64,000 bases of DNA from Natronolimnobius sp. AArcel1 (GTDB lineage Archaea > Halobacteriota > Halobacteria > Halobacteriales > Natrialbaceae), in NCBI RefSeq assembly GCF_011043775.1, contig NZ_JAAKXY010000001.1, positions 287,617-351,616 of the forward strand, given 5' to 3'. Positions 1 to 64,000 of this stretch are shown here, one piece after another. Under the pieces are notes generated by a model. It was not told the origin of the DNA. It ran no database searches and saw nothing but the letters and a program-made list of their open reading frames with translations. Every line of letters starts with the position of its first letter. Within the stretch, counting starts at the first letter, position 1. Position numbers and translations under genes: made by a program.

Positions 1-63
1 CCAGTCGATCGCATCGTCACCGGACGATTCGGCAACAGCCCGGACGCTGCGATAGAGATTCAC
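1..63 (-). CDS. 5' end of a gene running off the window
   Basis: Reading the minus strand from a GTG at 61-63 gives an open frame to the window edge that begins MNLYRSVRAVAESSGDDAID. The composition (acidic, alternating hydrophobic and polar residues) looks like a genuine haloarchaeal N-terminus rather than a shadow, and nothing else occupies this stretch. Only 21 codons are visible, so the family cannot be named. The start is uncertain because no ribosome binding site is obvious. Confidence 0.4.
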   Translation of the reverse strand, partial: MNLYRSVRAVAESSGDDAIDW

Positions 64-127
64 GCGCTGAGGTACGGCAAGCGAACGCAAAAGGGTTCGG
101 CTCGACACGGTCCGCTCGCGTGACCGA

Positions 128-481
128 TTAGTTAACGATAACGTCCGGCTGTTCCTCGTCGGCCTCAACTTCGGGCTCGTCCTCGCCACCACGGAACTTC
201 TTCACGGCGACGCCGGCGACGACGAGGACTGTGAGCGCGACGACCGCGCCGAGTGCGCCCTTGCCGCTCGAGTCGTCGTCCTCGTCGAACTCCGACTCGA
301 GGTCGGTTTCGGCTTCGAACTCGGTGTCGGTTTCTGTCTCCGTCTCGAGGTCGGTGTCGGCCTCCTCGTCGGCAGTATCCGCAGTGTCACCAAACGGCAG
401 CGCGTCGGTGATCGTTCGTGGGCCAAACTGCGGATTCCCGTCCAGATGCAACTCGATGAGGGTGAAGTTCTTATCTCCCAT
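128..481 (-). CDS. Small acidic protein with one C-terminal membrane segment
   Basis: A 117-residue protein of unknown function. Residues 1-30 form a short folded-looking N-terminus, residues 31-73 are an extremely acidic linker made almost entirely of Asp, Glu and Thr, and residues about 75-92 are one hydrophobic segment (GALGAVVALTVLVVAGVAV) followed by Lys-Lys-Phe-Arg and an acidic tail. The positive residues just after the helix suggest that the acidic N-terminal part lies outside the cell and the tail inside, but no signal peptide is present, so topology is inferred. It is probably monocistronic. I recognise no named family. Confidence 0.6.
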   Translation of the reverse strand: MGDKNFTLIELHLDGNPQFGPRTITDALPFGDTADTADEEADTDLETETETDTEFEAETDLESEFDEDDDSSGKGALGAVVALTVLVVAGVAVKKFRGGEDEPEVEADEEQPDVIVN

Positions 482-697
482 AGCCGAACGGTCAACGACG
501 CCCTACTTATCCGTTTGGTTGACTCCGATATCCTGATAGTCGCCCCTGTAGGGCCGATCAGGCGACTGCGACCGCCCAGCGCTGCCTCAGTATGGCTGTC
601 CGCGATGAGGTGATCTTCCCAGTAGGCTTGCCCTGATCCCCTGTGCTGTGCACGGCGGACCGGTACGATTAAGTGTCCGTCACCTGCGGTCTTTCGT

Positions 698-940
698 ATG
701 AGTGGACGACCGCTGGACGTCCTCGAGGCGTCACTCGGCGACCGGGTCATAGTACGACTCAAAAGTGGTGACGAGTACGACGGCGATCTCGCTGGCTACG
801 ATCAGCATATGAACCTCGTACTCGAGGACGTGACGATTGCGACGGATGCCGTTTCGGGGTCGGAATCGGCCGACGACGGCGAGTCGATCGAAGACACAAC
901 CATTATACGCGGCGATAACGTCGTTTCGATCACTCCATGA
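698..940 (+). CDS. lsm: Archaeal Lsm (Sm-like) RNA-binding protein
   Basis: An 80-residue Sm-fold protein. Sm1 is seen around residues 8-45 ([20 protein letters not shown], then the [12 protein letters not shown] signature) and Sm2 near the end ([10 protein letters not shown], the IRGxNV motif that forms the uridine-binding pocket). Archaeal Lsm proteins assemble as heptameric rings that bind U-rich small RNAs and tRNA precursors. The acidic insert between Sm1 and Sm2 is typical of haloarchaea. The stop codon overlaps the start of the L37e gene (ATGA), an arrangement known from Haloferax, so the two are surely cotranscribed and probably translationally coupled. Confidence 0.95.
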
Positions 941-1113
941 CTGGTGCAGGAACCCCGAGCCAAGGAAAGAAGAACACGACGACCCACACGAAGTGTCGTC
1001 GCTGCGGAGAGAAATCCTACCATACGAAGAAGAAAGTCTGCTCGTCCTGTGGCTTTGGCAAATCTGCCAAGCGCCGCGACTACGAGTGGCAGTCGAAAAC
1101 CGGCGACAACTAA
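937..1113 (+). CDS. rpl37e: 50S ribosomal protein L37e
   Basis: A 58-residue, strongly basic zinc-ribbon protein of the large ribosomal subunit. It begins [13 protein letters not shown] and carries the paired cysteines CRRC (20 and 23) and CSSC (35 and 38) that bind one zinc, followed by [13 protein letters not shown], the family hallmark. Its ATG overlaps the TGA of lsm by four bases, which fixes the start and implies coupled translation. The basic composition contrasts with the acidic neighbours, as expected of a protein buried in rRNA. It is too short for many gene finders. Confidence 0.96.
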
Positions 1114-1308
1114 CTCTCGCCGATATCGGTACGCGTTCTTCTTCACTTTCAGTGCCTGAGCGTCGCGTCTCTCTCTCGAGATCGCGACCGAACGAAGCCG
1201 CCAGAACGCCTGAGATACTTGAATTCGGGCGTAACAAACGTTTATCCCCGTCTCGAGCCTACGTAGTAGTGACCACGCTACATCGGGGCAGGCGGTCGAG
1301 GGATACCC

Positions 1309-2007
1309 ATGCTAACTGACGCACTTTCCTACCTAAACAACAGTGACGACGCCTGGAAGACGACCATACTCGGCGGAATCTTTCTCTTGTTTAGCTTCTT
1401 GCTTCTCCCCCTGTTTCTCGTCTGGGGCTACATCGTCCGCGTTGTCGACCGAACGGCACACGGCGACGAGGAGGCACCGACATTCGAGGAATGGGGCGAG
1501 CTGCTGGTCGACGGCGCAAAAGTGGGCCTCATTTTGCTCGCGTACGCGCTCGTCCCGGCCATCGTCGGGACGGTACTCGTCGGCGGAATTCTGCTCGTAA
1601 CGGGCGGCGAACCCGGCGTCCTCGGCATCGGCGCACTGACGATCAGCGCGTTCTTGACGCTTGCCGTCGCCATCGCCGCAATGTATGTCGCGCCAGCGGG
1701 AATCGCGAACTTCGCCGGCGAGCGACGACTCAGCGCGGGGATCGACCTCGAGGCGCTGCGCCCAACGCTTCGAACCGGAACCTACGCGAGCGCCTGGCTG
1801 ATCGCACTCGGCATCGTGATCGTCGGCGGGTTCGTCTCCGGAATCCTCGCATCCATTCCGTTCCTCGGAGCGCTGCTGGGTGCACTCGTCTCATTCTACG
1901 CGCTGGTCACAGCGTACTACGTGATCGGACACACCTGGGGCGAACTCCACCCCGTCACCCTCGAGCAAGGCGGCACCGAATCGACCGACGAACGACCCGC
2001 CGTTTGA
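1309..2007 (+). CDS. DUF4013-type multi-pass membrane protein
   Basis: A 232-residue integral membrane protein with about six hydrophobic segments in two bundles. The first includes TTILGGIFLLFSFLLLPLFL, followed by the G-Y-I-V-R-V-V-D element and a short acidic loop with FEEWGELLVDG. That combination is characteristic of DUF4013 proteins, common in haloarchaea and of unknown function. The second half has Ala/Gly-rich helices and ends in a soluble acidic tail. It stands alone between the lsm operon and the next gene, with a T-run terminator directly downstream. No transport or catalytic motif is visible. Confidence 0.8.
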   Translation: MLTDALSYLNNSDDAWKTTILGGIFLLFSFLLLPLFLVWGYIVRVVDRTAHGDEEAPTFEEWGELLVDGAKVGLILLAYALVPAIVGTVLVGGILLVTGGEPGVLGIGALTISAFLTLAVAIAAMYVAPAGIANFAGERRLSAGIDLEALRPTLRTGTYASAWLIALGIVIVGGFVSGILASIPFLGALLGALVSFYALVTAYYVIGHTWGELHPVTLEQGGTESTDERPAV

Positions 2008-2011
2008 ACCG

Positions 2012-2017
2012 TTTTTT
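2012..2017 (+). terminator. T-run terminator of the DUF4013 gene
   Basis: Six consecutive T residues begin four bases after the TGA stop, matching the oligo-U type of intrinsic terminator used by archaeal RNA polymerase. No strong hairpin precedes it. Confidence 0.5.
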
Positions 2018-2068
2018 CAGTGGCCGACCGATGGACAGCCATTACTTTCAGGCCACAAACTGACCACT

Positions 2069-3265
2069 ATGGAACTGGAGACGACTGACGCCTTCGTCGG
2101 CCTCGAGTGCGTCGACTGCGAAACGACGGTCGACGCCGACGAATCGCATACGTGCCCGGAGTGTGGGGGACGACTCGAGGCGCGCTACGACTACGACGCA
2201 ATCGAACTGGATCGTGAGACGCTCGACTCGAGACCGTTCGACACCCAGTGGCGCTACGAGGAACTGCTGCCGTTTACCAGCGAGAGCGCAGTCTCGACGG
2301 ATGAGGGAGCAACAGCGCTGGTCGAGTGCCCGGCGCTTGCGGACGAGTTGGGTGTCGAGCGTGTCTACATCAAAGACGAGGGACGGAACCCAACGGGGAC
2401 GGTCGAAGATCGTGGCCAAAGCGTTGCCCTCACGGCGGCAAGCCAGCACGGCGCGACCGACGTTGCACTCGCGTCGACCGGCGATAGCGGCCAGTCTGCA
2501 GCCGCCTACGCGGGCCGCGCAGGCCTCGAGTCACACGTCTATCTCCCCTCGCGCTCGGGCTTTACGACCAAAGCGATGGTCAACGTCCACGGCGGCGACA
2601 TGAACGTCGTCGGTGGGCGCTACGGTGATGCACTCGAGGCGGCTGCAGAGGGCCTTGCAGAACACGACGACTGGTACTCACTGCAGGCGTTCGAGACACC
2701 TTACCGCCACGAGGGCGCGAAAACGCTGCTGTACGAACTGATCGAACAACTCGAGTGGGAGGTGCCCGACGCGATCTGTTACCCGACTGGCAGCGGGGTC
2801 GGCCTCGCAGGTCTCTACAAGGGTGCAACGGAGTTCCAAAAACTGGGACTGATCGACGACGTGCCGCCGCTGTATGCAGTCCAACCAAGCGGCTGTGCAC
2901 CCATCGTCGAGGCCCACGAGGCAGGCCAGGACGCCCACCAGCCCGAGGAAACCCCGGACACGATCTGTGGTGCACTCGAGATTCCAGACCCTGCAGGCGG
3001 CCCACAGGCGCTCGAGGCAATCCGCGAGAGCGGTGGCGGTGCCGTCACGAGTGACGATCCCAGTATTCTCGAGTCCGGTGTGCAGGTCGCCCAGCACGCG
3101 GGCCTCGAGATGGCACCGAGTTCGGCTGCGGCAGCCAGCGGGGCGTGGGAACTGGCCGAACAGGATGCCTTTGACGGCGACGAGACGGTTGTCATCTGCA
3201 ACACAGGCACCGGGAACAAGGAGGCGGACGTGTTGCGCAGTCACCTGATGGGGCAAGGAATCTAA
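2069..3265 (+). CDS. Threonine-synthase-like fold-type II protein lacking the PLP lysine
   Basis: A 398-residue protein with the layout of archaeal threonine synthase: an N-terminal zinc ribbon (C14, C17, C29, C32), then a fold-type II PLP-enzyme body. The normally invariant segment NPTGSFKDRG, whose Lys forms the Schiff base with PLP, reads NPTGTVEDRG here, so Glu (residue 113) replaces the catalytic Lys. The phosphate and ring-binding loop normally written STGNxG reads STGDSGQSAAAY. The rest of the fold, including a Gly-rich C-terminal loop (NTGTGNKEADV), is intact and the frame is uninterrupted. It may be a non-catalytic paralogue or use another chemistry; I would not call it thrC. It is not in an amino acid operon. 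Confidence 0.8.
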   Translation: MELETTDAFVGLECVDCETTVDADESHTCPECGGRLEARYDYDAIELDRETLDSRPFDTQWRYEELLPFTSESAVSTDEGATALVECPALADELGVERVYIKDEGRNPTGTVEDRGQSVALTAASQHGATDVALASTGDSGQSAAAYAGRAGLESHVYLPSRSGFTTKAMVNVHGGDMNVVGGRYGDALEAAAEGLAEHDDWYSLQAFETPYRHEGAKTLLYELIEQLEWEVPDAICYPTGSGVGLAGLYKGATEFQKLGLIDDVPPLYAVQPSGCAPIVEAHEAGQDAHQPEETPDTICGALEIPDPAGGPQALEAIRESGGGAVTSDDPSILESGVQVAQHAGLEMAPSSAAAASGAWELAEQDAFDGDETVVICNTGTGNKEADVLRSHLMGQGI

Positions 3266-3283
3266 TCGCGACTGTCAACACAG

Positions 3284-3604
3284 CTACTGCACCGACCGAA
3301 TTGCACGAACGTTATTGTACACTGTATAGGACCCAATAATCGCAATTCCAGCCGGAATAAGCAGCCGAACGCGAGCGTCAGGGACGGTGAGATAGCCAGC
3401 GTAGAAGATACCAAGAATCATGGCTTTGAACAGCCCGAAGCGGACTGCCGACGGTGGTTTACCGAGTACAGCCCGTGGAATCGACTGCCCTTCCTCGAGG
3501 TCGTCATATCTGAGTCCACGAAGCGTCGTCACGAGGTCGCCAATGCCGTACAGGCCGATGGCCAGCGCCCAGAGCACGACCGCGAGTGGTGACGAGACGA
3601 CCAT
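3284..3604 (-). CDS. Small multi-pass membrane protein downstream of pelA
   Basis: A 106-residue protein with three predicted membrane helices: SPLAVVLWALAIGLYGIGDL, FGLFKAMILGIFYAGYL, and LLIPAGIAIIGSYTVYNNV. Between the first two is a conserved-looking soluble loop (TTLRGLRYDDLEEGQSIPRA) seen in haloarchaeal DUF5658-like proteins; this family assignment is tentative. I prefer the ATG at 3602-3604 over an upstream in-frame start at 3634, because the latter would overlap the pelA stop and adds a basic tail unlike haloarchaeal N-termini. It follows pelA by 26 bases on the same strand, so cotranscription is likely. Function unknown. Confidence 0.7.
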   Translation of the reverse strand: MVVSSPLAVVLWALAIGLYGIGDLVTTLRGLRYDDLEEGQSIPRAVLGKPPSAVRFGLFKAMILGIFYAGYLTVPDARVRLLIPAGIAIIGSYTVYNNVRAIRSVQ

Positions 3605-3630
3605 GGTATGCCCGCTGTGCGGTCTCCGTC

Positions 3631-4698
3631 TCACTCGAGACGATAGCGAAGCAGCGCTGCGATGCCGCCGAGATTCGACAGCTGTTCGCCCGGTGGAAAC
3701 TCACTCGAGAACACCGTCACGTCGCCGCCTTTCTGCTCCGTTGTCCGGACGAGGTCGTCGATGTCGAGCGCCCACTCGCCCTCGGGACCGCGCTCTTTTC
3801 GCAGGCGGTCGTCCAGAACGAGTAGGCGCTCGATGGCACCGAACTCGGCGGCCTGCTTCACCTGATCGGGGCCGTAAGCGGCTTTCGCGCCCTGTGCCAT
3901 GCGCTTTGTGAGTTCGTCGATGTACTCGGCCTCGCTCTCGATACGCGTCTCCTGTTGGACATCCGCGACGGCTCCACGTTTCAGGACCTCGTGAACCCCG
4001 CGGTCGCCAACGGCTGCTGTATCGACCATCGTGAGCTTCTCGGCGACTTCGGGCTCGTTGTTCTCGATGTACTTCTTTGCGTCCTGTTTCGTAAAGCCAG
4101 GACCGGCGAGAATGATCGCGTCGGCGTCCTGGCGTTTGAGGACGTTGCCGAGTTCGGCGAACAGCTCGGAGCGCTCCCGGGCGAACTCGCCCTTGCCGGT
4201 CGGGCCGGTGATCGCCGCACGCTCCTCGGTGCCGTACTGGGCGACCGTGTGGACGTGTGCCTGGCCTTCTTCAACCGTCGCGATAGCCACGTCTGGATTC
4301 TCGGTGGCCTCTTCGGCCTCCTCGAGGCGGGCCTCCTGATCGGGCTTGAACCACTTCTCGATGGAGAGCTCCTCGCGCTCTTCGACGTTCAGGGTGTGAT
4401 GAAAGCCGAGTTGATCCTCGCGCGAACAGGCGACGATCTCGCCGCCGACCCGGAGGCGGTTCGCGAACTTGTGAAAGTCGATATCGTCGACGGCGATGGC
4501 GACCCACATGTGCTCGCGCTCGCCACCCGTATCCCGCATCTGGTCGTCGTTGCGCTGAATCCGCCGGGTCGTATCGCCTGCGACGCGGTCGCCGGGCTCT
4601 AAGACGTACTGGAGGTGCCAGAGATCGTCGACGCTCTCAGGGACGACCGTCACCCGCTCGCGGCCGCCCTCGACCTGCTCCCGGTCTTTAATCTGCAT
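3631..4698 (-). CDS. pelA: mRNA surveillance protein pelota (Dom34)
   Basis: A 355-residue protein, the normal length for archaeal pelota. It has the N-terminal Sm-like domain (starting [20 protein letters not shown], with the YVLEPGDRV strand), a central eRF1_2-like domain containing [16 protein letters not shown], and a C-terminal eL30-like domain ending in [12 protein letters not shown]. Pelota binds the empty A site of stalled ribosomes together with aEF1A or ABCE1 and splits the ribosome for no-go and nonstop rescue. Unlike aRF1 it has no GGQ. A second rescue factor, RqcH, is encoded about 10 kb away. The ATG at 4696-4698 is the only sensible start. Confidence 0.96.
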
Positions 4699-4836
4699 AT
4701 GCGCCGATTTGTGCGGCGGGGCTAAGTGGGCTGCGATCCCTCGAGTCCCTGCGTCTCGAGAGATGTCCTGGCGTCGTCTCCCGGTCTTGGCACTGTTAGG
4801 GACGAGTGGTATCCGCGGTGCGGCCTATGGTAGCAT

Positions 4837-5361
4837 ATGAAACTCGCACACGTCTCCACGCTCGAGTCATTCGGCTCCCGGTCGCTCGTCATCCACGGCG
4901 TCATGGTGCTTGCGTTCGTTAACGCCGTCCTCGCCGGATTGTTCGTCGGCGGCCAACTCGGCCTTGTCTCGTTCGTCGCGCTGCTCAACTTCACCGCCGG
5001 GCTGTGGGTCGCCCACTCGGTTCACTCGCTTGGCAACGCCACGACTGGCGAGTACAGCGGCGTCCTGAACGAACTGGCCGACCGCACCGAACGCGGCGGC
5101 GGACAGTGGCTCGGAATCGGCCGCTTCGGTCGCCTGCTCGCGCTCATCGCAGCGGTGACCGCCACCGCGCTGTTGACCGCCGCACAGGTCCTTCCCGGCG
5201 CGCTACTCCCCGTCGCAACCGTCGCCGTCGGAATCATCGCGCTTGTAACTGCCATCGTGGGCTTTCTCATCGCCCTCAGCGCCTCCTACGACGACAGCCA
5301 ACAGCGCTGGGACGACCGTATCGCACACGCCGACGCGGACTCGCGCGAACTCGAGGGCTGA
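4837..5361 (+). CDS. Four-helix membrane protein of unknown function
   Basis: A 174-residue protein with four hydrophobic helices (residues about 18-37, 42-60, 95-118 and 124-150) and a charged C-terminal tail ending in DADSRELEG. The loop between helices 2 and 3 carries NATTGEYSGVLNELADRTERGG. No catalytic residues or named domain can be recognised. It is divergent from pelA, with about 138 bases between the starts that must hold both promoters. It is Ala- and Val-rich like many haloarchaeal orphan membrane proteins. Confidence 0.65.
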   Translation: MKLAHVSTLESFGSRSLVIHGVMVLAFVNAVLAGLFVGGQLGLVSFVALLNFTAGLWVAHSVHSLGNATTGEYSGVLNELADRTERGGGQWLGIGRFGRLLALIAAVTATALLTAAQVLPGALLPVATVAVGIIALVTAIVGFLIALSASYDDSQQRWDDRIAHADADSRELEG

Positions 5362-5543
5362 TCGGCTCCGCCCGCTTAGCAGCACCATCGACGCCGACGA
5401 ATCGAGAGGTTCAAATTGCCGAAGTAGCGACGGAGAGGTGTGACCGTCCGTTTCAGCGCCTGCCGATTCGATCCTGATCGACTCGTCTTTTCCTCGGTCG
5501 CGCCAGCGAAGCGTCCGACAAGAGACCGGACTCGAGTGCGAGC

Positions 5544-6743
5544 ATGATCCGTGAGCGCGTGCCGTCGCTGTCGGGTCGACTCGGCGTCTTTCTCTCGATT
5601 TGTCTGCTCTCGTTTCTCGTCAACGGCGTCCGTATCGCCTTTGCGCCCCTGGTTGACGTCTTCATTCAGATGGGGATCAACCCGGCGACGGCTGGGCTGG
5701 CGGCAACGGCCGTCTGGGTTGGCAGCGCGCTCTCGAGGTTGCCGACGGGCTATCTGCTGACCTACGTAAGTCGCCAGCGGACGATCCTCGCGATGGGGCT
5801 TTTTCTCTCGATTACGTCGGCGTTCACCGCCATCTCGCCGGACATCCGCTACACAATCGTCGGCGCATTTCTGGTCGGACTCGCGACAGGTGTTTTCTAC
5901 ATTGCCGCGAACCCGCTCGTGAGCGAACTTTACCCCGAGCGCGTCGGGTTGGCGGTCGGCATCCGCGGGATGTTCTCGCAACTGGCAGCTGTCAGCGTGC
6001 CGTTTCTGGTCTCACTCGCGATCATCCTCGGCACGTGGCGACTCGTCTTCGGCGCGATTGCCGTCGGTGCGTTCGTCGTCACGATGGTCTTCCGGGTTGC
6101 GGTGACGAACGCTGACATGCCAACCGCCGGCGCTGACGACCGCGACTTTCTGGGTGCGATTCGGCGGCAGTGGCGATTGATCGCCGTCGGCATCATCTTC
6201 GTCGGCTTCGCGGGCTTCGTCTGGCAGGGCGTGTTCAACTTCTACGTCACCTATCTCGGTGTGGCGAAAGATATTCCGTCTGGACAGGCCACGACGCTAC
6301 TGACCGTGATGTTCGCTGCCGGCGTTCCCTCGTTCGTCATCGCCGGCCGACTCGCAGATCGGTTCTCCTATCTCCCCGTGCTATTCGCGACGCTTGTCGG
6401 CTTTGTCGTCACGCTGCTCGCGCTTACCATGGTCGAGGGCTTCATCGCAATCGCGCTCGTCTCGGTCGCGATGGGACTGATCGTTCACTGCCTGTTCCCA
6501 GTCGCCGACGCCTACCTGCTCGATACCCTGCCCGACGAAAATCGCGCCAGCGCCTACTCCGGGTTCAGCGCAACTATGATGCTCATGCAAGCCCCCGGCA
6601 GCGTCGCCGTCGGCCTGCTCGCACAGGCTGGCCTCGGCTACACCCGCGTCTTCCAGGGCTACGCCATCTTCGTCGCCATTATTGTGCTTGTAATGGGCGC
6701 ACTCGCCAACGCTGACCGGCTCCCCCAGGGCAACACCACGTAG
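5544..6743 (+). CDS. Major facilitator superfamily transporter
   Basis: A 399-residue protein with twelve predicted membrane helices in two halves separated by a cytoplasmic loop near TNADMPTAGADDRDFLGAI. The MFS motif A-like loop between helices 2 and 3 is seen as VGSALSRLPTGYLLTYVSRQR, and its counterpart in the second half as AGRLADRFSY. Length and symmetry are those of the 12-TM drug/sugar/organic-anion exporters. The substrate cannot be inferred from sequence or neighbours. It starts at the first ATG after an in-frame stop-rich leader and ends just upstream of a convergent frameshifted gene. Confidence 0.85.
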   Translation: MIRERVPSLSGRLGVFLSICLLSFLVNGVRIAFAPLVDVFIQMGINPATAGLAATAVWVGSALSRLPTGYLLTYVSRQRTILAMGLFLSITSAFTAISPDIRYTIVGAFLVGLATGVFYIAANPLVSELYPERVGLAVGIRGMFSQLAAVSVPFLVSLAIILGTWRLVFGAIAVGAFVVTMVFRVAVTNADMPTAGADDRDFLGAIRRQWRLIAVGIIFVGFAGFVWQGVFNFYVTYLGVAKDIPSGQATTLLTVMFAAGVPSFVIAGRLADRFSYLPVLFATLVGFVVTLLALTMVEGFIAIALVSVAMGLIVHCLFPVADAYLLDTLPDENRASAYSGFSATMMLMQAPGSVAVGLLAQAGLGYTRVFQGYAIFVAIIVLVMGALANADRLPQGNTT

Positions 6744-6770
6744 CGATACCGTCAACCCTGCTGGCGTCGC

Positions 6771-7038
6771 TCACTCCCGAAGTTCCTCGAGTTTGTCCTT
6801 CGCCTTGTCGACTGTCGTGTCAAAGGTGTCCTCGAGTTCCTCGACGGAGCGTTCGACGTAGTGGACGCGACCGTGGGGAACCCGTCGGATGATGTCGTTT
6901 CTCGTCGTCGACATCGTAGGCGAACAGCCAGTGCTGTTGGAAGAAGGCGATGTGTTCGTTGTCGACGGTGACCTCGTCGATCTCGCCGTCGGGCGTCTCG
7001 TAGACAATTTTTGCGGTGCCGAGTTCTGCGTCCGTCAT
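6771..7038 (-). pseudogene. Small conserved-looking gene split by a one-base frameshift
   Basis: Two overlapping minus-strand frames complement one another. The first starts at the ATG at 7036-7038 (MTDAELGTAKIVYETPDG...) and reads sensibly up to FAYDVDDE. The second frame continues sensibly as NDIIRRVPHGRVHYVERS and on to the TCA (stop) at 6771-6773, ending in DKAKDKLEELRE. One extra base in the A-run (TTT on the plus strand, 6898-6900) separates them. With it removed the product would be about 89 residues with a beta-rich N-terminus and a helical C-terminus. This is either a real recent frameshift or a sequencing error. The family is not recognised. Confidence 0.7.
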
Positions 7039-7125
7039 ACGAAAGCATCAGCAGCCCCGCCCGTGTGCGCTTGCCCTGTTGGTGCAGGCGAGGACGAAGT
7101 TGAAGACCGAGGCCCAGCCGCCGAC

Positions 7126-7134
7126 TCTATATAC
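7126..7134 (+). promoter_or_regulatory. TATA box for the asparagine-synthase-like gene
   Basis: The sequence CTCTATATA lies about 27-30 bases before the ATG at 7161, the spacing expected for an archaeal promoter of a leaderless message. This supports that start codon. The box lies between two divergent genes and fits the plus-strand gene. Confidence 0.5.
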
Positions 7135-7160
7135 GTCTCGCGGAAAGCAGACCACAACCT

Positions 7161-8948
7161 ATGCAGACGACGCTGTGCGGACCCGACTGGACGCGCGTCG
7201 ATGAGGTCGCGGTTCGCGGCCGGGCGTTCGCCGACGGACGATTGCTCCAAGGTGAAGCGCTGGCAACGTACCTTCTGGACGCCGTCGAAACCGCACCCGC
7301 CGCGGACCCACTCGAGGCCGTCGCGGAGGCCGCCGCCGAACTCGAGGGCTTTTACGCTGCCGTGGTCTCGACTGACGAAAGCACGACGCTCATCGCCGAC
7401 GGCGCACGCTCGATCCCGCTGTACTACGACGTGGACAGCCGCGTCGTCTCCGACCGCGGCCGCGTCGTCCGCGACACGACTAACGCCGACCGAAACCCCG
7501 TCACCGAGAGCGAGTTCTTGCTCACGCGGTACGTGACCGGACCGGAGACGATCTGGTGCGGCGTTCGTGCCGTCCAACCCGGCGAAGTCGTGCGACTCGA
7601 GGACGGAACCGTGCGGCGACAGACATACCGCGAGTACTGGCCGGACGGCTCGCTCGAGAATGGCGACGATAGGACCGAACGAGCGAACGGAACCGATCAC
7701 GCCACACGACTCGAGGCGGCACTCGAGATTGCCCTCGACCGACTGGAGCGTGTCGCCGGAGATCGGCCGATTGTCCTGTCGCTATCAGGTGGGTACGACT
7801 CGCGCCTGCTCGCTGCGTCGCTCGTCGAGCGCGGCCGCGAGGTGATCGGGTTCACGTTCGGCCGTTCGGGCCACCCCGACGTGGAGATGAGCCGCGAGGT
7901 GGCCTCGAGACTTGGCATTCGCTGGGAGTTCGTCCCCTACGACGAGGCGCTGTGGGCGGAATGGTATCACGGCGAGGTAGGCCAGCAGTACCGCACGCAG
8001 GCATTCGGCGGCGACGCGCTCCCGTTTCTCGCTGAATGGCCCGCACTTCGGCTGTTGCTCGAGGATGAGCGACTTCCAACGGACGCGCTGTACTGTCCCG
8101 GCCACACCGTCGCGACGCCGAGCGAGCGGCTGCCGGTCTTTGCGGGCGAGTCACGAGGCGACGACTCCGCTACTGGGGCTGTCGGGTGCGGTTCTGGTGA
8201 CGAGGGCAGCGAGGCCGTCACCCCCTCGCTCGAGGGACTCCTCGAGTACATCCTCGAGATCCATTACAGCCTGTGGGGGTGGGACGACGATGCGTTTCGC
8301 GCCGCCGCGCGCGAGCGAATCCGACGCGGACTACTCGGCGAGCGCGACTCGGCGATGATCGACGGCCCCGCGAGCGCCGCCGCAGCCTACGAGCGCTGGG
8401 AGTGGCGCGGGCGAATGTCGACGTTCACCAACGGCGATCTGCGGACCTACGAGAACGCCGACGTCGACTGGTGGCTCCCGCTGTGGGATCCGGCTTACGT
8501 CCGCGCGTGGCAGCAGGTGCCACTCGAGCACCGACGCGAAAAGCGCGCCCATGCGAATCTTGCCGTGGACCGGTATCGTACAGTCGCCGACGTACCGACC
8601 GACCGGGCTTCAATCACGGATCGAACGCTCTCACCGGTTGACCGACACCTCGCGCTGGTTCGCCACACGCCGGCGCAACAGTTCACCGAACGTGGGGGCG
8701 AGTGGGACCCACCGTATCTCGCGCCGCGGGAGGCGTGGAGCGAGCCAGGCCAGCACCCGCTGGCGTGGGACGGCGCGGTTGACAACGCCTTACTCGAGCG
8801 ACTGCCGACGGAGCGGGGGTTCTACGCGCTTCGGACGCTGGCCGAAACGGGACGATTGGATCTCTCCGACGGTGAAAGCACCACCCCGGACTCTCAGTTG
8901 TCGCTGCCGACAGACGACCCGAGCGACTCGAGTACCGAGCCGTCGTGA
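7161..8948 (+). CDS. Asparagine-synthase-like protein with ATP-binding PP-loop
   Basis: A 595-residue protein of the asparagine synthase superfamily. The C-terminal synthetase domain has the ATP-pyrophosphatase loop SLSGGYDSRLLAAS (around residues 207-220), followed by GFTFGRSGHPDVEMSREVA, as in AsnB-type enzymes. The N-terminal 160 residues resemble the class II glutamine amidotransferase fold, but Met is followed by Gln, so the catalytic Cys2 needed for glutamine hydrolysis is absent. It may use ammonia, or amidate or activate another substrate, as do AsnB relatives in surface-glycan and secondary-metabolite pathways. A TATA box 27-30 bases upstream supports the start. The gene stands alone, so its substrate is unknown. 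Confidence 0.8.
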   Translation: MQTTLCGPDWTRVDEVAVRGRAFADGRLLQGEALATYLLDAVETAPAADPLEAVAEAAAELEGFYAAVVSTDESTTLIADGARSIPLYYDVDSRVVSDRGRVVRDTTNADRNPVTESEFLLTRYVTGPETIWCGVRAVQPGEVVRLEDGTVRRQTYREYWPDGSLENGDDRTERANGTDHATRLEAALEIALDRLERVAGDRPIVLSLSGGYDSRLLAASLVERGREVIGFTFGRSGHPDVEMSREVASRLGIRWEFVPYDEALWAEWYHGEVGQQYRTQAFGGDALPFLAEWPALRLLLEDERLPTDALYCPGHTVATPSERLPVFAGESRGDDSATGAVGCGSGDEGSEAVTPSLEGLLEYILEIHYSLWGWDDDAFRAAARERIRRGLLGERDSAMIDGPASAAAAYERWEWRGRMSTFTNGDLRTYENADVDWWLPLWDPAYVRAWQQVPLEHRREKRAHANLAVDRYRTVADVPTDRASITDRTLSPVDRHLALVRHTPAQQFTERGGEWDPPYLAPREAWSEPGQHPLAWDGAVDNALLERLPTERGFYALRTLAETGRLDLSDGESTTPDSQLSLPTDDPSDSSTEPS

Positions 8949-9010
8949 CTTCCAGTTGAAAGATCTGCGAAGCGCGAGCCTTACGTACCACCGGGTGCGA
9001 CCACGGAGTG

Positions 9011-10132
9011 ATGAGACGACGCACGTTTCTTACGTCCGGGACGGCGATTGCGACAGCCGGCCTCGCTGGCTGTTCTGCAGTCGATATCGACGGCGGCGAT
9101 GGTGATGACAACGGTAACGGGAACGGCAACGGCGGAACCACCGGTTCCGTCGACGAAGACGAGGTACTGACCGTCGGCACCTACTCCTCGTTCGTCGACG
9201 CGCCCAGTGACAGTCCGGGCGAGTGGATCAAAGACGAATTCGAGGATCGCCACGACGTCGAACTCGAGTGGCAGTTCCCCGACCAGGAACTGAACTACTA
9301 CGCCGAACGTCACAATGACGGACAGGACATCGAAGCCGAACTCTACGTCGGTGTCCGACCACAAAACCTCGTTCGGGTCGACGAGCGCGTTGACGGCGAC
9401 CTGTTCGCGACGACCGACGAGAGCGCACTCTCGAACGCTGCGGACATCGGCGACGAGTACTACTTCGACCCACACGACCGCGCAGTCCCGGTCTTTCGCA
9501 GTCACAGTGGCATCGTCTACGACGGCCGGAACATCGAGGGTCCCGAGACGTTCGATGACCTCCTTGATGACCGCTACGAGGGCCAGATCGCGCTCTCGAG
9601 CCCCCACGACTCGACGACAGGGCTGCTCTTCTTCCTCTGGACGATCGACCACTTCGGCGAGGACGATTATCTCGACTACTGGTCGGACCTGGTCGACAAC
9701 GACGTTCGGGTCCTCAACGCATGGGCCGACGTCTACACCCAGTTCGAAGAAGAAGACGTGCCAGTCGTTGTCTCCTACACGAACGACCGGGTCTACGCAT
9801 ACCGGGGCGACAACGACATGGAGAAACACCAGGTTTCGACGCTTCATGACCAAGGCTACGCCAACATGGCCGGGATGGCCCGCTTCGCCGACGGCACCGA
9901 CGACGACCTGGCCCACCAGTTCATGGACTTCATCCTCGAGCCCGAAGTTCAGGGCGTCATCGCCGAGCGCAACGTCACCGGTCCCGTCAACGAGGCAACC
10001 GAACTTCCCGAAGCCTACGCCGAGTACGCTATCGAGCCCGAGGAGACCGTCTTCTTCGGCTACGACGAACTCGAGGGCAACCTTTCGGGATGGCTCGACG
10101 AGTGGGAGCGCGAAGTCGTTGGAAGCAGCTAA
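9011..10132 (+). CDS. thiB: Thiamine ABC transporter substrate-binding lipoprotein
   Basis: A 373-residue extracellular solute-binding protein. The N-terminus is a twin-arginine lipoprotein signal (MRRRTFLTSG...AGLAGC) whose Cys would carry the lipid anchor, then an Asp/Asn/Gly-rich tether. The mature part begins LTVGTYSSF and contains SHSGIVYDGRNIEGPETFDD and VVVSYTNDRVYAY, as in TbpA/ThiB proteins that capture thiamine or its phosphates. I place the start at the ATG of 9011; a GTG three bases earlier is possible. The permease and ATPase genes follow on the same strand after an intervening opposite-strand thiamine-binding gene, which makes the substrate call strong. Confidence 0.85.
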   Translation: MRRRTFLTSGTAIATAGLAGCSAVDIDGGDGDDNGNGNGNGGTTGSVDEDEVLTVGTYSSFVDAPSDSPGEWIKDEFEDRHDVELEWQFPDQELNYYAERHNDGQDIEAELYVGVRPQNLVRVDERVDGDLFATTDESALSNAADIGDEYYFDPHDRAVPVFRSHSGIVYDGRNIEGPETFDDLLDDRYEGQIALSSPHDSTTGLLFFLWTIDHFGEDDYLDYWSDLVDNDVRVLNAWADVYTQFEEEDVPVVVSYTNDRVYAYRGDNDMEKHQVSTLHDQGYANMAGMARFADGTDDDLAHQFMDFILEPEVQGVIAERNVTGPVNEATELPEAYAEYAIEPEETVFFGYDELEGNLSGWLDEWEREVVGSS

Positions 10133-10282
10133 CGCCGGAGTCGGCACCACCAACGGACTTACTCACGTGTCTCACAAACCAACTCCAGCCGCTCGAGTAC
10201 CCGGTGCGAGCGAGACGCATCGCTCACGTCGTCGACGTTACCCGCTCAAAATGAATCGCCGGCGAACTCGCTGGAGCCGTCC

Positions 10283-10597
10283 TTACTCCCCTGTGCTTCG
10301 GGCTTCCCGCCCGAGTTCGGACTCGACGGTGTCGATTTTGTCGCCGGCAGCCATTTCGACCTCGCGTTTCTCCTCGACCTGGACCAGTGTCTGGATCTCG
10401 GCAGTCCCGACGGCCTCGTGGGCCGACGCACACGCCGCGAACAGTTCGTGGACGTCCTCGGCCTCGAGGATGGTCGCCATGGGCGTCGTCTGGTACTCGA
10501 CGTCGTGCTCTTCGAGGGCGTCGATCGCGGCAGCGACGTCTTCGGTGATATCGTCCTCAGTGACTGGCGTCACGCGCAGTAGTGCAAACACGCTCAT
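10283..10597 (-). CDS. MTH1187/YkoF-family thiamine-binding protein
   Basis: A 104-residue protein starting MSVFALLRVTPVTEDDITED and containing YQTTPMATILEAEDV. This is the compact ferredoxin-like fold of the MTH1187/UPF0045 family, which binds thiamine-like ligands and is related to the YkoF protein of thiamine pathways. The reading frame runs open far upstream into thiP, but the ATG at 10595-10597 gives the family-length protein; the rest is antisense shadow. It lies on the opposite strand between thiB and thiP, so its start faces the thiP start and the two promoters overlap. It may sense or buffer cytoplasmic thiamine; that role is inferred. Confidence 0.85.
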   Translation of the reverse strand: MSVFALLRVTPVTEDDITEDVAAAIDALEEHDVEYQTTPMATILEAEDVHELFAACASAHEAVGTAEIQTLVQVEEKREVEMAAGDKIDTVESELGREARSTGE

Positions 10598-10699
10598 ACC
10601 ACCGGGTTGTTCCGACCGACCCATAGTCGTTGGGTTCGACGGTGTCGCCGCTGGCGACCAGCTGAAATCGACCGACTCGAAGATGGGGAGCCAGTTATC

Positions 10700-12514
10700 A
10701 TGACAGAGCGAACTACGGCCGACGCCGAGACAGATACCGCCACACGTCGCATCCAGAACAGCATCGAACGCCGTGCGATTGCCGCCCTCGCCGTCGCCAC
10801 GACAATCGTGCTGGTGGCCCTGTTTTATTACCCCGTCGCGACGGTCTTTCTCGAGTCGGTGTACGTCCAGGGTGTCGTCACGCTCTCGGTTTTCCTCGAG
10901 GTCGTGCGGGATCCGTTCTACTTCGGCGGTTTCGCACGAATTTTGAACGGTGAGTCGGCGCTCACCGTCGCTCGTGACACTCTCTTGGGCGGTCGTCCGT
11001 CCAGCATCTTCGGCTTCACGACCTACCAAGCGGTGCTGTCGACCCTGCTGAGTGTCGTCCTCGGCGTGCCCGCGGCCTACCTGCTGGCTCGCTACGAGTT
11101 CCGTGGGCGGCGGACGCTGCGTGCGCTGACGATCCTGCCGTTCGTCCTGCCGTCGATCATGGTCGCCATCGGCTTCGTCGCGACGTTCGGCCAAAACGGG
11201 ACGTTCAACAGTGCTTTGGCCGCAGTCGGACTCGGCCCCGTCTCGCTGGTCCCCTCGCTCGAGGTGATCCTGCTGGCTCACGCCTTCTACAACGCGCCGC
11301 TGGTTGCGCGCGTGACAACCGCGGCCTGGGAGTCGGTCGACGCGAGCGCGATTGAGACAGCCCGCAGTCTCGGCGCGAGTCCGTTCCGAGCGTTCCGGGA
11401 TGTCGTCGCCCCACAACTGTATCCTGCCGTGTTGATGGGTGGCGCGCTCACGTTTGTCTTCACCTTCGGTACGTTCCCAATCGTCCTCGCACTGGGTGGG
11501 TTCCAACTGGCTACTGTCGAGGTGTTCGTCTATCGGCAGATCCAGGACTTGAACTACGCCGAAGCGGCCGCGCTCGCGATTATCGAACTGCTCATCTCGT
11601 TGGGCGTTCTCTACGGCTATCTCCGGTACGAGGCAACCCACGTCGTCCGCTCACGCGGGATTCGCCCACTACCGCGACGGTCGCTGTCTCCGCCGTCGCT
11701 CTCGATTCGGGAACTCGCACCGCGATTCGGACTGGCTGTCTACGGCGTTGTCGCCCTCTTCGTCTTCGTCTCGCCCGTCGTGAGCTTACTCTATGCGAGT
11801 GTCACCGGCGGGGGTGGGTTCACCCTCGAGCATTACCGATTCCTGCTCGAGCGCCAGGAGACGGCCGCGTCGTTCCAGGTTCGGCCCTGGGACGCCGTTC
11901 GGAACTCGCTACTCTTTGCGTTCGGCGCGCTCGCGATTGCGTTGCCGATGGGTGTCGTCGTCTCGGTGCTGACGACTCGCCGGTATCGCGGCCGGAAGAT
12001 CGTCGACGCCGTGTTGATGGCACCGCTGGCCGTCTCCGGAATCATCGTTGGTATCGGCCTGCTTCGTGGTCCCGTTTTCGGCTTCGAGATCGGCAGCTGG
12101 CGGATTTCTGTCGCCGGGGCTGTTGCGATCGTCGCCGCCCACGCCGTCTCGTGTTACCCGTTCGTCGTTCGGACGGTCGCGCCCGGCCTCGAGTCGGTCG
12201 ATCGGTCGCTGATTGAATCCGCGCGAGCACTTGGTGCGTCGCGGGCGCGAGCGCTGATCGACATCGAACTGCCGCTGGTCTGGCCGGGCGTAGTCGCCGG
12301 CGCGGCTTTCGCCTTTGCGATTTCGATGGGAGAGTTCTCCTCGACGATCATCCTCGCAACGGGGACTGACCAGTATACCATGCCGATCGCGATCGAACGC
12401 TTCATCGGGCGTCGGCTCGGACCGGCAACCGCAATGGGCGTCGTCTTACTGGTCGTCACGAGCATCAGTTTCATCGTGATCGACCGACTTGGAGGTGAGA
12501 GCTTTGGCATCTGA
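10700..12514 (+). CDS. thiP: Thiamine ABC transporter permease, fused two-domain
   Basis: A 604-residue membrane protein with two BPD_transp_1 permease halves fused in tandem, the arrangement of ThiP and ferric-iron FbpB-type permeases. Each half carries the cytoplasmic EAA loop: WESVDASAIETARSLGASPF in the first, then ESVDRSLIESARALGASRAR in the second. About twelve helices are evident. The ATG at 10700 (MTERTTADAETD), preceded by GGGGAG, is chosen over an upstream in-frame TTG-type start that would run into the divergent gene. Its last codons overlap the start of thiQ, showing cotranscription and probable translational coupling. Confidence 0.85.
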   Translation: MTERTTADAETDTATRRIQNSIERRAIAALAVATTIVLVALFYYPVATVFLESVYVQGVVTLSVFLEVVRDPFYFGGFARILNGESALTVARDTLLGGRPSSIFGFTTYQAVLSTLLSVVLGVPAAYLLARYEFRGRRTLRALTILPFVLPSIMVAIGFVATFGQNGTFNSALAAVGLGPVSLVPSLEVILLAHAFYNAPLVARVTTAAWESVDASAIETARSLGASPFRAFRDVVAPQLYPAVLMGGALTFVFTFGTFPIVLALGGFQLATVEVFVYRQIQDLNYAEAAALAIIELLISLGVLYGYLRYEATHVVRSRGIRPLPRRSLSPPSLSIRELAPRFGLAVYGVVALFVFVSPVVSLLYASVTGGGGFTLEHYRFLLERQETAASFQVRPWDAVRNSLLFAFGALAIALPMGVVVSVLTTRRYRGRKIVDAVLMAPLAVSGIIVGIGLLRGPVFGFEIGSWRISVAGAVAIVAAHAVSCYPFVVRTVAPGLESVDRSLIESARALGASRARALIDIELPLVWPGVVAGAAFAFAISMGEFSSTIILATGTDQYTMPIAIERFIGRRLGPATAMGVVLLVVTSISFIVIDRLGGESFGI

Positions 12515-13688
12515 AGAACCACGCTCGAGTACTCGAGCGCGAGACAGAGAGCGAAATCGAGAACAAGAAACGACAGACGACGCCGCGGGTCCGGCACCGA
12601 ATTCCGACGCCCCAATCGCGCTGGAACTCGAGGGCGTCACCAGACAGTATGCTGAGACGACGGCCGTCGACGGCGTCTCGCTTGCGGTCCACGAGGGTGA
12701 GTTTTTCACCTTCGTTGGGCCATCGGGCTGTGGGAAGACAACGACGCTCCGACTCATCGCAGGCTTCGAGACGCCGACCGACGGCACGATTCGATTCCGC
12801 GGCGAAGACGTCACCGGCGTCCCACCGGAAGAGCGCGACGTCGGCGTTGTCTTCCAGAACTACGCGCTGTTTCCCCACATGAGCGTGGCCGAAAATATCG
12901 CCTACGGCCTCAACTTCGCTGACGCACCCGGCGGCGTCCCCGACGACGAACGCGTCGACGAACTCCTCGCATTAGTCGATCTCGAGGGCATGGGCGAGCG
13001 CGACCCAGACCAGCTATCGGGCGGCCAGCAACAACGCGTTGCGATTGCCCGCGCGCTGGCACCCGGCCCCGACGTGTTGTTGCTCGACGAGCCGATGAGC
13101 GCACTCGACGCGCAACTGCGCGAGCGACTCCGCATTCAGGTGCGGGAAATCCAGCGCCAACTCGGAATTACGACGATTTACGTCACCCACGACCAAGAGG
13201 AGGCCCTGGCCGTCTCGGATCGCGTCGCCGTCATGCGCGAGGGCGCACCCGAACAGGTCGCCTCGCCACGGACGATCTATCGCCGCCCCAAAACCCGGTT
13301 CGTCGCCGAGTTCGTCGGCGACAACAACGTCTTTTCCGGCACTGTTGGCGACGTGAGCAATGCGCTCGCAACTGTCGATGTCGGGCTCGAGACGTTCGCA
13401 GTCGATGTCTCGAATCGCGATGTTGTGTCGGGTGACGACGTCGCGTTCTGTGTCAGACCCGAACACCTCACACTCGAGGGTCGCAGCGCCGGCGGGGAAA
13501 TCCGAGCGGCTGACTCGCCGAACGCGACGACCGCAACCGTCACTGGCGCGGAGTTCCTCGGTGAGACGACTCGCGTCCACCTCGAGTGGCACGACCGCAC
13601 GCTCGTTGCACGGAGTCGTGAGCCACCGTCCGGCGCCGTCACCGTTGGCTTCGAGCCTGACGGAGCACACGTAATCGACAGTTCGTAA
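12504..13688 (+). CDS. thiQ: Thiamine ABC transporter ATP-binding protein
   Basis: A roughly 394-residue ABC ATPase. Walker A is GPSGCGKTT, the Q-loop follows in FQNYALFPHMSV, the signature is LSGGQQQRVAIARAL, Walker B is LLLDEPMSALD, and the switch His is in YVTHDQEEAL. A C-terminal TOBE-like domain (from about residue 270) is typical of importers of the CUT2/thiamine/iron/spermidine type. A strong Shine-Dalgarno GGAGGTGA at 12491-12498 points to the TTG at 12504 as the start, overlapping the 3' end of thiP by 11 bases; an upstream TTG at 12489 would lie before that site. Substrate specificity comes from the linked thiB and thiP. Confidence 0.88.
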   Translation: MASEEPRSSTRARDRERNREQETTDDAAGPAPNSDAPIALELEGVTRQYAETTAVDGVSLAVHEGEFFTFVGPSGCGKTTTLRLIAGFETPTDGTIRFRGEDVTGVPPEERDVGVVFQNYALFPHMSVAENIAYGLNFADAPGGVPDDERVDELLALVDLEGMGERDPDQLSGGQQQRVAIARALAPGPDVLLLDEPMSALDAQLRERLRIQVREIQRQLGITTIYVTHDQEEALAVSDRVAVMREGAPEQVASPRTIYRRPKTRFVAEFVGDNNVFSGTVGDVSNALATVDVGLETFAVDVSNRDVVSGDDVAFCVRPEHLTLEGRSAGGEIRAADSPNATTATVTGAEFLGETTRVHLEWHDRTLVARSREPPSGAVTVGFEPDGAHVIDSS

Positions 13689-13779
13689 GGGAATCGCCCC
13701 AGGCAACCGCGACTATCACTCTGCACGACGGGTCAAACCAAAAGCGTCGGCTCGCTCACGGAGCCAGGTTCGAAGACGC

Positions 13780-15948
13780 CTACTCTTCGACAACTCGACT
13801 GCCACCCGGCGGCATAAAGTGCTGGATGCGGTCCGGACTTCCGATTTTCCGGACGAACGACTCGTCCGAGAATTCCTCGCGGAACTGCCGATAGAGTCGC
13901 TTTGCTGCATCGGCCTGCGCGTAGCGCCCTGGCTCGAGTTCGATCATCGTCTCGGCCTGTCCCTCGATGGCGGAAGGTGGGCCGCCGATGACGCGCGTGT
14001 ACGGCTCGCACTGAATCCCAACAGCGACGCCGACCGGTGTATCGTCGTAGTAGGTTCGGTCACCTCGAATCGCGAAGCCGCCCTTTTCTAAATACTCGCC
14101 GCTCTCGGGCGTCTTCGTCACCTGATCCGAGTCGACGGCGTAGACGTCGCCCGCGTAGCGGCCGTCCTTCCAGACAGACGCATACGAGACCGCAAACTGG
14201 GCGGCTTCCTCGATGCTCGAGTCGGGCAGTTCGATATCCGACGAGGACGCCTCGCTCGGATCAGTCGCCTTCAACACGGTAACGGGGCCGCCGTGGGCCT
14301 GCGTGTGGAGGACTTTGTCACCTGGCTCGAGATACTTCTTGACTAACTCCTCGTTCTGGTCGGCGTTGCGTCCGCCGATGACGAGATAGCCGTCACTGGT
14401 GTGGAACCAGCGGAAGCGGTCGTACCACGGTTCGTTCTCTCGAATTGGAACGGACTGCATCGACAGCCAGTCTGTGTCGTCGTGGTCTTCATCGGACTCG
14501 TCCTCGTCGCCGTCATCGGCGTCCCACTGGTCACGGCGCTGCTTTGCATCCTCGAGATCCTCGCGGGTGTCCTCGATGGCCGCGAGCGCGCCCTCCTTTT
14601 TCTCCTCGACGCGCTTGGCTTCGGTGTAGAGTCGGTCGGCGTTCTGCTCGACGCCGTCGTGAGCGATCAGGTCGATGTACTCGCCGTCGACCTCGACCGT
14701 GACGATGCCCTCACTGCCGTCGACGTCGATAACCGCCTCAGCGGCCTCGATTCCCTGCTCGGCGCCCTCCTCGAAGCGTTCCTCGATGTCGTCCCAGGGG
14801 CGATCCTGCGCGCGAGCGTTCTGGATCGTCGAGAGGATGTCGTCGACCAGTCCGTACTCGGCGTACAGCGACTCGGCCTGCTCGCGGAGATCGTCTGCTT
14901 CCTGTTCGAAGCCACTGATCGCGCCCTGCTGCTGTTCGATGATCCGCTCGTACTTGGCGATCTCCTCCTCGAAATCGGGCTTCTGTTCCGTTGGGTCGGG
15001 TTCGGACTCGTCCTCGAGTTCGAGCCGGAAGAAGTAGTCATCCAGTGCGGCAAGGAACGAGTCATAGCCCTCCGCGACCAGCCCCTCGGCTTCGTGTTCC
15101 TCGAGCGGGAACGGTGTCACGTCGATGACCTGTTCGCTTGCGTCACCGCCTGCGCCGTCGCCGTCCGCCTCTTCACTGTCGGTGTCGTCTTCCTCGTCGC
15201 GCTCGAGGTACAGTCGCGGCTCGAAGTTCCCGTTTCGCGTGTCGAGTGCGAGTCGCTCGATGGCCTCGTAGAGCCGGTCGTAGACGCGTTCGTCAGCTTC
15301 CTCGATGTCCATCGCCTTCTCGACGCCAGCGCGGGTACAAACCTCCTCGGCGTAGAGGCCACCGAAGTTGAGCTGCGTCGCGAGCGTCCGGACCACGTCC
15401 GTATCCGAGTCGTTCATCTCGTGGTCGAACGCCTCTCGAGAGACCGTCAACGGATTCGTCCGCGTGTCGGGAAATTCGTAGCGCGAACCGGGAACGACGG
15501 TTCGGGATTTGAGCCGGACCGTCTCGAGGGAGTCGATCACCTCGTACTCGCCGTCCGTCACGGCGACGTTGCCCTGACCGAACAGTTCGACGATAATCCG
15601 GGTCGTCCCGTCGTCACGGTCGAACGTGAACTCGAGGATGCGGTCGAACTCGTACTGTTCGACGTCAACGAAGTCCGCGCCTGAGAGGCGATTCCGCAGC
15701 ATCATCGCGAACTGCGGCGGTCGCCCGGGTGCGTCGGGAATTCGCTCGGGGGCGACCGTGTGGGCACGTTTGGTCTCGCCGACCTCGAAGACGAGTTCCA
15801 TCCGGCCGCGGTCGAAGTCCCGCATCTTCAGGCGGACCATGTCGTCGCCGTAGAGATAGGCCTTGTCGACCTTTGCACCCTCGAATGCGCCGAGTTCTTC
15901 GACGAGGGCGGCAAGGTCGACGCTCGTAAGCTCCCGCTTTTGCTCCAT
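13780..15948 (-). CDS. rqcH: Ribosome quality control protein RqcH (NEMF/Rqc2 family)
   Basis: A 722-residue NFACT-family protein: NFACT-N at the start (MEQKRELTSVDLAALVEELG ... PPQFAMMLRNRLSGA), a central coiled coil (IIEQQQGAISGFEQEADDLR), and the NFACT-R domain in the last third (WYDRFRWFHTSDGYLVIGG). Archaeal and bacterial RqcH binds the obstructed 50S subunit after ribosome splitting and recruits tRNA-Ala to add a C-terminal alanine tail to the stalled chain. The start at 15948 is preferred to an upstream frame extension that would add a Ser-rich, non-homologous leader. Older annotations call this fibronectin-binding protein. Pelota, which acts in the preceding step, is in the same window. 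Confidence 0.92.
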   Translation of the reverse strand: MEQKRELTSVDLAALVEELGAFEGAKVDKAYLYGDDMVRLKMRDFDRGRMELVFEVGETKRAHTVAPERIPDAPGRPPQFAMMLRNRLSGADFVDVEQYEFDRILEFTFDRDDGTTRIIVELFGQGNVAVTDGEYEVIDSLETVRLKSRTVVPGSRYEFPDTRTNPLTVSREAFDHEMNDSDTDVVRTLATQLNFGGLYAEEVCTRAGVEKAMDIEEADERVYDRLYEAIERLALDTRNGNFEPRLYLERDEEDDTDSEEADGDGAGGDASEQVIDVTPFPLEEHEAEGLVAEGYDSFLAALDDYFFRLELEDESEPDPTEQKPDFEEEIAKYERIIEQQQGAISGFEQEADDLREQAESLYAEYGLVDDILSTIQNARAQDRPWDDIEERFEEGAEQGIEAAEAVIDVDGSEGIVTVEVDGEYIDLIAHDGVEQNADRLYTEAKRVEEKKEGALAAIEDTREDLEDAKQRRDQWDADDGDEDESDEDHDDTDWLSMQSVPIRENEPWYDRFRWFHTSDGYLVIGGRNADQNEELVKKYLEPGDKVLHTQAHGGPVTVLKATDPSEASSSDIELPDSSIEEAAQFAVSYASVWKDGRYAGDVYAVDSDQVTKTPESGEYLEKGGFAIRGDRTYYDDTPVGVAVGIQCEPYTRVIGGPPSAIEGQAETMIELEPGRYAQADAAKRLYRQFREEFSDESFVRKIGSPDRIQHFMPPGGSRVVEE

Positions 15949-16117
15949 ACTATCAGTGCCCAGCGCTGTCAAAAAGGCGTGTCGCTCCGAACCGGACTCG
16001 GTCGAGGCCGTTCGATCACTCAGCGGATGAAACGAGGACGCACTCTCTTTTCGTTCCAATCACGGTCCAACCGAATCAATTATCGTCTGAAAGTTCGGTT
16101 ACTGAGACGTCATCGAT

Positions 16118-16294
16118 ATGCTTGGCGCAGCAATCCAGCGGTTCGCGATGGTTCTCGCACTCGTCGGCGGACTCGGCGAGTTGGCCCTCGGTACCGGCGC
16201 ACTTTTGTTGGTCGTGGCGCTTCCGGTCGGCATCGTCGGAGTCGCTCTCGAGCTATCCGAATTTCACTATTTCCGCACGGAGGGGCGCAGGTAG
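16118..16294 (+). CDS. Very small hydrophobic membrane protein
   Basis: A 58-residue protein beginning MLGAAIQRFAMVLALVGGLG. A hydrophobic stretch of about 35 residues could form two short helices or one long helix with a Gly break, followed by ELSEFHYFRTEGRR as a charged cytoplasmic tail. It starts at the ATG of 16118, divergent from rqcH, and ends at the TAG of 16292-16294. It is too short for many ORF finders. The sequence is not an obvious shadow because no gene lies opposite. I know no named family. Confidence 0.55.
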   Translation: MLGAAIQRFAMVLALVGGLGELALGTGALLLVVALPVGIVGVALELSEFHYFRTEGRR

Positions 16295-16446
16295 CGAGCG
16301 GTGAGATGGGGCCGGGACGTGCCGGCAGCCGCGACGATCCGTCCGCCGTGGTCGGAAAAGCTAATCCGGGTCGACCCGTTTCACACACCTATGAACGGCG
16401 CTCCCGTCGATCGATCGAACTCGTTCGAGCGAACCGGAGGACACCC

Positions 16447-17106
16447 ATGAGCACGCCGAGTGGCCATCGTCCCTGGCAGGACATCCGCGAAATCCCGTCA
16501 CTGCTCGAGCAACTCGAGGCCGACGGTGGGATCGCCATACTGGACTTGCTCGAGCAGTTGAACACGCACAACGACCTCGGAATCGATGTCGATGGGCTGG
16601 TCTATCACGACCGCGGGATTCGCGTTCCCGGCCACGATGGGGCGTTCGTCCACGAACCGACCGGTTCGCGGGGACGGCCCGCATTCAGCGTCGAAATCAA
16701 TACGGTCGGCCCGCGCAACTGCTGGGCGAAGTTCGACAACACGAACTCGTGGGATTTCTATTTGCTGCGCACGCAGGGACTGGCGGCCATCGCCTGGCTC
16801 AGCGATGAGGAGTACAAAGTCGAGGAAGCCGACCAGTTCGAAACGAAAGCCGAGGCCGTTGCCTCCGGGCGCTTCTCGTTCGGGATCTTTCTCCACGGCG
16901 GCGAGGGCTGGGACGAGCAAGTCGAGCGAATGCGACAAACCAACGCGCCCGCCTATCTGCAGGGCGAAGACGGGCGCGTCATGATGCCATCGACACAAAA
17001 CGAGTTCTACCAGTACGTCGATTCGACCCCAACTGAGTTCCGCACGAGCGGCGGAAACGCCCCATCGTACCTCGGTATTCTCGAACTCGAGATTTCGATT
17101 GAGTAA
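16447..17106 (+). CDS. Conserved-looking soluble hypothetical protein
   Basis: A 219-residue soluble protein of unknown function starting MSTPSGHRPWQDIREIPSLL. Residues 20-45 are helical, a central part (EINTVGPRNCWAKFDN) is rich in aromatic and polar residues, and the C-terminus has GFFLHGGEGWDEQ-like and QNEFYQYVDSTPTEFR-like segments, then ILELEISIE. No known catalytic motif is visible. The ATG at 16447 is preceded by GGAGG at the right distance and overlaps the stop of a 19-codon open frame beginning at 16391, which could be a translated leader. The longer upstream frame into the RqcH region is a shadow. Confidence 0.7.
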   Translation: MSTPSGHRPWQDIREIPSLLEQLEADGGIAILDLLEQLNTHNDLGIDVDGLVYHDRGIRVPGHDGAFVHEPTGSRGRPAFSVEINTVGPRNCWAKFDNTNSWDFYLLRTQGLAAIAWLSDEEYKVEEADQFETKAEAVASGRFSFGIFLHGGEGWDEQVERMRQTNAPAYLQGEDGRVMMPSTQNEFYQYVDSTPTEFRTSGGNAPSYLGILELEISIE

Positions 17107-17150
17107 CCGATAGTGGGCACACCAAACCCGGCAACCAGTCGTTAGCCGGT

Positions 17151-17558
17151 TTACTCTCGATTCAGTTCGCGCTCACACTCGAGTCGCTGACAGCCGTCGA
17201 CGAGCGAGTTGGGAAGGTCCGGCGCGGCGGACTCAAGCGCCGCAAGAACGGCCCCGATTTCGGTAAATCGCGGACCGCGCATTGCGATGAGTGGGTCACG
17301 CTCCCACTCGATGAATCCGCGATCAGCCAACTGTGGCAGGTGACAGTGGATGAGTTCCTGACGAAGCGCAGTCGGATCTGCCGGAACGGTTGGATTGATC
17401 GCACTCTCCGGAAGCGGGACGGATGCCTCCGGCGGGGCATCCAGCAGCGAAAATATGAGTTGTCGCCGCGGCTCTGCCCGTGCTGCTTCAAACACGCGGT
17501 CCCAGTTCTGAATAACTCGCCTCCCGTTTTCGAATCGTGGCACCGACATACGCACCAT
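17151..17558 (-). CDS. Winged-helix DUF7344-like regulator candidate
   Basis: A 135-residue protein. The N-terminal half resembles a small winged helix of the haloarchaeal DUF7344 type: WDRVFEAARAEPRRQLIFSL as the first helices, then ALRQELIHCHLPQLADRGFI as the recognition helix and wing approach, where the phrase HxHLPxLxDxGxI is typical. The C-terminal part GPRFTEIGAVLAALESA continues the wing and a dimer helix. Such proteins are common in haloarchaea, and targets are mostly unknown. A second in-frame ATG at 17549 is an equally good start. An AT-rich non-coding stretch lies upstream of it. Confidence 0.65.
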   Translation of the reverse strand: MVRMSVPRFENGRRVIQNWDRVFEAARAEPRRQLIFSLLDAPPEASVPLPESAINPTVPADPTALRQELIHCHLPQLADRGFIEWERDPLIAMRGPRFTEIGAVLAALESAAPDLPNSLVDGCQRLECERELNRE

Positions 17559-17850
17559 GTTCTATACACCCATGCTAAGGTGTTTCGGATGTTTGATTCT
17601 GTTCAGACCTATTCATCGCCATATATCACCGGCAATTGCGCTCGATCCGACTGATTTGGATTCGAGATCCCGAACGACCTTTGGAGAAAAGCCGTCGAAT
17701 AGCACGTCTCTCACAGTGAGGATGTTCGCTGTGATATTGAACTACATTCCATATACAAGAACAGTGTTCTCTACTCCAATCTTCGATTGGTGTATTGGTA
17801 GTCTCTGTCACACACACACGGTCAGTGATACGATTCTGACGCGGTGTCAG
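17559..17850. other. AT-rich intergenic stretch, no gene seen
   Basis: About 290 bases between the DUF7344-like gene and the palindromic element. It is less G+C-rich than its surroundings. Short open frames exist, but their translations look random. A small hairpin (CCAATC, loop TTC, GATTGG) occurs near 17778. It probably holds the promoter of the regulator gene and possibly decayed mobile DNA. Confidence 0.4.
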
Positions 17851-17935
17851 CTATAGTAGCCACTGACAGTCAGTGCACACCCAATCGCATAGCCGTCATG
17901 CGATTGGGTGTAAACAGTTTCAGTTGTTACTATAG
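17851..17935. mobile_element. MITE-like 85-bp palindromic element
   Basis: The outer arms are inverted repeats: 17851-17865 and 17921-17935 match at 13 of 15 positions when one is reverse-complemented (CTATAGTA...ACTG). Inside lies a perfect 14-bp inverted repeat, 17877-17890 with 17898-17911, around a 7-base loop, and a smaller palindrome CACTGACAGTCAGTG at 17861-17875. There is no internal reading frame. Size and nested symmetry are those of a non-autonomous transposable element moved by the transposase of a related insertion sequence. A clear target duplication cannot be identified. It could instead act as a terminator hairpin, but the conserved outer ends favour a MITE. Confidence 0.55.
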
Positions 17936-18589
17936 TTCCCACCCCTCGAGCGTGTAGGCCATCTCCCAGAATCGGTGCTCAAGGTTTGCGCTCGTGAGGA
18001 AGGCTTCGCGCATGGCCTCGTGTTCACCTGGGTACTGTTCGCCACAGCGGTCGACGAATTCGCGGCACCAGGCCGTCGCCTCACGAAACTCCTCGCCAGT
18101 GTACATCTCGATGAACGGCGTGTACCGATGCGTGTCCGTCGCCAACTCGGCCATGTGCTCGCCGACGTCAAGATAGCCCTGCATGCAGGGATACAGTGCC
18201 GCTGCGATTTCTGCGAGTGATCCCTCATACGCCGTCCGAACGAGGAAATTCGTGTAGGCGACACAGGTCGGCGCTTTCTCGACAGCCTCGAGTTCCGCCC
18301 TCGAGATGCCGTAGTCCGCTGCGAACTCACGGTGGAGATCCATCTCGTGGTCGAGTACGTCGTGGGCGACGCCAAGCAGTCGCATCATCGTTTCCTCGTC
18401 GCGTGCCTTGACGCCGGCGAGTGCAAACAGCCGCGCGTAATCGAGCAGGTAGCGATAATCCTGTTTCACCCAGTGTTGGAAGGCCGCGTCATCGAGCGTT
18501 CCCGCCGCGAGTTCTTCGACGAACGGGTGCTGTTTCTGTGCCTCCCAGATCGATGCGCCCTCTTCGAGCAGGTCGTCGCTGAACGCCAT
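17930..18589 (-). CDS. tenA: TenA-family thiaminase II / aminopyrimidine hydrolase
   Basis: A 219-residue all-helical TenA protein. Recognisable parts are HPFVEELAAGTLDDAAFQHW at the start, VKQDYRYLLDYARLFAL (substrate-site Asp and Tyr region), APTCVAYTNFLVRTA with the catalytic Cys, YPCMQGYLDVG, and the C-terminal FWEMAYTLEGWEL. TenA hydrolyses degraded thiamine and formylaminopyrimidines to salvage the pyrimidine HMP, fitting the thiamine transporter 5 kb away. The ATG at 18587-18589 is chosen over the adjacent TTG. The last codon and TAG stop fall within the terminal repeat of the MITE-like element, so the element may supply the stop codon. Confidence 0.9.
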   Translation of the reverse strand: MAFSDDLLEEGASIWEAQKQHPFVEELAAGTLDDAAFQHWVKQDYRYLLDYARLFALAGVKARDEETMMRLLGVAHDVLDHEMDLHREFAADYGISRAELEAVEKAPTCVAYTNFLVRTAYEGSLAEIAAALYPCMQGYLDVGEHMAELATDTHRYTPFIEMYTGEEFREATAWCREFVDRCGEQYPGEHEAMREAFLTSANLEHRFWEMAYTLEGWEL

Positions 18590-18733
18590 CAATGGTGTAC
18601 TCGAGCGCCTCGAGTGAGTTATAACTGACTACTACAATCGGCTTGTTCAGCTGTTGATGGCAGCGACAACGTTGACAAACGAGTGTGCTCAACCGACAGG
18701 TGTCTTTTTGCCCTCAGGGAGTGTGTCACGCGT

Positions 18734-19534
18734 GTGTCGAGTCTTACACTCGTCATCGCCGTGACGCTTGTTGCGGGCTGTGCGACTGGCCTCGGGGCCA
18801 TACCGACGCTAGTCACCGAGCGCGTCAGTCACCGCCTCTACGACGGCGCACTCGGTTTCGCCGCCGGCGTCATGGTTGGGGCTGCGATGTTCGCACTCAT
18901 CGTCCCCGGCCTCGAGTTGGGGACGCCGCTCGAGGTCGTCGTTGGCCTCGGTGTCGGGGCTGGCTTCCTGCTCGGAATGAATGCACTCATTCCGCATCTC
19001 CATCTTCGATTTCGTGGCGACCAACTCGAGGGGACGGCAGCGCTCGAGACTGCGGACACCGGAGACGAAACGGTCACGGCCGACGACCGCCGCCGGGCGC
19101 TTCTGGTCGGCAGCGCGGTGACGATCCACAACGTCCCCGAAGGCCTCGCCGTTGGCATCGCATTCGCCAGCGGCGAGGCTGGACTCGGGTTCGCCATCGC
19201 CACCGCCATTGCTGTCCAGAACGTGCCCGATGGGTTCGCGATGGCCGTTCCCGCCGTCCGCGCTGGCGTCTCGAAACCGAAAACGATCCTCTATACCACG
19301 CTCTCCGGCGGCGTTCCAGAACCAATCGCTGCCGCCGTCGGGTTCACGCTGGTCGTCTTCGTTACCGGTCTCTTCCCGCTCGCTGCTGGCTTCGCCGCGG
19401 GTGCAATGATCGCCGTCGTCTTTCGCGAACTGGTTCCCTCGAGTCACGGCCATGGCTACGCCGATACCGCAACAGCAACGTTCGTCGCCGGGTTCGCGCT
19501 GATGCTCATCGTCGACACCGTCTTAGCAGTGTGA
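18734..19534 (+). CDS. ZIP-family divalent metal transporter
   Basis: A roughly 266-residue membrane protein of the ZIP (ZupT-like) family with eight helices. The metal-binding signatures are present: helix 4 HNVPEGLAVGIAFASG and helix 5 VQNVPDGFAMAVP, with a His-containing loop NALIPHLHLRFRGDQ. ZIP proteins move Zn, Fe or Mn into the cytoplasm. In helix 5 the usual HxxPEG is QNVPDG, a variation that may alter metal preference. I place the start at the GTG of 18734 (V18 of the longer frame), since upstream residues look non-coding; an ATG at 18683 is possible. No regulator is adjacent. Confidence 0.85.
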   Translation: MSSLTLVIAVTLVAGCATGLGAIPTLVTERVSHRLYDGALGFAAGVMVGAAMFALIVPGLELGTPLEVVVGLGVGAGFLLGMNALIPHLHLRFRGDQLEGTAALETADTGDETVTADDRRRALLVGSAVTIHNVPEGLAVGIAFASGEAGLGFAIATAIAVQNVPDGFAMAVPAVRAGVSKPKTILYTTLSGGVPEPIAAAVGFTLVVFVTGLFPLAAGFAAGAMIAVVFRELVPSSHGHGYADTATATFVAGFALMLIVDTVLAV

Positions 19535-19606
19535 GTTGCGCCAGCCGAGGCGACCACCCCAGGCGGTATCCGTGACCTTTTCTCGGTGATGGACTAACGC
19601 TGCGCC

Positions 19607-20392
19607 ATGACGTTCGCATCGGAACTTCGTAATCGGGAGCCACTTGTCGGAACTTGGGTTGCACTGGGCGATCCCGCAATCGCTGAACTCAGTGCCAGCC
19701 TCGCGTTCGACGCCGTCGTCATCGACGGCGAACACTCGACGAACTCACTCGAGACGATCACCGAGATGGTCCGGGCGGTCGACGCGGCGAGCGCCGACCG
19801 CGAGGTTGGCTCTATCGTCCGCCTCTCAGAAAACGACGCGACAGAAATCAAACGCGTGCTCGACTCGGGCGTCAGCGGCGTCATGGCTCCGATGATCGAC
19901 TCGCCCGAGGATGCCCGCGAATTGGTCGAGGCCACGCGCTACCCACCCGACGGCGTTCGCGGCGTTGGCTACGGCCGCGGAACCGGCTACGGCGAGGCGT
20001 TCCCCGACTACCTCGAGCAGGCAAACGACGAAATCGTCACCATCGCCCAGATCGAAACCGAAGCCGGCTTCGAGCACGTCGAGGAAATCGCCGCTGTTGA
20101 CGGCCTCGACGGGCTCTTCGTCGGTCCTGCTGACCTTTCCGCTGCGCTCGGAATGTTCGGCGAAACGGAGAGCGACGATTTCCTGTCGGCTGTTGATCGC
20201 GTGCTCGAGGCTGGTCACGCCGTCGACAAACCTGTTGCAACGCTGGCGTTCGAGGAGGCAGAAATAGAGCGCTGGGTCGATTGCGGGTTCGACTTTGTCC
20301 TCGCTGGTGTCGACATTGACTACATTCAGGCGGGCGCGACACAGGCGATTACGATGTTCGAGGACGCACTCGATGGACGCGACGGTGTGTGA
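19607..20392 (+). CDS. HpcH/HpaI-family aldolase
   Basis: A 261-residue TIM-barrel class II pyruvate aldolase. Motifs seen are VVIDGEHS near residue 43, the substrate-binding Arg in GSIVRLSEND, PMIDSPEDARELVEATRYPP, GVRGVGYGRGTGYG, the metal-binding AQIETEAG, and FVGPADLSAALG. These enzymes cleave 4-hydroxy-2-oxo acids (2,4-dihydroxyhept-2-enedioate, 4-hydroxy-2-oxovalerate or 2-keto-3-deoxy-sugar acids) to pyruvate or oxaloacetate derivatives and an aldehyde. Substrate is not deducible from the neighbours, though a sugar acid is possible. The start ATG at 19607 gives the standard family N-terminus. Confidence 0.88.
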   Translation: MTFASELRNREPLVGTWVALGDPAIAELSASLAFDAVVIDGEHSTNSLETITEMVRAVDAASADREVGSIVRLSENDATEIKRVLDSGVSGVMAPMIDSPEDARELVEATRYPPDGVRGVGYGRGTGYGEAFPDYLEQANDEIVTIAQIETEAGFEHVEEIAAVDGLDGLFVGPADLSAALGMFGETESDDFLSAVDRVLEAGHAVDKPVATLAFEEAEIERWVDCGFDFVLAGVDIDYIQAGATQAITMFEDALDGRDGV

Positions 20393-20419
20393 CTGGCGGT
20401 CGTACGACCATTCTCCGGT

Positions 20420-21466
20420 TTAGGTTGCTCGAGCGAGTTTGACGACGAATACCGTTCCCGTCGGATCGTTGTCTTCGGCCCAGACCTCGCCACCGTACTG
20501 AGAAACCAGCGTCTGAACGAGATAGAGACCAATTCCTGACCCGGGACTCCCAAGACTTTTTTCACCTTTTCCGAAGATCACGTCCTTCTGCTCATCCGGG
20601 ATTCCGGGGCCGTTGTCAGCGATCCGAACAACGGCGGTATCGGTACGTATCTCACACGAGAGTTCAACGACAGGGTTGTCTTTGTCGTTATGTTGAACAG
20701 CATTGTTCAACAAATTTCGAAACACCGAACTGAGCATCCCATTGGCAGCGACCTCACTGTCGGGAAGCGTGTCCTCGAGAACGAACGTCGCCTCCGGGAA
20801 GGACTCTTCCCGAAGCGATAATTCCGTCTCGAGGACTGAACACAGTGAAACTGGTTCGACCGTGAGTTCGTCGTTTGACGACAACGCCTCCACGTAGTCA
20901 CGAGCGATTTCGGTGACCTCGACAATGTGTTCGCCGCTATCGAGGATGTTCCGGAGATACGCTTCACCCTCGTCGTCAACGTGTTCCTCGAGCATTTCTC
21001 CCCAACCGAGCACAATTGCCATATCGTTTCGAACGTCGTGACGGACAACCCGATTCAGAATCTCGAGTTCCTGTTCCCGATGCTTTTGCTCCGTGATGTC
21101 CGTACAGATGCCAACGACTTCGGTAATCTCGCCGTTGTCGTTTCGAAGAATAATCTGATACGTTAGCACCCACCGGATCGAGCCGTCCGGTCGAACAACA
21201 CGGCCCTCGTATGTCGCGTCAGCGGGCTCGTTGCCGGATGATTCAATATTTTCGCGTACACGGTCTCGGTCATCGGGATGGATGGTCTCCAGTAGCCTGC
21301 TTACGTCTTCTTGAACCTCTTTCGCCGGAATCCCCCAGATATCTTCGAAGCCAGCGCTGATGTAGTCGAACTCACCGGGTGTTGTCACCGTCCAAAGTGC
21401 GACCCCGTCGAGTTGATCGAACAGGGCGCGAAAGTCGCGGTGACGACTGAGCGAGGAATTACTCAT
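20420..21466 (-). CDS. PAS-domain sensor histidine kinase
   Basis: A 348-residue soluble kinase. Residues about 12-128 are a PAS domain with a PAC end (GSIRWVLTYQIILRNDNGEI ... CTDITEQKHREQEL). The phosphoacceptor H-box is VVRHDVRNDM with His143, in the haloarchaeal HisKA style. The ATPase domain shows the N-box NLLNNAVQHN (251-260), G1 DNGPGIP (284-290) and G2 GSGIGLYLV. No membrane segment is present, so it senses a cytoplasmic cue. As usual in haloarchaea there is no adjacent response regulator. It is convergent with the aldolase gene. Confidence 0.92.
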   Translation of the reverse strand: MSNSSLSRHRDFRALFDQLDGVALWTVTTPGEFDYISAGFEDIWGIPAKEVQEDVSRLLETIHPDDRDRVRENIESSGNEPADATYEGRVVRPDGSIRWVLTYQIILRNDNGEITEVVGICTDITEQKHREQELEILNRVVRHDVRNDMAIVLGWGEMLEEHVDDEGEAYLRNILDSGEHIVEVTEIARDYVEALSSNDELTVEPVSLCSVLETELSLREESFPEATFVLEDTLPDSEVAANGMLSSVFRNLLNNAVQHNDKDNPVVELSCEIRTDTAVVRIADNGPGIPDEQKDVIFGKGEKSLGSPGSGIGLYLVQTLVSQYGGEVWAEDNDPTGTVFVVKLARAT

Positions 21467-21559
21467 ATCTTTCTTTCCGTACTGTAGCGGATAAACGTGG
21501 CTGTCGTTCCCAATTCGATGTCTCCTGTGCTGAAAGCGTACTTTCGAGACCGTCCGCTA

Positions 21560-23230
21560 TCAGAGGTGTTTGCTCACGTACGGTCCGTCCTGGTGATAGC
21601 CCAGCTTGTTCCGGTAGTACTCCCGCGCACCGATCCCCGAAATTACACTGACCTTGTCGTAGCCGGCGTCGGCGGCGAGTGATTCCGCTTTTTCCATTAG
21701 GCGGCGACCGTACCCCTGGTGCTGGTGCTGGCCCGATTCGCCTTCCTCACCCATCGTCACCTCACCACCGTAGACGTGAAGTTCGCGGATGAGCGCCGCG
21801 TTCTCGAGTTCCCGCCGAACCGGGTCGTTTGGGAACCGCAGCCGACAGAAGCCGATCAGGAGGTCCTTCTCGAAGTCCTCGACGGAGATGAAGTGTTCCG
21901 TGCCGCCGCAGGCGTCGTAGGTCATGACCTCGAGGTCGACGTTCTCGGGTTCCTCGTCGTTCATTCCGGCCTCGCGACAGCGGATGCAGTCACAGGACCA
22001 GCCGTGGTCCTCCATGCGCTTTCGGGCCAACTGTCGAAGGTTCGACTTCCAGACACCCGCATCGATGAAGTCCGCCGGAATGTCGCGCTGGACGCGCTGG
22101 AGACGCGTATAGCGCGGGATCATATCCTTTATCTCGGCGACCAGTTCGGCGGCTTCCTCGTTGCCCAGTGGATCGTACTCTCCCTTGTGCCACCAGTCGT
22201 AGGTTGCGGTGCCGCGGACGATCAGCGTCGGATAGATTTTGAGGTAGTCCGGTTTCCACTCCTCCTGTTCGAAGATACGCCGGAAGTCCTCGAGACACAT
22301 CTCCTTACTCATTCCCGGCTGACCGGGCATCATGTGGAAGCCGACCTTGAACGCCGAATCGCGCAGGCGCTGGTTGGCCTCAATCGAAGCCTGTGCGCCG
22401 TGGCCGCGGTGCATCTCCCGATTGATGCGCTCGAAGGTGGTCTGAACGCCGACCTCGACTTTCGTCCCACCAAGATCGAGCATCCGGTTGATCTGTTCGG
22501 GATCACACCAGTCGGGCTTCGTCTCGAACGTCGTCCCAATATTTCGAATGTCGTTCGTCTCGTTCTCAGTGATGACGTCTTCGAGGTACTTCCATTCGTA
22601 TTCGTCGGGGTCCTGTGCGAAGCTGACGCCCTCGGCTGGTTCTGGCTCCTTGTCCACGTCGAAGTCGTTCATCGCCTCGAGTGCGCGCTTGACGAACCAC
22701 TCCTGATAGTCATGGGAACGGGCGGTCATCGTCCCGCCCATGAGAATCAGTTCGACCTTGTCGACCGGGTGGCCGATCTCGCGCAGTTGCTCGAGGCGCA
22801 GCGTGACCTGCCCGTAGGGGTCGTAGTCGTTCTGGACGCCGCGGGCAGCCGCAGGCTCTTCGCCCGTGTAGCTCTGGGAGGACGAAAACTCCGAGTCGGG
22901 GCCGCCAGGGCAGTACAGACACTTGCCGTGGGGACAGCGCTCGGGCGAGGTCATAATCGCCACTGGCGACACGCCGGAGGCGGTCCGGACGGGCTTGCGC
23001 TGGAGGACCTCCTCTAAGACCTCGCGGTGTTCCTGACCCGCGTGATCGAGGAGTTCGGAGTTTTTGGGCACCTTGGGTGCCGAGTGTTCCGAACAGGCCT
23101 CGAGTTTGGCCTTTTCGACCTCGTCGCGTTCGATCTCGCCCGCGAGGATCCGCTCGACGAGCGTCTCACAGACCTGCCGGAAAGCCTCCGTCTCCGTGGG
23201 ATCGTCGGAATCGGGCGTCTCGGTACTCAC
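21560..23230 (-). CDS. elp3: tRNA wobble-uridine modification enzyme Elp3
   Basis: A 556-residue radical-SAM/acetyltransferase fusion. The iron-sulfur cysteines are in CPHGKCLYCPGG (C99, C104 and C107 from the chosen start), the radical SAM barrel contains KVELILMGGTMTARSHDYQ and GVQTTFERINREMHRGH, a zinc-binding Cys-rich part holds CDCIRCREAG, and the GNAT domain ends the protein (GYGRRLMEKAESLAADAGYD). Elp3 makes cm5U at position 34 of tRNAs using acetyl-CoA. I place the start at the GTG of 23228-23230 (STETPDSDD), the usual haloarchaeal N-terminus; the track-length frame to 23284 is a basic extension. Confidence 0.95.
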   Translation of the reverse strand: MSTETPDSDDPTETEAFRQVCETLVERILAGEIERDEVEKAKLEACSEHSAPKVPKNSELLDHAGQEHREVLEEVLQRKPVRTASGVSPVAIMTSPERCPHGKCLYCPGGPDSEFSSSQSYTGEEPAAARGVQNDYDPYGQVTLRLEQLREIGHPVDKVELILMGGTMTARSHDYQEWFVKRALEAMNDFDVDKEPEPAEGVSFAQDPDEYEWKYLEDVITENETNDIRNIGTTFETKPDWCDPEQINRMLDLGGTKVEVGVQTTFERINREMHRGHGAQASIEANQRLRDSAFKVGFHMMPGQPGMSKEMCLEDFRRIFEQEEWKPDYLKIYPTLIVRGTATYDWWHKGEYDPLGNEEAAELVAEIKDMIPRYTRLQRVQRDIPADFIDAGVWKSNLRQLARKRMEDHGWSCDCIRCREAGMNDEEPENVDLEVMTYDACGGTEHFISVEDFEKDLLIGFCRLRFPNDPVRRELENAALIRELHVYGGEVTMGEEGESGQHQHQGYGRRLMEKAESLAADAGYDKVSVISGIGAREYYRNKLGYHQDGPYVSKHL

Positions 23231-23354
23231 TACACGTCTTTGGACGCGCGGCGCGAATAAGCGTGTCGGACTCGCGACCCCCACTGGTCTCGGCGGTTCG
23301 ACTGTGGCCTGTTACAACCCTATCGGGATCGATGAGAGGTCACCGTTCTCGTGG

Positions 23355-24710
23355 TTATTGGGGATCGAGTGTTACGATAACTTGGCCAGTATTACTGTTG
23401 ATGGTTAGGACGACAGAATCCTCGAGAATCGCATATCCCTCAACCATAGATCCGTGGAGGCTTGTCTCTATGTGATCGAGTGTATACGTCGTCCACTGTT
23501 CCGCTCCCGTTTCTGGATCGAGAGCATGCAGATGTGTATATCCAAGATCACGCCAGATGTAGAGCGTGTCATCTGAGACGAATGGTTGAAGCCCATTTGG
23601 GCCGCCCTCAATGTTCTTTGACTCCCATTCGCTGGGTTCGTCGCCAGTCTCCACACCTGTCGCAAACACTGAAGGGTAATTATACGCACCCCCCGAATAG
23701 ATCGTTCCGTTCGCAACTGTTGGTGCAGGGCCATTTACTGGATACGTCTCTTCTGTTTGTTCGTACTCTGCTACTGTTTCTGCATCGCCAGTTCCGGGAT
23801 CAATCGCGACAACACTGGTTTCTTCGTGCGTATAGACCGTTCCGTCTCGGACCATCAGCTCAAATCCGGCCGGACTGTTTCCTGGCGGCGAATACGTCCA
23901 CAGTCGTTCATCTTCGAAGACATCGAACGCTATAACTTCGAAATCGTTGTTCGTACGCCGGATTACAAAGAGCGTTCCATCCTCTCCAATCGCGATATCC
24001 TCTGTCCCACTGGCCTCGTCCTCCCAGATAATGTCCTCGGCGTCACTGTCGATCGCGTACAACTCTCCGTCGTTGTTGACGTAGACGATCCCCTCGAAGA
24101 TGCGAATATCGCCAGCGTACAACGACCCGAGTTCGATCGACCACAACTCCTCACCGTCGTCCAGGTCAATCGCGTAGAGTTTGTCGGTGAGAAAGTACAC
24201 GGCGTCGTCGGTCACTGCTGGTGTCGTCGGATCCCACTGCGGGTTCGACGGCGCTCGTGGTGGTAGTTCTGCCTCGAACGTCCACTCGATTTCGCCGCTC
24301 GCTAGATCGACTGCGTGGAGCGTCGGTGTTTCGTCGGAAACGTATACCTGTCCGTGATCGACGACGGGAGCCGACAGCGTCACGTCCTCTACTTCGACCG
24401 TCCAGCGTTCCTCGAGCGGGCCGTCAGGACCGCTCCGGTCGTCGGCGACCATTTGATTGTCGGCGGTAAATCGGTCCATCGGCCACGAGCTAGTGGCCGT
24501 TTCAGTCGACTCACTGCTGTCAGCTTCATCTGTCTCGTCGAGTTCGTTATCACCGTTGTCAGTCTCTTCGGCCCCGTCGGCGCCGTCACCAGTGTCAGTT
24601 CCTGAATCATCGTCACTACTCAGACAGCCGGCGATCCCTGCCAGACCTGTCGTTGTCCCACCACAGACGGCGAGCCATTGTCGCCGCGTTCGATTCCATC
24701 CCTCTGTCAT
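23355..24710 (-). CDS. Secreted PQQ-type beta-propeller lipoprotein
   Basis: A roughly 451-residue lipoprotein. The Tat signal is visible (NRTRRQWLAVCGGTTTGLAG followed by IAGC), then an acidic Asp/Glu/Thr linker of about 70 residues, then repeated propeller blades with the tryptophan-docking pattern AVDLASGEIEWTF, AIDLDDGEELWSI, AIDSDAEDIIWED and ALDPETGAEQWTTY. These PQQ-like (PF13360-type) propellers act as extracellular scaffolds; in haloarchaea the substrate is usually unknown. True PQQ dehydrogenase ligands are not evident. Start is the ATG at 24708-24710, after a less likely upstream Met. An AT-rich promoter (ACTAAATAAG) lies upstream. Confidence 0.8.
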   Translation of the reverse strand: MTEGWNRTRRQWLAVCGGTTTGLAGIAGCLSSDDDSGTDTGDGADGAEETDNGDNELDETDEADSSESTETATSSWPMDRFTADNQMVADDRSGPDGPLEERWTVEVEDVTLSAPVVDHGQVYVSDETPTLHAVDLASGEIEWTFEAELPPRAPSNPQWDPTTPAVTDDAVYFLTDKLYAIDLDDGEELWSIELGSLYAGDIRIFEGIVYVNNDGELYAIDSDAEDIIWEDEASGTEDIAIGEDGTLFVIRRTNNDFEVIAFDVFEDERLWTYSPPGNSPAGFELMVRDGTVYTHEETSVVAIDPGTGDAETVAEYEQTEETYPVNGPAPTVANGTIYSGGAYNYPSVFATGVETGDEPSEWESKNIEGGPNGLQPFVSDDTLYIWRDLGYTHLHALDPETGAEQWTTYTLDHIETSLHGSMVEGYAILEDSVVLTINSNTGQVIVTLDPQ

Positions 24711-24841
24711 ATTATACGAAAGGTCAGAACCAATCAACTAAATAAGTTCTCACGTGAGGATATTGCTTTCAAAATACGTGTGGGATCGAGAAGGATGGTC
24801 GCCACTGGCTATCAGTGACTACTCGAGGATATTCGGTTGAA

Positions 24842-25336
24842 TCAGGTCTCGTACTCGGGTGTCCGATTGCGGTCCCGGTCCCGTACACTCGTTTCTCGAG
24901 TACGCTGGTGTCGCTGCTCGACATCCTCGAGTGACTCCGTCTCGAGCAGACGCTCGAGTTTGCGTTCGAACTGGTCGTCAGTGATCTCACCCGCAGCATA
25001 GCGCTCGCGCAGCGTCTCGAGGGCGTCGCCGGGCGTCGACTCGTCTGCGGTGCGTGGTTGTGTCTCGGTTGACGCGGTTTCGCGCTCGCTTGCGTCCTCG
25101 CTCTCACTGGTTCCCCACCAGTCGTCCCAGGATTCCTCGTCCCACCACTCCGCTCGATCCGCCTCGTCGCCGTACAGGAGCGCTACGAGTGGAATAACGA
25201 CGATGTAGCCAAGCAGTAAGACCGGCAGCCAGAAGCTACTCCCGGCTAACAGCAGGGCGAGCCAGAGCCCTGTGACGACCATCGATGCGATCTCCGTGGC
25301 GTTCTCTCGAGCCCGTGTCGCAGGATCGTCACTCAT
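24842..25336 (-). CDS. SHOCT-domain membrane protein
   Basis: A roughly 164-residue protein starting MSDDPATRARENATEIASMV. Two hydrophobic segments (VVTGLWLALLLAGSSFWLPV and LLLGYIVVIPLVALLYG) form a hairpin. A Trp/Asp/Glu-rich stretch follows, and then a typical SHOCT motif, ALETLRERYAAGEITDDQFE with KLERLLE. SHOCT is a short C-terminal domain thought to mediate oligomerisation; in haloarchaea it commonly follows such membrane hairpins. The tail is highly charged (QRHQRTRETSVRDRDRNRTP). Function unknown. The in-frame ATG four codons upstream is an alternative start. Confidence 0.8.
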   Translation of the reverse strand: MSDDPATRARENATEIASMVVTGLWLALLLAGSSFWLPVLLLGYIVVIPLVALLYGDEADRAEWWDEESWDDWWGTSESEDASERETASTETQPRTADESTPGDALETLRERYAAGEITDDQFERKLERLLETESLEDVEQRHQRTRETSVRDRDRNRTPEYET

Positions 25337-25470
25337 ACTGTCTTTCACGCGTCAGACCGCGAAAACTGTTTCCACGCGTTCGCGTTACGGAGACGCCCCA
25401 GACGGTGTCGCCACTCTCTGGTGTGTTGTGAGCGGAGGAACTGGACACGGGTTGCGTCCGAGGTGTCGTC

Positions 25471-27597
25471 TTACGCGAGCGTCTCGCCGAGTGCCTCGAG
25501 TGCGGCTTCCTTGACGGCGTCGCGTTCGCCGGGGAGGAACTCGAGGTGGCCGTCTTCGCCGCCGACAACGTGGCTGCCGGCTTCAGGAACGCGGTCAGCA
25601 ACAGCGTCGCCGAGGTCGCGGACGTTCAGCGAGTCAGTTGCGCGGACGTGCAGTTCGTCGTCACCGACACCGAGGGTGACGGCCGACTCGTCTTGCTGGC
25701 GGTGCAGTTCATCGAGCAAGAGCGTCGTCGTCGGGAAGTTGTACCGGTGCGTGAACGCGCCGGTGTCGAGGACGGCGACCGAAACGCCGTCAACGGACTC
25801 CGTCGTCATGTTCTCGCGGGCCGTCTCGAGTTCGGTCTCGAGTTTTGCGCGGAACTGCTCGGAGACGTGGGCTGCGAGGTCGCCGTCAGCACCGCCGTCG
25901 AACAGCAGGTCTGCGACGAGTTCGCGTTTGTCCTTGTAGGACTGGTAGTACGCCTCGAGTGCGACGGCTTCGCGCCGGTCACTGAGTGCGGTCTCGTCGT
26001 AGCCAGCCTCAGTTGCGAGGTCGACGTAGGTCGCGGGTGCGTTCTCCCAGTAGCTGACCGCAGGGAGGTGTGCGAGGTCGTCGCGAACGTCGTCGTTGAT
26101 GTGGGCAGCGACGTTTGCGCCGAGTGCCGTCGAGGTCACGTCGGAGACGTCAGCGCCCGCAAGCGATGGGGCAGCGGCGACGGAGACGGCGTCGACGATT
26201 GCCTCGTCGGCGTGACTGTCGTCGATGACTATCGACTCGGCGTCGTAAATCGAGAGCAGGTCGTAGCCGTCAACCGACTCCTCGGTCGAGCCGGCGTCGA
26301 CGAGGACGACGAGCGGCAGTTGCTCGCCGTGGCGGTCGCGCGCCTCGAGCATGGAGGTCACGTCGTCGGTTGCGGTGTCCATGCCGTAGACACGCCCGTC
26401 GAGTGGACGGCGCTCGAAGTAGTGATACTGTGCGTCTTCGCGGGTGTGTTTCTCACGGATCAGCGGGAGCACGGCGCGTTCGATGGCGGCACCGGCGACG
26501 TAGCCGTCGGCGGTCGCGGCGTGGCGAACGACGACGGGACGTGCTTCCATGACTGCGCGGCGGATTGCCGTTGCAGCGCCGACGAGTTCGTCCTCGACGG
26601 CAGCGACGGCGTCGTGGTCTGCAAGGAGCGAGACCTCGGTCGGTCGGGCTTCCGCTTCGATTGCGCTCTCGAGGCGGTCGACGACGGTGTCGCGGTCATC
26701 GTCCTCGAGAATGTCGAGCGATTCGGTTTCAATCTGCAGGTCGCCGTTGTGGCGTTCGACCTCGCCCTCGAGGGCGACGATGTCGTCGAGTTCGACGTCG
26801 GGGTAGGCACGAACGCCGGCTTCCTCGAACGCAGCACATTCGACGGTGCCGGACTCATCGCGCAGCTCGAAGACGGTTGGGCCGCTGGTCTGGCGGATAC
26901 TGGTAATTTCGCCCTCGAGGCGGACGATGCTGCCGACCTGGTTGTCGATTGCATCGACAGTCGTTCGGTTGAGTGCGGGTTCGTCCGCAGTGGTGTCGTC
27001 GGCGTCGGTTGCGTCGTCCGCTGGCGGGGTGGACGCAGCAGGCGATTCAGCAGCGACGGAGCCGCCCGAGCCGCCAGATGACGGATCGGCGGCAGCCTGC
27101 AGGTCGCCCGCATCAGCGTCAGCGCCAGCGTCAGTGTCGGCGCTGGCGTCGGTTTCGGTTGATGTGTCAGCGGTCTCGTCGGTGTCCGTTTCCGGCTCGC
27201 TCTCGTCGCTCTCGAGTTCGTCCGGGAGCAGTTCCTCACTACCAGTATCGACGAGTTTGCCGCGGAATTCGCGTTCGCGCTGGCGGATCGACCAGCCGAG
27301 GTCGATATTCCCGTTGTCGCGGACGTCGAGAACCTGGACGAACACATCGTCCCCGGGTTCCCAATCGAGACTTTCGAGTCGTTGGTCGAGTTCGCTTCGG
27401 TGCAACAGGCCAGTGACGTGATCGCCGATATCGACGAACACGCCGAAGTCGGCGTAGCCGTCAACGGTGCCCCGGTAGTACCGTCCGGGGGAGAGTTGCG
27501 AGGCGGACGAGCCGGTAAACTCGAAGACGGCGTCCTCCTCGTGGCTCTCGCAAATCTTCCCGTCGACAGCGGTGCCGCAGATGATACAGTTACCCAT
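25471..27597 (-). CDS. S1/OB-fold DHH-type (RecJ-like) protein
   Basis: A 708-residue multi-domain nucleic-acid protein. It starts with a small zinc knuckle (C4, C7, C16, H19), then an S1 RNA-binding domain (GRYYRGTVDGYADFGVFVDI ... GLLHRSELD), a long Asp/Ala/Thr-rich linker (about 120-200), an OB fold (LEGEITSIRQTSGPTVFELR), and a DHH/RecJ-like region including VVRHAATADGYVAGAAIERA, LVVLVDAGSTEESVDGYDL, and a DHHA1-like end. This is the archaeal RecJ-like set that includes the GAN and aRNase J partner families; exact activity cannot be set because the canonical DHH triad is only partly visible. A RecJ-like nuclease or a structural relative is likely. Confidence 0.8.
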   Translation of the reverse strand: MGNCIICGTAVDGKICESHEEDAVFEFTGSSASQLSPGRYYRGTVDGYADFGVFVDIGDHVTGLLHRSELDQRLESLDWEPGDDVFVQVLDVRDNGNIDLGWSIRQREREFRGKLVDTGSEELLPDELESDESEPETDTDETADTSTETDASADTDAGADADAGDLQAAADPSSGGSGGSVAAESPAASTPPADDATDADDTTADEPALNRTTVDAIDNQVGSIVRLEGEITSIRQTSGPTVFELRDESGTVECAAFEEAGVRAYPDVELDDIVALEGEVERHNGDLQIETESLDILEDDDRDTVVDRLESAIEAEARPTEVSLLADHDAVAAVEDELVGAATAIRRAVMEARPVVVRHAATADGYVAGAAIERAVLPLIREKHTREDAQYHYFERRPLDGRVYGMDTATDDVTSMLEARDRHGEQLPLVVLVDAGSTEESVDGYDLLSIYDAESIVIDDSHADEAIVDAVSVAAAPSLAGADVSDVTSTALGANVAAHINDDVRDDLAHLPAVSYWENAPATYVDLATEAGYDETALSDRREAVALEAYYQSYKDKRELVADLLFDGGADGDLAAHVSEQFRAKLETELETARENMTTESVDGVSVAVLDTGAFTHRYNFPTTTLLLDELHRQQDESAVTLGVGDDELHVRATDSLNVRDLGDAVADRVPEAGSHVVGGEDGHLEFLPGERDAVKEAALEALGETLA

Positions 27598-27680
27598 CTA
27601 CTCGGTTCAAGCAGGTTCGCCCTAAAACGGTTGTCGAAATGTCTTCGCGCCGCAGCGACGAACTAAATCGGTCTGATCGG

Positions 27681-27944
27681 TTACTCGAACGCCGGTGATT
27701 CCGCCTCAAGTGCCTCAATATCGTCTGCGAGTTTGCGGACCTGTTCGGGAAACAGCGACACCTGAATCTCGTTGCCCTCCTCGTCTTCGAAGACGAGCTT
27801 CGCGCGTTTGTCACCGAACTCGCGCGCTTCAGCATCCTCGACATCGAACAGTTTGACCGTTGCCGACTTGTTCTTCGGGCCGACGTTTTTGATCGATCCA
27901 TCGTTCAACTCGACCATGAAATCCTCGAGGGTCAGTGCAAGCAT
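27681..27944 (-). CDS. Small conserved haloarchaeal hypothetical
   Basis: An 87-residue protein, [20 protein letters not shown], with alternating beta strands ([40 protein letters not shown]) and a C-terminal helix [16 protein letters not shown]. It looks like a small beta-barrel with a helix, perhaps a ligand or nucleic-acid binding domain, but no family is recognised. It lies 80 bases after the RecJ-like gene stop is considered on the same strand, so it is transcribed towards that gene and may share its message. A second Met at residue 9 could be the start. Confidence 0.65.
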
Positions 27945-28048
27945 ACGCTCTCGTATGGCCTCCGGGTAAAAAACGTCGTGGCATTCGATCCCTCACTATT
28001 CCGGCCACATTACCTCCCCGAAAATCGACAGTGTAGCCGCAGCCACCT

Positions 28049-28056
28049 ACTTTTAA
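28049..28056 (+). promoter_or_regulatory. TATA box for the metal-dependent hydrolase gene
   Basis: The sequence ACTTTTAA occurs about 30 bases before the ATG at 28086, fitting an archaeal TATA element and a short or absent leader. It supports the downstream start rather than the longer frame from 27978. Confidence 0.45.
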
Positions 28057-28085
28057 GGCCATTTCGCGTCAATCGAACACACGCT

Positions 28086-28790
28086 ATGGAGCTTACCTGG
28101 CATGGCCACTCGACGTGGCACGTCACCGTTGGGGAGACTGACCTGTTGATCGACCCGTTCTTCGACAACCCGAAGACCGACCTCGAGCCGTCGGACCTCG
28201 AGACGCCCGATTACGTCCTGTTGACACACGGCCACGCCGACCACATCGCCCACGCCGAGGCATTTTCGGACGCGACGCTGGTCGCGACGCCGGAACTCGT
28301 CTCGTACTGCGAGGCGGAGTTCGGCTTCGAGGACGCCGTCGGCGGGATGGGCATGAATCTCGGCGGCACCGTTGAGTGTGGCGACGCGACGGTCACGATG
28401 GTCCGTGCTGACCACACGAACGGCATTATGACCGAAAACGACCAGAGCGCCGGCATGCCAGCCGGGTTCGTCATCGCCGACGGCGAGCCGACCGCCGCAG
28501 ACTCGACGACGCTGTACAACGCCGGCGACACCGCCCTGCACTCGGAGATGCGCGACGTCATCGGCGACTATCTCGAGCCTGACGCCGCTATCGTCCCGAT
28601 TGGCGATCACTTCACCATGGGACCGGAACAGGCCGGCGTCGCCGTCGACTGGACCGGCGCAGCCCATGCGTTCCCACAACACTACGATACGTTCCCGCCG
28701 ATCGAACAGGATCCCGCAGACTTCGAAGCCGCCGTCAGCGACGCCGACGTCCACATTCTCGAGGCCGACGAGCCGTTTAGCCTCGAGTAA
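28086..28790 (+). CDS. UPF0173-type metal-dependent hydrolase
   Basis: A 234-residue metallo-beta-lactamase-fold protein. It begins [20 protein letters not shown] and contains the metal motif [14 protein letters not shown] (HxHxDH) near residue 47, a Gly-rich substrate loop [10 protein letters not shown], a second metal ligand region RADHTNGI, then [13 protein letters not shown] (the Asp of metal ligand 4), and a final [12 protein letters not shown] motif with the last His. This pattern is that of the UPF0173 / YtkL hydrolases, conserved in archaea but of unassigned substrate. It is divergent from the small conserved gene upstream. Confidence 0.88.
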
Positions 28791-28969
28791 CGCATCGTCC
28801 GCTGCGCTCTCGAGTAACTGCGTCGCTTGCTCCGCCCGTGAGGCGGGCACTGCTCATCGCTGGCCCGCCATTCATCCCTCGTTTTCCTCAGAATCGAATT
28901 CTTGCTCGACAGACCGTCCTGCGAGCGAGAACAACGTTTAGGAGTCTCGCTGTGGACGGTCGGAGTGCA

Positions 28970-29365
28970 ATGGCGAAACAGGTCACCACAGTCTCCGAGG
29001 AGGGCTACAGCGCGACAAACGACATCCGCGAGTTCGAGACGACGATCGATGCCAACGGCGAGGACGCACCCGATACACTCGAGAGCCTGCTCGCGGCCTA
29101 TGGCTCCTGTTACGTTCCCGCACTCCGCGTCGGGAGCAAACAACGCGGTGTTGATGACGTTGGGCGGATCGAAATCGACGTTACTGGCGATCTCAATGAT
29201 GACGACAAACTCGAGTCGATTCACTTTGAGATCGGACTCGAGGCGACCGTTGACGACGAGCAGGCAGCCGATATTCTCGAGCGGGCGAACGAACTCTGTA
29301 AGGTACACGATGCACTCAAAGCCGATCTGCACGCCGAGATGACGCTCGAGGGTGACGCGTTCTGA
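28970..29365 (+). CDS. OsmC-family protein
   Basis: A 131-residue protein starting MAKQVTTVSEEGYSATNDIR. The OsmC fold is seen in the central helix TLESLLAAYGSCYVPALRVG, where Cys (of SCYV) corresponds to the first peroxidatic Cys of OsmC/Ohr proteins, and the second half FEIGLEATVDDEQAADILER with NELCKVHDALKADL, in which Cys is the second conserved Cys. OsmC/Ohr proteins reduce organic hydroperoxides. The gene starts at the ATG of 28970; upstream lies a TTTAGG-like element. Its nearest neighbours are not oxidative-stress genes. Confidence 0.85.
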   Translation: MAKQVTTVSEEGYSATNDIREFETTIDANGEDAPDTLESLLAAYGSCYVPALRVGSKQRGVDDVGRIEIDVTGDLNDDDKLESIHFEIGLEATVDDEQAADILERANELCKVHDALKADLHAEMTLEGDAF

Positions 29366-29404
29366 TCGTACAGGACTGCGGTGCAGTGACTGGGAGTGGC
29401 TGCG

Positions 29405-29425
29405 CGAAGAGAGAGAGAGAGAGAA
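29405..29425. repeat. GA dinucleotide run
   Basis: A short purine run of about seven GA units follows the OsmC stop. Its length would be prone to slippage; it has no coding significance here. Confidence 0.6.
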
Positions 29426-29429
29426 ACGA

Positions 29430-29590
29430 AAGTGGGTGGAATCCCAACACCGAGTAGGTGGGGTGGGTGAGGTGGTGGGATGACACTCAGCGGAACGCGG
29501 GCCGGGGGAGGCCCCATCGTCCGCTGCACTTGAATCATCAGCCGGGATGATAATAGCCATACTGCCAAATCATATTGGCATCCGGCGTCG
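29430..29590. ncRNA. Candidate structured RNA with three tandem hairpins
   Basis: The space between osmC and the carbonic anhydrase gene (29366-29659, no ORF) folds into three consecutive stems. Stem 1 pairs 29442-29451 with 29471-29480 (one mismatch). Stem 2 pairs 29489-29494 with 29520-29525 and encloses GGGCC/GGCCC at 29499-29503 and 29510-29514. Stem 3 pairs 29542-29548 with 29580-29585 and encloses GCCAA/TTGGC at 29564-29568 and 29575-29579. It matches no RNA I recognise (not tRNA, RNase P or SRP RNA). It could be an independent small RNA or a long 5' element of the next gene; strand is undetermined. Confidence 0.35.
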
Positions 29591-29659
29591 ACCTGTACGG
29601 AAACCACCCGTCATATAGCGGGGCGAACCTTCTTTGGGCCATCGCACACAACCCGACGT

Positions 29660-30178
29660 ATGTTACGATCGTTTGAGGGCACGTCGCCACAGATCGCCGA
29701 TTCTGCAACCGTCGATGAAACCGCCGTCGTCATCGGCGACGTTATCGTCGAATCCGACGCGAGTATCTGGCCCAACGCGACAATTCGAGGCGATCACGGC
29801 CGTATTGTGATCGGCGAGCGTGCGAATGTGCAGGACAACGCCGTTCTCCACGAACAAACGACACTCGAGGCCGCAACAACGGTCGGCCACAGCGCACTCG
29901 TCCACGATGCAACGGTTTGCGAAGGCGGGTTAGTTGGGATGAACGCGACCGTACTCGACGGCGCAACTGTTGGCGAGAGAGCCGTCGTCGCCGCCGGCAG
30001 CGTCGTCACCGAGGGGATGACGATCCCACCCGAAACACTCGTCGCGGGCGCACCAGCCGAGGTGAAAACGACGCTCGAGGACCCCCATCTCGAGGCAACG
30101 GCTGATCGCTACGTGGAATTAGCGACTCGACACGCAGAAACAAGCGAGCGACTTGCTGGCGGCGACGAGAACCCGTAG
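29660..30178 (+). CDS. Gamma-class carbonic anhydrase family protein
   Basis: A 172-residue left-handed beta-helix protein with about seven hexapeptide turns ([VIL]GxNA-like repeats: VIGDVIVESDASIWPNATIR, GDHGRIVIGERANVQDNAVL, GGLVGMNATVLDGATV, ERAVVAAGSVVTEG). The metal-ligand histidines are in NAVLHE and VGHSALVHDA, as in Cam/CamH-type enzymes and related YrdA/PaaY proteins. It could hydrate carbon dioxide using Zn or Fe, or be a thioesterase-like relative. The acidic proton-shuttle loop of Cam is absent, so CamH/YrdA type is more likely. It starts close to the structured element upstream. Confidence 0.88.
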   Translation: MLRSFEGTSPQIADSATVDETAVVIGDVIVESDASIWPNATIRGDHGRIVIGERANVQDNAVLHEQTTLEAATTVGHSALVHDATVCEGGLVGMNATVLDGATVGERAVVAAGSVVTEGMTIPPETLVAGAPAEVKTTLEDPHLEATADRYVELATRHAETSERLAGGDENP

Positions 30179-30182
30179 TCCG

Positions 30183-30842
30183 TCACCAGTGGCAATGGCC
30201 GACATCGGCAACATTCATATCGGGTTGCAGTTGAGACGTCGACTCGAGTGTCAGCCCACGGAACGTTGTTCCCAGATTAATCGACCACGATTCCTCGAGT
30301 GAGTCGAAGTCGCCGAAATCGATCTCAAGCGTGTAGCGACCGTACTGCTGCCACGAATCAGGAATGGTTTCGCTCTCGCCGACGGGTAGCTCGAGGCGGT
30401 CGTCACGAATCGTCTCCGTGTCGTCGTCGCCAGGTGGCTGGTACGTGACCCTGATCGCAGCGTCGATAGCCTCGCCGGTTCGATTTCTGAGTGGAAGGTC
30501 GCCTTCATCCTGTCTCGGGATGGATTCCCCGAGGACGAGCGTGGTCGTCTCGCCATCCGTGTCGATGTGGGGTTCGAAGTACTGCCCGGACACGTGGATG
30601 TAGGTTGTGTCTGGCCCCATCACCTCTTGCAGTCTGAGGTCGCCATCCGTTTGGTACTGGCCGTCCTCGAGAGCGGTCTCGACTTCCGAAGCAACGGGGC
30701 CGGGGAGATTGCCGCCAAGAATAATGGACAGTTCGCATTCGTCATATTCGGTTACGTCATCGCGAGCTGTCGGCGTCGAACACCCCGCAACCGCACTCGC
30801 TGTGGCCGCGCTGACCGATGCGAGAACCGCACGTCTGTTCAT
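30183..30842 (-). CDS. Tat-exported lipoprotein of unknown function
   Basis: A 219-residue protein with a twin-arginine lipoprotein signal, MNRRAVLASVSAATASAVAG followed by C. The mature part begins with CELSIILGGNLPGPV and is mostly beta strand, including TYIHVSGQYFEPHIDTDGET, LPVGESETIPDSWQQYGRYT and LEIDFGDFDSLEESWSINLG, suggesting an immunoglobulin-like extracellular domain. Function unknown. The stop is four bases from the end of the convergent carbonic anhydrase gene. The ATG at 30840-30842 is chosen since the upstream Met would spoil the signal. Confidence 0.75.
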   Translation of the reverse strand: MNRRAVLASVSAATASAVAGCSTPTARDDVTEYDECELSIILGGNLPGPVASEVETALEDGQYQTDGDLRLQEVMGPDTTYIHVSGQYFEPHIDTDGETTTLVLGESIPRQDEGDLPLRNRTGEAIDAAIRVTYQPPGDDDTETIRDDRLELPVGESETIPDSWQQYGRYTLEIDFGDFDSLEESWSINLGTTFRGLTLESTSQLQPDMNVADVGHCHW

Positions 30843-30944
30843 ACAACGTGCATACTGTGCTGACATATATGTTTTCTCACGTCAGAACCGCCAGTGGCGT
30901 CGGGGAGGGAAACGCTGATACACACACCGTCCGAATCCGGGAGT

Positions 30945-31427
30945 ATGAGCGACAGCAACTGGACGGACCGGATCGTCGGTGCACGAATGAGCGTCGACCA
31001 GGAGTTTTCCTCACGGATCGCCCAGTCGGAGCTCTCGAGTCAGCAGTGGAGTCTGGTGATGACGGCGACGGAACTCGAGATAGAGAACCCCGACGATCCC
31101 GAGAACGCCCGAATGGTTGCGAACACGGACAAGGTGGATCAGATCATGCCCGAACTCGAGAACATCGAGTCAGGGATGGGCGCGATGGGTGGCGGTGGTG
31201 CTGGCGGCGCAGGGTCCGGTTCCGGCTCCTCGGGCGGCCTCGTTGACTCGATCAAGGGTGCACTCGGGCTGGGTGGTGGCGGCAGTGGCGTCGACGACGC
31301 CAAACGTGATGCGGCTGAACAGCTCACAACAGAATACGCCGACGAGCTACAAACACAGATTGAGTCGAACGGCCAGTGGGACTCGATCTGTGAGGCCGCC
31401 GCGAGTGAGACCAGCGACGAACGCTGA
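30945..31427 (+). CDS. DUF5799-type haloarchaeal protein
   Basis: A 160-residue protein. The first 75 residues (MSDSNWTDRIVGARMSVDQE, SQQWSLVMTATELEIEN, ARMVANTDKVDQIMPELENI) match the conserved part of DUF5799, a family restricted to haloarchaea. A Gly/Ser-rich low-complexity linker follows (GGGGAGGAGSGSGSSGG), then GLVDSIKGALGLGGGGSGVD, then a final helix AAEQLTTEYADELQTQIESN. The family function is not known. The ATG at 30945 is used; the longer frame from 30894 adds a non-homologous leader. It converges with a small gene two bases away. Confidence 0.8.
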   Translation: MSDSNWTDRIVGARMSVDQEFSSRIAQSELSSQQWSLVMTATELEIENPDDPENARMVANTDKVDQIMPELENIESGMGAMGGGGAGGAGSGSGSSGGLVDSIKGALGLGGGGSGVDDAKRDAAEQLTTEYADELQTQIESNGQWDSICEAAASETSDER

Positions 31428-31429
31428 TC

Positions 31430-31573
31430 TCAGTCACCCGCGTGAAAGAGCGTCAACTCGCTCGTCTCGTAGATATTGATCAGTTCGGTCACCAGTTCGT
31501 CGTACGATTCATCCTCAATTCGGAGGCCGTCTAACCGTTCAACCGTCTCTTCCTCGAGTTCAATCTGTGGCAT
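31430..31573 (-). CDS. 47-residue protein resembling an antitoxin or DUF7557
   Basis: A 47-residue protein, MPQIELEEETVERLDGLRIE then DESYDELVTELINIYETSEL and TLFHAGD. The pattern of an N-terminal beta strand with hydrophobic-alternating residues and two helices is that of ribbon-helix-helix or DUF7557-type small proteins: ELEEETVERLDGLRxxDESYDELVTEL is typical. It is too short for many gene finders. No toxin gene lies next to it, so an antitoxin role is only a guess. It converges with the DUF5799 gene (stop codons two bases apart). Confidence 0.65.
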   Translation of the reverse strand: MPQIELEEETVERLDGLRIEDESYDELVTELINIYETSELTLFHAGD

Positions 31574-31636
31574 GGCTCGAGTTGACATTGGACGGCGAGC
31601 AGCAAAAACGTCGTGGGAAAACCAGACTAACAGGCG

Positions 31637-31664
31637 CTGAAACTCAGTCTGAGTCGAGTTTCAG
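31637..31664. promoter_or_regulatory. Perfect 9-bp inverted repeat, possible operator
   Basis: CTGAAACTC (31637-31645) is exactly reverse-complemented at 31656-31664, around a 10-base spacer. It sits in the space between two divergent genes, about 20 bases before a TATA-like CATCTTTA of the downstream gene. Position and perfect symmetry suggest a repressor or activator site, possibly for the 47-residue protein itself. Confidence 0.4.
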
Positions 31665-31717
31665 GGTATCCGTCGAAAGCCACAGCATCTTTACGGACGC
31701 TTCCCGACCATACGGAT

Positions 31718-32008
31718 ATGTCCGACGACGTAGAGACGATTACGTTCTCGATTGAAGCCGACGACGAGACGACTGACGACGTGACCATCCCGGCCGGCCT
31801 CGTCGACCTCGTTGCCGAAGGTGACCAGACCGCTGCCGAAACTGTCGGCGACCTCACACTTCTATCGTTCGCCAGCCGTGCCCACCACATCGTTCACCAC
31901 GGCCACGACGCCGACGAGGACCTCGAGGAACAGGAAGCACGCATCATGGACCTGTTCGAAGAACGGTTCGGCGTGACCTTCGGCGAAGCAACCGGCCACC
32001 AGCACTAA
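31718..32008 (+). CDS. Small conserved acidic haloarchaeal protein
   Basis: A 96-residue soluble protein, MSDDVETITFSIEADDETTD, with a helix IPAGLVDLVAEGDQTAAETV, a middle strand region LLSFASRAHHIVHHGHDADE that contains four His residues, and a C-terminal helix EARIMDLFEERFGVTFGEAT. A His-rich centre hints at metal binding, but I know no characterised relative. It matches the size and content of a haloarchaea-only family of unknown function. A TATA-like CATCTTTA lies about 30 bases before the ATG. Confidence 0.7.
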   Translation: MSDDVETITFSIEADDETTDDVTIPAGLVDLVAEGDQTAAETVGDLTLLSFASRAHHIVHHGHDADEDLEEQEARIMDLFEERFGVTFGEATGHQH

Positions 32009-32097
32009 TCCGTTTTAGGCATCGCTGCCTGCTGAACGCATAAGCGGTCCACTGATTTTGACCAGAAATTGATCCACCGTTTCAACGGTGACTGCGG

Positions 32098-35000
32098 CTA
32101 CATAAGCGCCGCTACCGTCTCGTTTTCGTCACCTGCAGGTTCGTCGGTGGTCTCTGCCCCCTCACCTGCCTGCTCGTCGGTCTCGTCCGAACCGGCAGTG
32201 TCAGCATCGCCGTCCGCGTCGTCAGCGTCGTCATCTGCGGGCGGGCCGTCGTCCGCAGGTGGCGTCTCTTCTTCCCCACCGTTCGTTGCGCCCGGATCGG
32301 TCTCGGTGTCGCCCTGCTCAGTGTCGTCGTCCTGTTCGTCCTCGTCAGTCACTGGTGGTTCATCGTCCGCCGTCGTATCGTCATCCGGTTCCGCAGTTTC
32401 TTCATCATCCTCGAACTCCGGTACATCTGGGTCGGCAAGGCCTTCGACCGTCGCCGTACCAGCGTCGTCTTCGGTCGCAATCTCGTGTTCAGACTCACCT
32501 TCTATCGCTTCAGAGGTGAACTCGACTGTCTCAGTCTCGCCGCCCTCGAGTTCCAGTTCCGTCTCATCGACGAGATCGCCGTCGACGCTGTAGGTGACGG
32601 TCTGGGTGCCCTCGAGGTCACCGACGTTCGTGATGTCTGCCTGGACAGTGACCTCGTCGCCGACGGAAGCGACTGGGTCAGCGAACACCGGTCCAACCGT
32701 GAACTCGGCAGCCTCACCGGCTTCCTCGATCGTCACCGGCACCTCGTCGCTGTCGTCTTCGCTCGCGACGACTGCGGTGTACTCGTCTGGCTCGATCTCG
32801 TCAGTGTCAGCGGTCAGCGTCACCGACTCAGTCTCGTCGCCCTCAAGTTCGACCGTCTGTGAGTCCACTTCGAGGTCGAGTTCGGCGAGCGAGAGCGTCA
32901 CGTTCTGCTCGCCGGCGTCGTCACCGACGTTCTCGATGTCGGCATCGACCTCGAGTGGCTCACCCTGCTCGACGGGCGAGTTCGTCTCGGTGATCGAGAC
33001 GCTGTAGTTAGCGGGGTCGTCGGGGTCGATCTCGCCCGCTGGCTCGGTTTCAGCGGTAAGCACCTCATCGTAGTCGTGGGTCGACATATCTACTTCCCAG
33101 ACGAGTCGCTCATCGTCGCTTTCGGGCGTCCAGAGGGCCATGAACTCGTGTTCACCGGGCTCGAGTTCGCCGACTGGGTCGTCTTCGGTCGTGCCCTCGA
33201 CGTACTCACTGATGACCGCGAGCATCGCGTCGTTCGGGTTGTCGTAGCCGAACGTGACCTCAATGCCGTCGTCATCCTCGAGTGGCTCGGTTTCTTCGAC
33301 GCCAATGTCGGGCTGTTCTGGCCGGATCTCCTCGAGACAGGTCTCAGAATCCGGGTGTGGGTGGTCGATACCAGCAAACGGGATCGCTTCGTCCGAACTG
33401 ATGCCCGTGATCGCAGTGCCGAAGTCGCCGTAGTCGTTGACGCCGACGGTCACTTCGTCGTCGCCAGTTTCTGTCACGCCGTCGTCCGCGTCGATGTCGA
33501 AGACGACTGTTCCGATAAACGGCGCTTCGATGTCGTCACCGACTGTGACGAAGTCCTCGATGATCGTGTTACCGAAGCCTGCAGAGTCGTAGAATCCGGT
33601 GCTAGCGGCGATCTGGTCGCCGTCCTCGAAGTTACCGGAGACTTCGGCTCGCGTGCAGTCAATGAACTCGACCATGAACGTCGGATCGACCGTGTACTCG
33701 AGCGACTCCGCAGCCAGCGTCTCACCCTCGTCCGTCGACTCGAGGGCGACATCGACCGTCGCGTTGTCCGTGAGTGGCTGGTCGAGGTCGACCGTTTCGT
33801 TATCGAGTCCGGTATCGGGCGCGAACGGCTCGGTCTCGACCAGTTCCGTCTCGTCAGCCGTCGCCGTCAGCACGTACTCGACCGAGGCGTTGGATTCTTG
33901 GACTGTCAACGTCTGTCCGTCACCGGTCTGGTCGGTCACATTGAGTTCCGCATCGTCATCTGGGTCTTCAGGATCGTCGGGATCGGTAACATCCTCGAGC
34001 GTGTACGTAATCGTCTCACTCGCCAGTGTCTCGTCGTCGTCGCTGGCGCGTACGGACACGTTGATTGTCGTCTCGTCCTCGAGTGCTGGCTCGAGGTCAA
34101 CCTCGAGATCGCTCACTGATTCGTCTGCGTCGAACGTCTCGCTGTCGACGCGCTCGCCGTCGTACTCGGCCGCGACGGTGTAGGATTCGCTCGCGTTCGC
34201 CTCGTCGACGAGGAGCGTCTCGCCGTCACCGGTCTGGTCGCTCACCGAGAGCGTTGCCTCCGGGTCTGGGTCCGGCTCAGGATCTGGCTCTTCCTCGTCC
34301 GCAATCGTCACGAACGCGCCGTCGAGAACCGGGCCACCGCTTGCGGTGACGTATGGCTCGTCGTCTGCGCCGTCGCTCTCGACGTACTGGAACGTCTGAT
34401 CGTCGGTCGTGTTGTGATGGACGACCGCGACAAGCGGCTGGCTCTCCTCGAGTGGTTCATCCAGTTCTATCTCGAGGTCTTCGTGGTCGCCGCTCTCGAG
34501 GTAGTCGGAGACGCCGATGACCGCGTCAGGGTCCACATCGGTTGCAACTCCATCGTAGACCGCGACAAAGCCGCCCTCCGAGAGGTCGACGTTGTCGACG
34601 ACGACACTCTCACCATCGGACTCCTGATCAGTGAACGAAATCGAGGCCGTTCCCTCGAGTTCGTCGATTTCTTCGATCTGCTGGCTGATCTCGATTTGGA
34701 CGTGTTGGATGATCTGCGTAACGTCGTCAGTGTCCTCGCCGACGGCGTACGCCGTTGCATCGGCTGCCGTATCTTGGGTGAGGATCTGCAGCTGCGTGAT
34801 GCTGATCTGCTGGTACTGGATCGCACGAGCAGTCTCCTCGCAGGCGGCCTGGGCCGCCGTCTGGATCTGCGTGACTGACGCCTCCTGGTGCTGGATGAGC
34901 GCCCCGCTCGAGGCACCGTGGGCGAGCGTCTGGATCTGTGTGATGTCGACGACCTGCGTCTGGGTGACTGCACCCTGACCAGCGCCGAATGCAGCGGCCT

Positions 35001-36378
35001 GAATCTGCTCGACTTCGACGACCTGCTGTTGCACTGCCGATTCGATTGCTCCTTTCGAGGAGCCAAGTGCCGCGTACTGTATCTGCGTGACCGAAACCTC
35101 CTGGTGCTGGACTAACGCACCCTGCGCACCACCATCAGCAGCGGCCTGAATCTGCTCGACGCTCGCGTCCTGGCTCTGCTGGATGGACCCCTTCGCCGCA
35201 CCGAAGGTCGCCTCCTGAATCTGGGTGATCGAAATGCGCTGGACCTGCTCGATCGTCACCGACTGGACCTGCGCCAGCGAGCCTTTACTCGCCCCGCGCG
35301 CTGCGGACTGGGTCTGCTCGACACTCACTTCCTGGCGCTGCTCGAGTGCGCCCTTCGCCGCACCCGTTGCTGCCTTCTGGATCTGCTTGATATCGACGCG
35401 CTGGTGCTGTTCAACCTCGATATCCTGCTCCTGTTCGAACACCGCCTCAGTGCTGCCCTCGAGCGCACCCGCTGCAGCTCCTGCCGCCGCGTGCTGGACG
35501 TGCTCGAGTGTGACCTGCTGGCGCTGCTCAACAGTTATTTTCTGATACTGCTCGAGGACGCCGTACGCTGCACCTTGTGCGGCTTCCTGAATCTTCGGCG
35601 TGCGGTCGATGTCTTTCTCGCCGGCCTCGCTCGCCGCACCCGCGGCCGCGCCGTAGGTTGCAACCTGAATCTGCTCGACAGTCACGCGCTGTTCTTGCGC
35701 GAGCGCGCCGTGGGTCGCGCCCCAAGTGGCACTCTGCATCTGGGTTGCGTTGACCGTCTGATGCTGGGCCAGTGCACCGTCAGTTGCGCCACCGACTGCG
35801 TACTGGACTTGTGTCGCGTTCACCTCCTGCTCTTGCATCATCGAGCCGTGAACCGCCCCTTTCGTCGCCTCCTGTACCTGCTCGGTGTCAGCCTCTTGAT
35901 GCTGGCTCGCTGCCGCGCTTGCCGCCTCGAGTGCCGCTGCTTGTTGTTCCTGTGTTACCTCGACGCCCTGTGCCTGGGCGAGTTCGACACCCTCCTCGAC
36001 ACCGGCTTCGACGGCATCAGGCGCGTCAGGCTCGTCCTGCGTGGCAGCTTCATCGGTTTCGGTTGCGTCGGCGTCCGCATCCGCCTCCACATCTGCGCCG
36101 TCCAATCCGATTGGCGACTCGAGTGCCACGATGTCGACGTCACCCTGGCTAGTCGTCACAGGGGTCGATTGGTCGTCGCTCTCGTTGCCGGCATCCTCGT
36201 CGTCCTGCTGTGCCTCGACGTCCGTCAGCACGTTGTCGTCATCTGTCGTCTCGTCGCCGTCGACAGTTCCGTCCGCGAACGGGCCCATCCCGCCACCAAG
36301 CAGTGGGAGTGCCACGACGCTCGTGACCATCAGTGCAGCAACCAGAACGACACCGAGTGCCCCCTGTTGCCACCTCAT
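32098..36378 (-). CDS. Giant secreted protein with glutamine-rich 23-residue repeats
   Basis: A 1426-residue surface protein. A Sec-type signal (MRWQQGALGVVLVAALMVTS, cleavage near residue 25) is followed by an acidic linker, then residues 136-570 made of 23-residue glutamine-rich repeats. Next is a DUF7282-type domain (about 577-693: VDNVDLSEGGFVAVYDGVAT), two more related beta domains that each begin SVSDQTGDGETLLV- or NVTDQTGDGQTLTV-like, a cysteine-containing module with CTRAEVSGNFEDGDQI, two CARDB-like domains (VEQGEPLEVDADIENVGDDA), and a 110-residue extremely acidic low-complexity tail ending VAALM. There is no C-terminal membrane anchor or PGF sorting motif. It is probably an adhesion or cell-surface structural protein. 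Confidence 0.85.
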   Translation of the reverse strand: MRWQQGALGVVLVAALMVTSVVALPLLGGGMGPFADGTVDGDETTDDDNVLTDVEAQQDDEDAGNESDDQSTPVTTSQGDVDIVALESPIGLDGADVEADADADATETDEAATQDEPDAPDAVEAGVEEGVELAQAQGVEVTQEQQAAALEAASAAASQHQEADTEQVQEATKGAVHGSMMQEQEVNATQVQYAVGGATDGALAQHQTVNATQMQSATWGATHGALAQEQRVTVEQIQVATYGAAAGAASEAGEKDIDRTPKIQEAAQGAAYGVLEQYQKITVEQRQQVTLEHVQHAAAGAAAGALEGSTEAVFEQEQDIEVEQHQRVDIKQIQKAATGAAKGALEQRQEVSVEQTQSAARGASKGSLAQVQSVTIEQVQRISITQIQEATFGAAKGSIQQSQDASVEQIQAAADGGAQGALVQHQEVSVTQIQYAALGSSKGAIESAVQQQVVEVEQIQAAAFGAGQGAVTQTQVVDITQIQTLAHGASSGALIQHQEASVTQIQTAAQAACEETARAIQYQQISITQLQILTQDTAADATAYAVGEDTDDVTQIIQHVQIEISQQIEEIDELEGTASISFTDQESDGESVVVDNVDLSEGGFVAVYDGVATDVDPDAVIGVSDYLESGDHEDLEIELDEPLEESQPLVAVVHHNTTDDQTFQYVESDGADDEPYVTASGGPVLDGAFVTIADEEEPDPEPDPDPEATLSVSDQTGDGETLLVDEANASESYTVAAEYDGERVDSETFDADESVSDLEVDLEPALEDETTINVSVRASDDDETLASETITYTLEDVTDPDDPEDPDDDAELNVTDQTGDGQTLTVQESNASVEYVLTATADETELVETEPFAPDTGLDNETVDLDQPLTDNATVDVALESTDEGETLAAESLEYTVDPTFMVEFIDCTRAEVSGNFEDGDQIAASTGFYDSAGFGNTIIEDFVTVGDDIEAPFIGTVVFDIDADDGVTETGDDEVTVGVNDYGDFGTAITGISSDEAIPFAGIDHPHPDSETCLEEIRPEQPDIGVEETEPLEDDDGIEVTFGYDNPNDAMLAVISEYVEGTTEDDPVGELEPGEHEFMALWTPESDDERLVWEVDMSTHDYDEVLTAETEPAGEIDPDDPANYSVSITETNSPVEQGEPLEVDADIENVGDDAGEQNVTLSLAELDLEVDSQTVELEGDETESVTLTADTDEIEPDEYTAVVASEDDSDEVPVTIEEAGEAAEFTVGPVFADPVASVGDEVTVQADITNVGDLEGTQTVTYSVDGDLVDETELELEGGETETVEFTSEAIEGESEHEIATEDDAGTATVEGLADPDVPEFEDDEETAEPDDDTTADDEPPVTDEDEQDDDTEQGDTETDPGATNGGEEETPPADDGPPADDDADDADGDADTAGSDETDEQAGEGAETTDEPAGDENETVAALM
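34669..35973 (-). repeat. Array of about 15 glutamine-rich 23-residue repeats
   Basis: Within the giant secreted protein, residues 136-570 repeat a unit with the consensus QxQxVxVxQIQxAAxGAxxGAL. Several copies are exactly 23 residues (for example beginning QHQTVNATQ, QRQEVSVEQ, QSQDASVEQ, QTQVVDITQ). Three places carry an 8-residue insertion of the same pattern (QxxVxxxQ), as in QVQSVTIEQ followed by VQRISITQ. Every unit starts with Gln-x-Gln and ends in Ala/Gly/Ser-rich turns, so an alternating beta strand and helix layer (a solenoid) is plausible. The DNA shows matching periodicity of 69 bases. Confidence 0.85.
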
Positions 36379-36846
36379 AGCGCACGCTCACTGGGTCCCA
36401 TCCGGGCTGTCCGCTGGCGGTTGCGTCCTGATCGAGGCCGGCCGTCTCGCGCGCGGTGGTCTCCCCGCCGGACCGAAACGCGCCACATCGCGCCCCAGCA
36501 CCGCTGTCTCGCCCCCGCGTTGCAATACCATCGGTCGTCAGCAGTTGCACTACCGGATTGCATTCGTTTCCGAGCACCCGACCGAATCGATGCATAAACA
36601 CGCCGGTCGTTTCGGTTAGGCAGCGGATACAATCCCTGATTACTCACCGTTTCAGGGGCAAAAATTGACTTATTCAGCCGCTCACCGCCTCCTCGAGTGT
36701 GATTTCACGTCTGTCATGAATTGCCTCGAGTAGCCGGCAAACTGAGAGGAAGCGCGGTGTTTCGTCGGTCACTTGTTGCCTTGAACCTGCAAGCCATCGA
36801 CACAGCGAGCGTTCTCCGACAGCCGTTTTCGTAAACCGAAGTTTTG
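36379..36846. other. Intergenic stretch with one possible 32-codon ORF
   Basis: About 470 bases between the giant protein gene and bioY. Most open frames here look random. On the minus strand, a GTG at 36770-36772 starts a 32-codon frame ending at 36674 (TDETPRFLSVCRLLEAIHDR, then REITLEEAVSG) whose composition is protein-like, perhaps a truncated regulator remnant. The rest should hold the promoter of the giant protein and of bioY. Confidence 0.35.
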
Positions 36847-36873
36847 ATGGCTGTTTACGAGCGAGCCACTGGC

Positions 36874-37464
36874 ATGGCAACTGAACAGCAGTCGGTCGAC
36901 CTCGTCGACGGCGATGTCGTCCGGTCGTTTGCACGCGCAGCGCTGCTTGCCGTCCTCATCGGCGCATCTGCGCCCGTCGCGATTCCGATTGGACCGGCAC
37001 CGATCACGCTGCAAGTACTGTTTGTCTTCCTAGCTGGGCTCGTGCTCGGGCCACTGTGGGGCAGTTTTTCGATGGTGCTCTATCTCACCGCGGGCGCAGT
37101 CGGCGTGCCCGTCTTCGCCGGGATGGAATCCGGCTTTGGCGTCCTCGTCGGCGAGACGGCCGGCTACCTCTGGTCGTACCCCATCGCTGCGGGCCTCATC
37201 GGCTTGTTCGTCCACCGCGGAACTGAGCTTCGTGATCCCGCCGAACAGTCCCTCGCGGTCGTCGTTGTCGCGCTTCTCGCCGGACTGATCGTTATCTACG
37301 GCATGGGTGTCGGCCACATGATGTGGCTGCTTCATCTCGACCTCTGGGAGGCGCTTCTCACCGGCATGGTGTTCTTTCTCCCCGGTGATTTCCTCAAACT
37401 GGTCGCCGCAATCCTTATCGTCAAAAGCGGCCAGCTTGCAGTTGGAACCCACGAGTCCAGATGA
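36874..37464 (+). CDS. bioY: Biotin ECF transporter substrate-binding component BioY
   Basis: A roughly 196-residue S-component membrane protein with about six helices. Family hallmarks are APVAIPIGPAPITLQVLFVF (the conserved P-x-P-I-T-x-Q loop that lines the biotin site), LAGLVLGPLWGSFSMVLYL and VGETAGYLWSYPIAA. BioY binds biotin in the membrane and is energised by an EcfT/EcfA module. I use the ATG at 36874 (MATEQQSVDLVD); an in-frame ATG at 36847 would add nine residues. The next gene overlaps its stop by four bases, and the T component follows, so all three form one operon. Confidence 0.9.
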   Translation: MATEQQSVDLVDGDVVRSFARAALLAVLIGASAPVAIPIGPAPITLQVLFVFLAGLVLGPLWGSFSMVLYLTAGAVGVPVFAGMESGFGVLVGETAGYLWSYPIAAGLIGLFVHRGTELRDPAEQSLAVVVVALLAGLIVIYGMGVGHMMWLLHLDLWEALLTGMVFFLPGDFLKLVAAILIVKSGQLAVGTHESR

Positions 37465-38180
37465 TCGACTTTCGCGGCGTCTCATACGCGTTCGGCGACG
37501 TCCCCGTCCTCGAGGAGGTTTCGCTAACGCTGGGCAACGGCGAGTTCGTCGTCCTCGCGGGCGCAAACGGTAGCGGGAAGACAACCCTGTTGCGCCACTG
37601 TAACGGCCTCCTCGAGCCCGATTCGGGAACCGTCGTCGTCGACAATACGCCGGTCGCCGACAACGTGGTTGCAGCCCGCTCGAGCGTCGGCATGGTGTTT
37701 CAACACCCGCGCGATCAGTTCGTCGCCGCGACCGTCGGTGCCGATGTCGCCTTCGGCCCCGAAAACCTCGGCCTCGAGCGTGCAGAAATCGACCGGCGAG
37801 TCACGAACGCACTCGAGGCCGTCAATCTGGGAGGCCGTAATGACGAGCGCATCGACGCGCTCTCGGGCGGCGAGCAGTCTCGCGTCGCCATCGCCGGCGC
37901 GCTCGCGATGGAACCGAGTCACCTCGTCCTCGATGAACCCTTCACCGGACTCGATGAACCCGCCCGTCGCTCCGTCCTCGAGCGCCTCGAGTCGCTCTCG
38001 GCTGGAGGAACCGGTGTCGTGGTCGCGACTCATGACCTGCGCGACGTACTCTCGCTTGCGGATCGTGTCGTCGCTATGCAAGACGGGCGGGTCGTCGTAG
38101 ATGATGCGCCAGCGCAGGCGCTTCCCGCCCTCGAGTCGCTCTCGGTCCGGATTCCGGAGACCACCCGCGAACGATGCTAA
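37461..38180 (+). CDS. bioM: Biotin ECF transporter ATPase (BioM/EcfA type)
   Basis: A 239-residue ABC ATPase. Walker A is GANGSGKTT (34-42), the Q-loop lies in MVFQHPRDQFVAATVGADVA (the Q-HP-x-DQ pattern of EcfA proteins), the signature is LSGGEQSRVAIAGAL, Walker B is LVLDEPFTGLD, and the switch His is in VVATHDLRDVLS. The start ATG overlaps the bioY stop (ATGA), so translation is probably coupled. A single ATPase gene implies a homodimer, as in BioMNY of bacteria. Downstream overlap with bioN confirms the operon. Confidence 0.9.
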   Translation: MIDFRGVSYAFGDVPVLEEVSLTLGNGEFVVLAGANGSGKTTLLRHCNGLLEPDSGTVVVDNTPVADNVVAARSSVGMVFQHPRDQFVAATVGADVAFGPENLGLERAEIDRRVTNALEAVNLGGRNDERIDALSGGEQSRVAIAGALAMEPSHLVLDEPFTGLDEPARRSVLERLESLSAGGTGVVVATHDLRDVLSLADRVVAMQDGRVVVDDAPAQALPALESLSVRIPETTRERC

Positions 38181-38878
38181 CCTACGAACCCGACGACACG
38201 CTGGCTCATCGACTCGATCCGCGCGCGAAACTCGCGGTCCAGATCGGGTTCGCTGGGACCGCACTGGCACATACCACGATCCCGGCACTGGCAATCCTCT
38301 CGGTTCTGACGGCCGGTATCCTGTACAGCGCGCGCGTGTCCCTGCTCCGGACGCTCGTCGCCTACCGGTTCGCCCTCGTGATCCTCGCCATTGCGCCACT
38401 GATCGCCGCGCTCACGATTGGGCCACCCTGGATCGATTGGGCCGACGGGCAGACCTCCCTGCAAGCCAGTTACCGCGTGTTGCTCATCTTGCTTGTGAGT
38501 GCGGCGTACGTCCGGTCGACCCCGATCCGAGACTCGAGAGCGGCGATTCAACGGACGATCCCGGGCAAGCCGGGCCAACTGCTCGGCATCGGCATCGCGC
38601 TCGTCTTCCGGTTCCTGCCGGTGATCCAGCGCGATATCCAGACCATTCGCGACGCGATGGCTGCCCGACTCGGCGGCGAACGCCGCGCAGTTGATCGAGT
38701 CAGTACGCTCGGCATTCGCAGCCTTGCGCGAGCGTTCGAACGTGCAGATCGACTCTCGCTCGCCCTGCAAGCGCGATGTTTCGCGTGGAATCCGACGCTC
38801 CCGCCACTTGCGTTCTCGAGGCGTGACTGGGTCGTGCTCGGCTTCGCGCTGGCGCTTGGGCTGACAGCATTTCTGTGA
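38174..38878 (+). CDS. bioN: Biotin ECF transporter transmembrane component (EcfT)
   Basis: A 234-residue EcfT/CbiQ-type protein. It begins MLTYEPDDTLAHRLDPRAKL (the conserved H-x-LDPR-x-K region), has about five helices, and carries the coupling helices with the Ala-Arg motif in DAMAARLGGERRAVDRVSTL and then RADRLSLALQARCFAW. EcfT connects the ATPases to the S component BioY. Its ATG overlaps the end of the ATPase gene by seven bases. The C-terminus is one last hydrophobic helix. Operon position makes biotin the likely substrate. Confidence 0.9.
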   Translation: MLTYEPDDTLAHRLDPRAKLAVQIGFAGTALAHTTIPALAILSVLTAGILYSARVSLLRTLVAYRFALVILAIAPLIAALTIGPPWIDWADGQTSLQASYRVLLILLVSAAYVRSTPIRDSRAAIQRTIPGKPGQLLGIGIALVFRFLPVIQRDIQTIRDAMAARLGGERRAVDRVSTLGIRSLARAFERADRLSLALQARCFAWNPTLPPLAFSRRDWVVLGFALALGLTAFL

Positions 38879-38898
38879 GATCAGATCGTCGCAGGACC

Positions 38899-39651
38899 CT
38901 ACACCGACGAAAACGGCACGCGATCACTGTCCGAGTCGCTTTCAGGTAGTGCCTCGAGTCCAGCAGGGGGTGGGACGTCGTCAGCGTCCTCGAGTTCCTG
39001 CTCGAAAAACGGCTGGTTCGCTCGAATCCGATCTTCGTCCCACTCCCACCACTCGAGGTCGAGCAGTCGTTCCCTGACCGATTCGGGGAATCGCCACTTG
39101 ATGCGTTCGGCCGGAACACCGGCGACGACGGCATACGGCTCGACATCGTCAGTCACGATTGAGCCGGCGCCGATCACTGCTCCATCGCCGATTGTGACAC
39201 CCGAAAGAACAACCGCACGCGCGCCGATCCAGACATCGTTCCCGACTGAAATCGGGCCGTTCGAAGTGACATCGAGCCCGCTGTCGAGAACCTCGTCGTA
39301 CAGCCGAATCTGCAACGATGGTTGGTCGAGCTTGTGATTTGGTTCCTGAAAAATGCAATCTCGAGCAATCGCACAGTAGTTCCCGAGCGAGACGTCCCCG
39401 ATCAGATCGCAGTTCGGCTCAAGATTCGTGCCTCGGCCAACGCGGACGTCGCCACTGAGTACACAGCCGCGGCTCAACCGCGTTCGCGGGCCAAGCTCAA
39501 TCGTTCCCCGCAAGAGACACCCTCTCGAGAGTCGTGCAGACGAGGCCACTGCTAACTCGAGCGAATCGGTGTGCCGGTTGAGTACGCCGTGGATTGCGCT
39601 CGGGTAGCCAAGCACTGAAAGTACTCGGTTCATGAGGGTCTCGAGGGTCAC
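38899..39651 (-). CDS. Left-handed beta-helix acyltransferase
   Basis: A 250-residue hexapeptide-repeat protein resembling O-acetyltransferases such as CatB, WbbJ or NodL. Repeats include [40 protein letters not shown] and [15 protein letters not shown]. The catalytic-His region is [12 protein letters not shown], and the C-terminal coil has [20 protein letters not shown] and then [20 protein letters not shown], the usual acetyl-CoA binding part. It may acetylate a surface sugar or amino sugar. The GTG start (39651) sits about 30 bases after a TATATA box, which supports it over the ATG at 39633. It is convergent with the biotin operon. Confidence 0.82.
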
Positions 39652-39678
39652 AGCTAGCTAACGTCCCAACAGCCCACA

Positions 39679-39686
39679 GTATATAC
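39679..39686 (-). promoter_or_regulatory. TATA box of the acyltransferase gene
   Basis: The minus-strand box GTATATAC lies about 30 bases before the GTG at 39651, consistent with an archaeal promoter of a leaderless message. Confidence 0.45.
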
Positions 39687-39916
39687 TTCACTGAATTGAG
39701 GCGTACACTCGGCTAATATGACTGATTACAGGCACTCCATACGACACAGCCAGCGGGTGCAGATTCGGATAGCATCTTCTTACACGGAGACACTGCTCGC
39801 GTGGTCGCCCGTCTCTGACACGCACGCAGTTCGTCGGTGTCCCTGATGACGCGTCGCATGCTGTATCCGGGCCATAAAATTAACTGCGCACCGTGGAGGG
39901 AACGAGTGGGCATACA

Positions 39917-40642
39917 ATGAGTTACGATCCATCAGCAGGAGACGACGACAGTGAGAGCCTCGTCCACGATGAGTGGCCACTCGATGACTACGAGGCCCCT
40001 GACCGAGAGCCGACCTACATCGGCATCATGAACCCCGACGAGGAGCAAAAATCGACGGCACTCTTCTACGACAACCGGAACGAGACCATCTTTCAGGCCG
40101 ACGTCGAAGAAGAAGAGCAGCGGTTCGTCAGCCGCGACGACACCGAACGTAACCTCGAGCCAACCGACACGCTCGGCGAGGTACTCGAGGACTTCGGTGA
40201 CCGACTCGAGTGGGACTCGCTGTCGTCGTTCGGCCGCGAGCAGTTACAGAGTGACAACGGGGACACAGAGACTGACACGACCAGTCCCGATTCGATCACG
40301 TTCACTCAGAGCAACGTCAGCGAAACCGCAGCTCACGACCTGGAATTTTCGGGCTCCTATCTGTACCAGCACGCAGACCAGGAACTCACCGTCGAACGCA
40401 CGTTCGAAATCACATACGACGACCCCACAACCCCACACAGTGCGGTTGCAGTAGTTACTGACCGGCTTTTGGAAACGAGCGACGACGCCGGAACGCTGGA
40501 CACCGACGCCGACAAACTCGAGGAACACGAGCGCACGTTCGAAATCGACCTCGATGCGAGCGACCCCGAGCGACAACTCGAGACGCGACTCGAACAGGCG
40601 TGTAAAGACTGGCACACGGCCCACGCCGACCCAACAGTGTGA
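39917..40642 (+). CDS. Acidic soluble hypothetical protein
   Basis: A 241-residue protein starting MSYDPSAGDDDSESLVHDEW. It is very acidic throughout. The first part has PTYIGIMNPDEEQKSTALFY and DNRNETIFQADVEEEEQRFV, followed by a helix-prone stretch and a Thr/Asp-rich linker. A later part reads YQHADQELTVERTFEITYDD. No catalytic motif, signal peptide or membrane segment is present. It is probably cytoplasmic and haloarchaea-specific. The upstream region contains a TAAAATTAACT promoter-like AT-rich element. Family not recognised. Confidence 0.6.
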   Translation: MSYDPSAGDDDSESLVHDEWPLDDYEAPDREPTYIGIMNPDEEQKSTALFYDNRNETIFQADVEEEEQRFVSRDDTERNLEPTDTLGEVLEDFGDRLEWDSLSSFGREQLQSDNGDTETDTTSPDSITFTQSNVSETAAHDLEFSGSYLYQHADQELTVERTFEITYDDPTTPHSAVAVVTDRLLETSDDAGTLDTDADKLEEHERTFEIDLDASDPERQLETRLEQACKDWHTAHADPTV

Positions 40643-40838
40643 CCACGAGAGTCGAAACCCACCCTCGAGGCACTCGTGGCGTTACGGACAGGGATCGGTC
40701 ACGAAACGATGAGGTCAAACCATTGTTCCACACAACAGATAGTCTCCGGTAAATTTAACTCGGGATAGAAATAATACTCATATGGCGAGTGAGCACAGCC
40801 GTACTGTGTCCTCAGCCAGACACCGACTCGGTTATCGT

Positions 40839-40991
40839 TCACTCCTCGCCACGATTACTTCCGCGTCTTGTGCGTCTCACTCGAGAGACATCTACATCGA
40901 AACCGCTGATCCCGAGTTCATTAAAGAGGGTCAGTAATTCACTGCCGGCTGATTCATCAAATTCAATCCATGAAAAGACCTGAGGATACGT
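40839..40991 (-). pseudogene. Fragment of a protein-coding gene, no start codon
   Basis: The minus strand from 40991 to the stop at 40839-40841 reads a protein-like sequence of about 50 residues, TYPQVFSWIEFDESAGSELL then TLFNELGISGFDVDVSRVRR, with a stop directly upstream and no ATG, GTG or TTG at its head. Composition suggests a remnant of a larger gene rather than a shadow. The surrounding 40643-41074 stretch is otherwise non-coding and includes an AT-rich part before the K+ channel gene. Confidence 0.3.
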
Positions 40992-41074
40992 CTAGTGGGT
41001 AGCTCAATAGTGGTAGGTCAGACCAGTCAACCAACCTCAGAACAATCATATAGCCTTAATTGAATGTTTGCCAC

Positions 41075-41887
41075 ATGAGCGTGGGGCGTTACTCGGCAAC
41101 TCGCCGATGGACTTGGGAGCTTTTCGAACCAGATCTCGGTGGGAAACTTGGGTACTACACGGACTGGTTTATCATGACACTGATCGCCGTGAATGTAGCG
41201 ATGGTCATTCTTGAAACGGTTGATGCGTTGGCTATCGCTTACAGCGGGGCGTTCTACTATTTCGAGTTGTTCTCGGTGGCTGTCTTTACCATCGAGTATC
41301 TTGGTCGCGTCTGGTCAGCTGTCGATAACCCTGCCTACGAGGGGCCAATCACTGGGCGACTCGAGTTTGCGTCGCGCCCACTGCTAATCGTAGACTTTCT
41401 GGCAATCATCCCCTTCTATTTGACAGTAGTAGGAGTACAAGCAGATCTACGGTTCCTCCGAGCCCTCCGGCTTATTCGTCTCTTTCGACTGTTGAAGCTC
41501 GCCCGGTACTCAACAGCGATGCAATCGTTTGGGTTGGTTATCGAAGAGAAAAAAGAGAAGCTTATACTGGCATTCTCAGCGAATTTACTACTGTTAGTCA
41601 TTGCCTCGAGTGCAATGTATTACATCGAAAACCCCCACCAACCAGAGGCTTTTTCGTCGATTCCGCAGGCGTTCTGGTGGGGTGTTGCAACACTGACGAC
41701 AGTTGGCTACGGTGACGTTCATCCGATCACTCCACTAGGACAGTTCGTTGGTGCAGTTGTTGCAATGTTGGGTATCGGTCTCTTTGCACTCCCTGCATCA
41801 ATCCTTGCCTCCGGGTTTATTGAACAAGCTGAAAATGATGAGAAATCCGCCGACTACTGCCCCCATTGTGGAGAGAAGATCGAGTAG
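41075..41887 (+). CDS. Voltage-gated potassium channel
   Basis: A 270-residue 6-TM Kv-like channel. Helices 1-3 occupy about residues 30-115, S4 is a charged repeat RFLRALRLIRLFRLLKLARY (Arg/Lys every third residue, 126-145), and the pore holds the filter TTVGYGD (208-214) with WWGVATL before it. A C-terminal CPHCGEKIE is half a zinc ribbon; whether the zinc is shared with a second subunit is unknown. KvAP and MVP are archaeal relatives. The ATG at 41075 is preferred to the TTG at 41060. It is less G+C-rich than the core genes around it and lies in a probable accessory segment. Confidence 0.92.
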   Translation: MSVGRYSATRRWTWELFEPDLGGKLGYYTDWFIMTLIAVNVAMVILETVDALAIAYSGAFYYFELFSVAVFTIEYLGRVWSAVDNPAYEGPITGRLEFASRPLLIVDFLAIIPFYLTVVGVQADLRFLRALRLIRLFRLLKLARYSTAMQSFGLVIEEKKEKLILAFSANLLLLVIASSAMYYIENPHQPEAFSSIPQAFWWGVATLTTVGYGDVHPITPLGQFVGAVVAMLGIGLFALPASILASGFIEQAENDEKSADYCPHCGEKIE

Positions 41888-41889
41888 AG

Positions 41890-43539
41890 TTATGAAAACT
41901 CTCGCTTGAGAGCTTCTTTTGCAATCTCTGGTTCTAATACCTCGGAGCCATAGAACACCGATAATGGAAGCTCATATCCTTCTTCGGCATATGTCTCAAT
42001 CCAATATTCTGCAAATTGTTTGAGATCACTTGCCTTTACTAGACGAATATCGATACCACCGACTTGCATTTCGAGTTTCTTTGCGTTCTGCTTTGCGTTG
42101 TCCGTGAAATCAGGTGCAATGATAAGGAACCATTCGACCTGATGTTGTTGGCTTTTTGTATCGATATAGTTCTTGATCTTACTTTGTGTATTGCTCCCTA
42201 GTTTGAACTTGTTGATACGCCGCTTGTTGTCCCATAAGAGCCATTTCCCATCCTGTTCAATCTCTCCATCTGCAACAATCCCACTCGCCTTCTGGCCCAG
42301 AAGTTCTGTTCCATCGACATTGAATATCTCTTTGAAAATCTCACTCGTTGCCTGTTCAAATAGCATATCCATCTTTCTAGATGGATCATCTTCGTCAACG
42401 ACCTGCTGTAGCTGTGGTGGGATTCTCTCGACATTTCCATCTGAGATATCCTCATAACACTTCAAGAAGAGTTCTGCAGCAGCTTCCTCATCATCGGTTG
42501 TGATCTGTTTTTGTGATTGCTCGAAATACTCGATGGTCGCTTCAATCATCTCGTCGGTTTTTTGCTTGTGAGCGTCCAGACTATACTCGTCAACGATTCC
42601 TTTCAATTCCTTTTTAGTTAGTCCCTCTGCGAGCAACTGACTCGGAAAAATGCCAGCCTTGACGAGACTCTCGCGGCGCTTATCGTTGCGGCCTTTGGTT
42701 CCTGTCTCGACACCGAACGTGTTCCGAGCATCTACAAGCGTTTTCTGTTTGTCGAATGGTTCCAGTGTCTCGAGCATCTGTAGATAATTCTCCTCAGACA
42801 TCTCATAATAGAGCCAGTCCCGGATATAGTCGATATAGTCCTCAGGAATGCCAACTAATTCGTTTGTATCCTCGGTGTTGACTTCATAGATGATGGCCTG
42901 TTCTTGCAACGACCATAGGCCCTTCTCAATCGTATCTAACGCATGCTCAGGCTTCTCCGAGCGAGAAACTTTTGGGAACCGTCCAATTGCTGAAAGTCGT
43001 TTAAAGAAATCAAACCAAGTATAGTATTCGTGTTTCTTTTCCTTGGCCCTGTTGTGGAGTTCGAAGTAACTATAGACCATATGGAGTTCGGAATCGTACA
43101 CATCTGAGCCATAGTCAACTGCTGCCTTCGCAAGGTGGAGCAGTTCATCACTATCATCAAAATCGTCCTCACTATAGTCATTGATGAGGTCCTGCTGCCA
43201 AGATTGGACACTCTCAAGTAGAATCTCCTTTTCCATGTTAAAATCCAGTTGTTGAATTAGTGTGCGGAGAATCCCATATCGAATCACCAAGGCCTGATAA
43301 GAAGAGTCGTTGACTGAGTCGAGTCGTGGTGGTGTAAAATTATTGAGTTCAGCATCCAATCGCGTGTCCTCCGCTAATGCTGGAACATATGTCTCGAAAT
43401 ATCGCTCGCGGTTATCGAAACCGTCGTGTTTGAACGATTCTGGATCAAACGATTCGGTTTTTTCCTTAGTCCTATCCTTGAGAAACCGTTTTCGCTCATA
43501 ACTATTCCATTGAGTATCAATCAAATCACGTAATTTCAT
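41890..43539 (-). CDS. FokI-like PD-(D/E)XK nuclease with helical N-terminus
   Basis: A 549-residue protein, noticeably AT-rich and lysine-rich for this genome. The C-terminal 130 residues resemble the FokI cleavage domain: GQKASGIVADGEIEQDGKW with the first acidic residue (D424), WDNK giving the DxK pair (D437, K439), a Lys/Arg-rich loop, then FLIIAPDFTDNAKQ and GIDIRLVKASDL as the later strands, ending in the FY...EIAKEAL tail. E395 (in FEQATSEIF) may be the additional acid. Upstream, LTKKELKGIVDEYSL (308-322) is SAP-like, and the first 290 residues are helical of unknown fold. It may be a restriction or defence nuclease; no methyltransferase is adjacent. ATG at 43537-43539. Confidence 0.8.
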   Translation of the reverse strand: MKLRDLIDTQWNSYERKRFLKDRTKEKTESFDPESFKHDGFDNRERYFETYVPALAEDTRLDAELNNFTPPRLDSVNDSSYQALVIRYGILRTLIQQLDFNMEKEILLESVQSWQQDLINDYSEDDFDDSDELLHLAKAAVDYGSDVYDSELHMVYSYFELHNRAKEKKHEYYTWFDFFKRLSAIGRFPKVSRSEKPEHALDTIEKGLWSLQEQAIIYEVNTEDTNELVGIPEDYIDYIRDWLYYEMSEENYLQMLETLEPFDKQKTLVDARNTFGVETGTKGRNDKRRESLVKAGIFPSQLLAEGLTKKELKGIVDEYSLDAHKQKTDEMIEATIEYFEQSQKQITTDDEEAAAELFLKCYEDISDGNVERIPPQLQQVVDEDDPSRKMDMLFEQATSEIFKEIFNVDGTELLGQKASGIVADGEIEQDGKWLLWDNKRRINKFKLGSNTQSKIKNYIDTKSQQHQVEWFLIIAPDFTDNAKQNAKKLEMQVGGIDIRLVKASDLKQFAEYWIETYAEEGYELPLSVFYGSEVLEPEIAKEALKREFS

Positions 43540-44348
43540 ATGAATAAGACAATCAGGGACATACACACAGATATAACTTATTGTCTATTTGATTGCTTAG
43601 TCTACTGAATTGGAATCTAACCTCGAGTTTACACTCTCAAAAGGATAACAAGCCATTCTGGTAGCTCCACTAATTGTTTAAGATCCATCTAATTCTACGA
43701 TTCACTCCACAGTCGTCTTGTCGAATACAACTCCAAACCGGTAGACGTCTCATCGTCCTCGAGATCGAGGAATACCACCAATCCGTATCGGCTTCAGAGC
43801 TTTCCCTCAAGCAGTGCTATGTCCAATGCGGTCGCCGGCTGATCACACCCGCAGTCATCTCACCCCCACACCTTCGTGTGGGTTTCCAAATTACTTGGGA
43901 AGCACAGCTAATACAGATAGTCTCGATTTTCGAAATGGCGAGGGGTGGGGGACTGTCGTTGCCACCGGCTCCCGTGCGAAGACATCACCACCTCGCCAAC
44001 TACGGAGATGGACACGCAGCCATCTTCGAGAATCCCACCACCTATAGTTCTCGAGCAGCGCTTTAGAACGGAGAATCCACGAAAAGAGAACGTTCAGATG
44101 TGCTCTTCGCTGTGACTGATCCAGTCCTCAATCTTGGCAACGCCCTCGTCAGGCGTCTGCCTCCCTGTAATCGAATCCCGCTCGAGTGGGGCTTCGAAAC
44201 AGCCAGCTACCATGCCGGCGCATCCCCGTTACCCGCAATTTCGGCCTGTGATTCATGACGACTTGTGGGGGTGCTCGAGGATGTGAAACCCCACGCAGGT
44301 CTCGAGGTGTTCGTCTCTGAGACTGGGATTATAAGTAATTTAGTAGGG
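43540..44348. other. AT-rich intergenic stretch with hairpin and ORF fragments
   Basis: About 800 bases upstream of the nuclease gene with no gene I can support. A perfect hairpin, CCCACAC (43865-43871) with GTGTGGG (43876-43882) around CTTC, is present. On the minus strand, 44094-44213 holds a 39-codon ORF (MVAGCFEAPLERDSITGRQT, then PDEGVAKIEDWISHSEEHI) that looks like a decayed gene end. This looks like eroded accessory DNA next to a tRNA. Confidence 0.4.
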
Positions 44349-44369
44349 GCCGGTGGAGGGATTTGAACC
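44349..44369. repeat. 21-bp duplicate of the tRNA-Thr 3' end (att-like)
   Basis: The sequence GCCGGTGGAGGGATTTGAAC plus one C recurs exactly at 44450-44470, where it is the acceptor and T-arm end of tRNA-Thr. Here the rest of the tRNA is missing, so this is a 3' fragment 101 bp away. Such duplications arise when a tyrosine integrase inserts an element into a tRNA gene. A 14-bp inverted copy also lies at 44396-44409, pairing with 44354-44367. Confidence 0.65.
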
Positions 44370-44448
44370 ACGGTCGGAGCGGAGCTCCTCCCTGATTCAA
44401 ATCCCTCCAGTCGCTCTTTCACTCCTCACGTTCGTTCGTCGCAGAAAG

Positions 44449-44522
44449 AGCCGGTGGAGGGATTTGAACCCTCGACCTAATCCTTACGAAGGATTCGCTC
44501 TGCCAGTCTGAGCTACACCGGC
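44449..44522 (-). tRNA. tRNA-Thr (anticodon CGT)
   Basis: A complete cloverleaf on the minus strand: acceptor GCCGGTG/CACCGGC, D-arm GCTC...GAGC, anticodon stem AATCC/GGATT with loop TTCGTAA (anticodon CGT, reading ACG), and T-arm GAGGG-TTCAAAT-CCCTC. The discriminator is U and CCA is not encoded. It is the likely target of an integrated element, because its 3' end is duplicated at 44349-44369. Confidence 0.97.
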
Positions 44523-44649
44523 ACTGGTACGAGTGCAATTACAAATAGGTGCGATGTAGGCCATAAGGATTGCGAATCAATTCGCTCGTGTGAACGCAGT
44601 GCGTGGGTTACACTGTCGTACGACCCTCGAGGACTACAGGACAAACTGC

Positions 44650-45672
44650 TTAGCGCTCGAGACGAACATCCAGACAGACGTTGAGTTCGTGTGGGGCATA
44701 CGAGCGGACGGTGTGGCGCGTCTCGACGGTCACGTCGTATTCGGGTTCGGCGGCGGCACGGATTGCCTGCTCGCCGGGGCCAAACGGGTCGTCTTCGTGC
44801 TGGATATCGTAGTAGTGGAGCACGCAGTCGTCACCAGCGAGGGCAACGGCCGTCTCGAGGAATGCGTCGGCGCTGTGGGGGAGGTTCATCACGATGCGGT
44901 CGGCCCAGTTGTCGTAGTTGGGTGCGCCGCCTTTGGTCGTAGACACTTGGCCTCTGTCCGGGTCGGCAAGGGTTCGGACGTTCGCATAGATGGCCGTCAC
45001 GGACTCTGAAACGTCGTTCCGACGCGCGTTTTCGCGGAGGTACTCGATTGCGTCAGGGTTGATATCGACGCCAACGCACTCCGCGCCGCGTTTGGCGACC
45101 GGAATCACGAACGGGCCGACGCCGGCGAACATATCGAACACCTGTTCGCCGGCAGTGACCTGCTCGGTGACGCGGTGGCGTTCGGTTGCGAGTCGCGGCG
45201 AGAAGTAGACCGCACTGAGATCGAGTGCGAACTCACAGCCGTACTCGCGGTGGACGACCTCGGTGTTCTCGCCGGCCAGTAGCTCCCAGTCGCGCACGCG
45301 GGTTTCACCTTTGACCTTTGACGCTTTGTTCAGCACCGTCTCGACGGGGAGGTCAGACTCGAGGATCGCATCTGCAATTGTGCGAGCGCGTTCGGGGTCG
45401 TCCTCGTCGAGCAACGCCGCCGTTCCGAGGCGCTCGTAGGAGGGATCGAATTCGAGGATGTCGGCAGGCCGAGTCTGTGTCTCACGTTCGTCGACACGTC
45501 TCGAGACGAGTTCGAAGTCGTCGGCGACGGCGTCGGGGTCGGAAACCGGGATGTAGAGGGTTCCGTCTTCGACCGTGATCTCGTAGTCGTCGTCGATCAG
45601 GTCCGCGTCTGCCAGTTCGCGACGCGTTTGCTCCCCCGATTCGCGGGCGACGCGGACACACGGCACTTCCAT
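44650..45672 (-). CDS. trm5: tRNA (guanine37-N1)-methyltransferase Trm5
   Basis: A 340-residue class I methyltransferase. It begins MEVPCVRVARESGEQTRREL, which is the D1 domain, then contains LDLSAVYFSPRLATERHRV, the SAM motif FDMFAGVGPFVIPVAKRGAE, CVGVDINPDAIEYL and the catalytic NLPH motif (VMNLPHSADAFLETA). Trm5 methylates N1 of G37 in tRNA, an essential step before wyosine formation in archaea. The ATG at 45670-45672 is chosen; the frame extending to 45771 adds a basic leader. Archaea can carry more than one Trm5 paralogue (a, b, c); subtype b or c is likely. Confidence 0.92.
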   Translation of the reverse strand: MEVPCVRVARESGEQTRRELADADLIDDDYEITVEDGTLYIPVSDPDAVADDFELVSRRVDERETQTRPADILEFDPSYERLGTAALLDEDDPERARTIADAILESDLPVETVLNKASKVKGETRVRDWELLAGENTEVVHREYGCEFALDLSAVYFSPRLATERHRVTEQVTAGEQVFDMFAGVGPFVIPVAKRGAECVGVDINPDAIEYLRENARRNDVSESVTAIYANVRTLADPDRGQVSTTKGGAPNYDNWADRIVMNLPHSADAFLETAVALAGDDCVLHYYDIQHEDDPFGPGEQAIRAAAEPEYDVTVETRHTVRSYAPHELNVCLDVRLER

Positions 45673-45785
45673 ACCAGTACTGAACAGGCCGATAGTGTAA
45701 CGCTGACGTTTTTCTCGTGTCTGGCCGCAGTCACACCCGAGTCGTCGATACGAACGCTTTCCTTCGGCCACGATAAGAGGCGGGC

Positions 45786-46211
45786 ATGAGCGCTCGAATG
45801 CGACTCACCAGCGTCGAGACGGTACACGAAGACGGGTCGTGGCTGTTTACCGTTCGGGACAGACACGGCGAACTCGAGGAAGTGCTCCTTGTCCCCTGTG
45901 AGGACGGTGTCGAAGCCTGGATCAACCGCTGTACGCACGAAGCCCAGCGCCTCGATACAGGCTGCGGCGCGGCGATGCGTGATGGACAGATCATCTGCCC
46001 ACGACACGGTTCGATGTTCGACTCGTGTTCGGGGTATTGCGACAACGGCGATGCCGCCGAAACGACGCTGCCCGACGTCGAAATTGCTGTCGACGACGCG
46101 ACCGTCTATCTCACCGACGACGATCTGTCGTATCTCCATGACGGCGGAATTGAGGAATCCGATCGCGACGATGACAGCGGGCCATCGTCCACATCGCACA
46201 TCTCTTTTTGA
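45786..46211 (+). CDS. Rieske [2Fe-2S] ferredoxin-like protein
   Basis: A 141-residue soluble Rieske protein. The cluster ligands are CTH at residues 49-51 (CxH) and CPRHGS at 71-76 (CxxH), separated by about 20 residues. The pattern of strands is that of the small Rieske ferredoxins and the N-terminal domain of oxygenases or nitrite reductase NirD-like proteins. The C-terminus has an acidic Asp/Ser-rich tail. No membrane anchor is present, so it is not a bc1-type subunit; it may be an electron carrier to an oxygenase elsewhere. A second Met at residue 5 is a possible start. Confidence 0.88.
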   Translation: MSARMRLTSVETVHEDGSWLFTVRDRHGELEEVLLVPCEDGVEAWINRCTHEAQRLDTGCGAAMRDGQIICPRHGSMFDSCSGYCDNGDAAETTLPDVEIAVDDATVYLTDDDLSYLHDGGIEESDRDDDSGPSSTSHISF

Positions 46212-46364
46212 GCCACTGGTAGGCAACTCCGCTGACTGCCTCGAGTGGAGCGTAACCTCGAGCAAAAACACGAGGAAATGACTGACGATCTGTCAGCAGA
46301 GAAGTGCACGAGAGGGTGACTGACCACTGTTGCCTCGCGCCTGGAGCTCACCAGTTACTGCGAA

Positions 46365-46416
46365 CGTTCCATGGGTGGAACGCGAGTCGGTGCAGCGCTT
46401 CGGGAAATCGAAGCGC
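46365..46416. promoter_or_regulatory. Tandem hairpins upstream of the DtxR-family regulator
   Basis: Two adjacent perfect stems: CGTTCCA (46365-46371) with TGGAACG (46376-46382) around TGGG, and GCGCTTCG (46395-46402) with CGAAGCGC (46409-46416) around GGAAAT. They are flanked by a direct repeat of GTCGGTGC. They lie about 250 bases before the regulator start and 150 bases after the Rieske gene, so they could be a terminator, a small RNA or part of a leader. Confidence 0.35.
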
Positions 46417-46465
46417 AGTCGGTGCTACTCCACACCAGTATGTTATTGTTTGGTCTAAAAATAAA

Positions 46466-46481
46466 TTTAGGACAATCTAAT
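46466..46481. promoter_or_regulatory. Degenerate DtxR-type operator
   Basis: TTTAG-GACAAT-CTAAT matches, with one base off, the palindromes at 46639 and 47337. It lies about 180 bases before the DtxR-family gene and may be a weaker or auxiliary site. Confidence 0.45.
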
Positions 46482-46630
46482 TTTCTTTGCGGTGCGAAGA
46501 GGGCCAGATTCGAGCAGTTGGGACTCGAGAAGAGAAAAGAGAGAATTACCTCTCTGCCCATCATATTCCTTATTAGATGGTCTTGTCCATTCATACAGCA
46601 TACATAGCAGCCGGGTAGAAGTCGGTACAA

Positions 46631-46654
46631 TTTATATAATTAGTTCTATCTAAT
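46631..46654 (+). promoter_or_regulatory. TATA box with overlapping DtxR-type operator
   Basis: The TATA element TTTATATA (46631-46638) is directly followed by the palindrome ATTAG-TTCTAT-CTAAT (46639-46654), seven bases before the ATG at 46661. A bound dimer here would block transcription, so autorepression by the metal regulator is expected. The half-sites are the TTAG/CTAA of the classical DtxR box. Confidence 0.65.
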
Positions 46655-46660
46655 CTTTGT

Positions 46661-47341
46661 ATGCCGACTCCAATCATGGAAGACTACCTCCAGGCCCTCT
46701 ATCAGTTGGAGGCTGCAAACGGCGGCATTCGTGTTCGAACGTCCGACCTCGCCGACCAACTCGAGGTGGCACCGCCGACGGTCTCGAGTATGTACGCCAC
46801 CCTCGCCGATGCAGCGCTTATCGATCACGAAAAGTACCGCGGCGCGGCGACGACGGACGCTGGCGCAGAAGTCGCCGTCGAGACGAACAGGAATCGCCAT
46901 CTTCTCGAGGCGTATCTCTCCCTCGAGTGTGGCTTTCGAGCGGGCGAGGCAGAGCGGGAAGCGGACACGCTCGAGCACCACATCAGTGACCGATTCGTCG
47001 AGGCAATGGAAGAACGGATTCAAAACGCACGACACGCCAGCGACAGTGAGCTAGGCTCGAGAGCGGACGACAGCGCTCGAATACCGGCCGAATGCGATCT
47101 CCTTGCAGACTGCGAAGCGAGGAGTACTGTAGTCGTTCGCGGCATCACCGAGTATGACCCGGTGCTGGAGGCGACGCTGTCCCGGTGGGGAATTGTATCG
47201 GAGCAACCGCTCACCGTCCTCGAGAGTCCGACAGTTGCAACGACTGTCGTTTCCGGCCTCGAAAGTGGCAATATGGTGGTTCTTCCGGATGCTATTGCAG
47301 CGTTCGTCACAGTGAGTCATACTCCCGAGCCGAGTTATTAG
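46661..47341 (+). CDS. DtxR-family metal-dependent transcriptional regulator
   Basis: A 226-residue regulator. An N-terminal winged helix (MPTPIMEDYLQALYQLEAAN, then VRTSDLADQLEVAPPTVSSM) is followed by a dimerisation and metal-binding domain (LLEAYLSLECGFRAGEAERE, HHISDRFVEAMEERI) with the His, Glu and Cys positions of MntR/IdeR-type proteins, and a C-terminal SH3-like FeoA domain (TVVVRGITEYDPVLEATLSR). It is likely to sense Mn, Fe or Zn. Two strong palindromes flank its gene, one on its own promoter and one before the metal transporter, so it probably represses both. Confidence 0.9.
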   Translation: MPTPIMEDYLQALYQLEAANGGIRVRTSDLADQLEVAPPTVSSMYATLADAALIDHEKYRGAATTDAGAEVAVETNRNRHLLEAYLSLECGFRAGEAEREADTLEHHISDRFVEAMEERIQNARHASDSELGSRADDSARIPAECDLLADCEARSTVVVRGITEYDPVLEATLSRWGIVSEQPLTVLESPTVATTVVSGLESGNMVVLPDAIAAFVTVSHTPEPSY

Positions 47342-47352
47342 ACTAGTCTAAT
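47337..47352. promoter_or_regulatory. Perfect DtxR-type operator before the metal transporter
   Basis: ATTAG-ACTAGT-CTAAT is perfectly palindromic and overlaps the last codon of the regulator gene, 52 bases before the ATG of the transporter binding protein at 47405 and just upstream of its TATA-like TACTTTAC. Identical half-sites in the regulator promoter indicate a common regulator. Confidence 0.65.
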
Positions 47353-47404
47353 CTATTTTCTCGCATCGGAAATTACTTTACTTCGGTTATACAAACTGCT
47401 GGTG

Positions 47405-48388
47405 ATGGTCGAAAAAAGACCGACGATAGATGGCATCACACGACGACACGCACTCGCAGGAGCAGGCGGGCTCGTTGCCGGGTTCGCTGGCTGTCTCGGT
47501 GACGACCCACAAGACGATTCGAGCGACGATACTGACGAGTCTCAGAACGGGGATGGTGATAGCGATACACAGACAGTCTCTGCTGGTTTTCTGGCGCTCT
47601 GGGATCTCACTCGGAATATCACCGGCGACCAGATGGACGTCGTCGATCTGGTGCCCGTTGGCGAACACGGCCACGAGTTCGACCCCGGCCCAAGCGTCGT
47701 CTCCGATATTGAGAACTCGGACGTCTTCATCTACCTCCGTGACTTCGCCAGCTGGCAGGACGACGCAGCCGCAGAACTCGAGAGCGACGATGACGTTCAC
47801 GTAATCGAAGCCGCAGAGGGCATCGAATTCTTCGATAGCCCAGCCGAAGACAACGACGAGCACGTCTGGATGGATCCTGTCGAGTGTCAGTCGATGGTCG
47901 ACAACATCGCCACCGAGTTGGGTGCGTACGACGACGAGAACGCCGATCTCTACGTGGAACACGCCGAGGCATTCAACGACGAACTCCAGTCGATTCACGA
48001 AGACTTCGAGGATATCGTTGACCGTGGGTCACAGGACCACCTGATCGTTGCCACGCACGATTCGTTCCAGTGGTGGCATCGTCGCTACGACCTCAACATC
48101 CACTCACCTGTAGGCACCTCACCTGATGACGAAGCCTCTCCACAGGACGTCGAGGAGATCGAGTCTATCATGGACGAACACGACATTGAGCACGTGCTCT
48201 ACGACGTTGGCGAACCCGACGATCTGGCCGAATCGCTCGCAGCCGAAACTGACGCCGAGGTACTTCCAATTTCACCCGTCGAAACCCAACTGCCCGAATA
48301 CGACGAGCAAGACTGGGGCTACCTCGAGCACTATCGCGAAGTCAACTTCCCCACGCTCGAGGCAGCACTCGATGCAGACGAGAATTAG
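47405..48388 (+). CDS. znuA: Zinc/manganese-type ABC transporter binding lipoprotein
   Basis: A 327-residue cluster A-I solute-binding protein. A Tat lipoprotein signal, RRHALAGAGGLVAGFAGC, is followed by an acidic tether. The metal ligands appear as VGEHGHEFDPGPS (first His), NDEHVWMDPVECQS (second His) and ATHDSFQWWHRRYDL (third His, the position that is Glu in Mn-type and His in Zn-type proteins), with Asp/Glu in LYDVGEPDDLAES. Three His point to zinc, but the His-rich loop of classical ZnuA is missing. The ATG at 47405 is used. The ATPase and permease follow on the same strand; the palindrome at 47337 suggests control by the adjacent regulator. Confidence 0.82.
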   Translation: MVEKRPTIDGITRRHALAGAGGLVAGFAGCLGDDPQDDSSDDTDESQNGDGDSDTQTVSAGFLALWDLTRNITGDQMDVVDLVPVGEHGHEFDPGPSVVSDIENSDVFIYLRDFASWQDDAAAELESDDDVHVIEAAEGIEFFDSPAEDNDEHVWMDPVECQSMVDNIATELGAYDDENADLYVEHAEAFNDELQSIHEDFEDIVDRGSQDHLIVATHDSFQWWHRRYDLNIHSPVGTSPDDEASPQDVEEIESIMDEHDIEHVLYDVGEPDDLAESLAAETDAEVLPISPVETQLPEYDEQDWGYLEHYREVNFPTLEAALDADEN

Positions 48389-48452
48389 CCGAATCGAATC
48401 AGAGAGATAGCTAGTACAAAGATTAAATTGCGGACGCATTCTACATCACACT

Positions 48453-49205
48453 ATGAGCGCTGCAGTACGTGTTACAGACGTTAGTTTCGCCTACGATGAC
48501 CAACCGGTACTAGAGAACGTCTCGCTCGAGATTGACGAGGGGGCGTTCCTGGGATTGATCGGCCCGAACGGCTCCGGGAAGACGACGCTGTTGAAGATCA
48601 TGCTGGGGCTGCAACAGCCAGATAGCGGGTCGGTTGAGCTGTTTGGCACGCCAGCGTCAGCGTTTCGGGAGGGGACGCGACTCGGCTACGTCTCCCAGCA
48701 ATCTTCGGAAGCCGATTCGATGATGCCTGTGACGGTCCGCGAAGTCGTCGAAATGGGTCGCTATCCCCACGCCGGCTTGCGCCGATTGAGCGATGAGGAC
48801 CACGCAATCATCGACGATGCACTCGCAGAGGTCGGCATTGCGGATCTCGCAGACAGACGAATCAGCCGGCTCTCCGGCGGCCAGAAACAGCGTGCGTACA
48901 TCGCACGCGCACTCGCCTCCGAGGCAGATTTCCTCGCGCTCGATGAACCCACTGTCGGCGTCGACGCCGAGTCGGTCGAGCAGTTCTACGACCTGCTCGA
49001 TGACCTCAACGAGCACGGGATCACCATCGTGTTGATCGAACACGATCTCGGGATGGTCGCCGAACACGCCGATACGATGGCCTGTCTCGACGGAACCCTG
49101 TACGAACACTGCGGAACCGAACAGTTCCTCGCAAGCGATGCGCTCGAGCGAGCGTATGGCTCGACTCGCGTGAGAACGGTTGCGGGCGCCGCCGCAGGTG
49201 ACTGA
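48453..49205 (+). CDS. znuC: Metal ABC transporter ATPase
   Basis: A 250-residue ABC ATPase. Walker A is GPNGSGKTT (about residues 34-42), the Q-loop lies in LGYVSQQSSEADSMMPVTVR, the signature is LSGGQKQRAYIARAL, Walker B is LALDEPTVGVD and the H-loop is in LIEHDLGMVAEHAD. The segment FDSMMPVTVREVVEMGRYPH matches the metal-chelate and Zn/Mn family ATPases. It starts 64 bases after the binding protein gene and ends two bases before the permease ATG, so it is the middle gene of a three-gene operon. It couples ATP hydrolysis to metal import. Confidence 0.88.
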   Translation: MSAAVRVTDVSFAYDDQPVLENVSLEIDEGAFLGLIGPNGSGKTTLLKIMLGLQQPDSGSVELFGTPASAFREGTRLGYVSQQSSEADSMMPVTVREVVEMGRYPHAGLRRLSDEDHAIIDDALAEVGIADLADRRISRLSGGQKQRAYIARALASEADFLALDEPTVGVDAESVEQFYDLLDDLNEHGITIVLIEHDLGMVAEHADTMACLDGTLYEHCGTEQFLASDALERAYGSTRVRTVAGAAAGD

Positions 49206-49206
49206 G

Positions 49207-50283
49207 ATGGCGGTTGAACGGATTCAGCGCTGGAATCACACGCTTGGCATTCTTGCGGCGTTACCGGTCGTCCTCGTCGGGTTTTACGTCTTCGTCTACC
49301 TGCTCTTTCCACCGCTCTTTGGCGGGTTCTGGGATAGTACGTGTGGGGCGTTTGACACATGGCTCGTCTGCAGTGGCTTCCTGCAACGCGGGTTCACGGC
49401 AGGGATGTTGATCGGAATTTCCGCACCAGTCGTCGGTGCGTATCTGGTCAACCGGCAGATGGCGCTGATCGGCGAAGCGCTCGCGCACATGGCCTTCGGC
49501 GGCGTCGCGATTGGGCTGTTCGTCGGCGCGGCAGTGCCGAGCATGGATTTCCCCCTACTCTTTGCGCTGATTGCGGCGACCATCGCTGCCCTCTGCATGC
49601 AGTACATCGCGGTCAAAACTGACGGCTACGCGGACATTCCGATTGCGATTATGCTGACCGGCGGATTCGCACTCGGCGTCGCCGTCATCTCCTACGGCGT
49701 GACCTTCCACGCGACCGTCGAGAGCTACCTCTTCGGAGATATCCTCTTCGTTCCGTTCGAGAACGTCCAGTTGATGGTCGGCCTGACGATGTTGGTGATC
49801 GGAACCGTCGCGCTCACGCACAAACAGCTACTGTACATTACGTTCGACCGCGAGGCAGCTCGGCTCGCCCGAATCAATGTCCAGTTCTACGATACGTTGT
49901 TGATCGTCTTGACGGCACTCGTCGTGGTCGCTGCGATGCAAATTCTAGGGGCAATCCTCGTCGCCGGCATGCTCGTGATCCCCGTCGCTGCCGCGATGCA
50001 GGTCACCGATAGCTTCAATCGCGGGCTCTTGCTCTCAGTACTGTTCGGTCAGGCAGCCGTCTTTGCGGGCATCTTTCTTTCCTATCAGTGGGATATCGCG
50101 ACCGGCGCGATGATTATTCTCGTCGCAATCGTTCTGTATCTCTGGTCGTTCGACCCCAGGACTGGTGTTATCCTCGGTCTCGCCGGCTTTATTGGCTGGT
50201 TCTTGCTCTCGGTCAATATCGTTCTCGCAGGACTCGTCGCCCTCCTCGCAGTGGGTCTGATACTTGCGACTCGAGTGCGATAA
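49207..50283 (+). CDS. znuB: Metal ABC transporter permease
   Basis: A 358-residue ABC-3 family membrane protein with about eight to nine helices. It begins MAVERIQRWNHTLGILAALP and has LFPPLFGGFWDSTCGAFDTW, RGFTAGMLIGISAPVVGAYL (an early family signature with A-P-V-V-G), LVNRQMALIGEALAHMAFGG (the cytoplasmic coupling region with G-D/E-x-L-x-H) and VVVAAMQILGAILVAGMLVI. The ATG at 49207 lies one codon from the stop of the ATPase gene. An insertion with Cys residues between helices 1 and 2 looks extended. Metal is not fixed by the permease. Confidence 0.88.
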   Translation: MAVERIQRWNHTLGILAALPVVLVGFYVFVYLLFPPLFGGFWDSTCGAFDTWLVCSGFLQRGFTAGMLIGISAPVVGAYLVNRQMALIGEALAHMAFGGVAIGLFVGAAVPSMDFPLLFALIAATIAALCMQYIAVKTDGYADIPIAIMLTGGFALGVAVISYGVTFHATVESYLFGDILFVPFENVQLMVGLTMLVIGTVALTHKQLLYITFDREAARLARINVQFYDTLLIVLTALVVVAAMQILGAILVAGMLVIPVAAAMQVTDSFNRGLLLSVLFGQAAVFAGIFLSYQWDIATGAMIILVAIVLYLWSFDPRTGVILGLAGFIGWFLLSVNIVLAGLVALLAVGLILATRVR

Positions 50284-50334
50284 CTCGATCCTCGAGACCC
50301 CGTCACTCTCAACAAGAAACTGATCGACTCGAAA

Positions 50335-50342
50335 GCTTATAG
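50335..50342 (+). promoter_or_regulatory. TATA box of dph5
   Basis: GCTTATAG lies about 27-30 bases before the ATG at 50367, the usual spacing of haloarchaeal leaderless promoters. Confidence 0.45.
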
Positions 50343-50366
50343 CCGCGGCTGTGACTACGAGACGCT

Positions 50367-51140
50367 ATGCTCACGTTCATTGGACTCGGCCTCTACGACG
50401 AGCGATCCATCACTGTCGAAGGCCGGGATGCGCTTCGAAACGCTGATCGCGCCTACGCCGAGTTCTACACCAGCAAACTCATCGGTACGACACTCGACGA
50501 CCTCGAGGCCTACCACGGAACCGACATCGAGGTTCGAGACCGTGCCGGCGTCGAACAGGAACCCGAGGAGATGCTCGCAGCCGCCGAAACCGAAGACGTG
50601 GCTTTCCTCACAGCCGGGGACACGATGATCTCGACGACGCACGTCGACCTCCGACTCCGGGCGCACGAACGCGGAATCGAGACACATGTGATCCACGGCG
50701 TGACCGCCCAAACTGCTACCAGCTCTCTTACTGGATTGCAGAACTATCGGTTTGGAAAGGCAACAACGCTTCCGTTTCCGTACGCCCACGGCGCAGATGG
50801 TCTGCCCGCGAGCGTTACCAACACAATCGACGAGAATCGGGCAGACGGCCTTCATACCGTCGTCTACCTCGATATCAAAGCCGCACGCGAGGAGTACATG
50901 ACCGCCAGTACGGGTGCGGAACTACTTGCCGACGAATACCCCGATCTCGTCGGCGTTGTCGTCGCTCGAGCGGGCAGTCCCGATCCACTCGTCGAAGCCG
51001 GGACGATGGCCGAGCTCGCCGACCGTGAGTTCGGCGATCCGCTGCATTTGCTCGTTATCCCCGGCGAATGCCACCTTCTCGAGGCTGACGCGCTCGTCGA
51101 ACTGGCCGGAGCAGACAGGGACGCGTTGGAAATTGCCTAA
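50367..51140 (+). CDS. dph5: Diphthine synthase
   Basis: A 257-residue SAM-dependent methyltransferase of the tetrapyrrole-methylase fold. It begins MLTFIGLGLYDERSITVEGR and contains AYAEFYTSKLIGTTLDDLEA, FLTAGDTMISTTHVDLRLRA (the GD-x-M/L-x-S/T-T-H motif), VIHGVTAQTATSSLTGLQNY and LPFPYAHGADGLPASV. Dph5 methylates the modified histidine of elongation factor 2 in diphthamide synthesis. Only this step of the pathway lies in the window. A TATA box about 28 bases upstream supports the start. Confidence 0.95.
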   Translation: MLTFIGLGLYDERSITVEGRDALRNADRAYAEFYTSKLIGTTLDDLEAYHGTDIEVRDRAGVEQEPEEMLAAAETEDVAFLTAGDTMISTTHVDLRLRAHERGIETHVIHGVTAQTATSSLTGLQNYRFGKATTLPFPYAHGADGLPASVTNTIDENRADGLHTVVYLDIKAAREEYMTASTGAELLADEYPDLVGVVVARAGSPDPLVEAGTMAELADREFGDPLHLLVIPGECHLLEADALVELAGADRDALEIA

Positions 51141-51322
51141 CTCGAGGACACGCTGTCTGCTGTGCGGGTAGTGTCGATAGGTACTGAATCGGATCGTGTG
51201 CAGTTACCAGCCCCTTCTCCAAACATACCAAATTATAAACTATCATTCGAATCTTTCAAATTGGCGTTTATCGAGGTGCACTGAGAGTGAGACATGAACG
51301 TGAGAGTAGGAGGGACTCAGCG

Positions 51323-52045
51323 TTACTCGAGCGATTCAATTGGATCGTGTTGGCCCCAGTCGGGGTCGGCCGCGCCCTCGTTCGGCGCAGCCCAGTGGAC
51401 GGCGTTTTCGATCACGCGCTGGACTTCCACCTGGTAGTAGATTGGGTACTCCTCGTGGCCGGGGCGGAACGCGAAGATGCGCCCGCGACCGCGGCGATAG
51501 CAGAGTCCGGAGCGAAACACTTCGCCGCCTTCGAACCACGAGATGAACACCGTTCGGTCGGGTTCGGGCACGTCGTAGGGCTCGCCGTACATTTCGGTTT
51601 CAGGAATCTCAAACGATTCCGGGAGGCCGTCGACGATGGGATGGCCAAAGTCGACCGCCCAGAGGCGTTCGGTTTCGCCGCCGTGGCGATACTTGATGTT
51701 ACAGGTCGTCCCCAGCAGTCGTTTGAACGGTTTGGAGTTCTTCGCGGAGTGGAGGGGAACAAAGCCCATTCCGTTGTGGACCCGGTCGACAACGCGCGTT
51801 GCAACCTCGTCGCTCAGTTCGTGATTCGCACAGTGTGACCACCAGACGAGCACGTCTGTCTCCGCGAGCACATCCTCAGTCAGACCGTGGTCTGGCTCCT
51901 GCAAGGTCGCCGTCTGTGTCTCGAAACCAGCCTCCTCGAGGAAGGCAGCGATTGCACCGTGGATGCCGTCGGGGTAGCGCTCGGCGACATCATCGGATTC
52001 CTGTTCGTGGACGTTCTCGTTCCAGACCGTCACGCGTGTAGCCAT
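51323..52045 (-). CDS. ThuA-like (trehalose utilisation) protein
   Basis: A 240-residue class-I amidotransferase-like protein of the ThuA family. It begins MATRVTVWNENVHEQESDDV and has HNGMGFVPLHSAKNSKPFKR with LGTTCNIKYRHGG, the region where ThuA proteins have their conserved His-Ser, and FRSGLCYRRGRGRIFAFRPG ending in VIENAVHWAAPNEG. ThuA folds are associated with sugar-processing operons but a general catalytic activity is not established. It is the first gene of the carbohydrate locus that fills the rest of the window. The ATG at 52043-52045 is chosen; an upstream in-frame ATG would add ten residues. Confidence 0.85.
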   Translation of the reverse strand: MATRVTVWNENVHEQESDDVAERYPDGIHGAIAAFLEEAGFETQTATLQEPDHGLTEDVLAETDVLVWWSHCANHELSDEVATRVVDRVHNGMGFVPLHSAKNSKPFKRLLGTTCNIKYRHGGETERLWAVDFGHPIVDGLPESFEIPETEMYGEPYDVPEPDRTVFISWFEGGEVFRSGLCYRRGRGRIFAFRPGHEEYPIYYQVEVQRVIENAVHWAAPNEGAADPDWGQHDPIESLE

Positions 52046-52262
52046 ACCTGTTCGGCCGATGGGAACCGTAATCAAACTGGCGGCACGGCCACGCCTCGAG
52101 TTGGATGGGCGCTCGAGACACGCGCATGAGTCCCGAACCCCGAATAATTAACACAAAATAGACAGACAGCACGGTGGTTGCTTCTTGCTGTCAAAAATAC
52201 CGATCAATCAGTCCATGTATAGAAGGAATTAAATACAGCATTGTTGATCGTGATAGTATCGT

Positions 52263-53933
52263 ATGGCAGACAGTGACTCACCAACGGAGAGTGCAGTGGA
52301 TCGATCAACGACCGACCGAACACGCGTAAGCCGCCGACGGACGCTGGCAGTGCTTGCAGCAGGACTCACGACTGCTGGCGTCGCCACCACCGCGAGTGCG
52401 GACAGCCACGAGGCGGATGTCTGGTCCGACGGCGGAACCTGGTATGCCGAAGCGCATGGTTCAGAAGTGTACAGCGGCAGCGACTACATCACGGCAATCC
52501 AGGCCGCGGTCGACGGGCTCACTACCGGTCGCCAGTCGAAAGAGACGGTCATCGTCTGGGACTCGGGAACCGCGAACCTTGGCGGGGGAACCGGCGTCGA
52601 ACTCCCAAGTGACACCGTACTCGACATCCGCGGGACGATGACGGTCTCCGGGTCGGGCGGCGTCCCCATCTACGCTGACTCGGTCGACTCAATCGAGATT
52701 CCCACCTACTCACTCGAGGGCAGCCCCGATATGGGCGTCCAGATCCAGCGTGCGAGCGACGTGCACTTTGGAACCGTGACGATGCACATCGACTCCGGAC
52801 TGGGCATTCGAATCGACAACGCCTACGAGACCGGCAACGCGGTGACGACCGAAGATGTGACCATCGACTCCGCGACGATTACGGGGTCGGGCTCACACGC
52901 CGTCGAAACCTACGGCGTCCACGATATCGACATCGGAACGGTCGAAACGGAAGATACCGGCGGCTGTGGCGTCCTGTTGAACGACACGAGCAGCGCCAGC
53001 GTCGACCTCGTCGATGCCGTCCGCGCGGACGAGGGCGGCGGCTACGCCGGCTTTCGCTGTGCAAACGATGCCGGGCCGAACATCCACGTCAGCGAGGTTC
53101 GCGCGAGCAACTGCGGGCGCGGCGTCTTCACCGTCTCGGGCAGCCACGGCATTACAATCGATCACGTCGATATCGACGCCTGTGGCTCGAACCTGATTCA
53201 GGACTCGAGAAATGTCCAGATCAACGGCGGATCGATCACGAACAATGCGGGCGAGGGCGTTCGTATCGACTCACGCAGCGAGGACAGCCATCACCACACG
53301 CGTGATGTGACGGTCCAGTACGTCGACATCCACGGCAACGACTACGGCGTCCTCGAGACCGGCCCTGATACCGAGGAAAACGCGATTCTCGACAACGACT
53401 TCTGCGATAACGGGACAGATATCGAAACCTACGCCGGCAGTACGACAGTCAGCGGCAACACCTACTGTGGCGACGGCGGGGGCGGTAGCGGCGGTGACAG
53501 ACCCATCTCGAGTGGTACCTATCGAATCACGAACGTCAACAGCGGCAATCTCCTCGAGGTTGCAGACGCCGAGACGGAAGAAGGTGCAAACGTACAGCAG
53601 TGGAGCGACACCGGTTGTTCCTGCCAGCACTGGCACGTCAGCGAGGAAGGAGATGGCATCTACACCCTCGAGAACGCAAACAGCGGGCATTTACTCGATG
53701 TTGATGCACTCGGGACCGACGAGGGCGATACGCTGATTCAGTGGCCGGATACGGGCGGCGACAACCAGCGATTCGTCATCGAGGACGTTGGCGGTAGCGA
53801 GTATCGACTCGAGAACGCAAACAGCGGGCTGGTCGTCGATGTCTACGGTGGCCGAACCGATGACGGCGACGACGTTATCCAGTGGTCTTGGAGCGACGAC
53901 GCCAACCAGCGCTGGACGTTCGAGGAAGTGTAG
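52263..53933 (+). CDS. Exported beta-helix protein with C-terminal ricin-type lectin
   Basis: A 556-residue protein with a Tat signal, RTRVSRRRTLAVLAAGLTTA cleaved after ASA, no lipobox. Residues 45-410 form right-handed parallel beta-helix coils (HVSEVRASNCGRGVFTVSGS, DVTVQYVDIHGNDYGVLETG), as in polysaccharide lyases and glycoside hydrolases. A Gly-rich linker (DGGGGSGGDRP) is followed by a ricin B / RICIN_14 lectin domain with three Q-x-W repeats (WSDTGCSCQHWHV, QWPDTGGDNQRFV, QWSWSDDANQRWTF). It would act outside the cell, binding and possibly cleaving a polysaccharide. The catalytic residues cannot be assigned by eye. Confidence 0.85.
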   Translation: MADSDSPTESAVDRSTTDRTRVSRRRTLAVLAAGLTTAGVATTASADSHEADVWSDGGTWYAEAHGSEVYSGSDYITAIQAAVDGLTTGRQSKETVIVWDSGTANLGGGTGVELPSDTVLDIRGTMTVSGSGGVPIYADSVDSIEIPTYSLEGSPDMGVQIQRASDVHFGTVTMHIDSGLGIRIDNAYETGNAVTTEDVTIDSATITGSGSHAVETYGVHDIDIGTVETEDTGGCGVLLNDTSSASVDLVDAVRADEGGGYAGFRCANDAGPNIHVSEVRASNCGRGVFTVSGSHGITIDHVDIDACGSNLIQDSRNVQINGGSITNNAGEGVRIDSRSEDSHHHTRDVTVQYVDIHGNDYGVLETGPDTEENAILDNDFCDNGTDIETYAGSTTVSGNTYCGDGGGGSGGDRPISSGTYRITNVNSGNLLEVADAETEEGANVQQWSDTGCSCQHWHVSEEGDGIYTLENANSGHLLDVDALGTDEGDTLIQWPDTGGDNQRFVIEDVGGSEYRLENANSGLVVDVYGGRTDDGDDVIQWSWSDDANQRWTFEEV

Positions 53934-54032
53934 AGTCGCACCGGCCACTCCCGAACGAGGCCGTTCCGTCGACACGACGTGCCACACAGCACAAAAGGTA
54001 AGTAGATGTATTACAGATTTCGAGACAACCAC

Positions 54033-55019
54033 ATGAAGTTCGGGATTTTCCCAATCGAAGGCGGAGACCGATGGACGGGCGTTGTCGAGCAGTGTCAGCT
54101 CGCCGAAGACGTTGGCTTCGAGACCTGCTGGGTCAACGACCACCAGGCGACCGAGGGCGACAACTACTGGCCCTCGCCGCTGACGCGCCTGACCAGTATC
54201 GCCGAAGGCACGGAGGACCTCGAGTTGGTGACCTCCGTTCTCATCCTGCCGCTGTATCATCCGCTGCACGTCGCCCAGCGCGCGGCGATGCTCGATAACA
54301 TCTCTGACGGCCGGCTCACGCTCGGTGTCGGACTGGGCTACGTCGAAGAGGAGTTCGAGGCGTTCGACGTACCGATGGACGAACGCGCCGGGCGGATGAT
54401 CGAGGGACTGCGATTCATCGACGAGTTCTTCCGCAGTGATGAACCGATCACGTTCGAGTGTCCGTTCTTCTCGGTCGAAGACTGGGAGCCGCTGCCGAAG
54501 ACGGTACAGGACCCGCGTCCACCGCTGTGGATCGGTGGCTGGGGCGACAAACAGATCGCTCGCTCGGTGAAGTTCTCCGACGCGTGGGTGCCGGGCGTCG
54601 TTGCCGACCTCGGCATCGTCGAAGACCGCAAGGAACTCCAGCAAGAGCGTATCGAAGACAGCGATCAAGAGTGGGACGAGATCGCTCACCCGCTGATGCG
54701 CGAAGCCGTCATCGCCGAGACCGAAGAAGAAGTCATGGAGCGCAAGCAGTACCTCCACGAAACGTACGTCTCGGAGTACGGCGGCGAGTTCTCGCACCCG
54801 CTGATGAACGCCGACAGCGTCGAAAACTTCGAAGAGTTGGCCGACGACCGCTTCATATACGGCACGCCGGACCAGATCATCGAACAGATCGAAGCCATGC
54901 AAGAGCGGTTCCCACTGACGGAACTGACGCTTCGCTTCCACCACTCCGGCATGCCCGCCGACCTGGTCGAAGACCAGATCCGACTGTTCGGTGAGGAAGT
55001 CATCCCGGCTTTCGAGTAA
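54033..55019 (+). CDS. LLM-class flavin/F420-dependent oxidoreductase
   Basis: A 328-residue luciferase-like monooxygenase-fold protein. Features are MKFGIFPIEGGDRWTGVVEQ, CWVNDHQATEGDNYWPSPLT, VLILPLYHPLHVAQRAAMLD, NISDGRLTLGVGLGYVEEEF and PLWIGGWGDKQIARSVKFSD. In haloarchaea these proteins usually use coenzyme F420 rather than FMN, as in methylene-H4MPT reductase or F420-dependent glucose-6-phosphate dehydrogenases. In this carbohydrate context it may oxidise a sugar or aldehyde. The ATG at 54033 gives the typical N-terminus; the frame from 54006 adds a short leader. Confidence 0.85.
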   Translation: MKFGIFPIEGGDRWTGVVEQCQLAEDVGFETCWVNDHQATEGDNYWPSPLTRLTSIAEGTEDLELVTSVLILPLYHPLHVAQRAAMLDNISDGRLTLGVGLGYVEEEFEAFDVPMDERAGRMIEGLRFIDEFFRSDEPITFECPFFSVEDWEPLPKTVQDPRPPLWIGGWGDKQIARSVKFSDAWVPGVVADLGIVEDRKELQQERIEDSDQEWDEIAHPLMREAVIAETEEEVMERKQYLHETYVSEYGGEFSHPLMNADSVENFEELADDRFIYGTPDQIIEQIEAMQERFPLTELTLRFHHSGMPADLVEDQIRLFGEEVIPAFE

Positions 55020-55029
55020 GTCTGGACCG

Positions 55030-55035
55030 TTTTTT
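55030..55035 (+). terminator. T-run terminator of the LLM gene
   Basis: Six consecutive T residues 11 bases after the TAA stop form an oligo-U type archaeal terminator. Confidence 0.5.
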
Positions 55036-55161
55036 AGACTGCATTTTGCAGCAATCATCCGTTCACAGCGGATACTCCTCGAGAGCCATCTCGTAACTGC
55101 ATTGTTGCTGATCTCTGCGGACGAGCGGTGGATTCATTTTGATGCCCTTCGATGGGAGCGT

Positions 55162-56403
55162 ATGGAAATCGCAACAGTGAGCGGCTACGCTCTCTCGTCA
55201 CCAATCGACCCGGTACAGGACCGACCGTTCCATGGCGGTACGCGCCGTCTGCACAAACGCGATGTCGTCCTCGTCGTCGTCGAAACGCGCGATGGCACCC
55301 GCGGATTCGCAACCGCCGGAGCCAGTAGTTCCGCGATGCGTGAGTACTTCGAAGGCGACTCACAGGGAACGTTCGCCGATGTCGTCAACGACACTGTCGC
55401 CGACGCACTCGAGGGCGAGACACTCGAGGAAATCGCCGATGCAGCGACTCACATCCGGGCAACTTCGTTGCCTGCGCATCTCCAGATCGAGGCGATTTCG
55501 GCAATCGATGTTGCGCTCTATGACATCCGCGGGAAGGAACTCGGTGCGCCCATCTACGAACTGCTCGCCGCGGAGAACGACGGCTGGGAGCCGACAACGG
55601 AGATTCCACTCTATGCGAGCGCGGGCATGTACATGGAACCCGAGGGGTACGCCGAGCAGGCCGCAGTCATCGAGGACGCGGGCTTTTTCGGCTACAAGTA
55701 CCGCCCCGGGATCGGCCCCGACGGCGACCGCCAAACCGTCGACTTACTCGCTGAAACGCTCTCGGAGACGGAGTTCATGCTCGATGTCCACACCTGGTGG
55801 AAACTCGGCGAAGCCTACGGCGAGGACGTCGTGACCGAACTGGTCGAGCACGCTGCGGATTCGGGTGCGTACTGGATCGAAGAGCCTGTCGAGCCGACCG
55901 ACCGCGAAGGGTATTGTCGGCTCGCCGAAACCGGCGCGCCACTCGCTGGCGGCGAGAGTGAAGAGACGCCTACATCGCTCGTCGAACTCGGTGAAACCGG
56001 CTCGGTCACGTTCTTGCAGGGCGACGTGCGCCATCACGAGGGCTTTACTGGCTGTCTCCCAGCAATCGAATCCTGCCGCGGCCGCGACGTGGAGTTCGTC
56101 CCGCACAACTTCGGCACCTGGCTCGGCCTCATCGCCAACGCCCACCTCGTCGCCGCCGCGCCGGAGGTCCGACTGCTCGAGTATCCAGTCTTCGAAAACG
56201 ATCCGCTCATCGATGCGGAGCCAGATCCGGGCATGTATCCGTTCGAACTCGCGTTCGACATCTTCGAGGGTGAGCCTGCAGTCGATGACGGGCAGTTGAC
56301 CGTCCCTGACGGGCCGGGGCTCGGGTTTGAGGTTGATCTCGACGTTCTCGAGGAGTATCCCTTCATCGAGGGACCGTGGACTGAGTTCCAGTACGACGAA
56401 TAA
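55162..56403 (+). CDS. Enolase-superfamily (mandelate racemase type) enzyme
   Basis: A 413-residue enzyme with an N-terminal capping domain and a beta7-alpha barrel. Ligand and base positions are visible: K179 and R181 in FGYKYRPG (a K-x-R in place of the usual K-x-K), D208 in MLDVHTWW, E240 in IEEPVEP, E265 in GGESEETP, and the base His315 in VPHNFGTW. The D/E/E set binds Mg. Such enzymes dehydrate or racemise acid sugars; the variant Lys-x-Arg suggests a subgroup such as galactonate- or rhamnonate-like dehydratases. The ATG at 55162 is chosen; the longer frame is non-homologous. It lies between the LLM oxidoreductase and a KDG-type aldolase. Confidence 0.88.
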   Translation: MEIATVSGYALSSPIDPVQDRPFHGGTRRLHKRDVVLVVVETRDGTRGFATAGASSSAMREYFEGDSQGTFADVVNDTVADALEGETLEEIADAATHIRATSLPAHLQIEAISAIDVALYDIRGKELGAPIYELLAAENDGWEPTTEIPLYASAGMYMEPEGYAEQAAVIEDAGFFGYKYRPGIGPDGDRQTVDLLAETLSETEFMLDVHTWWKLGEAYGEDVVTELVEHAADSGAYWIEEPVEPTDREGYCRLAETGAPLAGGESEETPTSLVELGETGSVTFLQGDVRHHEGFTGCLPAIESCRGRDVEFVPHNFGTWLGLIANAHLVAAAPEVRLLEYPVFENDPLIDAEPDPGMYPFELAFDIFEGEPAVDDGQLTVPDGPGLGFEVDLDVLEEYPFIEGPWTEFQYDE

Positions 56404-56412
56404 CACCGAGGA

Positions 56413-57351
56413 CTACTCGAGCAGCCGCTCGAGGTCGTCGTCGAGTTGCTGATAGAGCGCTTCGGCGCGACGTTCGTCCGCGTCCGACAGGGGCTGAATC
56501 GGCTCGCGCACGTTGCCCCCGTTGAGCCCGGCGAGTTCGAGTGCTTTTTTGACTGCAGAGACGCTTATTGCGCCGGAAATTGCGTTGTCCTGCCCCGTTT
56601 CCTCGCGGAATTGCTGGTACGGCAGGCAGGCGTTTCGAAGTTCGCGGGCGCGTTCCCAGTCGCCACTCGAGAGTGCGTCGAAGAGTGCGAGGCCGACTTC
56701 GGGGCGGAAGTTACTGACACCAGCGGAGAAGCCTTCGACGCCCTCTGCCCAGAAGGAGACGGCGTAGGGTTCGGCGAGACCGTCGACCCAGACGACGTCG
56801 TCCGCACCGGCGGCGACGCCAGCACCGAGTTTGATTGGATCCGGCAGGGCGTACTTGATGCCGACGACGCCATCAATCCGGGTGAGATCGCCAAGATACT
56901 CGACGGATGGCTCGAAGCCGCGGACGTAGGGAACGAGCGGCGTCTCAGTCGCCGCATCGAGCTTTCGATAGTATTCGAGGAGGCCGCGCTCGTGGATGTA
57001 GGTGTGATCCGGCGGCATGATCATCATCGCGTCGACGCCGATCTCGTCGTAGCGCTCGATCAACTCGATTGCGTTGGCTGTACTACCGCCGACGCCGGCA
57101 AGGACGCAGGCGTCGTCCGGAAGCGCGTCGACGCTCGTTTCTGCAACCGCGACGCGTTCGTCCTGCGAAAGCGAGTGATACTCACTAATGTTCGCCGTGG
57201 CGAGAAACGTCTCGATACCGGCACTCGAGAGGGTATCTGCGTTCTCGCGGATGTCCTCGTGGATGATCCGGCCCTCGTCGTCGAACGGTGTCAGCAGTCC
57301 AACGGCGACTCCGCGGAGATGCTCCCGTACGTCGTCAGCGGCAACTGTCAT
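56413..57351 (-). CDS. DHDPS/KDG-family aldolase
   Basis: A 312-residue Schiff-base aldolase. It begins MTVAADDVREHLRGVAVGLL with TPFDDEGRI, and contains the Tyr of PYVRGFEP (Y142), the catalytic Lys in GVVGIKYALPDP (K166), then LAEPYAVSFWAEGVEGFSAG. This is the family of dihydrodipicolinate synthase and 2-keto-3-deoxygluconate/galactonate or L-KDR aldolases. Beside two enolase-superfamily dehydratases it probably cleaves 2-keto-3-deoxy sugar acids to pyruvate and an aldehyde. It converges with the first dehydratase (10 bases apart). The ATG at 57349-57351 is used; the frame to 57423 is a leader. Confidence 0.88.
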   Translation of the reverse strand: MTVAADDVREHLRGVAVGLLTPFDDEGRIIHEDIRENADTLSSAGIETFLATANISEYHSLSQDERVAVAETSVDALPDDACVLAGVGGSTANAIELIERYDEIGVDAMMIMPPDHTYIHERGLLEYYRKLDAATETPLVPYVRGFEPSVEYLGDLTRIDGVVGIKYALPDPIKLGAGVAAGADDVVWVDGLAEPYAVSFWAEGVEGFSAGVSNFRPEVGLALFDALSSGDWERARELRNACLPYQQFREETGQDNAISGAISVSAVKKALELAGLNGGNVREPIQPLSDADERRAEALYQQLDDDLERLLE

Positions 57352-57474
57352 ACGAGGCTGGTGACCGCGAATTACATTAAACCCATCGACGCTCTCGTCG
57401 GCGTTCAGGCCGGAAACGGGCATTATCTCCCCTCGAGCACAAGCTATATTGGAGCCGCGTCCGGCCGTCTATGC

Positions 57475-58611
57475 ATGGAAATCACTGCCATCGAACCGAT
57501 TCCGATCAGTCACACCCTGCCGGACGGTGAGGGCGTTGGTGACGCCCGAAGCTTCGGTCACGACCGGGCGACGACACTGGTGCGACTCGAGACTGACACC
57601 GGCCTCGAGGGCTGGGGCGAGGCGTTTGCGCCGGGCCGAATCGTCGAAGCGACGGTCGCAGAGTTGTTCGCCGAGGACGTACTCGGGATGGACCCGTTCG
57701 CCGTCGAATCGCTCGCTATTGACTCCTATACGAACCCGTATCACTTCGGTGGCGACGTCTTCGTCCAGAGCGTCGTCAGCGCTATCGACGTCGCCTGCTG
57801 GGACATTATCGGCAAATCGCTCGAGCGCCCGATCCATCGAATTCTTGGGGGTACTGAACGCGAGACGCTCGTTCCCTACGCCTCAACGATGTACTTCACC
57901 GAGCAAGAACGCCCCCTCGAAGAGCCGATTCAGGCGGCCGTCGACGAGGGCTTCACCGCCGCAAAAATCAAGATCGGCGCAAACACCGAAACCGACGTTG
58001 AACGTGTGCGAACCGCTCGAGAGATTCTCGGAGATGAGGGCCGACTCATGGTCGATATGAACGGCAACTATCGCCCGCATCAGGCAATCGAGACGGCACA
58101 GGCAATCGCCGAGTACGATATCGACTGGATCGAAGAGCCGGTCCCGCCGGAAAACGACAGCGGCTATCAGGACGTGAAAGCAGCTATCGACATTCCGATT
58201 GCTGCCGGTGAAGCCCACTACGGCCGGTTCGCGTTCAAGAAACTCATCGACAATCGTGCCGTCGATATCGTCCAGCCAAACCTCGGTCGCTGTGGCGGAC
58301 TCTCGGAGGCCCGGCTTATCGCCGGCATGGCGACCACCGAAAACGTCGCCGTCAGGCCCCACATCTGGAACAGCGCCGTCGGCATGGCCGCTGCAATCCA
58401 GTTTGCCGCAAGCGTCGCCGACTACCCTCACACGCGCAACATCCCCGAACCGATGCTGATCGAGTTCGACCGCAGCGAGAACCCTCTCAGAGATGACCTC
58501 CTCGAGTCGCCGTTTGATCCATCCGGCGGCGAACTCGCGGTGCCCCAAGAGCCTGGACTCGGGGTTTCAATCGACGAGGACGCCCTCGAGCGCTATCGCA
58601 GCGACGAGTAA
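57475..58611 (+). CDS. Enolase-superfamily acid-sugar dehydratase
   Basis: A 378-residue mandelate-racemase-subgroup enzyme. The classic residues are in place: K164 and K166 in AAKIKIGANT, D194 in MVDMNGNY, E220 in WIEEPVPP, E246 in AAGEAHYG, and His296 in VRPHIWNS. The N-terminal 120 residues form the lid domain. Members with these residues include galactonate, glucarate, rhamnonate and L-fuconate dehydratases, and mandelate racemase itself. It is divergent from the aldolase gene and lies close to L-rhamnose mutarotase, so a rhamnonate or galactonate dehydratase role is plausible. The ATG at 57475 is the correct start; an open frame to 56446 lies opposite the aldolase and is spurious. Confidence 0.9.
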   Translation: MEITAIEPIPISHTLPDGEGVGDARSFGHDRATTLVRLETDTGLEGWGEAFAPGRIVEATVAELFAEDVLGMDPFAVESLAIDSYTNPYHFGGDVFVQSVVSAIDVACWDIIGKSLERPIHRILGGTERETLVPYASTMYFTEQERPLEEPIQAAVDEGFTAAKIKIGANTETDVERVRTAREILGDEGRLMVDMNGNYRPHQAIETAQAIAEYDIDWIEEPVPPENDSGYQDVKAAIDIPIAAGEAHYGRFAFKKLIDNRAVDIVQPNLGRCGGLSEARLIAGMATTENVAVRPHIWNSAVGMAAAIQFAASVADYPHTRNIPEPMLIEFDRSENPLRDDLLESPFDPSGGELAVPQEPGLGVSIDEDALERYRSDE

Positions 58612-58619
58612 CACCACTG

Positions 58620-58624
58620 TTTTT
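58620..58624 (+). terminator. T-run after the second dehydratase gene
   Basis: Five consecutive T residues follow nine bases after the TAA stop, a weak oligo-U terminator. Confidence 0.35.
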
Positions 58625-58943
58625 CGAGCAATTCAGGATCAATCATCCGGTATTGCCGAACAAGTGGGCTGACAGGGGAGGGGCAGCCAAAAATCCAATA
58701 TATAGCCTCGAGACGGCCACATTCTACTATAAAACAGAATAGCCACACAAGGAATTACGCGGGTACGCCTGTAACAGATGTGAGATCATGACCGAGTCTC
58801 ACAGCGGATGTGAAGTCACAAATCCGACCATACCGGACGCAGTGAGCGAGTTGTTCACACACCATTGCTACCGCTCGAGGTCGCTAATCGATGCTGACCT
58901 CGAGTCGAGTGTGTCCGCACGAAAAATGTGGGTCGCTTTTGGC
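58625..58943. other. AT-rich spacer with an unused TATA box
   Basis: About 320 bases between the second dehydratase and the SDR gene stop. A clear plus-strand TATA (ACTATAAAA) lies near 58727, within an inverted ATTCT...AGAAT, and a second AT-rich CCAATATATAG occurs near 58698. The frame from the ATG at 58788 reads MTESHSGCEVTNPTIPDAVS but soon runs opposite the SDR gene, so I do not call it as a gene. It could be a truncated gene start or a regulatory transcript. Confidence 0.35.
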
Positions 58944-59783
58944 CTACGCTGGCGGTTCGTCCCACTCCTCGCCGTTATCCTGCGGTGTGTAGCCGATGAG
59001 CGAGCGCGCGTGTTCGATCGAGTACCAGCGTCGGTCGTTATCGCTGACACCGTGGAAAATCTCGAACCCATCGATATCGGCCTGCAGACAACAGTCGATC
59101 TGGTGGGCGAAATCCCGCCGAGACTGCCACATCGCTTTCATTCGGGCCACGTTTCGGTCGTACTCGGCGCTGCCGTGTTCGAACTCGCCGTTGTCAGCCT
59201 TCTCTTCGGCATCACCGTACGGATGATCGTACGCCGCTGCATTGACCGTGCAGATCCGTAGTGCGAAAAAGCGCTCGAGTTCGGAGTCGTTCTCGACGTA
59301 CTGGCGGCCGAGATTTTCGCCCAACGCCTTCGTCGTCCCGTAGTACGAGTCGGGGCGGACAGGGTCAGTTCGCTCGAGGGCGATTCCGTGCCCTGGTTGA
59401 TAGATTTCCGGTGCGTGTTCCTCTTCGTACATCCCCATGACGTGATTCGTCGACCCGAAGATTACTGTCTCGATACCGGCGTCATCGGCCGCCTCGAGCA
59501 CGTTGTGCATGCCCTCGATGTTCGGATCGTGTACCTGCTCCCAGGTCCCGTCTGTCTCGGGATACGCGGCGAGATGGATGACGGCGTCCTGTTCGTCGAA
59601 TGCGGGTCGAATAGCGTCGTAGTCGCTTACGTCCGCAAGAACGGTGTCGTAGCCGCCGTATGGGTGATCGTCGTCACGATCCGACCGATTCAGGTAGGTG
59701 AAGTCGTAGTCGTCGCGGTCATGAAGGTGGTCGATAATCGCGGTCCCACACCGACCGTACGCGCCGGTGACCAGTACGTTCAT
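58944..59783 (-). CDS. NAD-dependent uronate-dehydrogenase-like SDR/epimerase
   Basis: A 279-residue extended short-chain dehydrogenase. The dinucleotide motif is VLVTGAYGRCGTAI (GxxGxxG), followed by VIHLAAYPETDGTWEQV and the catalytic pair in DSYYGTTKALGE (Y-x-x-x-K), with VIFGSTNHVMGMY holding the Ser. These are typical of uronate dehydrogenases (Udh), which oxidise glucuronate or galacturonate to aldaric-acid lactones, and of UDP-sugar epimerases. The N-terminal ATG at 59781-59783 is the natural start. It is transcribed away from the rhamnose mutarotase gene start region on the same strand, so these minus-strand genes may form one message. Confidence 0.85.
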   Translation of the reverse strand: MNVLVTGAYGRCGTAIIDHLHDRDDYDFTYLNRSDRDDDHPYGGYDTVLADVSDYDAIRPAFDEQDAVIHLAAYPETDGTWEQVHDPNIEGMHNVLEAADDAGIETVIFGSTNHVMGMYEEEHAPEIYQPGHGIALERTDPVRPDSYYGTTKALGENLGRQYVENDSELERFFALRICTVNAAAYDHPYGDAEEKADNGEFEHGSAEYDRNVARMKAMWQSRRDFAHQIDCCLQADIDGFEIFHGVSDNDRRWYSIEHARSLIGYTPQDNGEEWDEPPA

Positions 59784-59828
59784 ACCGCTAGCAGGGCGCG
59801 TGATCGATATAAACGCTTGGGAGCAACC

Positions 59829-60134
59829 TCAGCGCAGCCGATACACTTCGTCCATCCAGCCGCCATCCTCGCTTGGCTCGAGGATGCCGTCCATCACCTC
59901 GTCCCAGTCAGCCTGGGCCTCACTCTCGTTCATGACGGTCTTGAGCGCATTGGGGTCCTCGAGTTCCAGAAAGCCAAAGACATGGCCGTCTCGCTCGAAA
60001 ACAGAGTAGGTCTCGATGCCAGCGTCCGACTCGAGGTAGGCCTCCTCGAGTGCGTCGTGGACGTTTTCGTGGGTCTCGCGGTATGCATCGCGCTGTCCGT
60101 CGATAATCTCCAGGTGGAACGCAATTCGCTCCAT
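59829..60134 (-). CDS. rhaM: L-rhamnose mutarotase family protein
   Basis: A 101-residue dimeric alpha/beta-barrel protein. The pattern MERIAFHLEIIDGQRDAYRE (with the His in FHLEI and RDAYRETHENV), IETYSVFERDGHVFGFLELE and the final DGGWMDEVYRLR match the RhaM/DUF718 family, which interconverts alpha- and beta-L-rhamnopyranose. Catalytic Tyr and His positions are present. Its presence is the strongest single hint that L-rhamnose is a product of the locus. It precedes the SDR gene on the same strand (46 bases apart), supporting a shared message. Confidence 0.85.
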   Translation of the reverse strand: MERIAFHLEIIDGQRDAYRETHENVHDALEEAYLESDAGIETYSVFERDGHVFGFLELEDPNALKTVMNESEAQADWDEVMDGILEPSEDGGWMDEVYRLR

Positions 60135-60191
60135 ACGAATCAGTTCGGTTAGATGACTATAGCCGTTTGGGTCGACGAAGACGCGAATGGG

Positions 60192-61190
60192 CTATTCGAG
60201 GTCCACCGAGACTCGCTCACCCGTCCGAGCCGACTCGTAGGCGGCATCGAGCAGCGCAGTCACCCGCACGACATCGTCGACGGTCGCTGGCGGCTCGGTT
60301 CCCGTTTCGATGGCCTCGACGAACGCCTCGACCTTGCCGGTCGCGTTCTCGTGATCGAGTTCGCGCGCCGACTCGTCGTCGGCGTCGATTGCCGTCAGCG
60401 TCGCTCGCCCCCAGTCGCGTCTGTCTACCTCGAGTGCGCCGTCGTCGTCCCAGATCCGAATGCGCTCGCGGGCGGCCGGGGCGGTCGCCGTATCGCTCAT
60501 CGACGCGAGCGTGCCGTTGTCGAATCGGATCGAGAGCACGGATTCCTGGTCGATCTCCTCTGCGTCGTCGTAGAACGTCATCTCGGCGCCGACGGAGTCC
60601 GGTGTCAAGCCAGTCATCCAGACAATCGACTCGAGGACGTGCGTGCCAACGCTAAAGAGGTGGCCGCGCCCGCCCACGTCGGGGTCAGTCCGCCAGTTCG
60701 TGCCGGATTCGAAGTGCTCCGACCAGTCCTGGGTGAGTTCGCCCGTGATGAACGTCGGCTCGGCGTCGCCGTCGCTCCAGCGCTCGTAACACTGGATAAA
60801 CGCCGGATCGAGGTGGCGCTGGTAGCCCGCCATCAGCACCTGTGAGCTGTCCTCGAACAGTCCCGCGATATCGCGAGCCTCCTCGAGGTCGACGACGACC
60901 GGCTTCTCACAGAGGACGTGCAGTCCGCGGTCGAACGCCTCTCGGATCTGTCCGTGATGGAACGCGGGTGGCGTTGCGATGATGACCGCATCGAGGTCGT
61001 GGTTGTCGTACAGCGCCGTTTCGTCGGTGTAACAGGCGTCCTCCTCGACGCCGAACTCCTCGACGGCCGTCTCGAGATTGTCCTCGGTGACGTCGACGAC
61101 GCCCTCGAGTGTGGCGTTCGGGTGCTCGAGCAGTTGCCGTCCGAGCAGTTGACCAAAGCCGCCGAGTCCCACAATTGCGGTCCGAATCAT
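60192..61190 (-). CDS. Gfo/Idh/MocA-family oxidoreductase
   Basis: A 332-residue NAD(P)-dependent enzyme. The Rossmann domain begins MIRTAIVGLGGFGQLLGRQL (G-L-G-G-F-G), the conserved EKP motif is in HVLCEKPVVVDLEEARDI, and the C-terminal domain shows FITGELTQDWSEHFESGTNW and RGHLFSVGTHVLESIVWMTG, where the catalytic-site His lies. These enzymes oxidise or reduce sugars, amino sugars or inositols, and some are glycosidases with bound NAD. The substrate is not defined, but the context suggests a sugar of the degraded glycan. Start is the ATG at 61188-61190. Confidence 0.88.
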   Translation of the reverse strand: MIRTAIVGLGGFGQLLGRQLLEHPNATLEGVVDVTEDNLETAVEEFGVEEDACYTDETALYDNHDLDAVIIATPPAFHHGQIREAFDRGLHVLCEKPVVVDLEEARDIAGLFEDSSQVLMAGYQRHLDPAFIQCYERWSDGDAEPTFITGELTQDWSEHFESGTNWRTDPDVGGRGHLFSVGTHVLESIVWMTGLTPDSVGAEMTFYDDAEEIDQESVLSIRFDNGTLASMSDTATAPAARERIRIWDDDGALEVDRRDWGRATLTAIDADDESARELDHENATGKVEAFVEAIETGTEPPATVDDVVRVTALLDAAYESARTGERVSVDLE

Positions 61191-61453
61191 GGCTCGAACA
61201 ACAGACACTCGGCAGTTAGGTGTTTCCCTTCCGGCACCAGCGGAGCCCTGAGAGCGCCACATCGCCCGTGAGTGGGACATCCTCGGTGACTCGAGTGATT
61301 GTATACGTCTTCGTCATCGCTCGAGGATAGATTTCGCCGGCACCGAGATAAATCGCCGTGGTCCGTCCGTTCACCTGTCGCGTCCCGATCCGTCCATTGT
61401 CTCGCAGCGCAGTGTCACAAGAGCTATGCGTGCGTTAGGTGTTATGAGTTAGC
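61191..61453. other. Divergent promoter region in the sugar locus
   Basis: About 260 bases separate the divergent oxidoreductase and BNR genes. No gene is visible. A direct repeat of GTTAGGTGTT occurs near 61215 and near 61434, the second just before the BNR start, so it may be a shared regulator site. Confidence 0.35.
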
Positions 61454-62731
61454 ATGACGACGAACGTCGACCTTCTCGAGTGCGACTCGCTCGAGATTAC
61501 CGATGTCTGGGCGGGCACACCTGCAGCCGTCGACTGTTATACCCACGGCGACCAGCAGTTCGTTGCGTTCTACGACGCCGAGCGACGGCTGACTGTCGGC
61601 AGCCGCGGGCTCGACTCGAGGGAGTGGACGCTCGTTCGCCTACCTGAGTACCGCCAAATCCAGTGGGACGCACACAACTCGATTGTCCTCGCGGTCGACA
61701 GCGCCGGACACCTCCACGTCAGCGGAAACATGCACGTCCATCCGCTGAAGTACTATCGGACGACTGAGCCACTCGATATCGAGACGCTCGAGCGCGTCGA
61801 CGAGATGGTCGGCACGGACGAACAACAGGTGACGTATCCGCAGTTTCTCTCCGGCCCGAACGACGAACTCGTCTTTACATACCGCGACGGCTACAGCGGC
61901 GGCGGAAACTGGCTGTACAACATCTACGATGAGTCCACACGGGAGTGGGAGCGACTGCACGATGCGCCGCTTACGTACGGCGGCGACGCGATGAACGCCT
62001 ACCCGCACGGTCCGATCGTCGGCCCCGACGGCACCTACCACGTCTGCTGGGTCTGGCGCGATCACGGCGGTGCACAGACGAATCACGACCTCTGTTACGC
62101 CCGCAGCCCCGATCTGCGCGAGTGGGAGACGAGCCAGGGCGAGCCACTCGAGGTGCCGATGGATAGCAACTCGAGCGACCTCGTCGACCCCGTCCCTCCC
62201 TACGGCGGGATGATCAACAACAACACGAAAATCGGCTTCGACACGCAGAATCGAGTGATCATCAGCTACCACAAGTTCGACCACGAGGGCAACACGCAAC
62301 TCTACAGCGCCCGCGCGGAGGCCGACGGCTGGACAATCTATCAGACGACCGACTGGGACTATCGCTGGGCGTTCGGCGGCGGTGGCACGATCCCCTTCGA
62401 AATCGAGTTCGGCCCTGTCAAGCGCGAGGATGGCCGACTCGTCCAGACCTACGACCACGTCGAGTACGGCACCGGTAAGTGGGTGCTCGAGGAAGATGCC
62501 CTCACGCCGCTCGAGTGGTTCTCACCGTGGCACACCTACCCAGACTCGCTCCGGACAGTCCGCAGCGACTACCCCGGCATGCAGGTCAATTGGGCTGCCG
62601 ACAGTGGTGAGTCTCCCGGCGAGACGCAGTACGCGCTTCGCTGGGAGACGCTCGAGGCGAACCGCGATCGAGCCCGCGAGGACGAACCGCCGGCGACAAC
62701 GCTGACGCTCCACGAGTTCGAATCCCACTAA
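61454..62731 (+). CDS. BNR_4-type beta-propeller protein, probable polysaccharide lyase
   Basis: A 425-residue protein. The motif IQWDAHNSIVLAVDSAGHLH then VSGNMHVHPLKYY is that of the BNR_4 family (WDAHN...H, with His74 and the H94/H96 pair), seen in ulvan lyases of the PL24/PL25 type and other intracellular or secreted propellers. Further blades include YPHGPIVGPDGTYHVCWVWR, ARSPDLREWETSQ and NVISYHKFDHEGNTQL-like strands. No signal peptide is present, so it should act in the cytoplasm, perhaps on imported oligosaccharides. Whether it is a lyase is inference. It is divergent from the oxidoreductase gene. Confidence 0.75.
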   Translation: MTTNVDLLECDSLEITDVWAGTPAAVDCYTHGDQQFVAFYDAERRLTVGSRGLDSREWTLVRLPEYRQIQWDAHNSIVLAVDSAGHLHVSGNMHVHPLKYYRTTEPLDIETLERVDEMVGTDEQQVTYPQFLSGPNDELVFTYRDGYSGGGNWLYNIYDESTREWERLHDAPLTYGGDAMNAYPHGPIVGPDGTYHVCWVWRDHGGAQTNHDLCYARSPDLREWETSQGEPLEVPMDSNSSDLVDPVPPYGGMINNNTKIGFDTQNRVIISYHKFDHEGNTQLYSARAEADGWTIYQTTDWDYRWAFGGGGTIPFEIEFGPVKREDGRLVQTYDHVEYGTGKWVLEEDALTPLEWFSPWHTYPDSLRTVRSDYPGMQVNWAADSGESPGETQYALRWETLEANRDRAREDEPPATTLTLHEFESH

Positions 62732-62800
62732 CGCCCTGTCAACAATTGCGCGAAACCGCATTTCGATCGCTTGCATCACCTCGTTTCTCCGCCTCTCCGC

Positions 62801-64000
62801 TTATCGATCACAACGAAGAGGTTCAGTTCCGTTCGAGTCGAGAATCGTGACAGGGTCCATCGCCTCGAGACGGGGTGGCTCCGCCCATTGATCGTCGCCG
62901 TCGGGACTGGCCGCAGTCGCCACCGTCACCAGCCAGTGAACGCCGGGGCCGTGCTCGCCGACGAGCGTCGGGACGACCGTTCGCGGATGACAGACATTGG
63001 TGTTCGGCTCCTGTCTGATCGCCTCGCCTGCTCTGTCGCTGCGGAGATCTCGAACGCCACTCGAGCCGCCGGGCGTCCGGCACCACGCGCTCTCGTCGTC
63101 CGTTCGGTTCTCGTGGCGTGCTGGGCTGTCTGCCTCGCCTTTCGGGAGCGCGAAGCCACCTTCGGCGCTTTTGAGTGGGCGTTCGGTCTCGAGGCGATGC
63201 ACTCGGACGTGCCAGGGCGTTGCGGCTGCGAGCCACGTTTCAACGGATACATCGCCCCAGGGCGACCAGCGCGAGTAGAGAACGCCGCTTTCAACCACTG
63301 TCTCGTCGATCTCCTCTCGAATCCGATAGTTGCGGCCATCCTCACTCAGCGCGAGCGCACTATCGTGGCCTGCTCCCTCGAGGCCCGGCCGTCGGCCCCG
63401 CACGCCGAACCCGAACGCGCTCGAGTAGGCGAACTTTGTGTACTTCTCGCGGTATTGGGTCGACTGACCGGCGGCGAGTGCGTAGTGGTGATCCGCGCTC
63501 CGGTCGCGACAGATGAGGAGTTTGGGTTCGGGCTGGACGGTCTGTTCGGGTAATTTCGGCAATGGCTCCGGTTCGGCCTGCCAGAAGGGATGGCCTGCCT
63601 CGAGTGCGAGCGGGAGGAAGGCCTTGAGCGCCCAGTAGGGCGAACTCGGCGAGTTGTAGGGTTCGCTTATCTTGGTCGTCGGATAGCGGTAGCCAACCGA
63701 GAGGACGCCGCCGTCAGTAAACATTGGCTGGTCGGCCCACCACTGCAGATTGCGCAGCCACAGGCCTTTGAGTTCGCCCCAGGGAAGCGCCTCGCAGTCG
63801 GCGAATGCGAGCGCGCCCCAGAACGCCGACTGAGCGAACCGGTAGGTTAGGCTGCGCCCGTAGGGAAGGCCCGCCCCGTCCTCGCGGAACCAGTGGCGAA
63901 ACTGCGGTACAAAGTCGGTTGCGCGCTCGCGGAATCGCTCGGCTCGGTCACTGTCGCGGTCGTCCGCCAGCGTCGCGTAAATAAGCCCGTAGGTGTGCAT
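62801..64000 (-). CDS. DUF2264-family protein, N-terminus beyond the window
   Basis: A partial protein of 399 visible residues; the frame stays open to the window edge and typical members are longer, so the N-terminus lies outside. Motifs include FRHWFREDGAGLPYGRSLTY, WGALAFADCEALPWGELKGL, WADQPMFTDGGVLSVGYRYP, KISEPYNSPSSPYWALKAF and LPLALEAGHPFWQAEPE, all characteristic of DUF2264, an (alpha/alpha)6-barrel family linked to degradation of rhamnogalacturonan, ulvan and similar polysaccharides. Its position next to a BNR_4 protein is a common genomic pairing. It converges with the BNR gene. A beta-sandwich tail ends it. Confidence 0.8.
   Translation of the reverse strand: MHTYGLIYATLADDRDSDRAERFRERATDFVPQFRHWFREDGAGLPYGRSLTYRFAQSAFWGALAFADCEALPWGELKGLWLRNLQWWADQPMFTDGGVLSVGYRYPTTKISEPYNSPSSPYWALKAFLPLALEAGHPFWQAEPEPLPKLPEQTVQPEPKLLICRDRSADHHYALAAGQSTQYREKYTKFAYSSAFGFGVRGRRPGLEGAGHDSALALSEDGRNYRIREEIDETVVESGVLYSRWSPWGDVSVETWLAAATPWHVRVHRLETERPLKSAEGGFALPKGEADSPARHENRTDDESAWCRTPGGSSGVRDLRSDRAGEAIRQEPNTNVCHPRTVVPTLVGEHGPGVHWLVTVATAASPDGDDQWAEPPRLEAMDPVTILDSNGTEPLRCDR

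Follow-up and report, generated by a model that had tools for sequence, protein, structure and literature searches.

Regular alpha-helical tandem repeats are found in TAL effectors and in designed helical repeat proteins (8ugc, the DHR series). Each TAL unit folds into two helices within 34 residues, and the repeats bind DNA. The Curlin repeats of CsgA are exported, glutamine-bearing and 22-23 residues long, and leucine-rich repeats have a unit length near 23 with a ladder-like extended stretch. The best structural matches of the predicted model of the array described here are 8ugc and TAL effectors. In contrast to the TAL repeats, however, the array has units of 23 residues with one predicted helix and follows a putative export signal, and its profile matched no PDB chain (0 matches at E ≤ 10). 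The array resembles Curlin in its glutamine-bearing units of similar length and in its predicted export, but shows a helix-capping pattern and an Ala/Gly core. It differs from leucine-rich repeats in its core, which is made of Ala, Gly and Gln where theirs is of Leu. Pfam searches of the whole protein at E ≤ 1 returned DUF7282 and CARDB only, with no Curlin and no leucine-rich repeat model, and the array matched no Pfam or NCBIfam family at that threshold and no PHROG. Weak matches of single relatives to Pfam (best E of 0.022) and NCBIfam (best E of 0.13) were taken as chance. The 23-residue motif is an uncatalogued, new repeat family. Haloarchaeal surface proteins with DUF7282 and CARDB share the C-terminal modules of the protein; however, such matches in its own genome, which holds a single array, cover only aa 570 onward. 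No papers were found on DUF7282, and searches on haloarchaeal secreted repeats, solenoids, amyloid biofilms and adhesins returned no description of the repeat in titles or the starts of abstracts, which leaves its absence from the literature unproven. Excerpts of a review of alpha-solenoids (PMC11514114) describe no similar archaeal repeat, and a 2026 study of a haloarchaeal protease-activated precursor concerns, in its excerpted text, HFX_0892 (PMC12893001). We interpret the array, with a probability of about 0.55, as a haloarchaea-specific exported alpha-solenoid with one helix per unit, serving as an envelope or extracellular binding module.

The protein is encoded in the window, the whole 64,000-nucleotide stretch of Natronolimnobius sp. 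AArcel1 that was analysed, with the following layout:

36844..37464, forward strand: BioY gene, divergent conserved neighbour, outside the protein
32098..36378, reverse strand: whole ORF, putatively exported multidomain protein of 1426 aa, ATG start
36307..36378, reverse strand: N-terminal hydrophobic signal-like segment, aa 1-24 (hydropathy; Sec-type by eye)
36025..36306, reverse strand: acidic, low-complexity linker, aa 25-118 (sequence)
34663..36024, reverse strand: repeat array including end caps, aa 119-572
34894..35904, reverse strand: 13 GAxxGA-anchored 23-residue units with loop insertions, aa 159-495
34306..34647, reverse strand: DUF7282, aa 578-691 (Pfam E 1.9e-36)
32464..32676, reverse strand: CARDB, aa 1235-1305 (Pfam E 9.9e-7)
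32101..32448, reverse strand: acidic C-terminal tail without hydrophobic anchor, aa 1311-1426 (sequence, hydropathy)
31718..32008, forward strand: DUF7545 gene, conserved neighbour, outside the protein

The DUF7282 and CARDB domains that the first-pass annotation had placed downstream of the array were both recovered by Pfam. The DUF7282 match scores 125 bits against a curated cut-off of 27, making this a DUF7282-containing protein, and a second DUF7282 stretch is present besides aa 578-691. The signal peptide proposed ahead of the array agrees with a hydrophobic, signal-like start (mean hydropathy of 2.69 over an N-terminal 17-residue stretch), but the segment could be either a Sec-type signal, as judged by eye, or an uncleaved anchor. 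A similar segment was observed in the listed homologues with at least three units, except for one broken copy (L118) and, weakly, L131. A PGF-CTERM or archaeosortase-type end is absent from the protein, the tail being acidic without a C-terminal hydrophobic stretch and basic tail (best 17-residue mean hydropathy of -0.58 in the last 45 residues). Seven relatives have a C-terminal hydrophobic end and a basic tail, and the NCBIfam PGF models gave no match in the four of them that were scanned. Separately, aa 900-1115 (33034-33681, reverse strand), which has no Pfam name, turns up again in further ORFs from related genomes, for example at G030:C1:491832-492764 in a genome without an array match.

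The identity of the array with itself is 0.275 at a lag of 23 residues and 0.186, 0.186 and 0.173 at lags of 31, 46 and 8. The highest value among 2000 composition-preserving shuffles (lags 5-79) was 0.175; thus, no shuffle reached the values at lags 23 and 31, while that at lag 8 stays below the shuffle maximum. The repeat array is real, and the lag-23 identity against the shuffles shows that units alike in length and sequence follow one another in tandem. The GAxxGA anchor occurs in 13 units, flanked by degenerate units at both ends of the array, so the earlier count of about 15 is fair. The unit consensus, Q1 x Q3 x V5 [STDN]6 V7 x Q9 [IV]10 Q11 x A13 A14 x G16 A17 x x G20 A21 L22 x23, agrees with the QxQxVxVxQIQxAAxGAxxGAL read initially, with G16 and G20 fixed by the chosen anchor. 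Eight-residue insertions, which had been credited with the rhythm of the units, are present and give spacings of 31; the identity at lag 8 alone does not exceed the shuffles. Spacings of 26 also occur.

The sequence of the units carries the marks of a helix start. A set of 784 units, 735 of them distinct, was collected from 65 ORFs. Because the anchor fixes positions 16 and 20 and restricts positions 13, 14, 17 and 21, and partly 9 and 11, these columns are not independent evidence, whereas positions 5-8, 10 and 12 are free. Among the 735 distinct units, position 6 is S, T, D or N in 82%, and hydrophobic residues occupy position 5 in 91% and position 10 in 90%, as in a staple. Q9, the capping-box residue, is present in 82%, in a column partly shaped by the filter. 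Proline occurs 13 times at position 7 and 24 times at position 8; the unfiltered positions 10, 12, 15, 18 and 19 contain none. An N-cap, proline at N1 or N2 and a hydrophobic staple are the textbook marks of where a helix begins, and here this signature coincides with the helix starts of the predicted model described below. Glutamine-poor units still start like helices, e.g. TDPERLRRATAGAIHGTL. One relative (L065:411-1631, forward strand) has units that lack most glutamines and carry long Gly/Asp loops, with the helix-like part kept. The periodicity over positions 7-23 barely favours a helix (0.42 at 100 degrees vs. 0.41 at 160 degrees), which counts against the helical reading. Positions 1-8 alternate strictly in conservation, in a strand-like manner (0.86 at 180 degrees), and thus the loop itself may be extended. 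A helix plus an extended loop is the simplest reconciliation of the capping and alternation data. Charge pairs between a unit and the next or next but one, taken from related and hence not independent units, did not separate parallel from antiparallel arrangements.

The best AlphaFold2 model (16 sequences) has a mean pLDDT of 59.3 and a pTM of 0.52; the means of the other four are 48.2, 42.6, 39.1 and 32.3. The best model reaches block pLDDT values of 73-94 over aa 119-278, and this confident part shows one ~16-residue helix per repeat (e.g. aa 188-203) and no strands, whereas residues 244-366 of the model fall under 50. The second half of the array modelled alone gave mostly strands at a pLDDT of 34.5, which we would regard as no answer, and the full fold is unproven because this half has no confident model. 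The structure prediction proposed in the first-pass annotation yielded a helical confident part and no confident disorder, with low confidence over half the array. The new solenoid suggested there is plausible, given the uncatalogued motif, the strict 23-residue period and the single helix that each repeat forms where the model is confident. A beta-like reading of the Q-x-Q ladder is not supported by the confident part, in which Q1 and Q3 sit in the loop and Q9 and Q11 in the first helix turns, and the strict ladder is probably of another kind.

The beta ladder as the first picture lost ground to the half-model, which is helical, and to the statistics on helix capping, and it is retained as a rival because the second-half model draws strands. 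The array would then be a curli-like beta-solenoid, or a functional amyloid of the extracellular matrix, which would suit those strands and the unit length of 23. Congo red and thioflavin T bind Haloferax volcanii biofilms, as excerpts of one study report (PMC4180959), in keeping with such an amyloid. However, the strands come from the low-scoring model while the confident part is helical, the units have the helix-capping and proline pattern, glutamine-less units with long Gly/Asp loops survive in L065, and a Pfam Curlin match is missing. We consider a curli-like fold very unlikely.

Foldseek found no solved structure matching at E ≤ 1e-3. The nearest matches were 8ugc, a designed flat helix-turn-helix repeat (E of 2e-3), and TAL effectors. 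Comparison by VIA gave a Z of 9.3 and an r.m.s.d. of 7.3 over 211 residues for 8ugc, middling for helical repeats according to the tool's note, and a Z of 3.9-4.9 with an r.m.s.d. of 3.9-9.3 for the TAL effectors. Leucine-rich repeat or curlin folds were not among the structural matches shown by Foldseek and VIA, an absence that does not exclude them. An alpha/extended solenoid of the leucine-rich repeat type would run residues 1-7 as an extended strand back along a parallel 16-residue helix, with the glutamine and valine ladders placed inside. Such a fold would account for the strict alternation of positions 1-8 and for the greater likeness of units at lag 23 than at lag 46, and by arithmetic the seven-residue extended stretch (about 24 Å) matches the 16-residue helix in length. 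However, AlphaFold2 gives those loops no strand, the nearest structures are helix-turn-helix designs and TAL repeats, albeit at a large r.m.s.d., and no Pfam leucine-rich repeat model matched the protein, so we consider this fold unlikely. Rather doubtful is the joint reading of a new architecture in which parallel 16-residue helices and extended strands with glutamine ladders form a module, evolved in haloarchaea for extracellular binding or assembly, that also occurs as a stand-alone exported protein, Ala, Gly and Gln building in place of Leu and Asn.

Comparison of the units at the DNA and protein levels bears on the age of the array. At the DNA level, Tandem Repeats Finder detected no tandem array across the repeats, its single match (two copies of 24 bp, 34470-34516) lying outside the array, and the DNA identity between units averages 0.55. 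Among 18 family members across genera, units at the same place share 71% identity vs. 42% for different units, a comparison of 14 listed units of which one (aa 289) is an overlapping false register. The array compared with that of the closest relative (L038) shows a dN of 0.046, a dS of 0.42 and a dN/dS of 0.109. As judged from the sequences, the repeat is protein-level, old and strongly conserved, because a DNA tandem array is lacking, identity is kept place by place and dN/dS is low. A recent repeat expansion was ruled out by the place-wise conservation and the low mean DNA identity between units. Indels within the 13 units are confined to positions 22, 23 and 1 in 17 relatives, with all others in the linkers. 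The unit number is mostly 12-14 in homologues of its own family and 7-11 in a few, ranging from 4 to 23 over all listed ORFs. A disordered or flexible Ala/Gln/Gly spacer with no fixed fold would be in line with the low complexity of the array, in which 210 of 450 residues are A, Q or E, and with the lack of a confident model for half of it. However, the place-by-place conservation across genera (71% for each unit, dN/dS of 0.11), the 12-14 units in most own-family homologues counted and the restriction of indels to loops argue against it, and we consider such a spacer very unlikely. In 12 of the 13 units, conservation is on average higher at buried-type than at exposed positions, the exception being the unit at 254 (0.76 vs. 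0.74).

In the exported alpha-solenoid that we favour, each 23-residue unit would form one ~16-residue helix (positions 7-22), followed by a seven-residue loop with Q1, Q3 and V5. We infer a helix in every unit and solenoid packing, in which the Ala/Gly positions would allow very tight packing of neighbouring helices and the glutamines would tie together the loops and helix starts of adjacent units through putative bonds. The ~13 units would stiffen the N-terminal end of the chain, which runs on into the DUF7282 and CARDB modules. A variable stripe (positions 2, 4, 8, 12, 15, 19 and 23), nearly fixed in a few units, may provide a binding face, with another envelope or extracellular molecule as its likely partner. 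Two exposed residues of the unit at 205, W219 and H223, are nearly fixed (88% each), which suggests a specific partner. An extracellular interaction scaffold is proposed because some exposed residues are so conserved.

A genome search with a 20-row alignment (A1) at E ≤ 1e-10 found array matches in 121 of 392 genomes of the order, or roughly one in three of the haloarchaea sampled. These comprise 79 of the 96 genomes of its own family and 42 of the 296 others, the latter from four other families. Across the phylum, 13 of 294 sampled genomes matched, all within the same order. Among contigs from bacteria and archaea, at least 15 loci were confirmed, all haloarchaeal among the matches listed, with Natronorubrum, Natrialba, Natrinema and Natronococcus as the named relatives there. 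These relatives, the composition and the gene order fit a haloarchaeal genome of the Natrialbaceae type. Two matches in plasmid records, in Halobaculum marinum and Halomicrococcus gelatinilyticus, are annotated as hypothetical proteins. Two array copies (L118:5460-6485 and L119) lie on one 326,684-bp replicon; that of L118 is disrupted by a frame change and ends early. A virus origin was rejected, with no relative in viral contigs, none in phage records queried with the stand-alone member, and no PHROG.

The array gene is flanked by the DUF7545 and BioY genes, with order and strands kept, in 35 of 46 loci. No array was seen at two of the 46 (L067, L068), and the set includes at least one genome twice (L062, L077). 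Further neighbours within its own family are an ABC ATPase and a transmembrane partner (CbiO/CbiQ by eye). The DUF7545/BioY order is absent from the named loci outside its own family (L079, L081-L083). The flanking order looks inherited and by itself reveals no function, and a function read from the BioY, ABC ATPase or DUF7545 neighbours was set aside. Elsewhere in the window, the G+C content drops to 0.525 and 0.448 within 40001-44000, compared with about 0.6 around. This region contains an ion-channel gene (41060-41887, forward strand) and an ORF of 558 residues without a Pfam match (41890-43566, reverse strand).

The array follows the signal in the members examined, whereas the modules after it differ: besides DUF7282 and CARDB in the present protein, and in relatives from other genera, L063 has TSP3 repeats with a CAP domain, L081 has TSP3 and L079 has three DUF7282 stretches, while Ig-like or beta-helix-like stretches, as judged by eye, occur in others. 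A stand-alone ORF of 227 residues (L129:4989-5669, reverse strand) consists of nearly only the array behind a twin-arginine-like signal. Given these differing modules and the stand-alone member, the array is an independent module and not a linker fitted to DUF7282. From its sequence, the array is read as a cell-surface scaffold for interactions, or a spacer, with adhesion, matrix building and fibres, anticipated at first reading, as possible uses. The stand-alone member is a small candidate for structural work. The uncatalogued repeat family would be an addition to the few extracellular repeat proteins of archaea. Should the fold be confirmed, it would be a compact Ala/Gly/Gln solenoid working in high salt and useful in protein design, as well as a concrete candidate scaffold for the envelope or biofilms.

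Follow-up and report, generated by a model that had tools for sequence, protein, structure and literature searches.

The locus and its nuclease gene

The window, meaning the whole stretch of 64,000 nucleotides from Natronolimnobius sp. AArcel1 that was analyzed, is haloarchaeal in character, encoding acidic proteins at a G+C content of about 60%. Within it lies an inserted block of lower G+C content carrying two genes, which are arranged tail-to-tail with 2 bases between the open reading frames (ORFs):

40886 to 43745, no strand: inserted block of ~2.86 kb, 45% G+C, with a channel gene and a nuclease gene as its sole cargo (empty site in genome G062)
41060 to 41887, plus strand: Kv-type ion channel gene, likely start ATG 41075 (PF00520, E 4.5e-32)
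41890 to 43539, minus strand: FokI-type nuclease gene, 549 aa (ORF with ATG at 43539 and stop at 41890)

The nuclease ORF had been picked out in an earlier note on this DNA, and it is present exactly there, with the AT-rich composition ascribed to it: 43.8% G+C, where most of the window has ~60%. The gene is real: over 200 mononucleotide shuffles of the 2.86-kb insert, no open stretch exceeded 207 codons, and 18 further full-length homologues (61–70% identity) align with the initial methionine and most of the length conserved and with few gaps of one or two residues each; one more full-length homologue, in genome G397, is 84% identical. In G062, a genome of the same genus, the flanks of the block are continuous at 84–88% identity and 28 bases stand in place of window positions 40886–43745. 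The nuclease gene is foreign to its host and mobile.

A FokI-type cleavage domain

The predicted structure shows the C-terminal ~165 residues to be a FokI-type PD-(D/E)XK cleavage domain:

41893 to 42387, minus strand: FokI-type cleavage domain, residues ~385–549 (AlphaFold2 model matching 2FOK; transitive link to Pfam PF09254)
42223 to 42270, minus strand: catalytic block (D424 at 42268–42270, D437 at 42229–42231, K439 at 42223–42225)

The AlphaFold2 model has a pLDDT of mostly 84–94 over residues ~430–549 and ~68–89 over residues ~385–429, and a fold search of it against the PDB returned the two chains of the FokI structure 2FOK, 2fok_A and 2fok_B, as the top two matches (E 1.2e-3, probability 1.00). 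All 22 full-length proteins examined (22 of 22) keep the block VADG...LLWDNKRR intact, with D424, D437 and K439 invariant. Protein-sequence searches of PDB, NCBIfam, PADLOC and PHROGs gave nothing significant, a Pfam search did not detect FokI_cleav_dom (PF09254) in the window protein itself, and a viral fold search found generic phage restriction endonucleases only, none at E <= 0.001. The same Pfam family matches 4 of 19 homologues weakly, below its cut-off (best E 0.013), and is reached transitively through distant haloarchaeal proteins (L024 and L025), which exceed its curated cut-off and align to residues 374–517 of the window protein (hhalign E 1.8e-5, probability 78%), GIVADGE...LLWDNKRR being paired with GRNPDG...IIYDAKSRR. 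The best model match to 2FOK, the invariant catalytic residues and this transitive link bear out the FokI-like nuclease domain named in the earlier note. As the fold is of the FokI type and the catalytic block is intact throughout, the window protein is likely to cut DNA.

The distant proteins (L024:1360-2709 and L025:691-2040), 449 aa in length and 95% identical between two genera, are a second haloarchaeal FokI-domain protein with a different, uncharacterized N-terminus. They share with the window protein ~24–26% identity, in the nuclease part only, and their N-terminal part is unrelated to it by sequence.

FokI itself, a type IIS enzyme (2FOK, PF09254), resembles the window protein in its C-terminal PD-(D/E)XK domain, with matching catalytic residues and the same order of later strands and helices, and in being a single chain with an N-terminal recognition part, an arrangement that is presumed for the window protein. 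The two differ in that the N-terminal ~345 aa of the window protein are unlike FokI recognition domains at the sequence level, that it has no partner methyltransferase, and that PF09254 is not significant in it.

The N-terminal part

42640 to 43539, minus strand: helical N-terminal module, presumed sensor or DNA-recognition part, residues 1–300 (no family match; as conserved as the nuclease part)
42505 to 42639, minus strand: possible SAP-like segment, residues 301–345 (resemblance by eye)

Searches of Pfam, NCBIfam and PADLOC found nothing matching residues 1–345, the PHROGs matches are weak and insignificant, and no protein of solved structure in the PDB matches these residues by sequence. 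The earlier note had seen in this part a helical region and a SAP-like part together forming an unknown target-recognition module. The N-terminus is predicted to be helical, at a pLDDT mostly below 50, and two AlphaFold2 models, of the kind the note had called for, are unreliable there (mean pLDDT 59 and 50). The SAP-like part is a likeness by eye: no Pfam SAP match appears up to E 1 in 19 family members and the model is of low confidence at residues ~301–345. Pfam also shows no modified-base reader such as SRA, EVE or YTH in the family, in a region where the model is unreliable. Residues 1–345 are thus accounted for by none of the libraries, by no sequence in the PDB and by no confident model, in keeping with the unknown module of the earlier note, and a role in recognition is presumptive.

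The N-terminus is as well conserved as the cleavage domain, the mean pairwise identity being 0.716 for residues 1–194, 0.699 for residues 195–300 and 0.695 for the FokI part. A target-recognition domain that diversifies, switching from one sequence to another, should evolve faster than the rest of the protein, which makes it more likely that the target or ligand is fixed.

Distribution and horizontal transfer

The family is haloarchaeal, patchy, horizontally transferred and often decayed. Matches were found in 25 of 391 sampled Halobacteria genomes, a count that includes decayed fragments and two genomes whose sole match is by way of the distant FokI domain. Among genomes sampled from the phylum, none outside the same order had a match. 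In a tree of the homologues, genomes of one family (f1) fall in three separate places, archaeal families are mixed, and three proviral copies lie in three places. Fragments or interrupted copies, some of which may be assembly effects, occur in G225, G335, G194, G060/Halalkalicoccus jeotgali, G185 and a MAG. A housekeeping role was rejected because the distribution is patchy even inside one genus; the earlier note had named a constant housekeeping context of the homologues as an observation that would speak against its proposal, and the neighborhood survey found no such constancy.

Neighboring defense genes and methyltransferases

Defense neighbors occur at about a quarter of the nuclease loci. 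In G397 the nuclease and a channel gene lie between an McrB-like gene and BrxA/BrxB/BrxC/PglX (BREX); the neighbors are UvrD/PD-DEXK, HKD-Snf2 and type IIG-like genes in L046, a D12 methyltransferase, Mrr and a C5 methyltransferase in G017, Mrr in G027, and an N6 methylase, a helicase and an integrase in pNVE500. Several copies lie among metabolic genes. Enrichment over control loci is in the expected direction, modest and too small to convince, and because the control set also held a CRISPR locus (at 1 of 12 loci) the context is suggestive, not decisive. PADLOC has no model of the nuclease. The earlier proposal of a defense effector or modification-dependent nuclease is supported only through context, namely proviruses, McrB-like/BREX, Mrr and type IIG neighbors, patchiness, decay and foreign composition.

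One reading of this context is an abortive-infection effector, in which the N-terminus would sense infection, by way of a protein of the virus or a DNA complex, and the nuclease would then degrade all DNA and kill the cell. Carriage by viruses and defense islands, frequent decay of copies, the low-G+C cargo character and the lack of a protective enzyme would fit it, but the nuclease loci share no constantly linked gene of the sensor, regulator or cyclic-nucleotide kind, and G296 has two copies that are both intact and divergent from each other. We regard this reading as quite unlikely.

FokI-type domains are typically found in type IIS enzymes, which makes a classical type II (IIS-like) enzyme another candidate: the N-terminus would read a fixed sequence, and the host would be protected by an unlinked orphan methyltransferase or by absence of the site. 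As the earlier note had stated, no methyltransferase adjoins the nuclease in the window, and this is true of nearly all homologues: a D12 methyltransferase, which would suit the IIS-like reading, adjoins it at one of ~22 loci, and none is constant among the neighbors of ~21 loci. No C5 or D12 methyltransferase was found in the window genome at the cut-off used, and the N4/N6 family has no match in three Halorubrum carriers. These absences and the non-diversifying N-terminus argue against a IIS-like enzyme. Orphan methyltransferases, on the other side, are widespread in haloarchaea (PMC6471742). On balance this reading seems unlikely.

When 20 carriers were compared with 34 non-carriers for C5, D12 and N4/N6 enzymes, each class was missing from at least one carrier and showed no significant association with carriage (Fisher p 0.40, 1.0 and 0.14, respectively). 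With no class constant or significantly shifted in carriers, neither a common cognate enzyme of these classes nor a strict incompatibility with them is seen, and the carriage pattern gives no support for modification dependence involving these broad classes.

Copies in proviruses

Three tailed proviruses carry homologues of the nuclease. Humcor1 (MW344765) is a siphovirus that has been induced from Halorubrum coriense (PMC7911831). Its gene HrrHm1_140, whose product has the annotation hypothetical and is a homologue at 64%, lies in a cargo slot between the tail and replication modules together with genes for an ion channel, a YdjM hydrolase and YbaK. The Humcor1-like provirus of Halorubrum rubrum (G170) has the nuclease in the same slot, where the tail genes and those downstream are also the same, and the more divergent provirus of G125 has it beside orc1. 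When viral contigs were scanned with the N-terminal profile, the distant relatives and the channel, the Halorubrum coriense provirus was the only one recovered. The YdjM hydrolase was considered as a conserved partner and rejected, being close only in Humcor1 and two related Halorubrum genomes.

Carriage by three proviruses, the Humcor1 cargo slot and the position beside orc1 could also mean that the nuclease benefits the virus or element, by degrading host DNA, promoting element mobility or excluding rivals with no benefit to the host. Most copies, however, are chromosomal and outside any recognizable provirus, and the homologues show neither recurrent conserved flanks nor any similar sign of homing or integration. 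We regard this reading as very improbable.

The potassium-channel-type neighbor

The least expected observation is the recurrent K+-channel neighbor, seen in five genomes. The product of the window channel gene has the filter TVGYGD, an arginine-rich S4 and a C-terminal CPHCG zinc-ribbon-like end, and a Kv-type channel lies 0–1.4 kb from the nuclease in the window genome (G000) as well as in G397, G393 (Saliphagus), G247 (Natronococcus) and Humcor1, directly tail-to-tail with it in three of these five genomes or viruses; the pair is co-linear and homologous between the window and G397. Across the 61 genomes of the archaeal family that were searched, channel homologues (identity of ~48% or more, with partial and decayed copies counted) occur in 5 of 6 nuclease carriers versus 9 of 55 others (Fisher p 0.002), and four adjacencies among seven carriers would have a probability of ~7e-10 under random placement, both figures being optimistic because of shared descent.

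A two-gene anti-virus cassette of haloarchaea and proviruses could be imagined, in which one arm would act on DNA and the second on K+ or the membrane potential, so that a FokI nuclease and a Kv channel together would follow a RexAB-like logic. RexA and RexB of phage lambda are a prophage-borne DNA-complex sensor and an ion channel. The analogy would lie in a prophage-borne, DNA-acting gene recurrently found beside an ion channel gene; it stops at the orientation of the window genes, which are convergent and not an operon, at the Kv type of the channel, and at the fact that most nuclease loci have no channel. Adjacency within 1.4 kb in five cases, joint insertion and co-linearity with G397 favor the cassette, and ~15 nuclease loci without a channel and the convergent orientation oppose it. 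In G212 the channel is 2 Mb from the nuclease, beside an infB-like gene, so the link is not obligatory. We regard a functional cassette as very improbable.

Proposed mode of action

The reading that we favor, with a probability of about one half, is a stand-alone restriction-type defense nuclease carried as mobile cargo, either type IV-like or structure-sensing. The N-terminal ~345 residues would bind DNA carrying one fixed feature, which may be a chemical modification or a structure such as an end or a branched intermediate of replication, and would not be a variable sequence. Upon binding, the C-terminal FokI-type PD-(D/E)XK domains of two molecules would pair and cut the DNA with divalent metal. 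The trigger would be absent from host DNA, so that no partner methyltransferase would be needed. Proviruses may carry the nuclease against competing viruses, and chromosomes may carry it within defense islands.

Like the type IV systems Mrr and McrBC, this is a nuclease family without its own methyltransferase, patchy in distribution and at some loci beside Mrr- or McrB-like genes; it differs from them in its FokI-type, not Mrr-type, catalytic domain, in having no NTPase and in that no known modified-base reader was detected. The two surveys of archaeal restriction-modification that were searched do not mention FokI or type IIS, and the family is apparently unnamed there. If it restricts viruses, it would be a FokI-type nuclease family with an undescribed recognition module, present in archaeal proviruses and in their hosts; the FokI cleavage domain would then be used in archaea outside methyltransferase-paired systems, and a salt-adapted FokI module would be on offer.

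Other features of the window

44448 to 44522, minus strand: tRNA-Thr(CGT) (ARAGORN)

The 3′ end of this tRNA gene is partly duplicated at 44342–44369, giving a 28-nt direct repeat, 89% identical and 101 nt apart. The slot near it is variable, being occupied in G062 by an insert of ~1.85 kb that carries an MgtE-like CBS/transporter ORF, as opposed to ~320 bp in the window. Elsewhere, positions 32098–36378 encode a secreted-looking protein of 1426 aa with unusual glutamine-rich repeats (VEQIQ/ITQIQ...AAxGAxxGAL) followed by acidic CARDB-like stretches.
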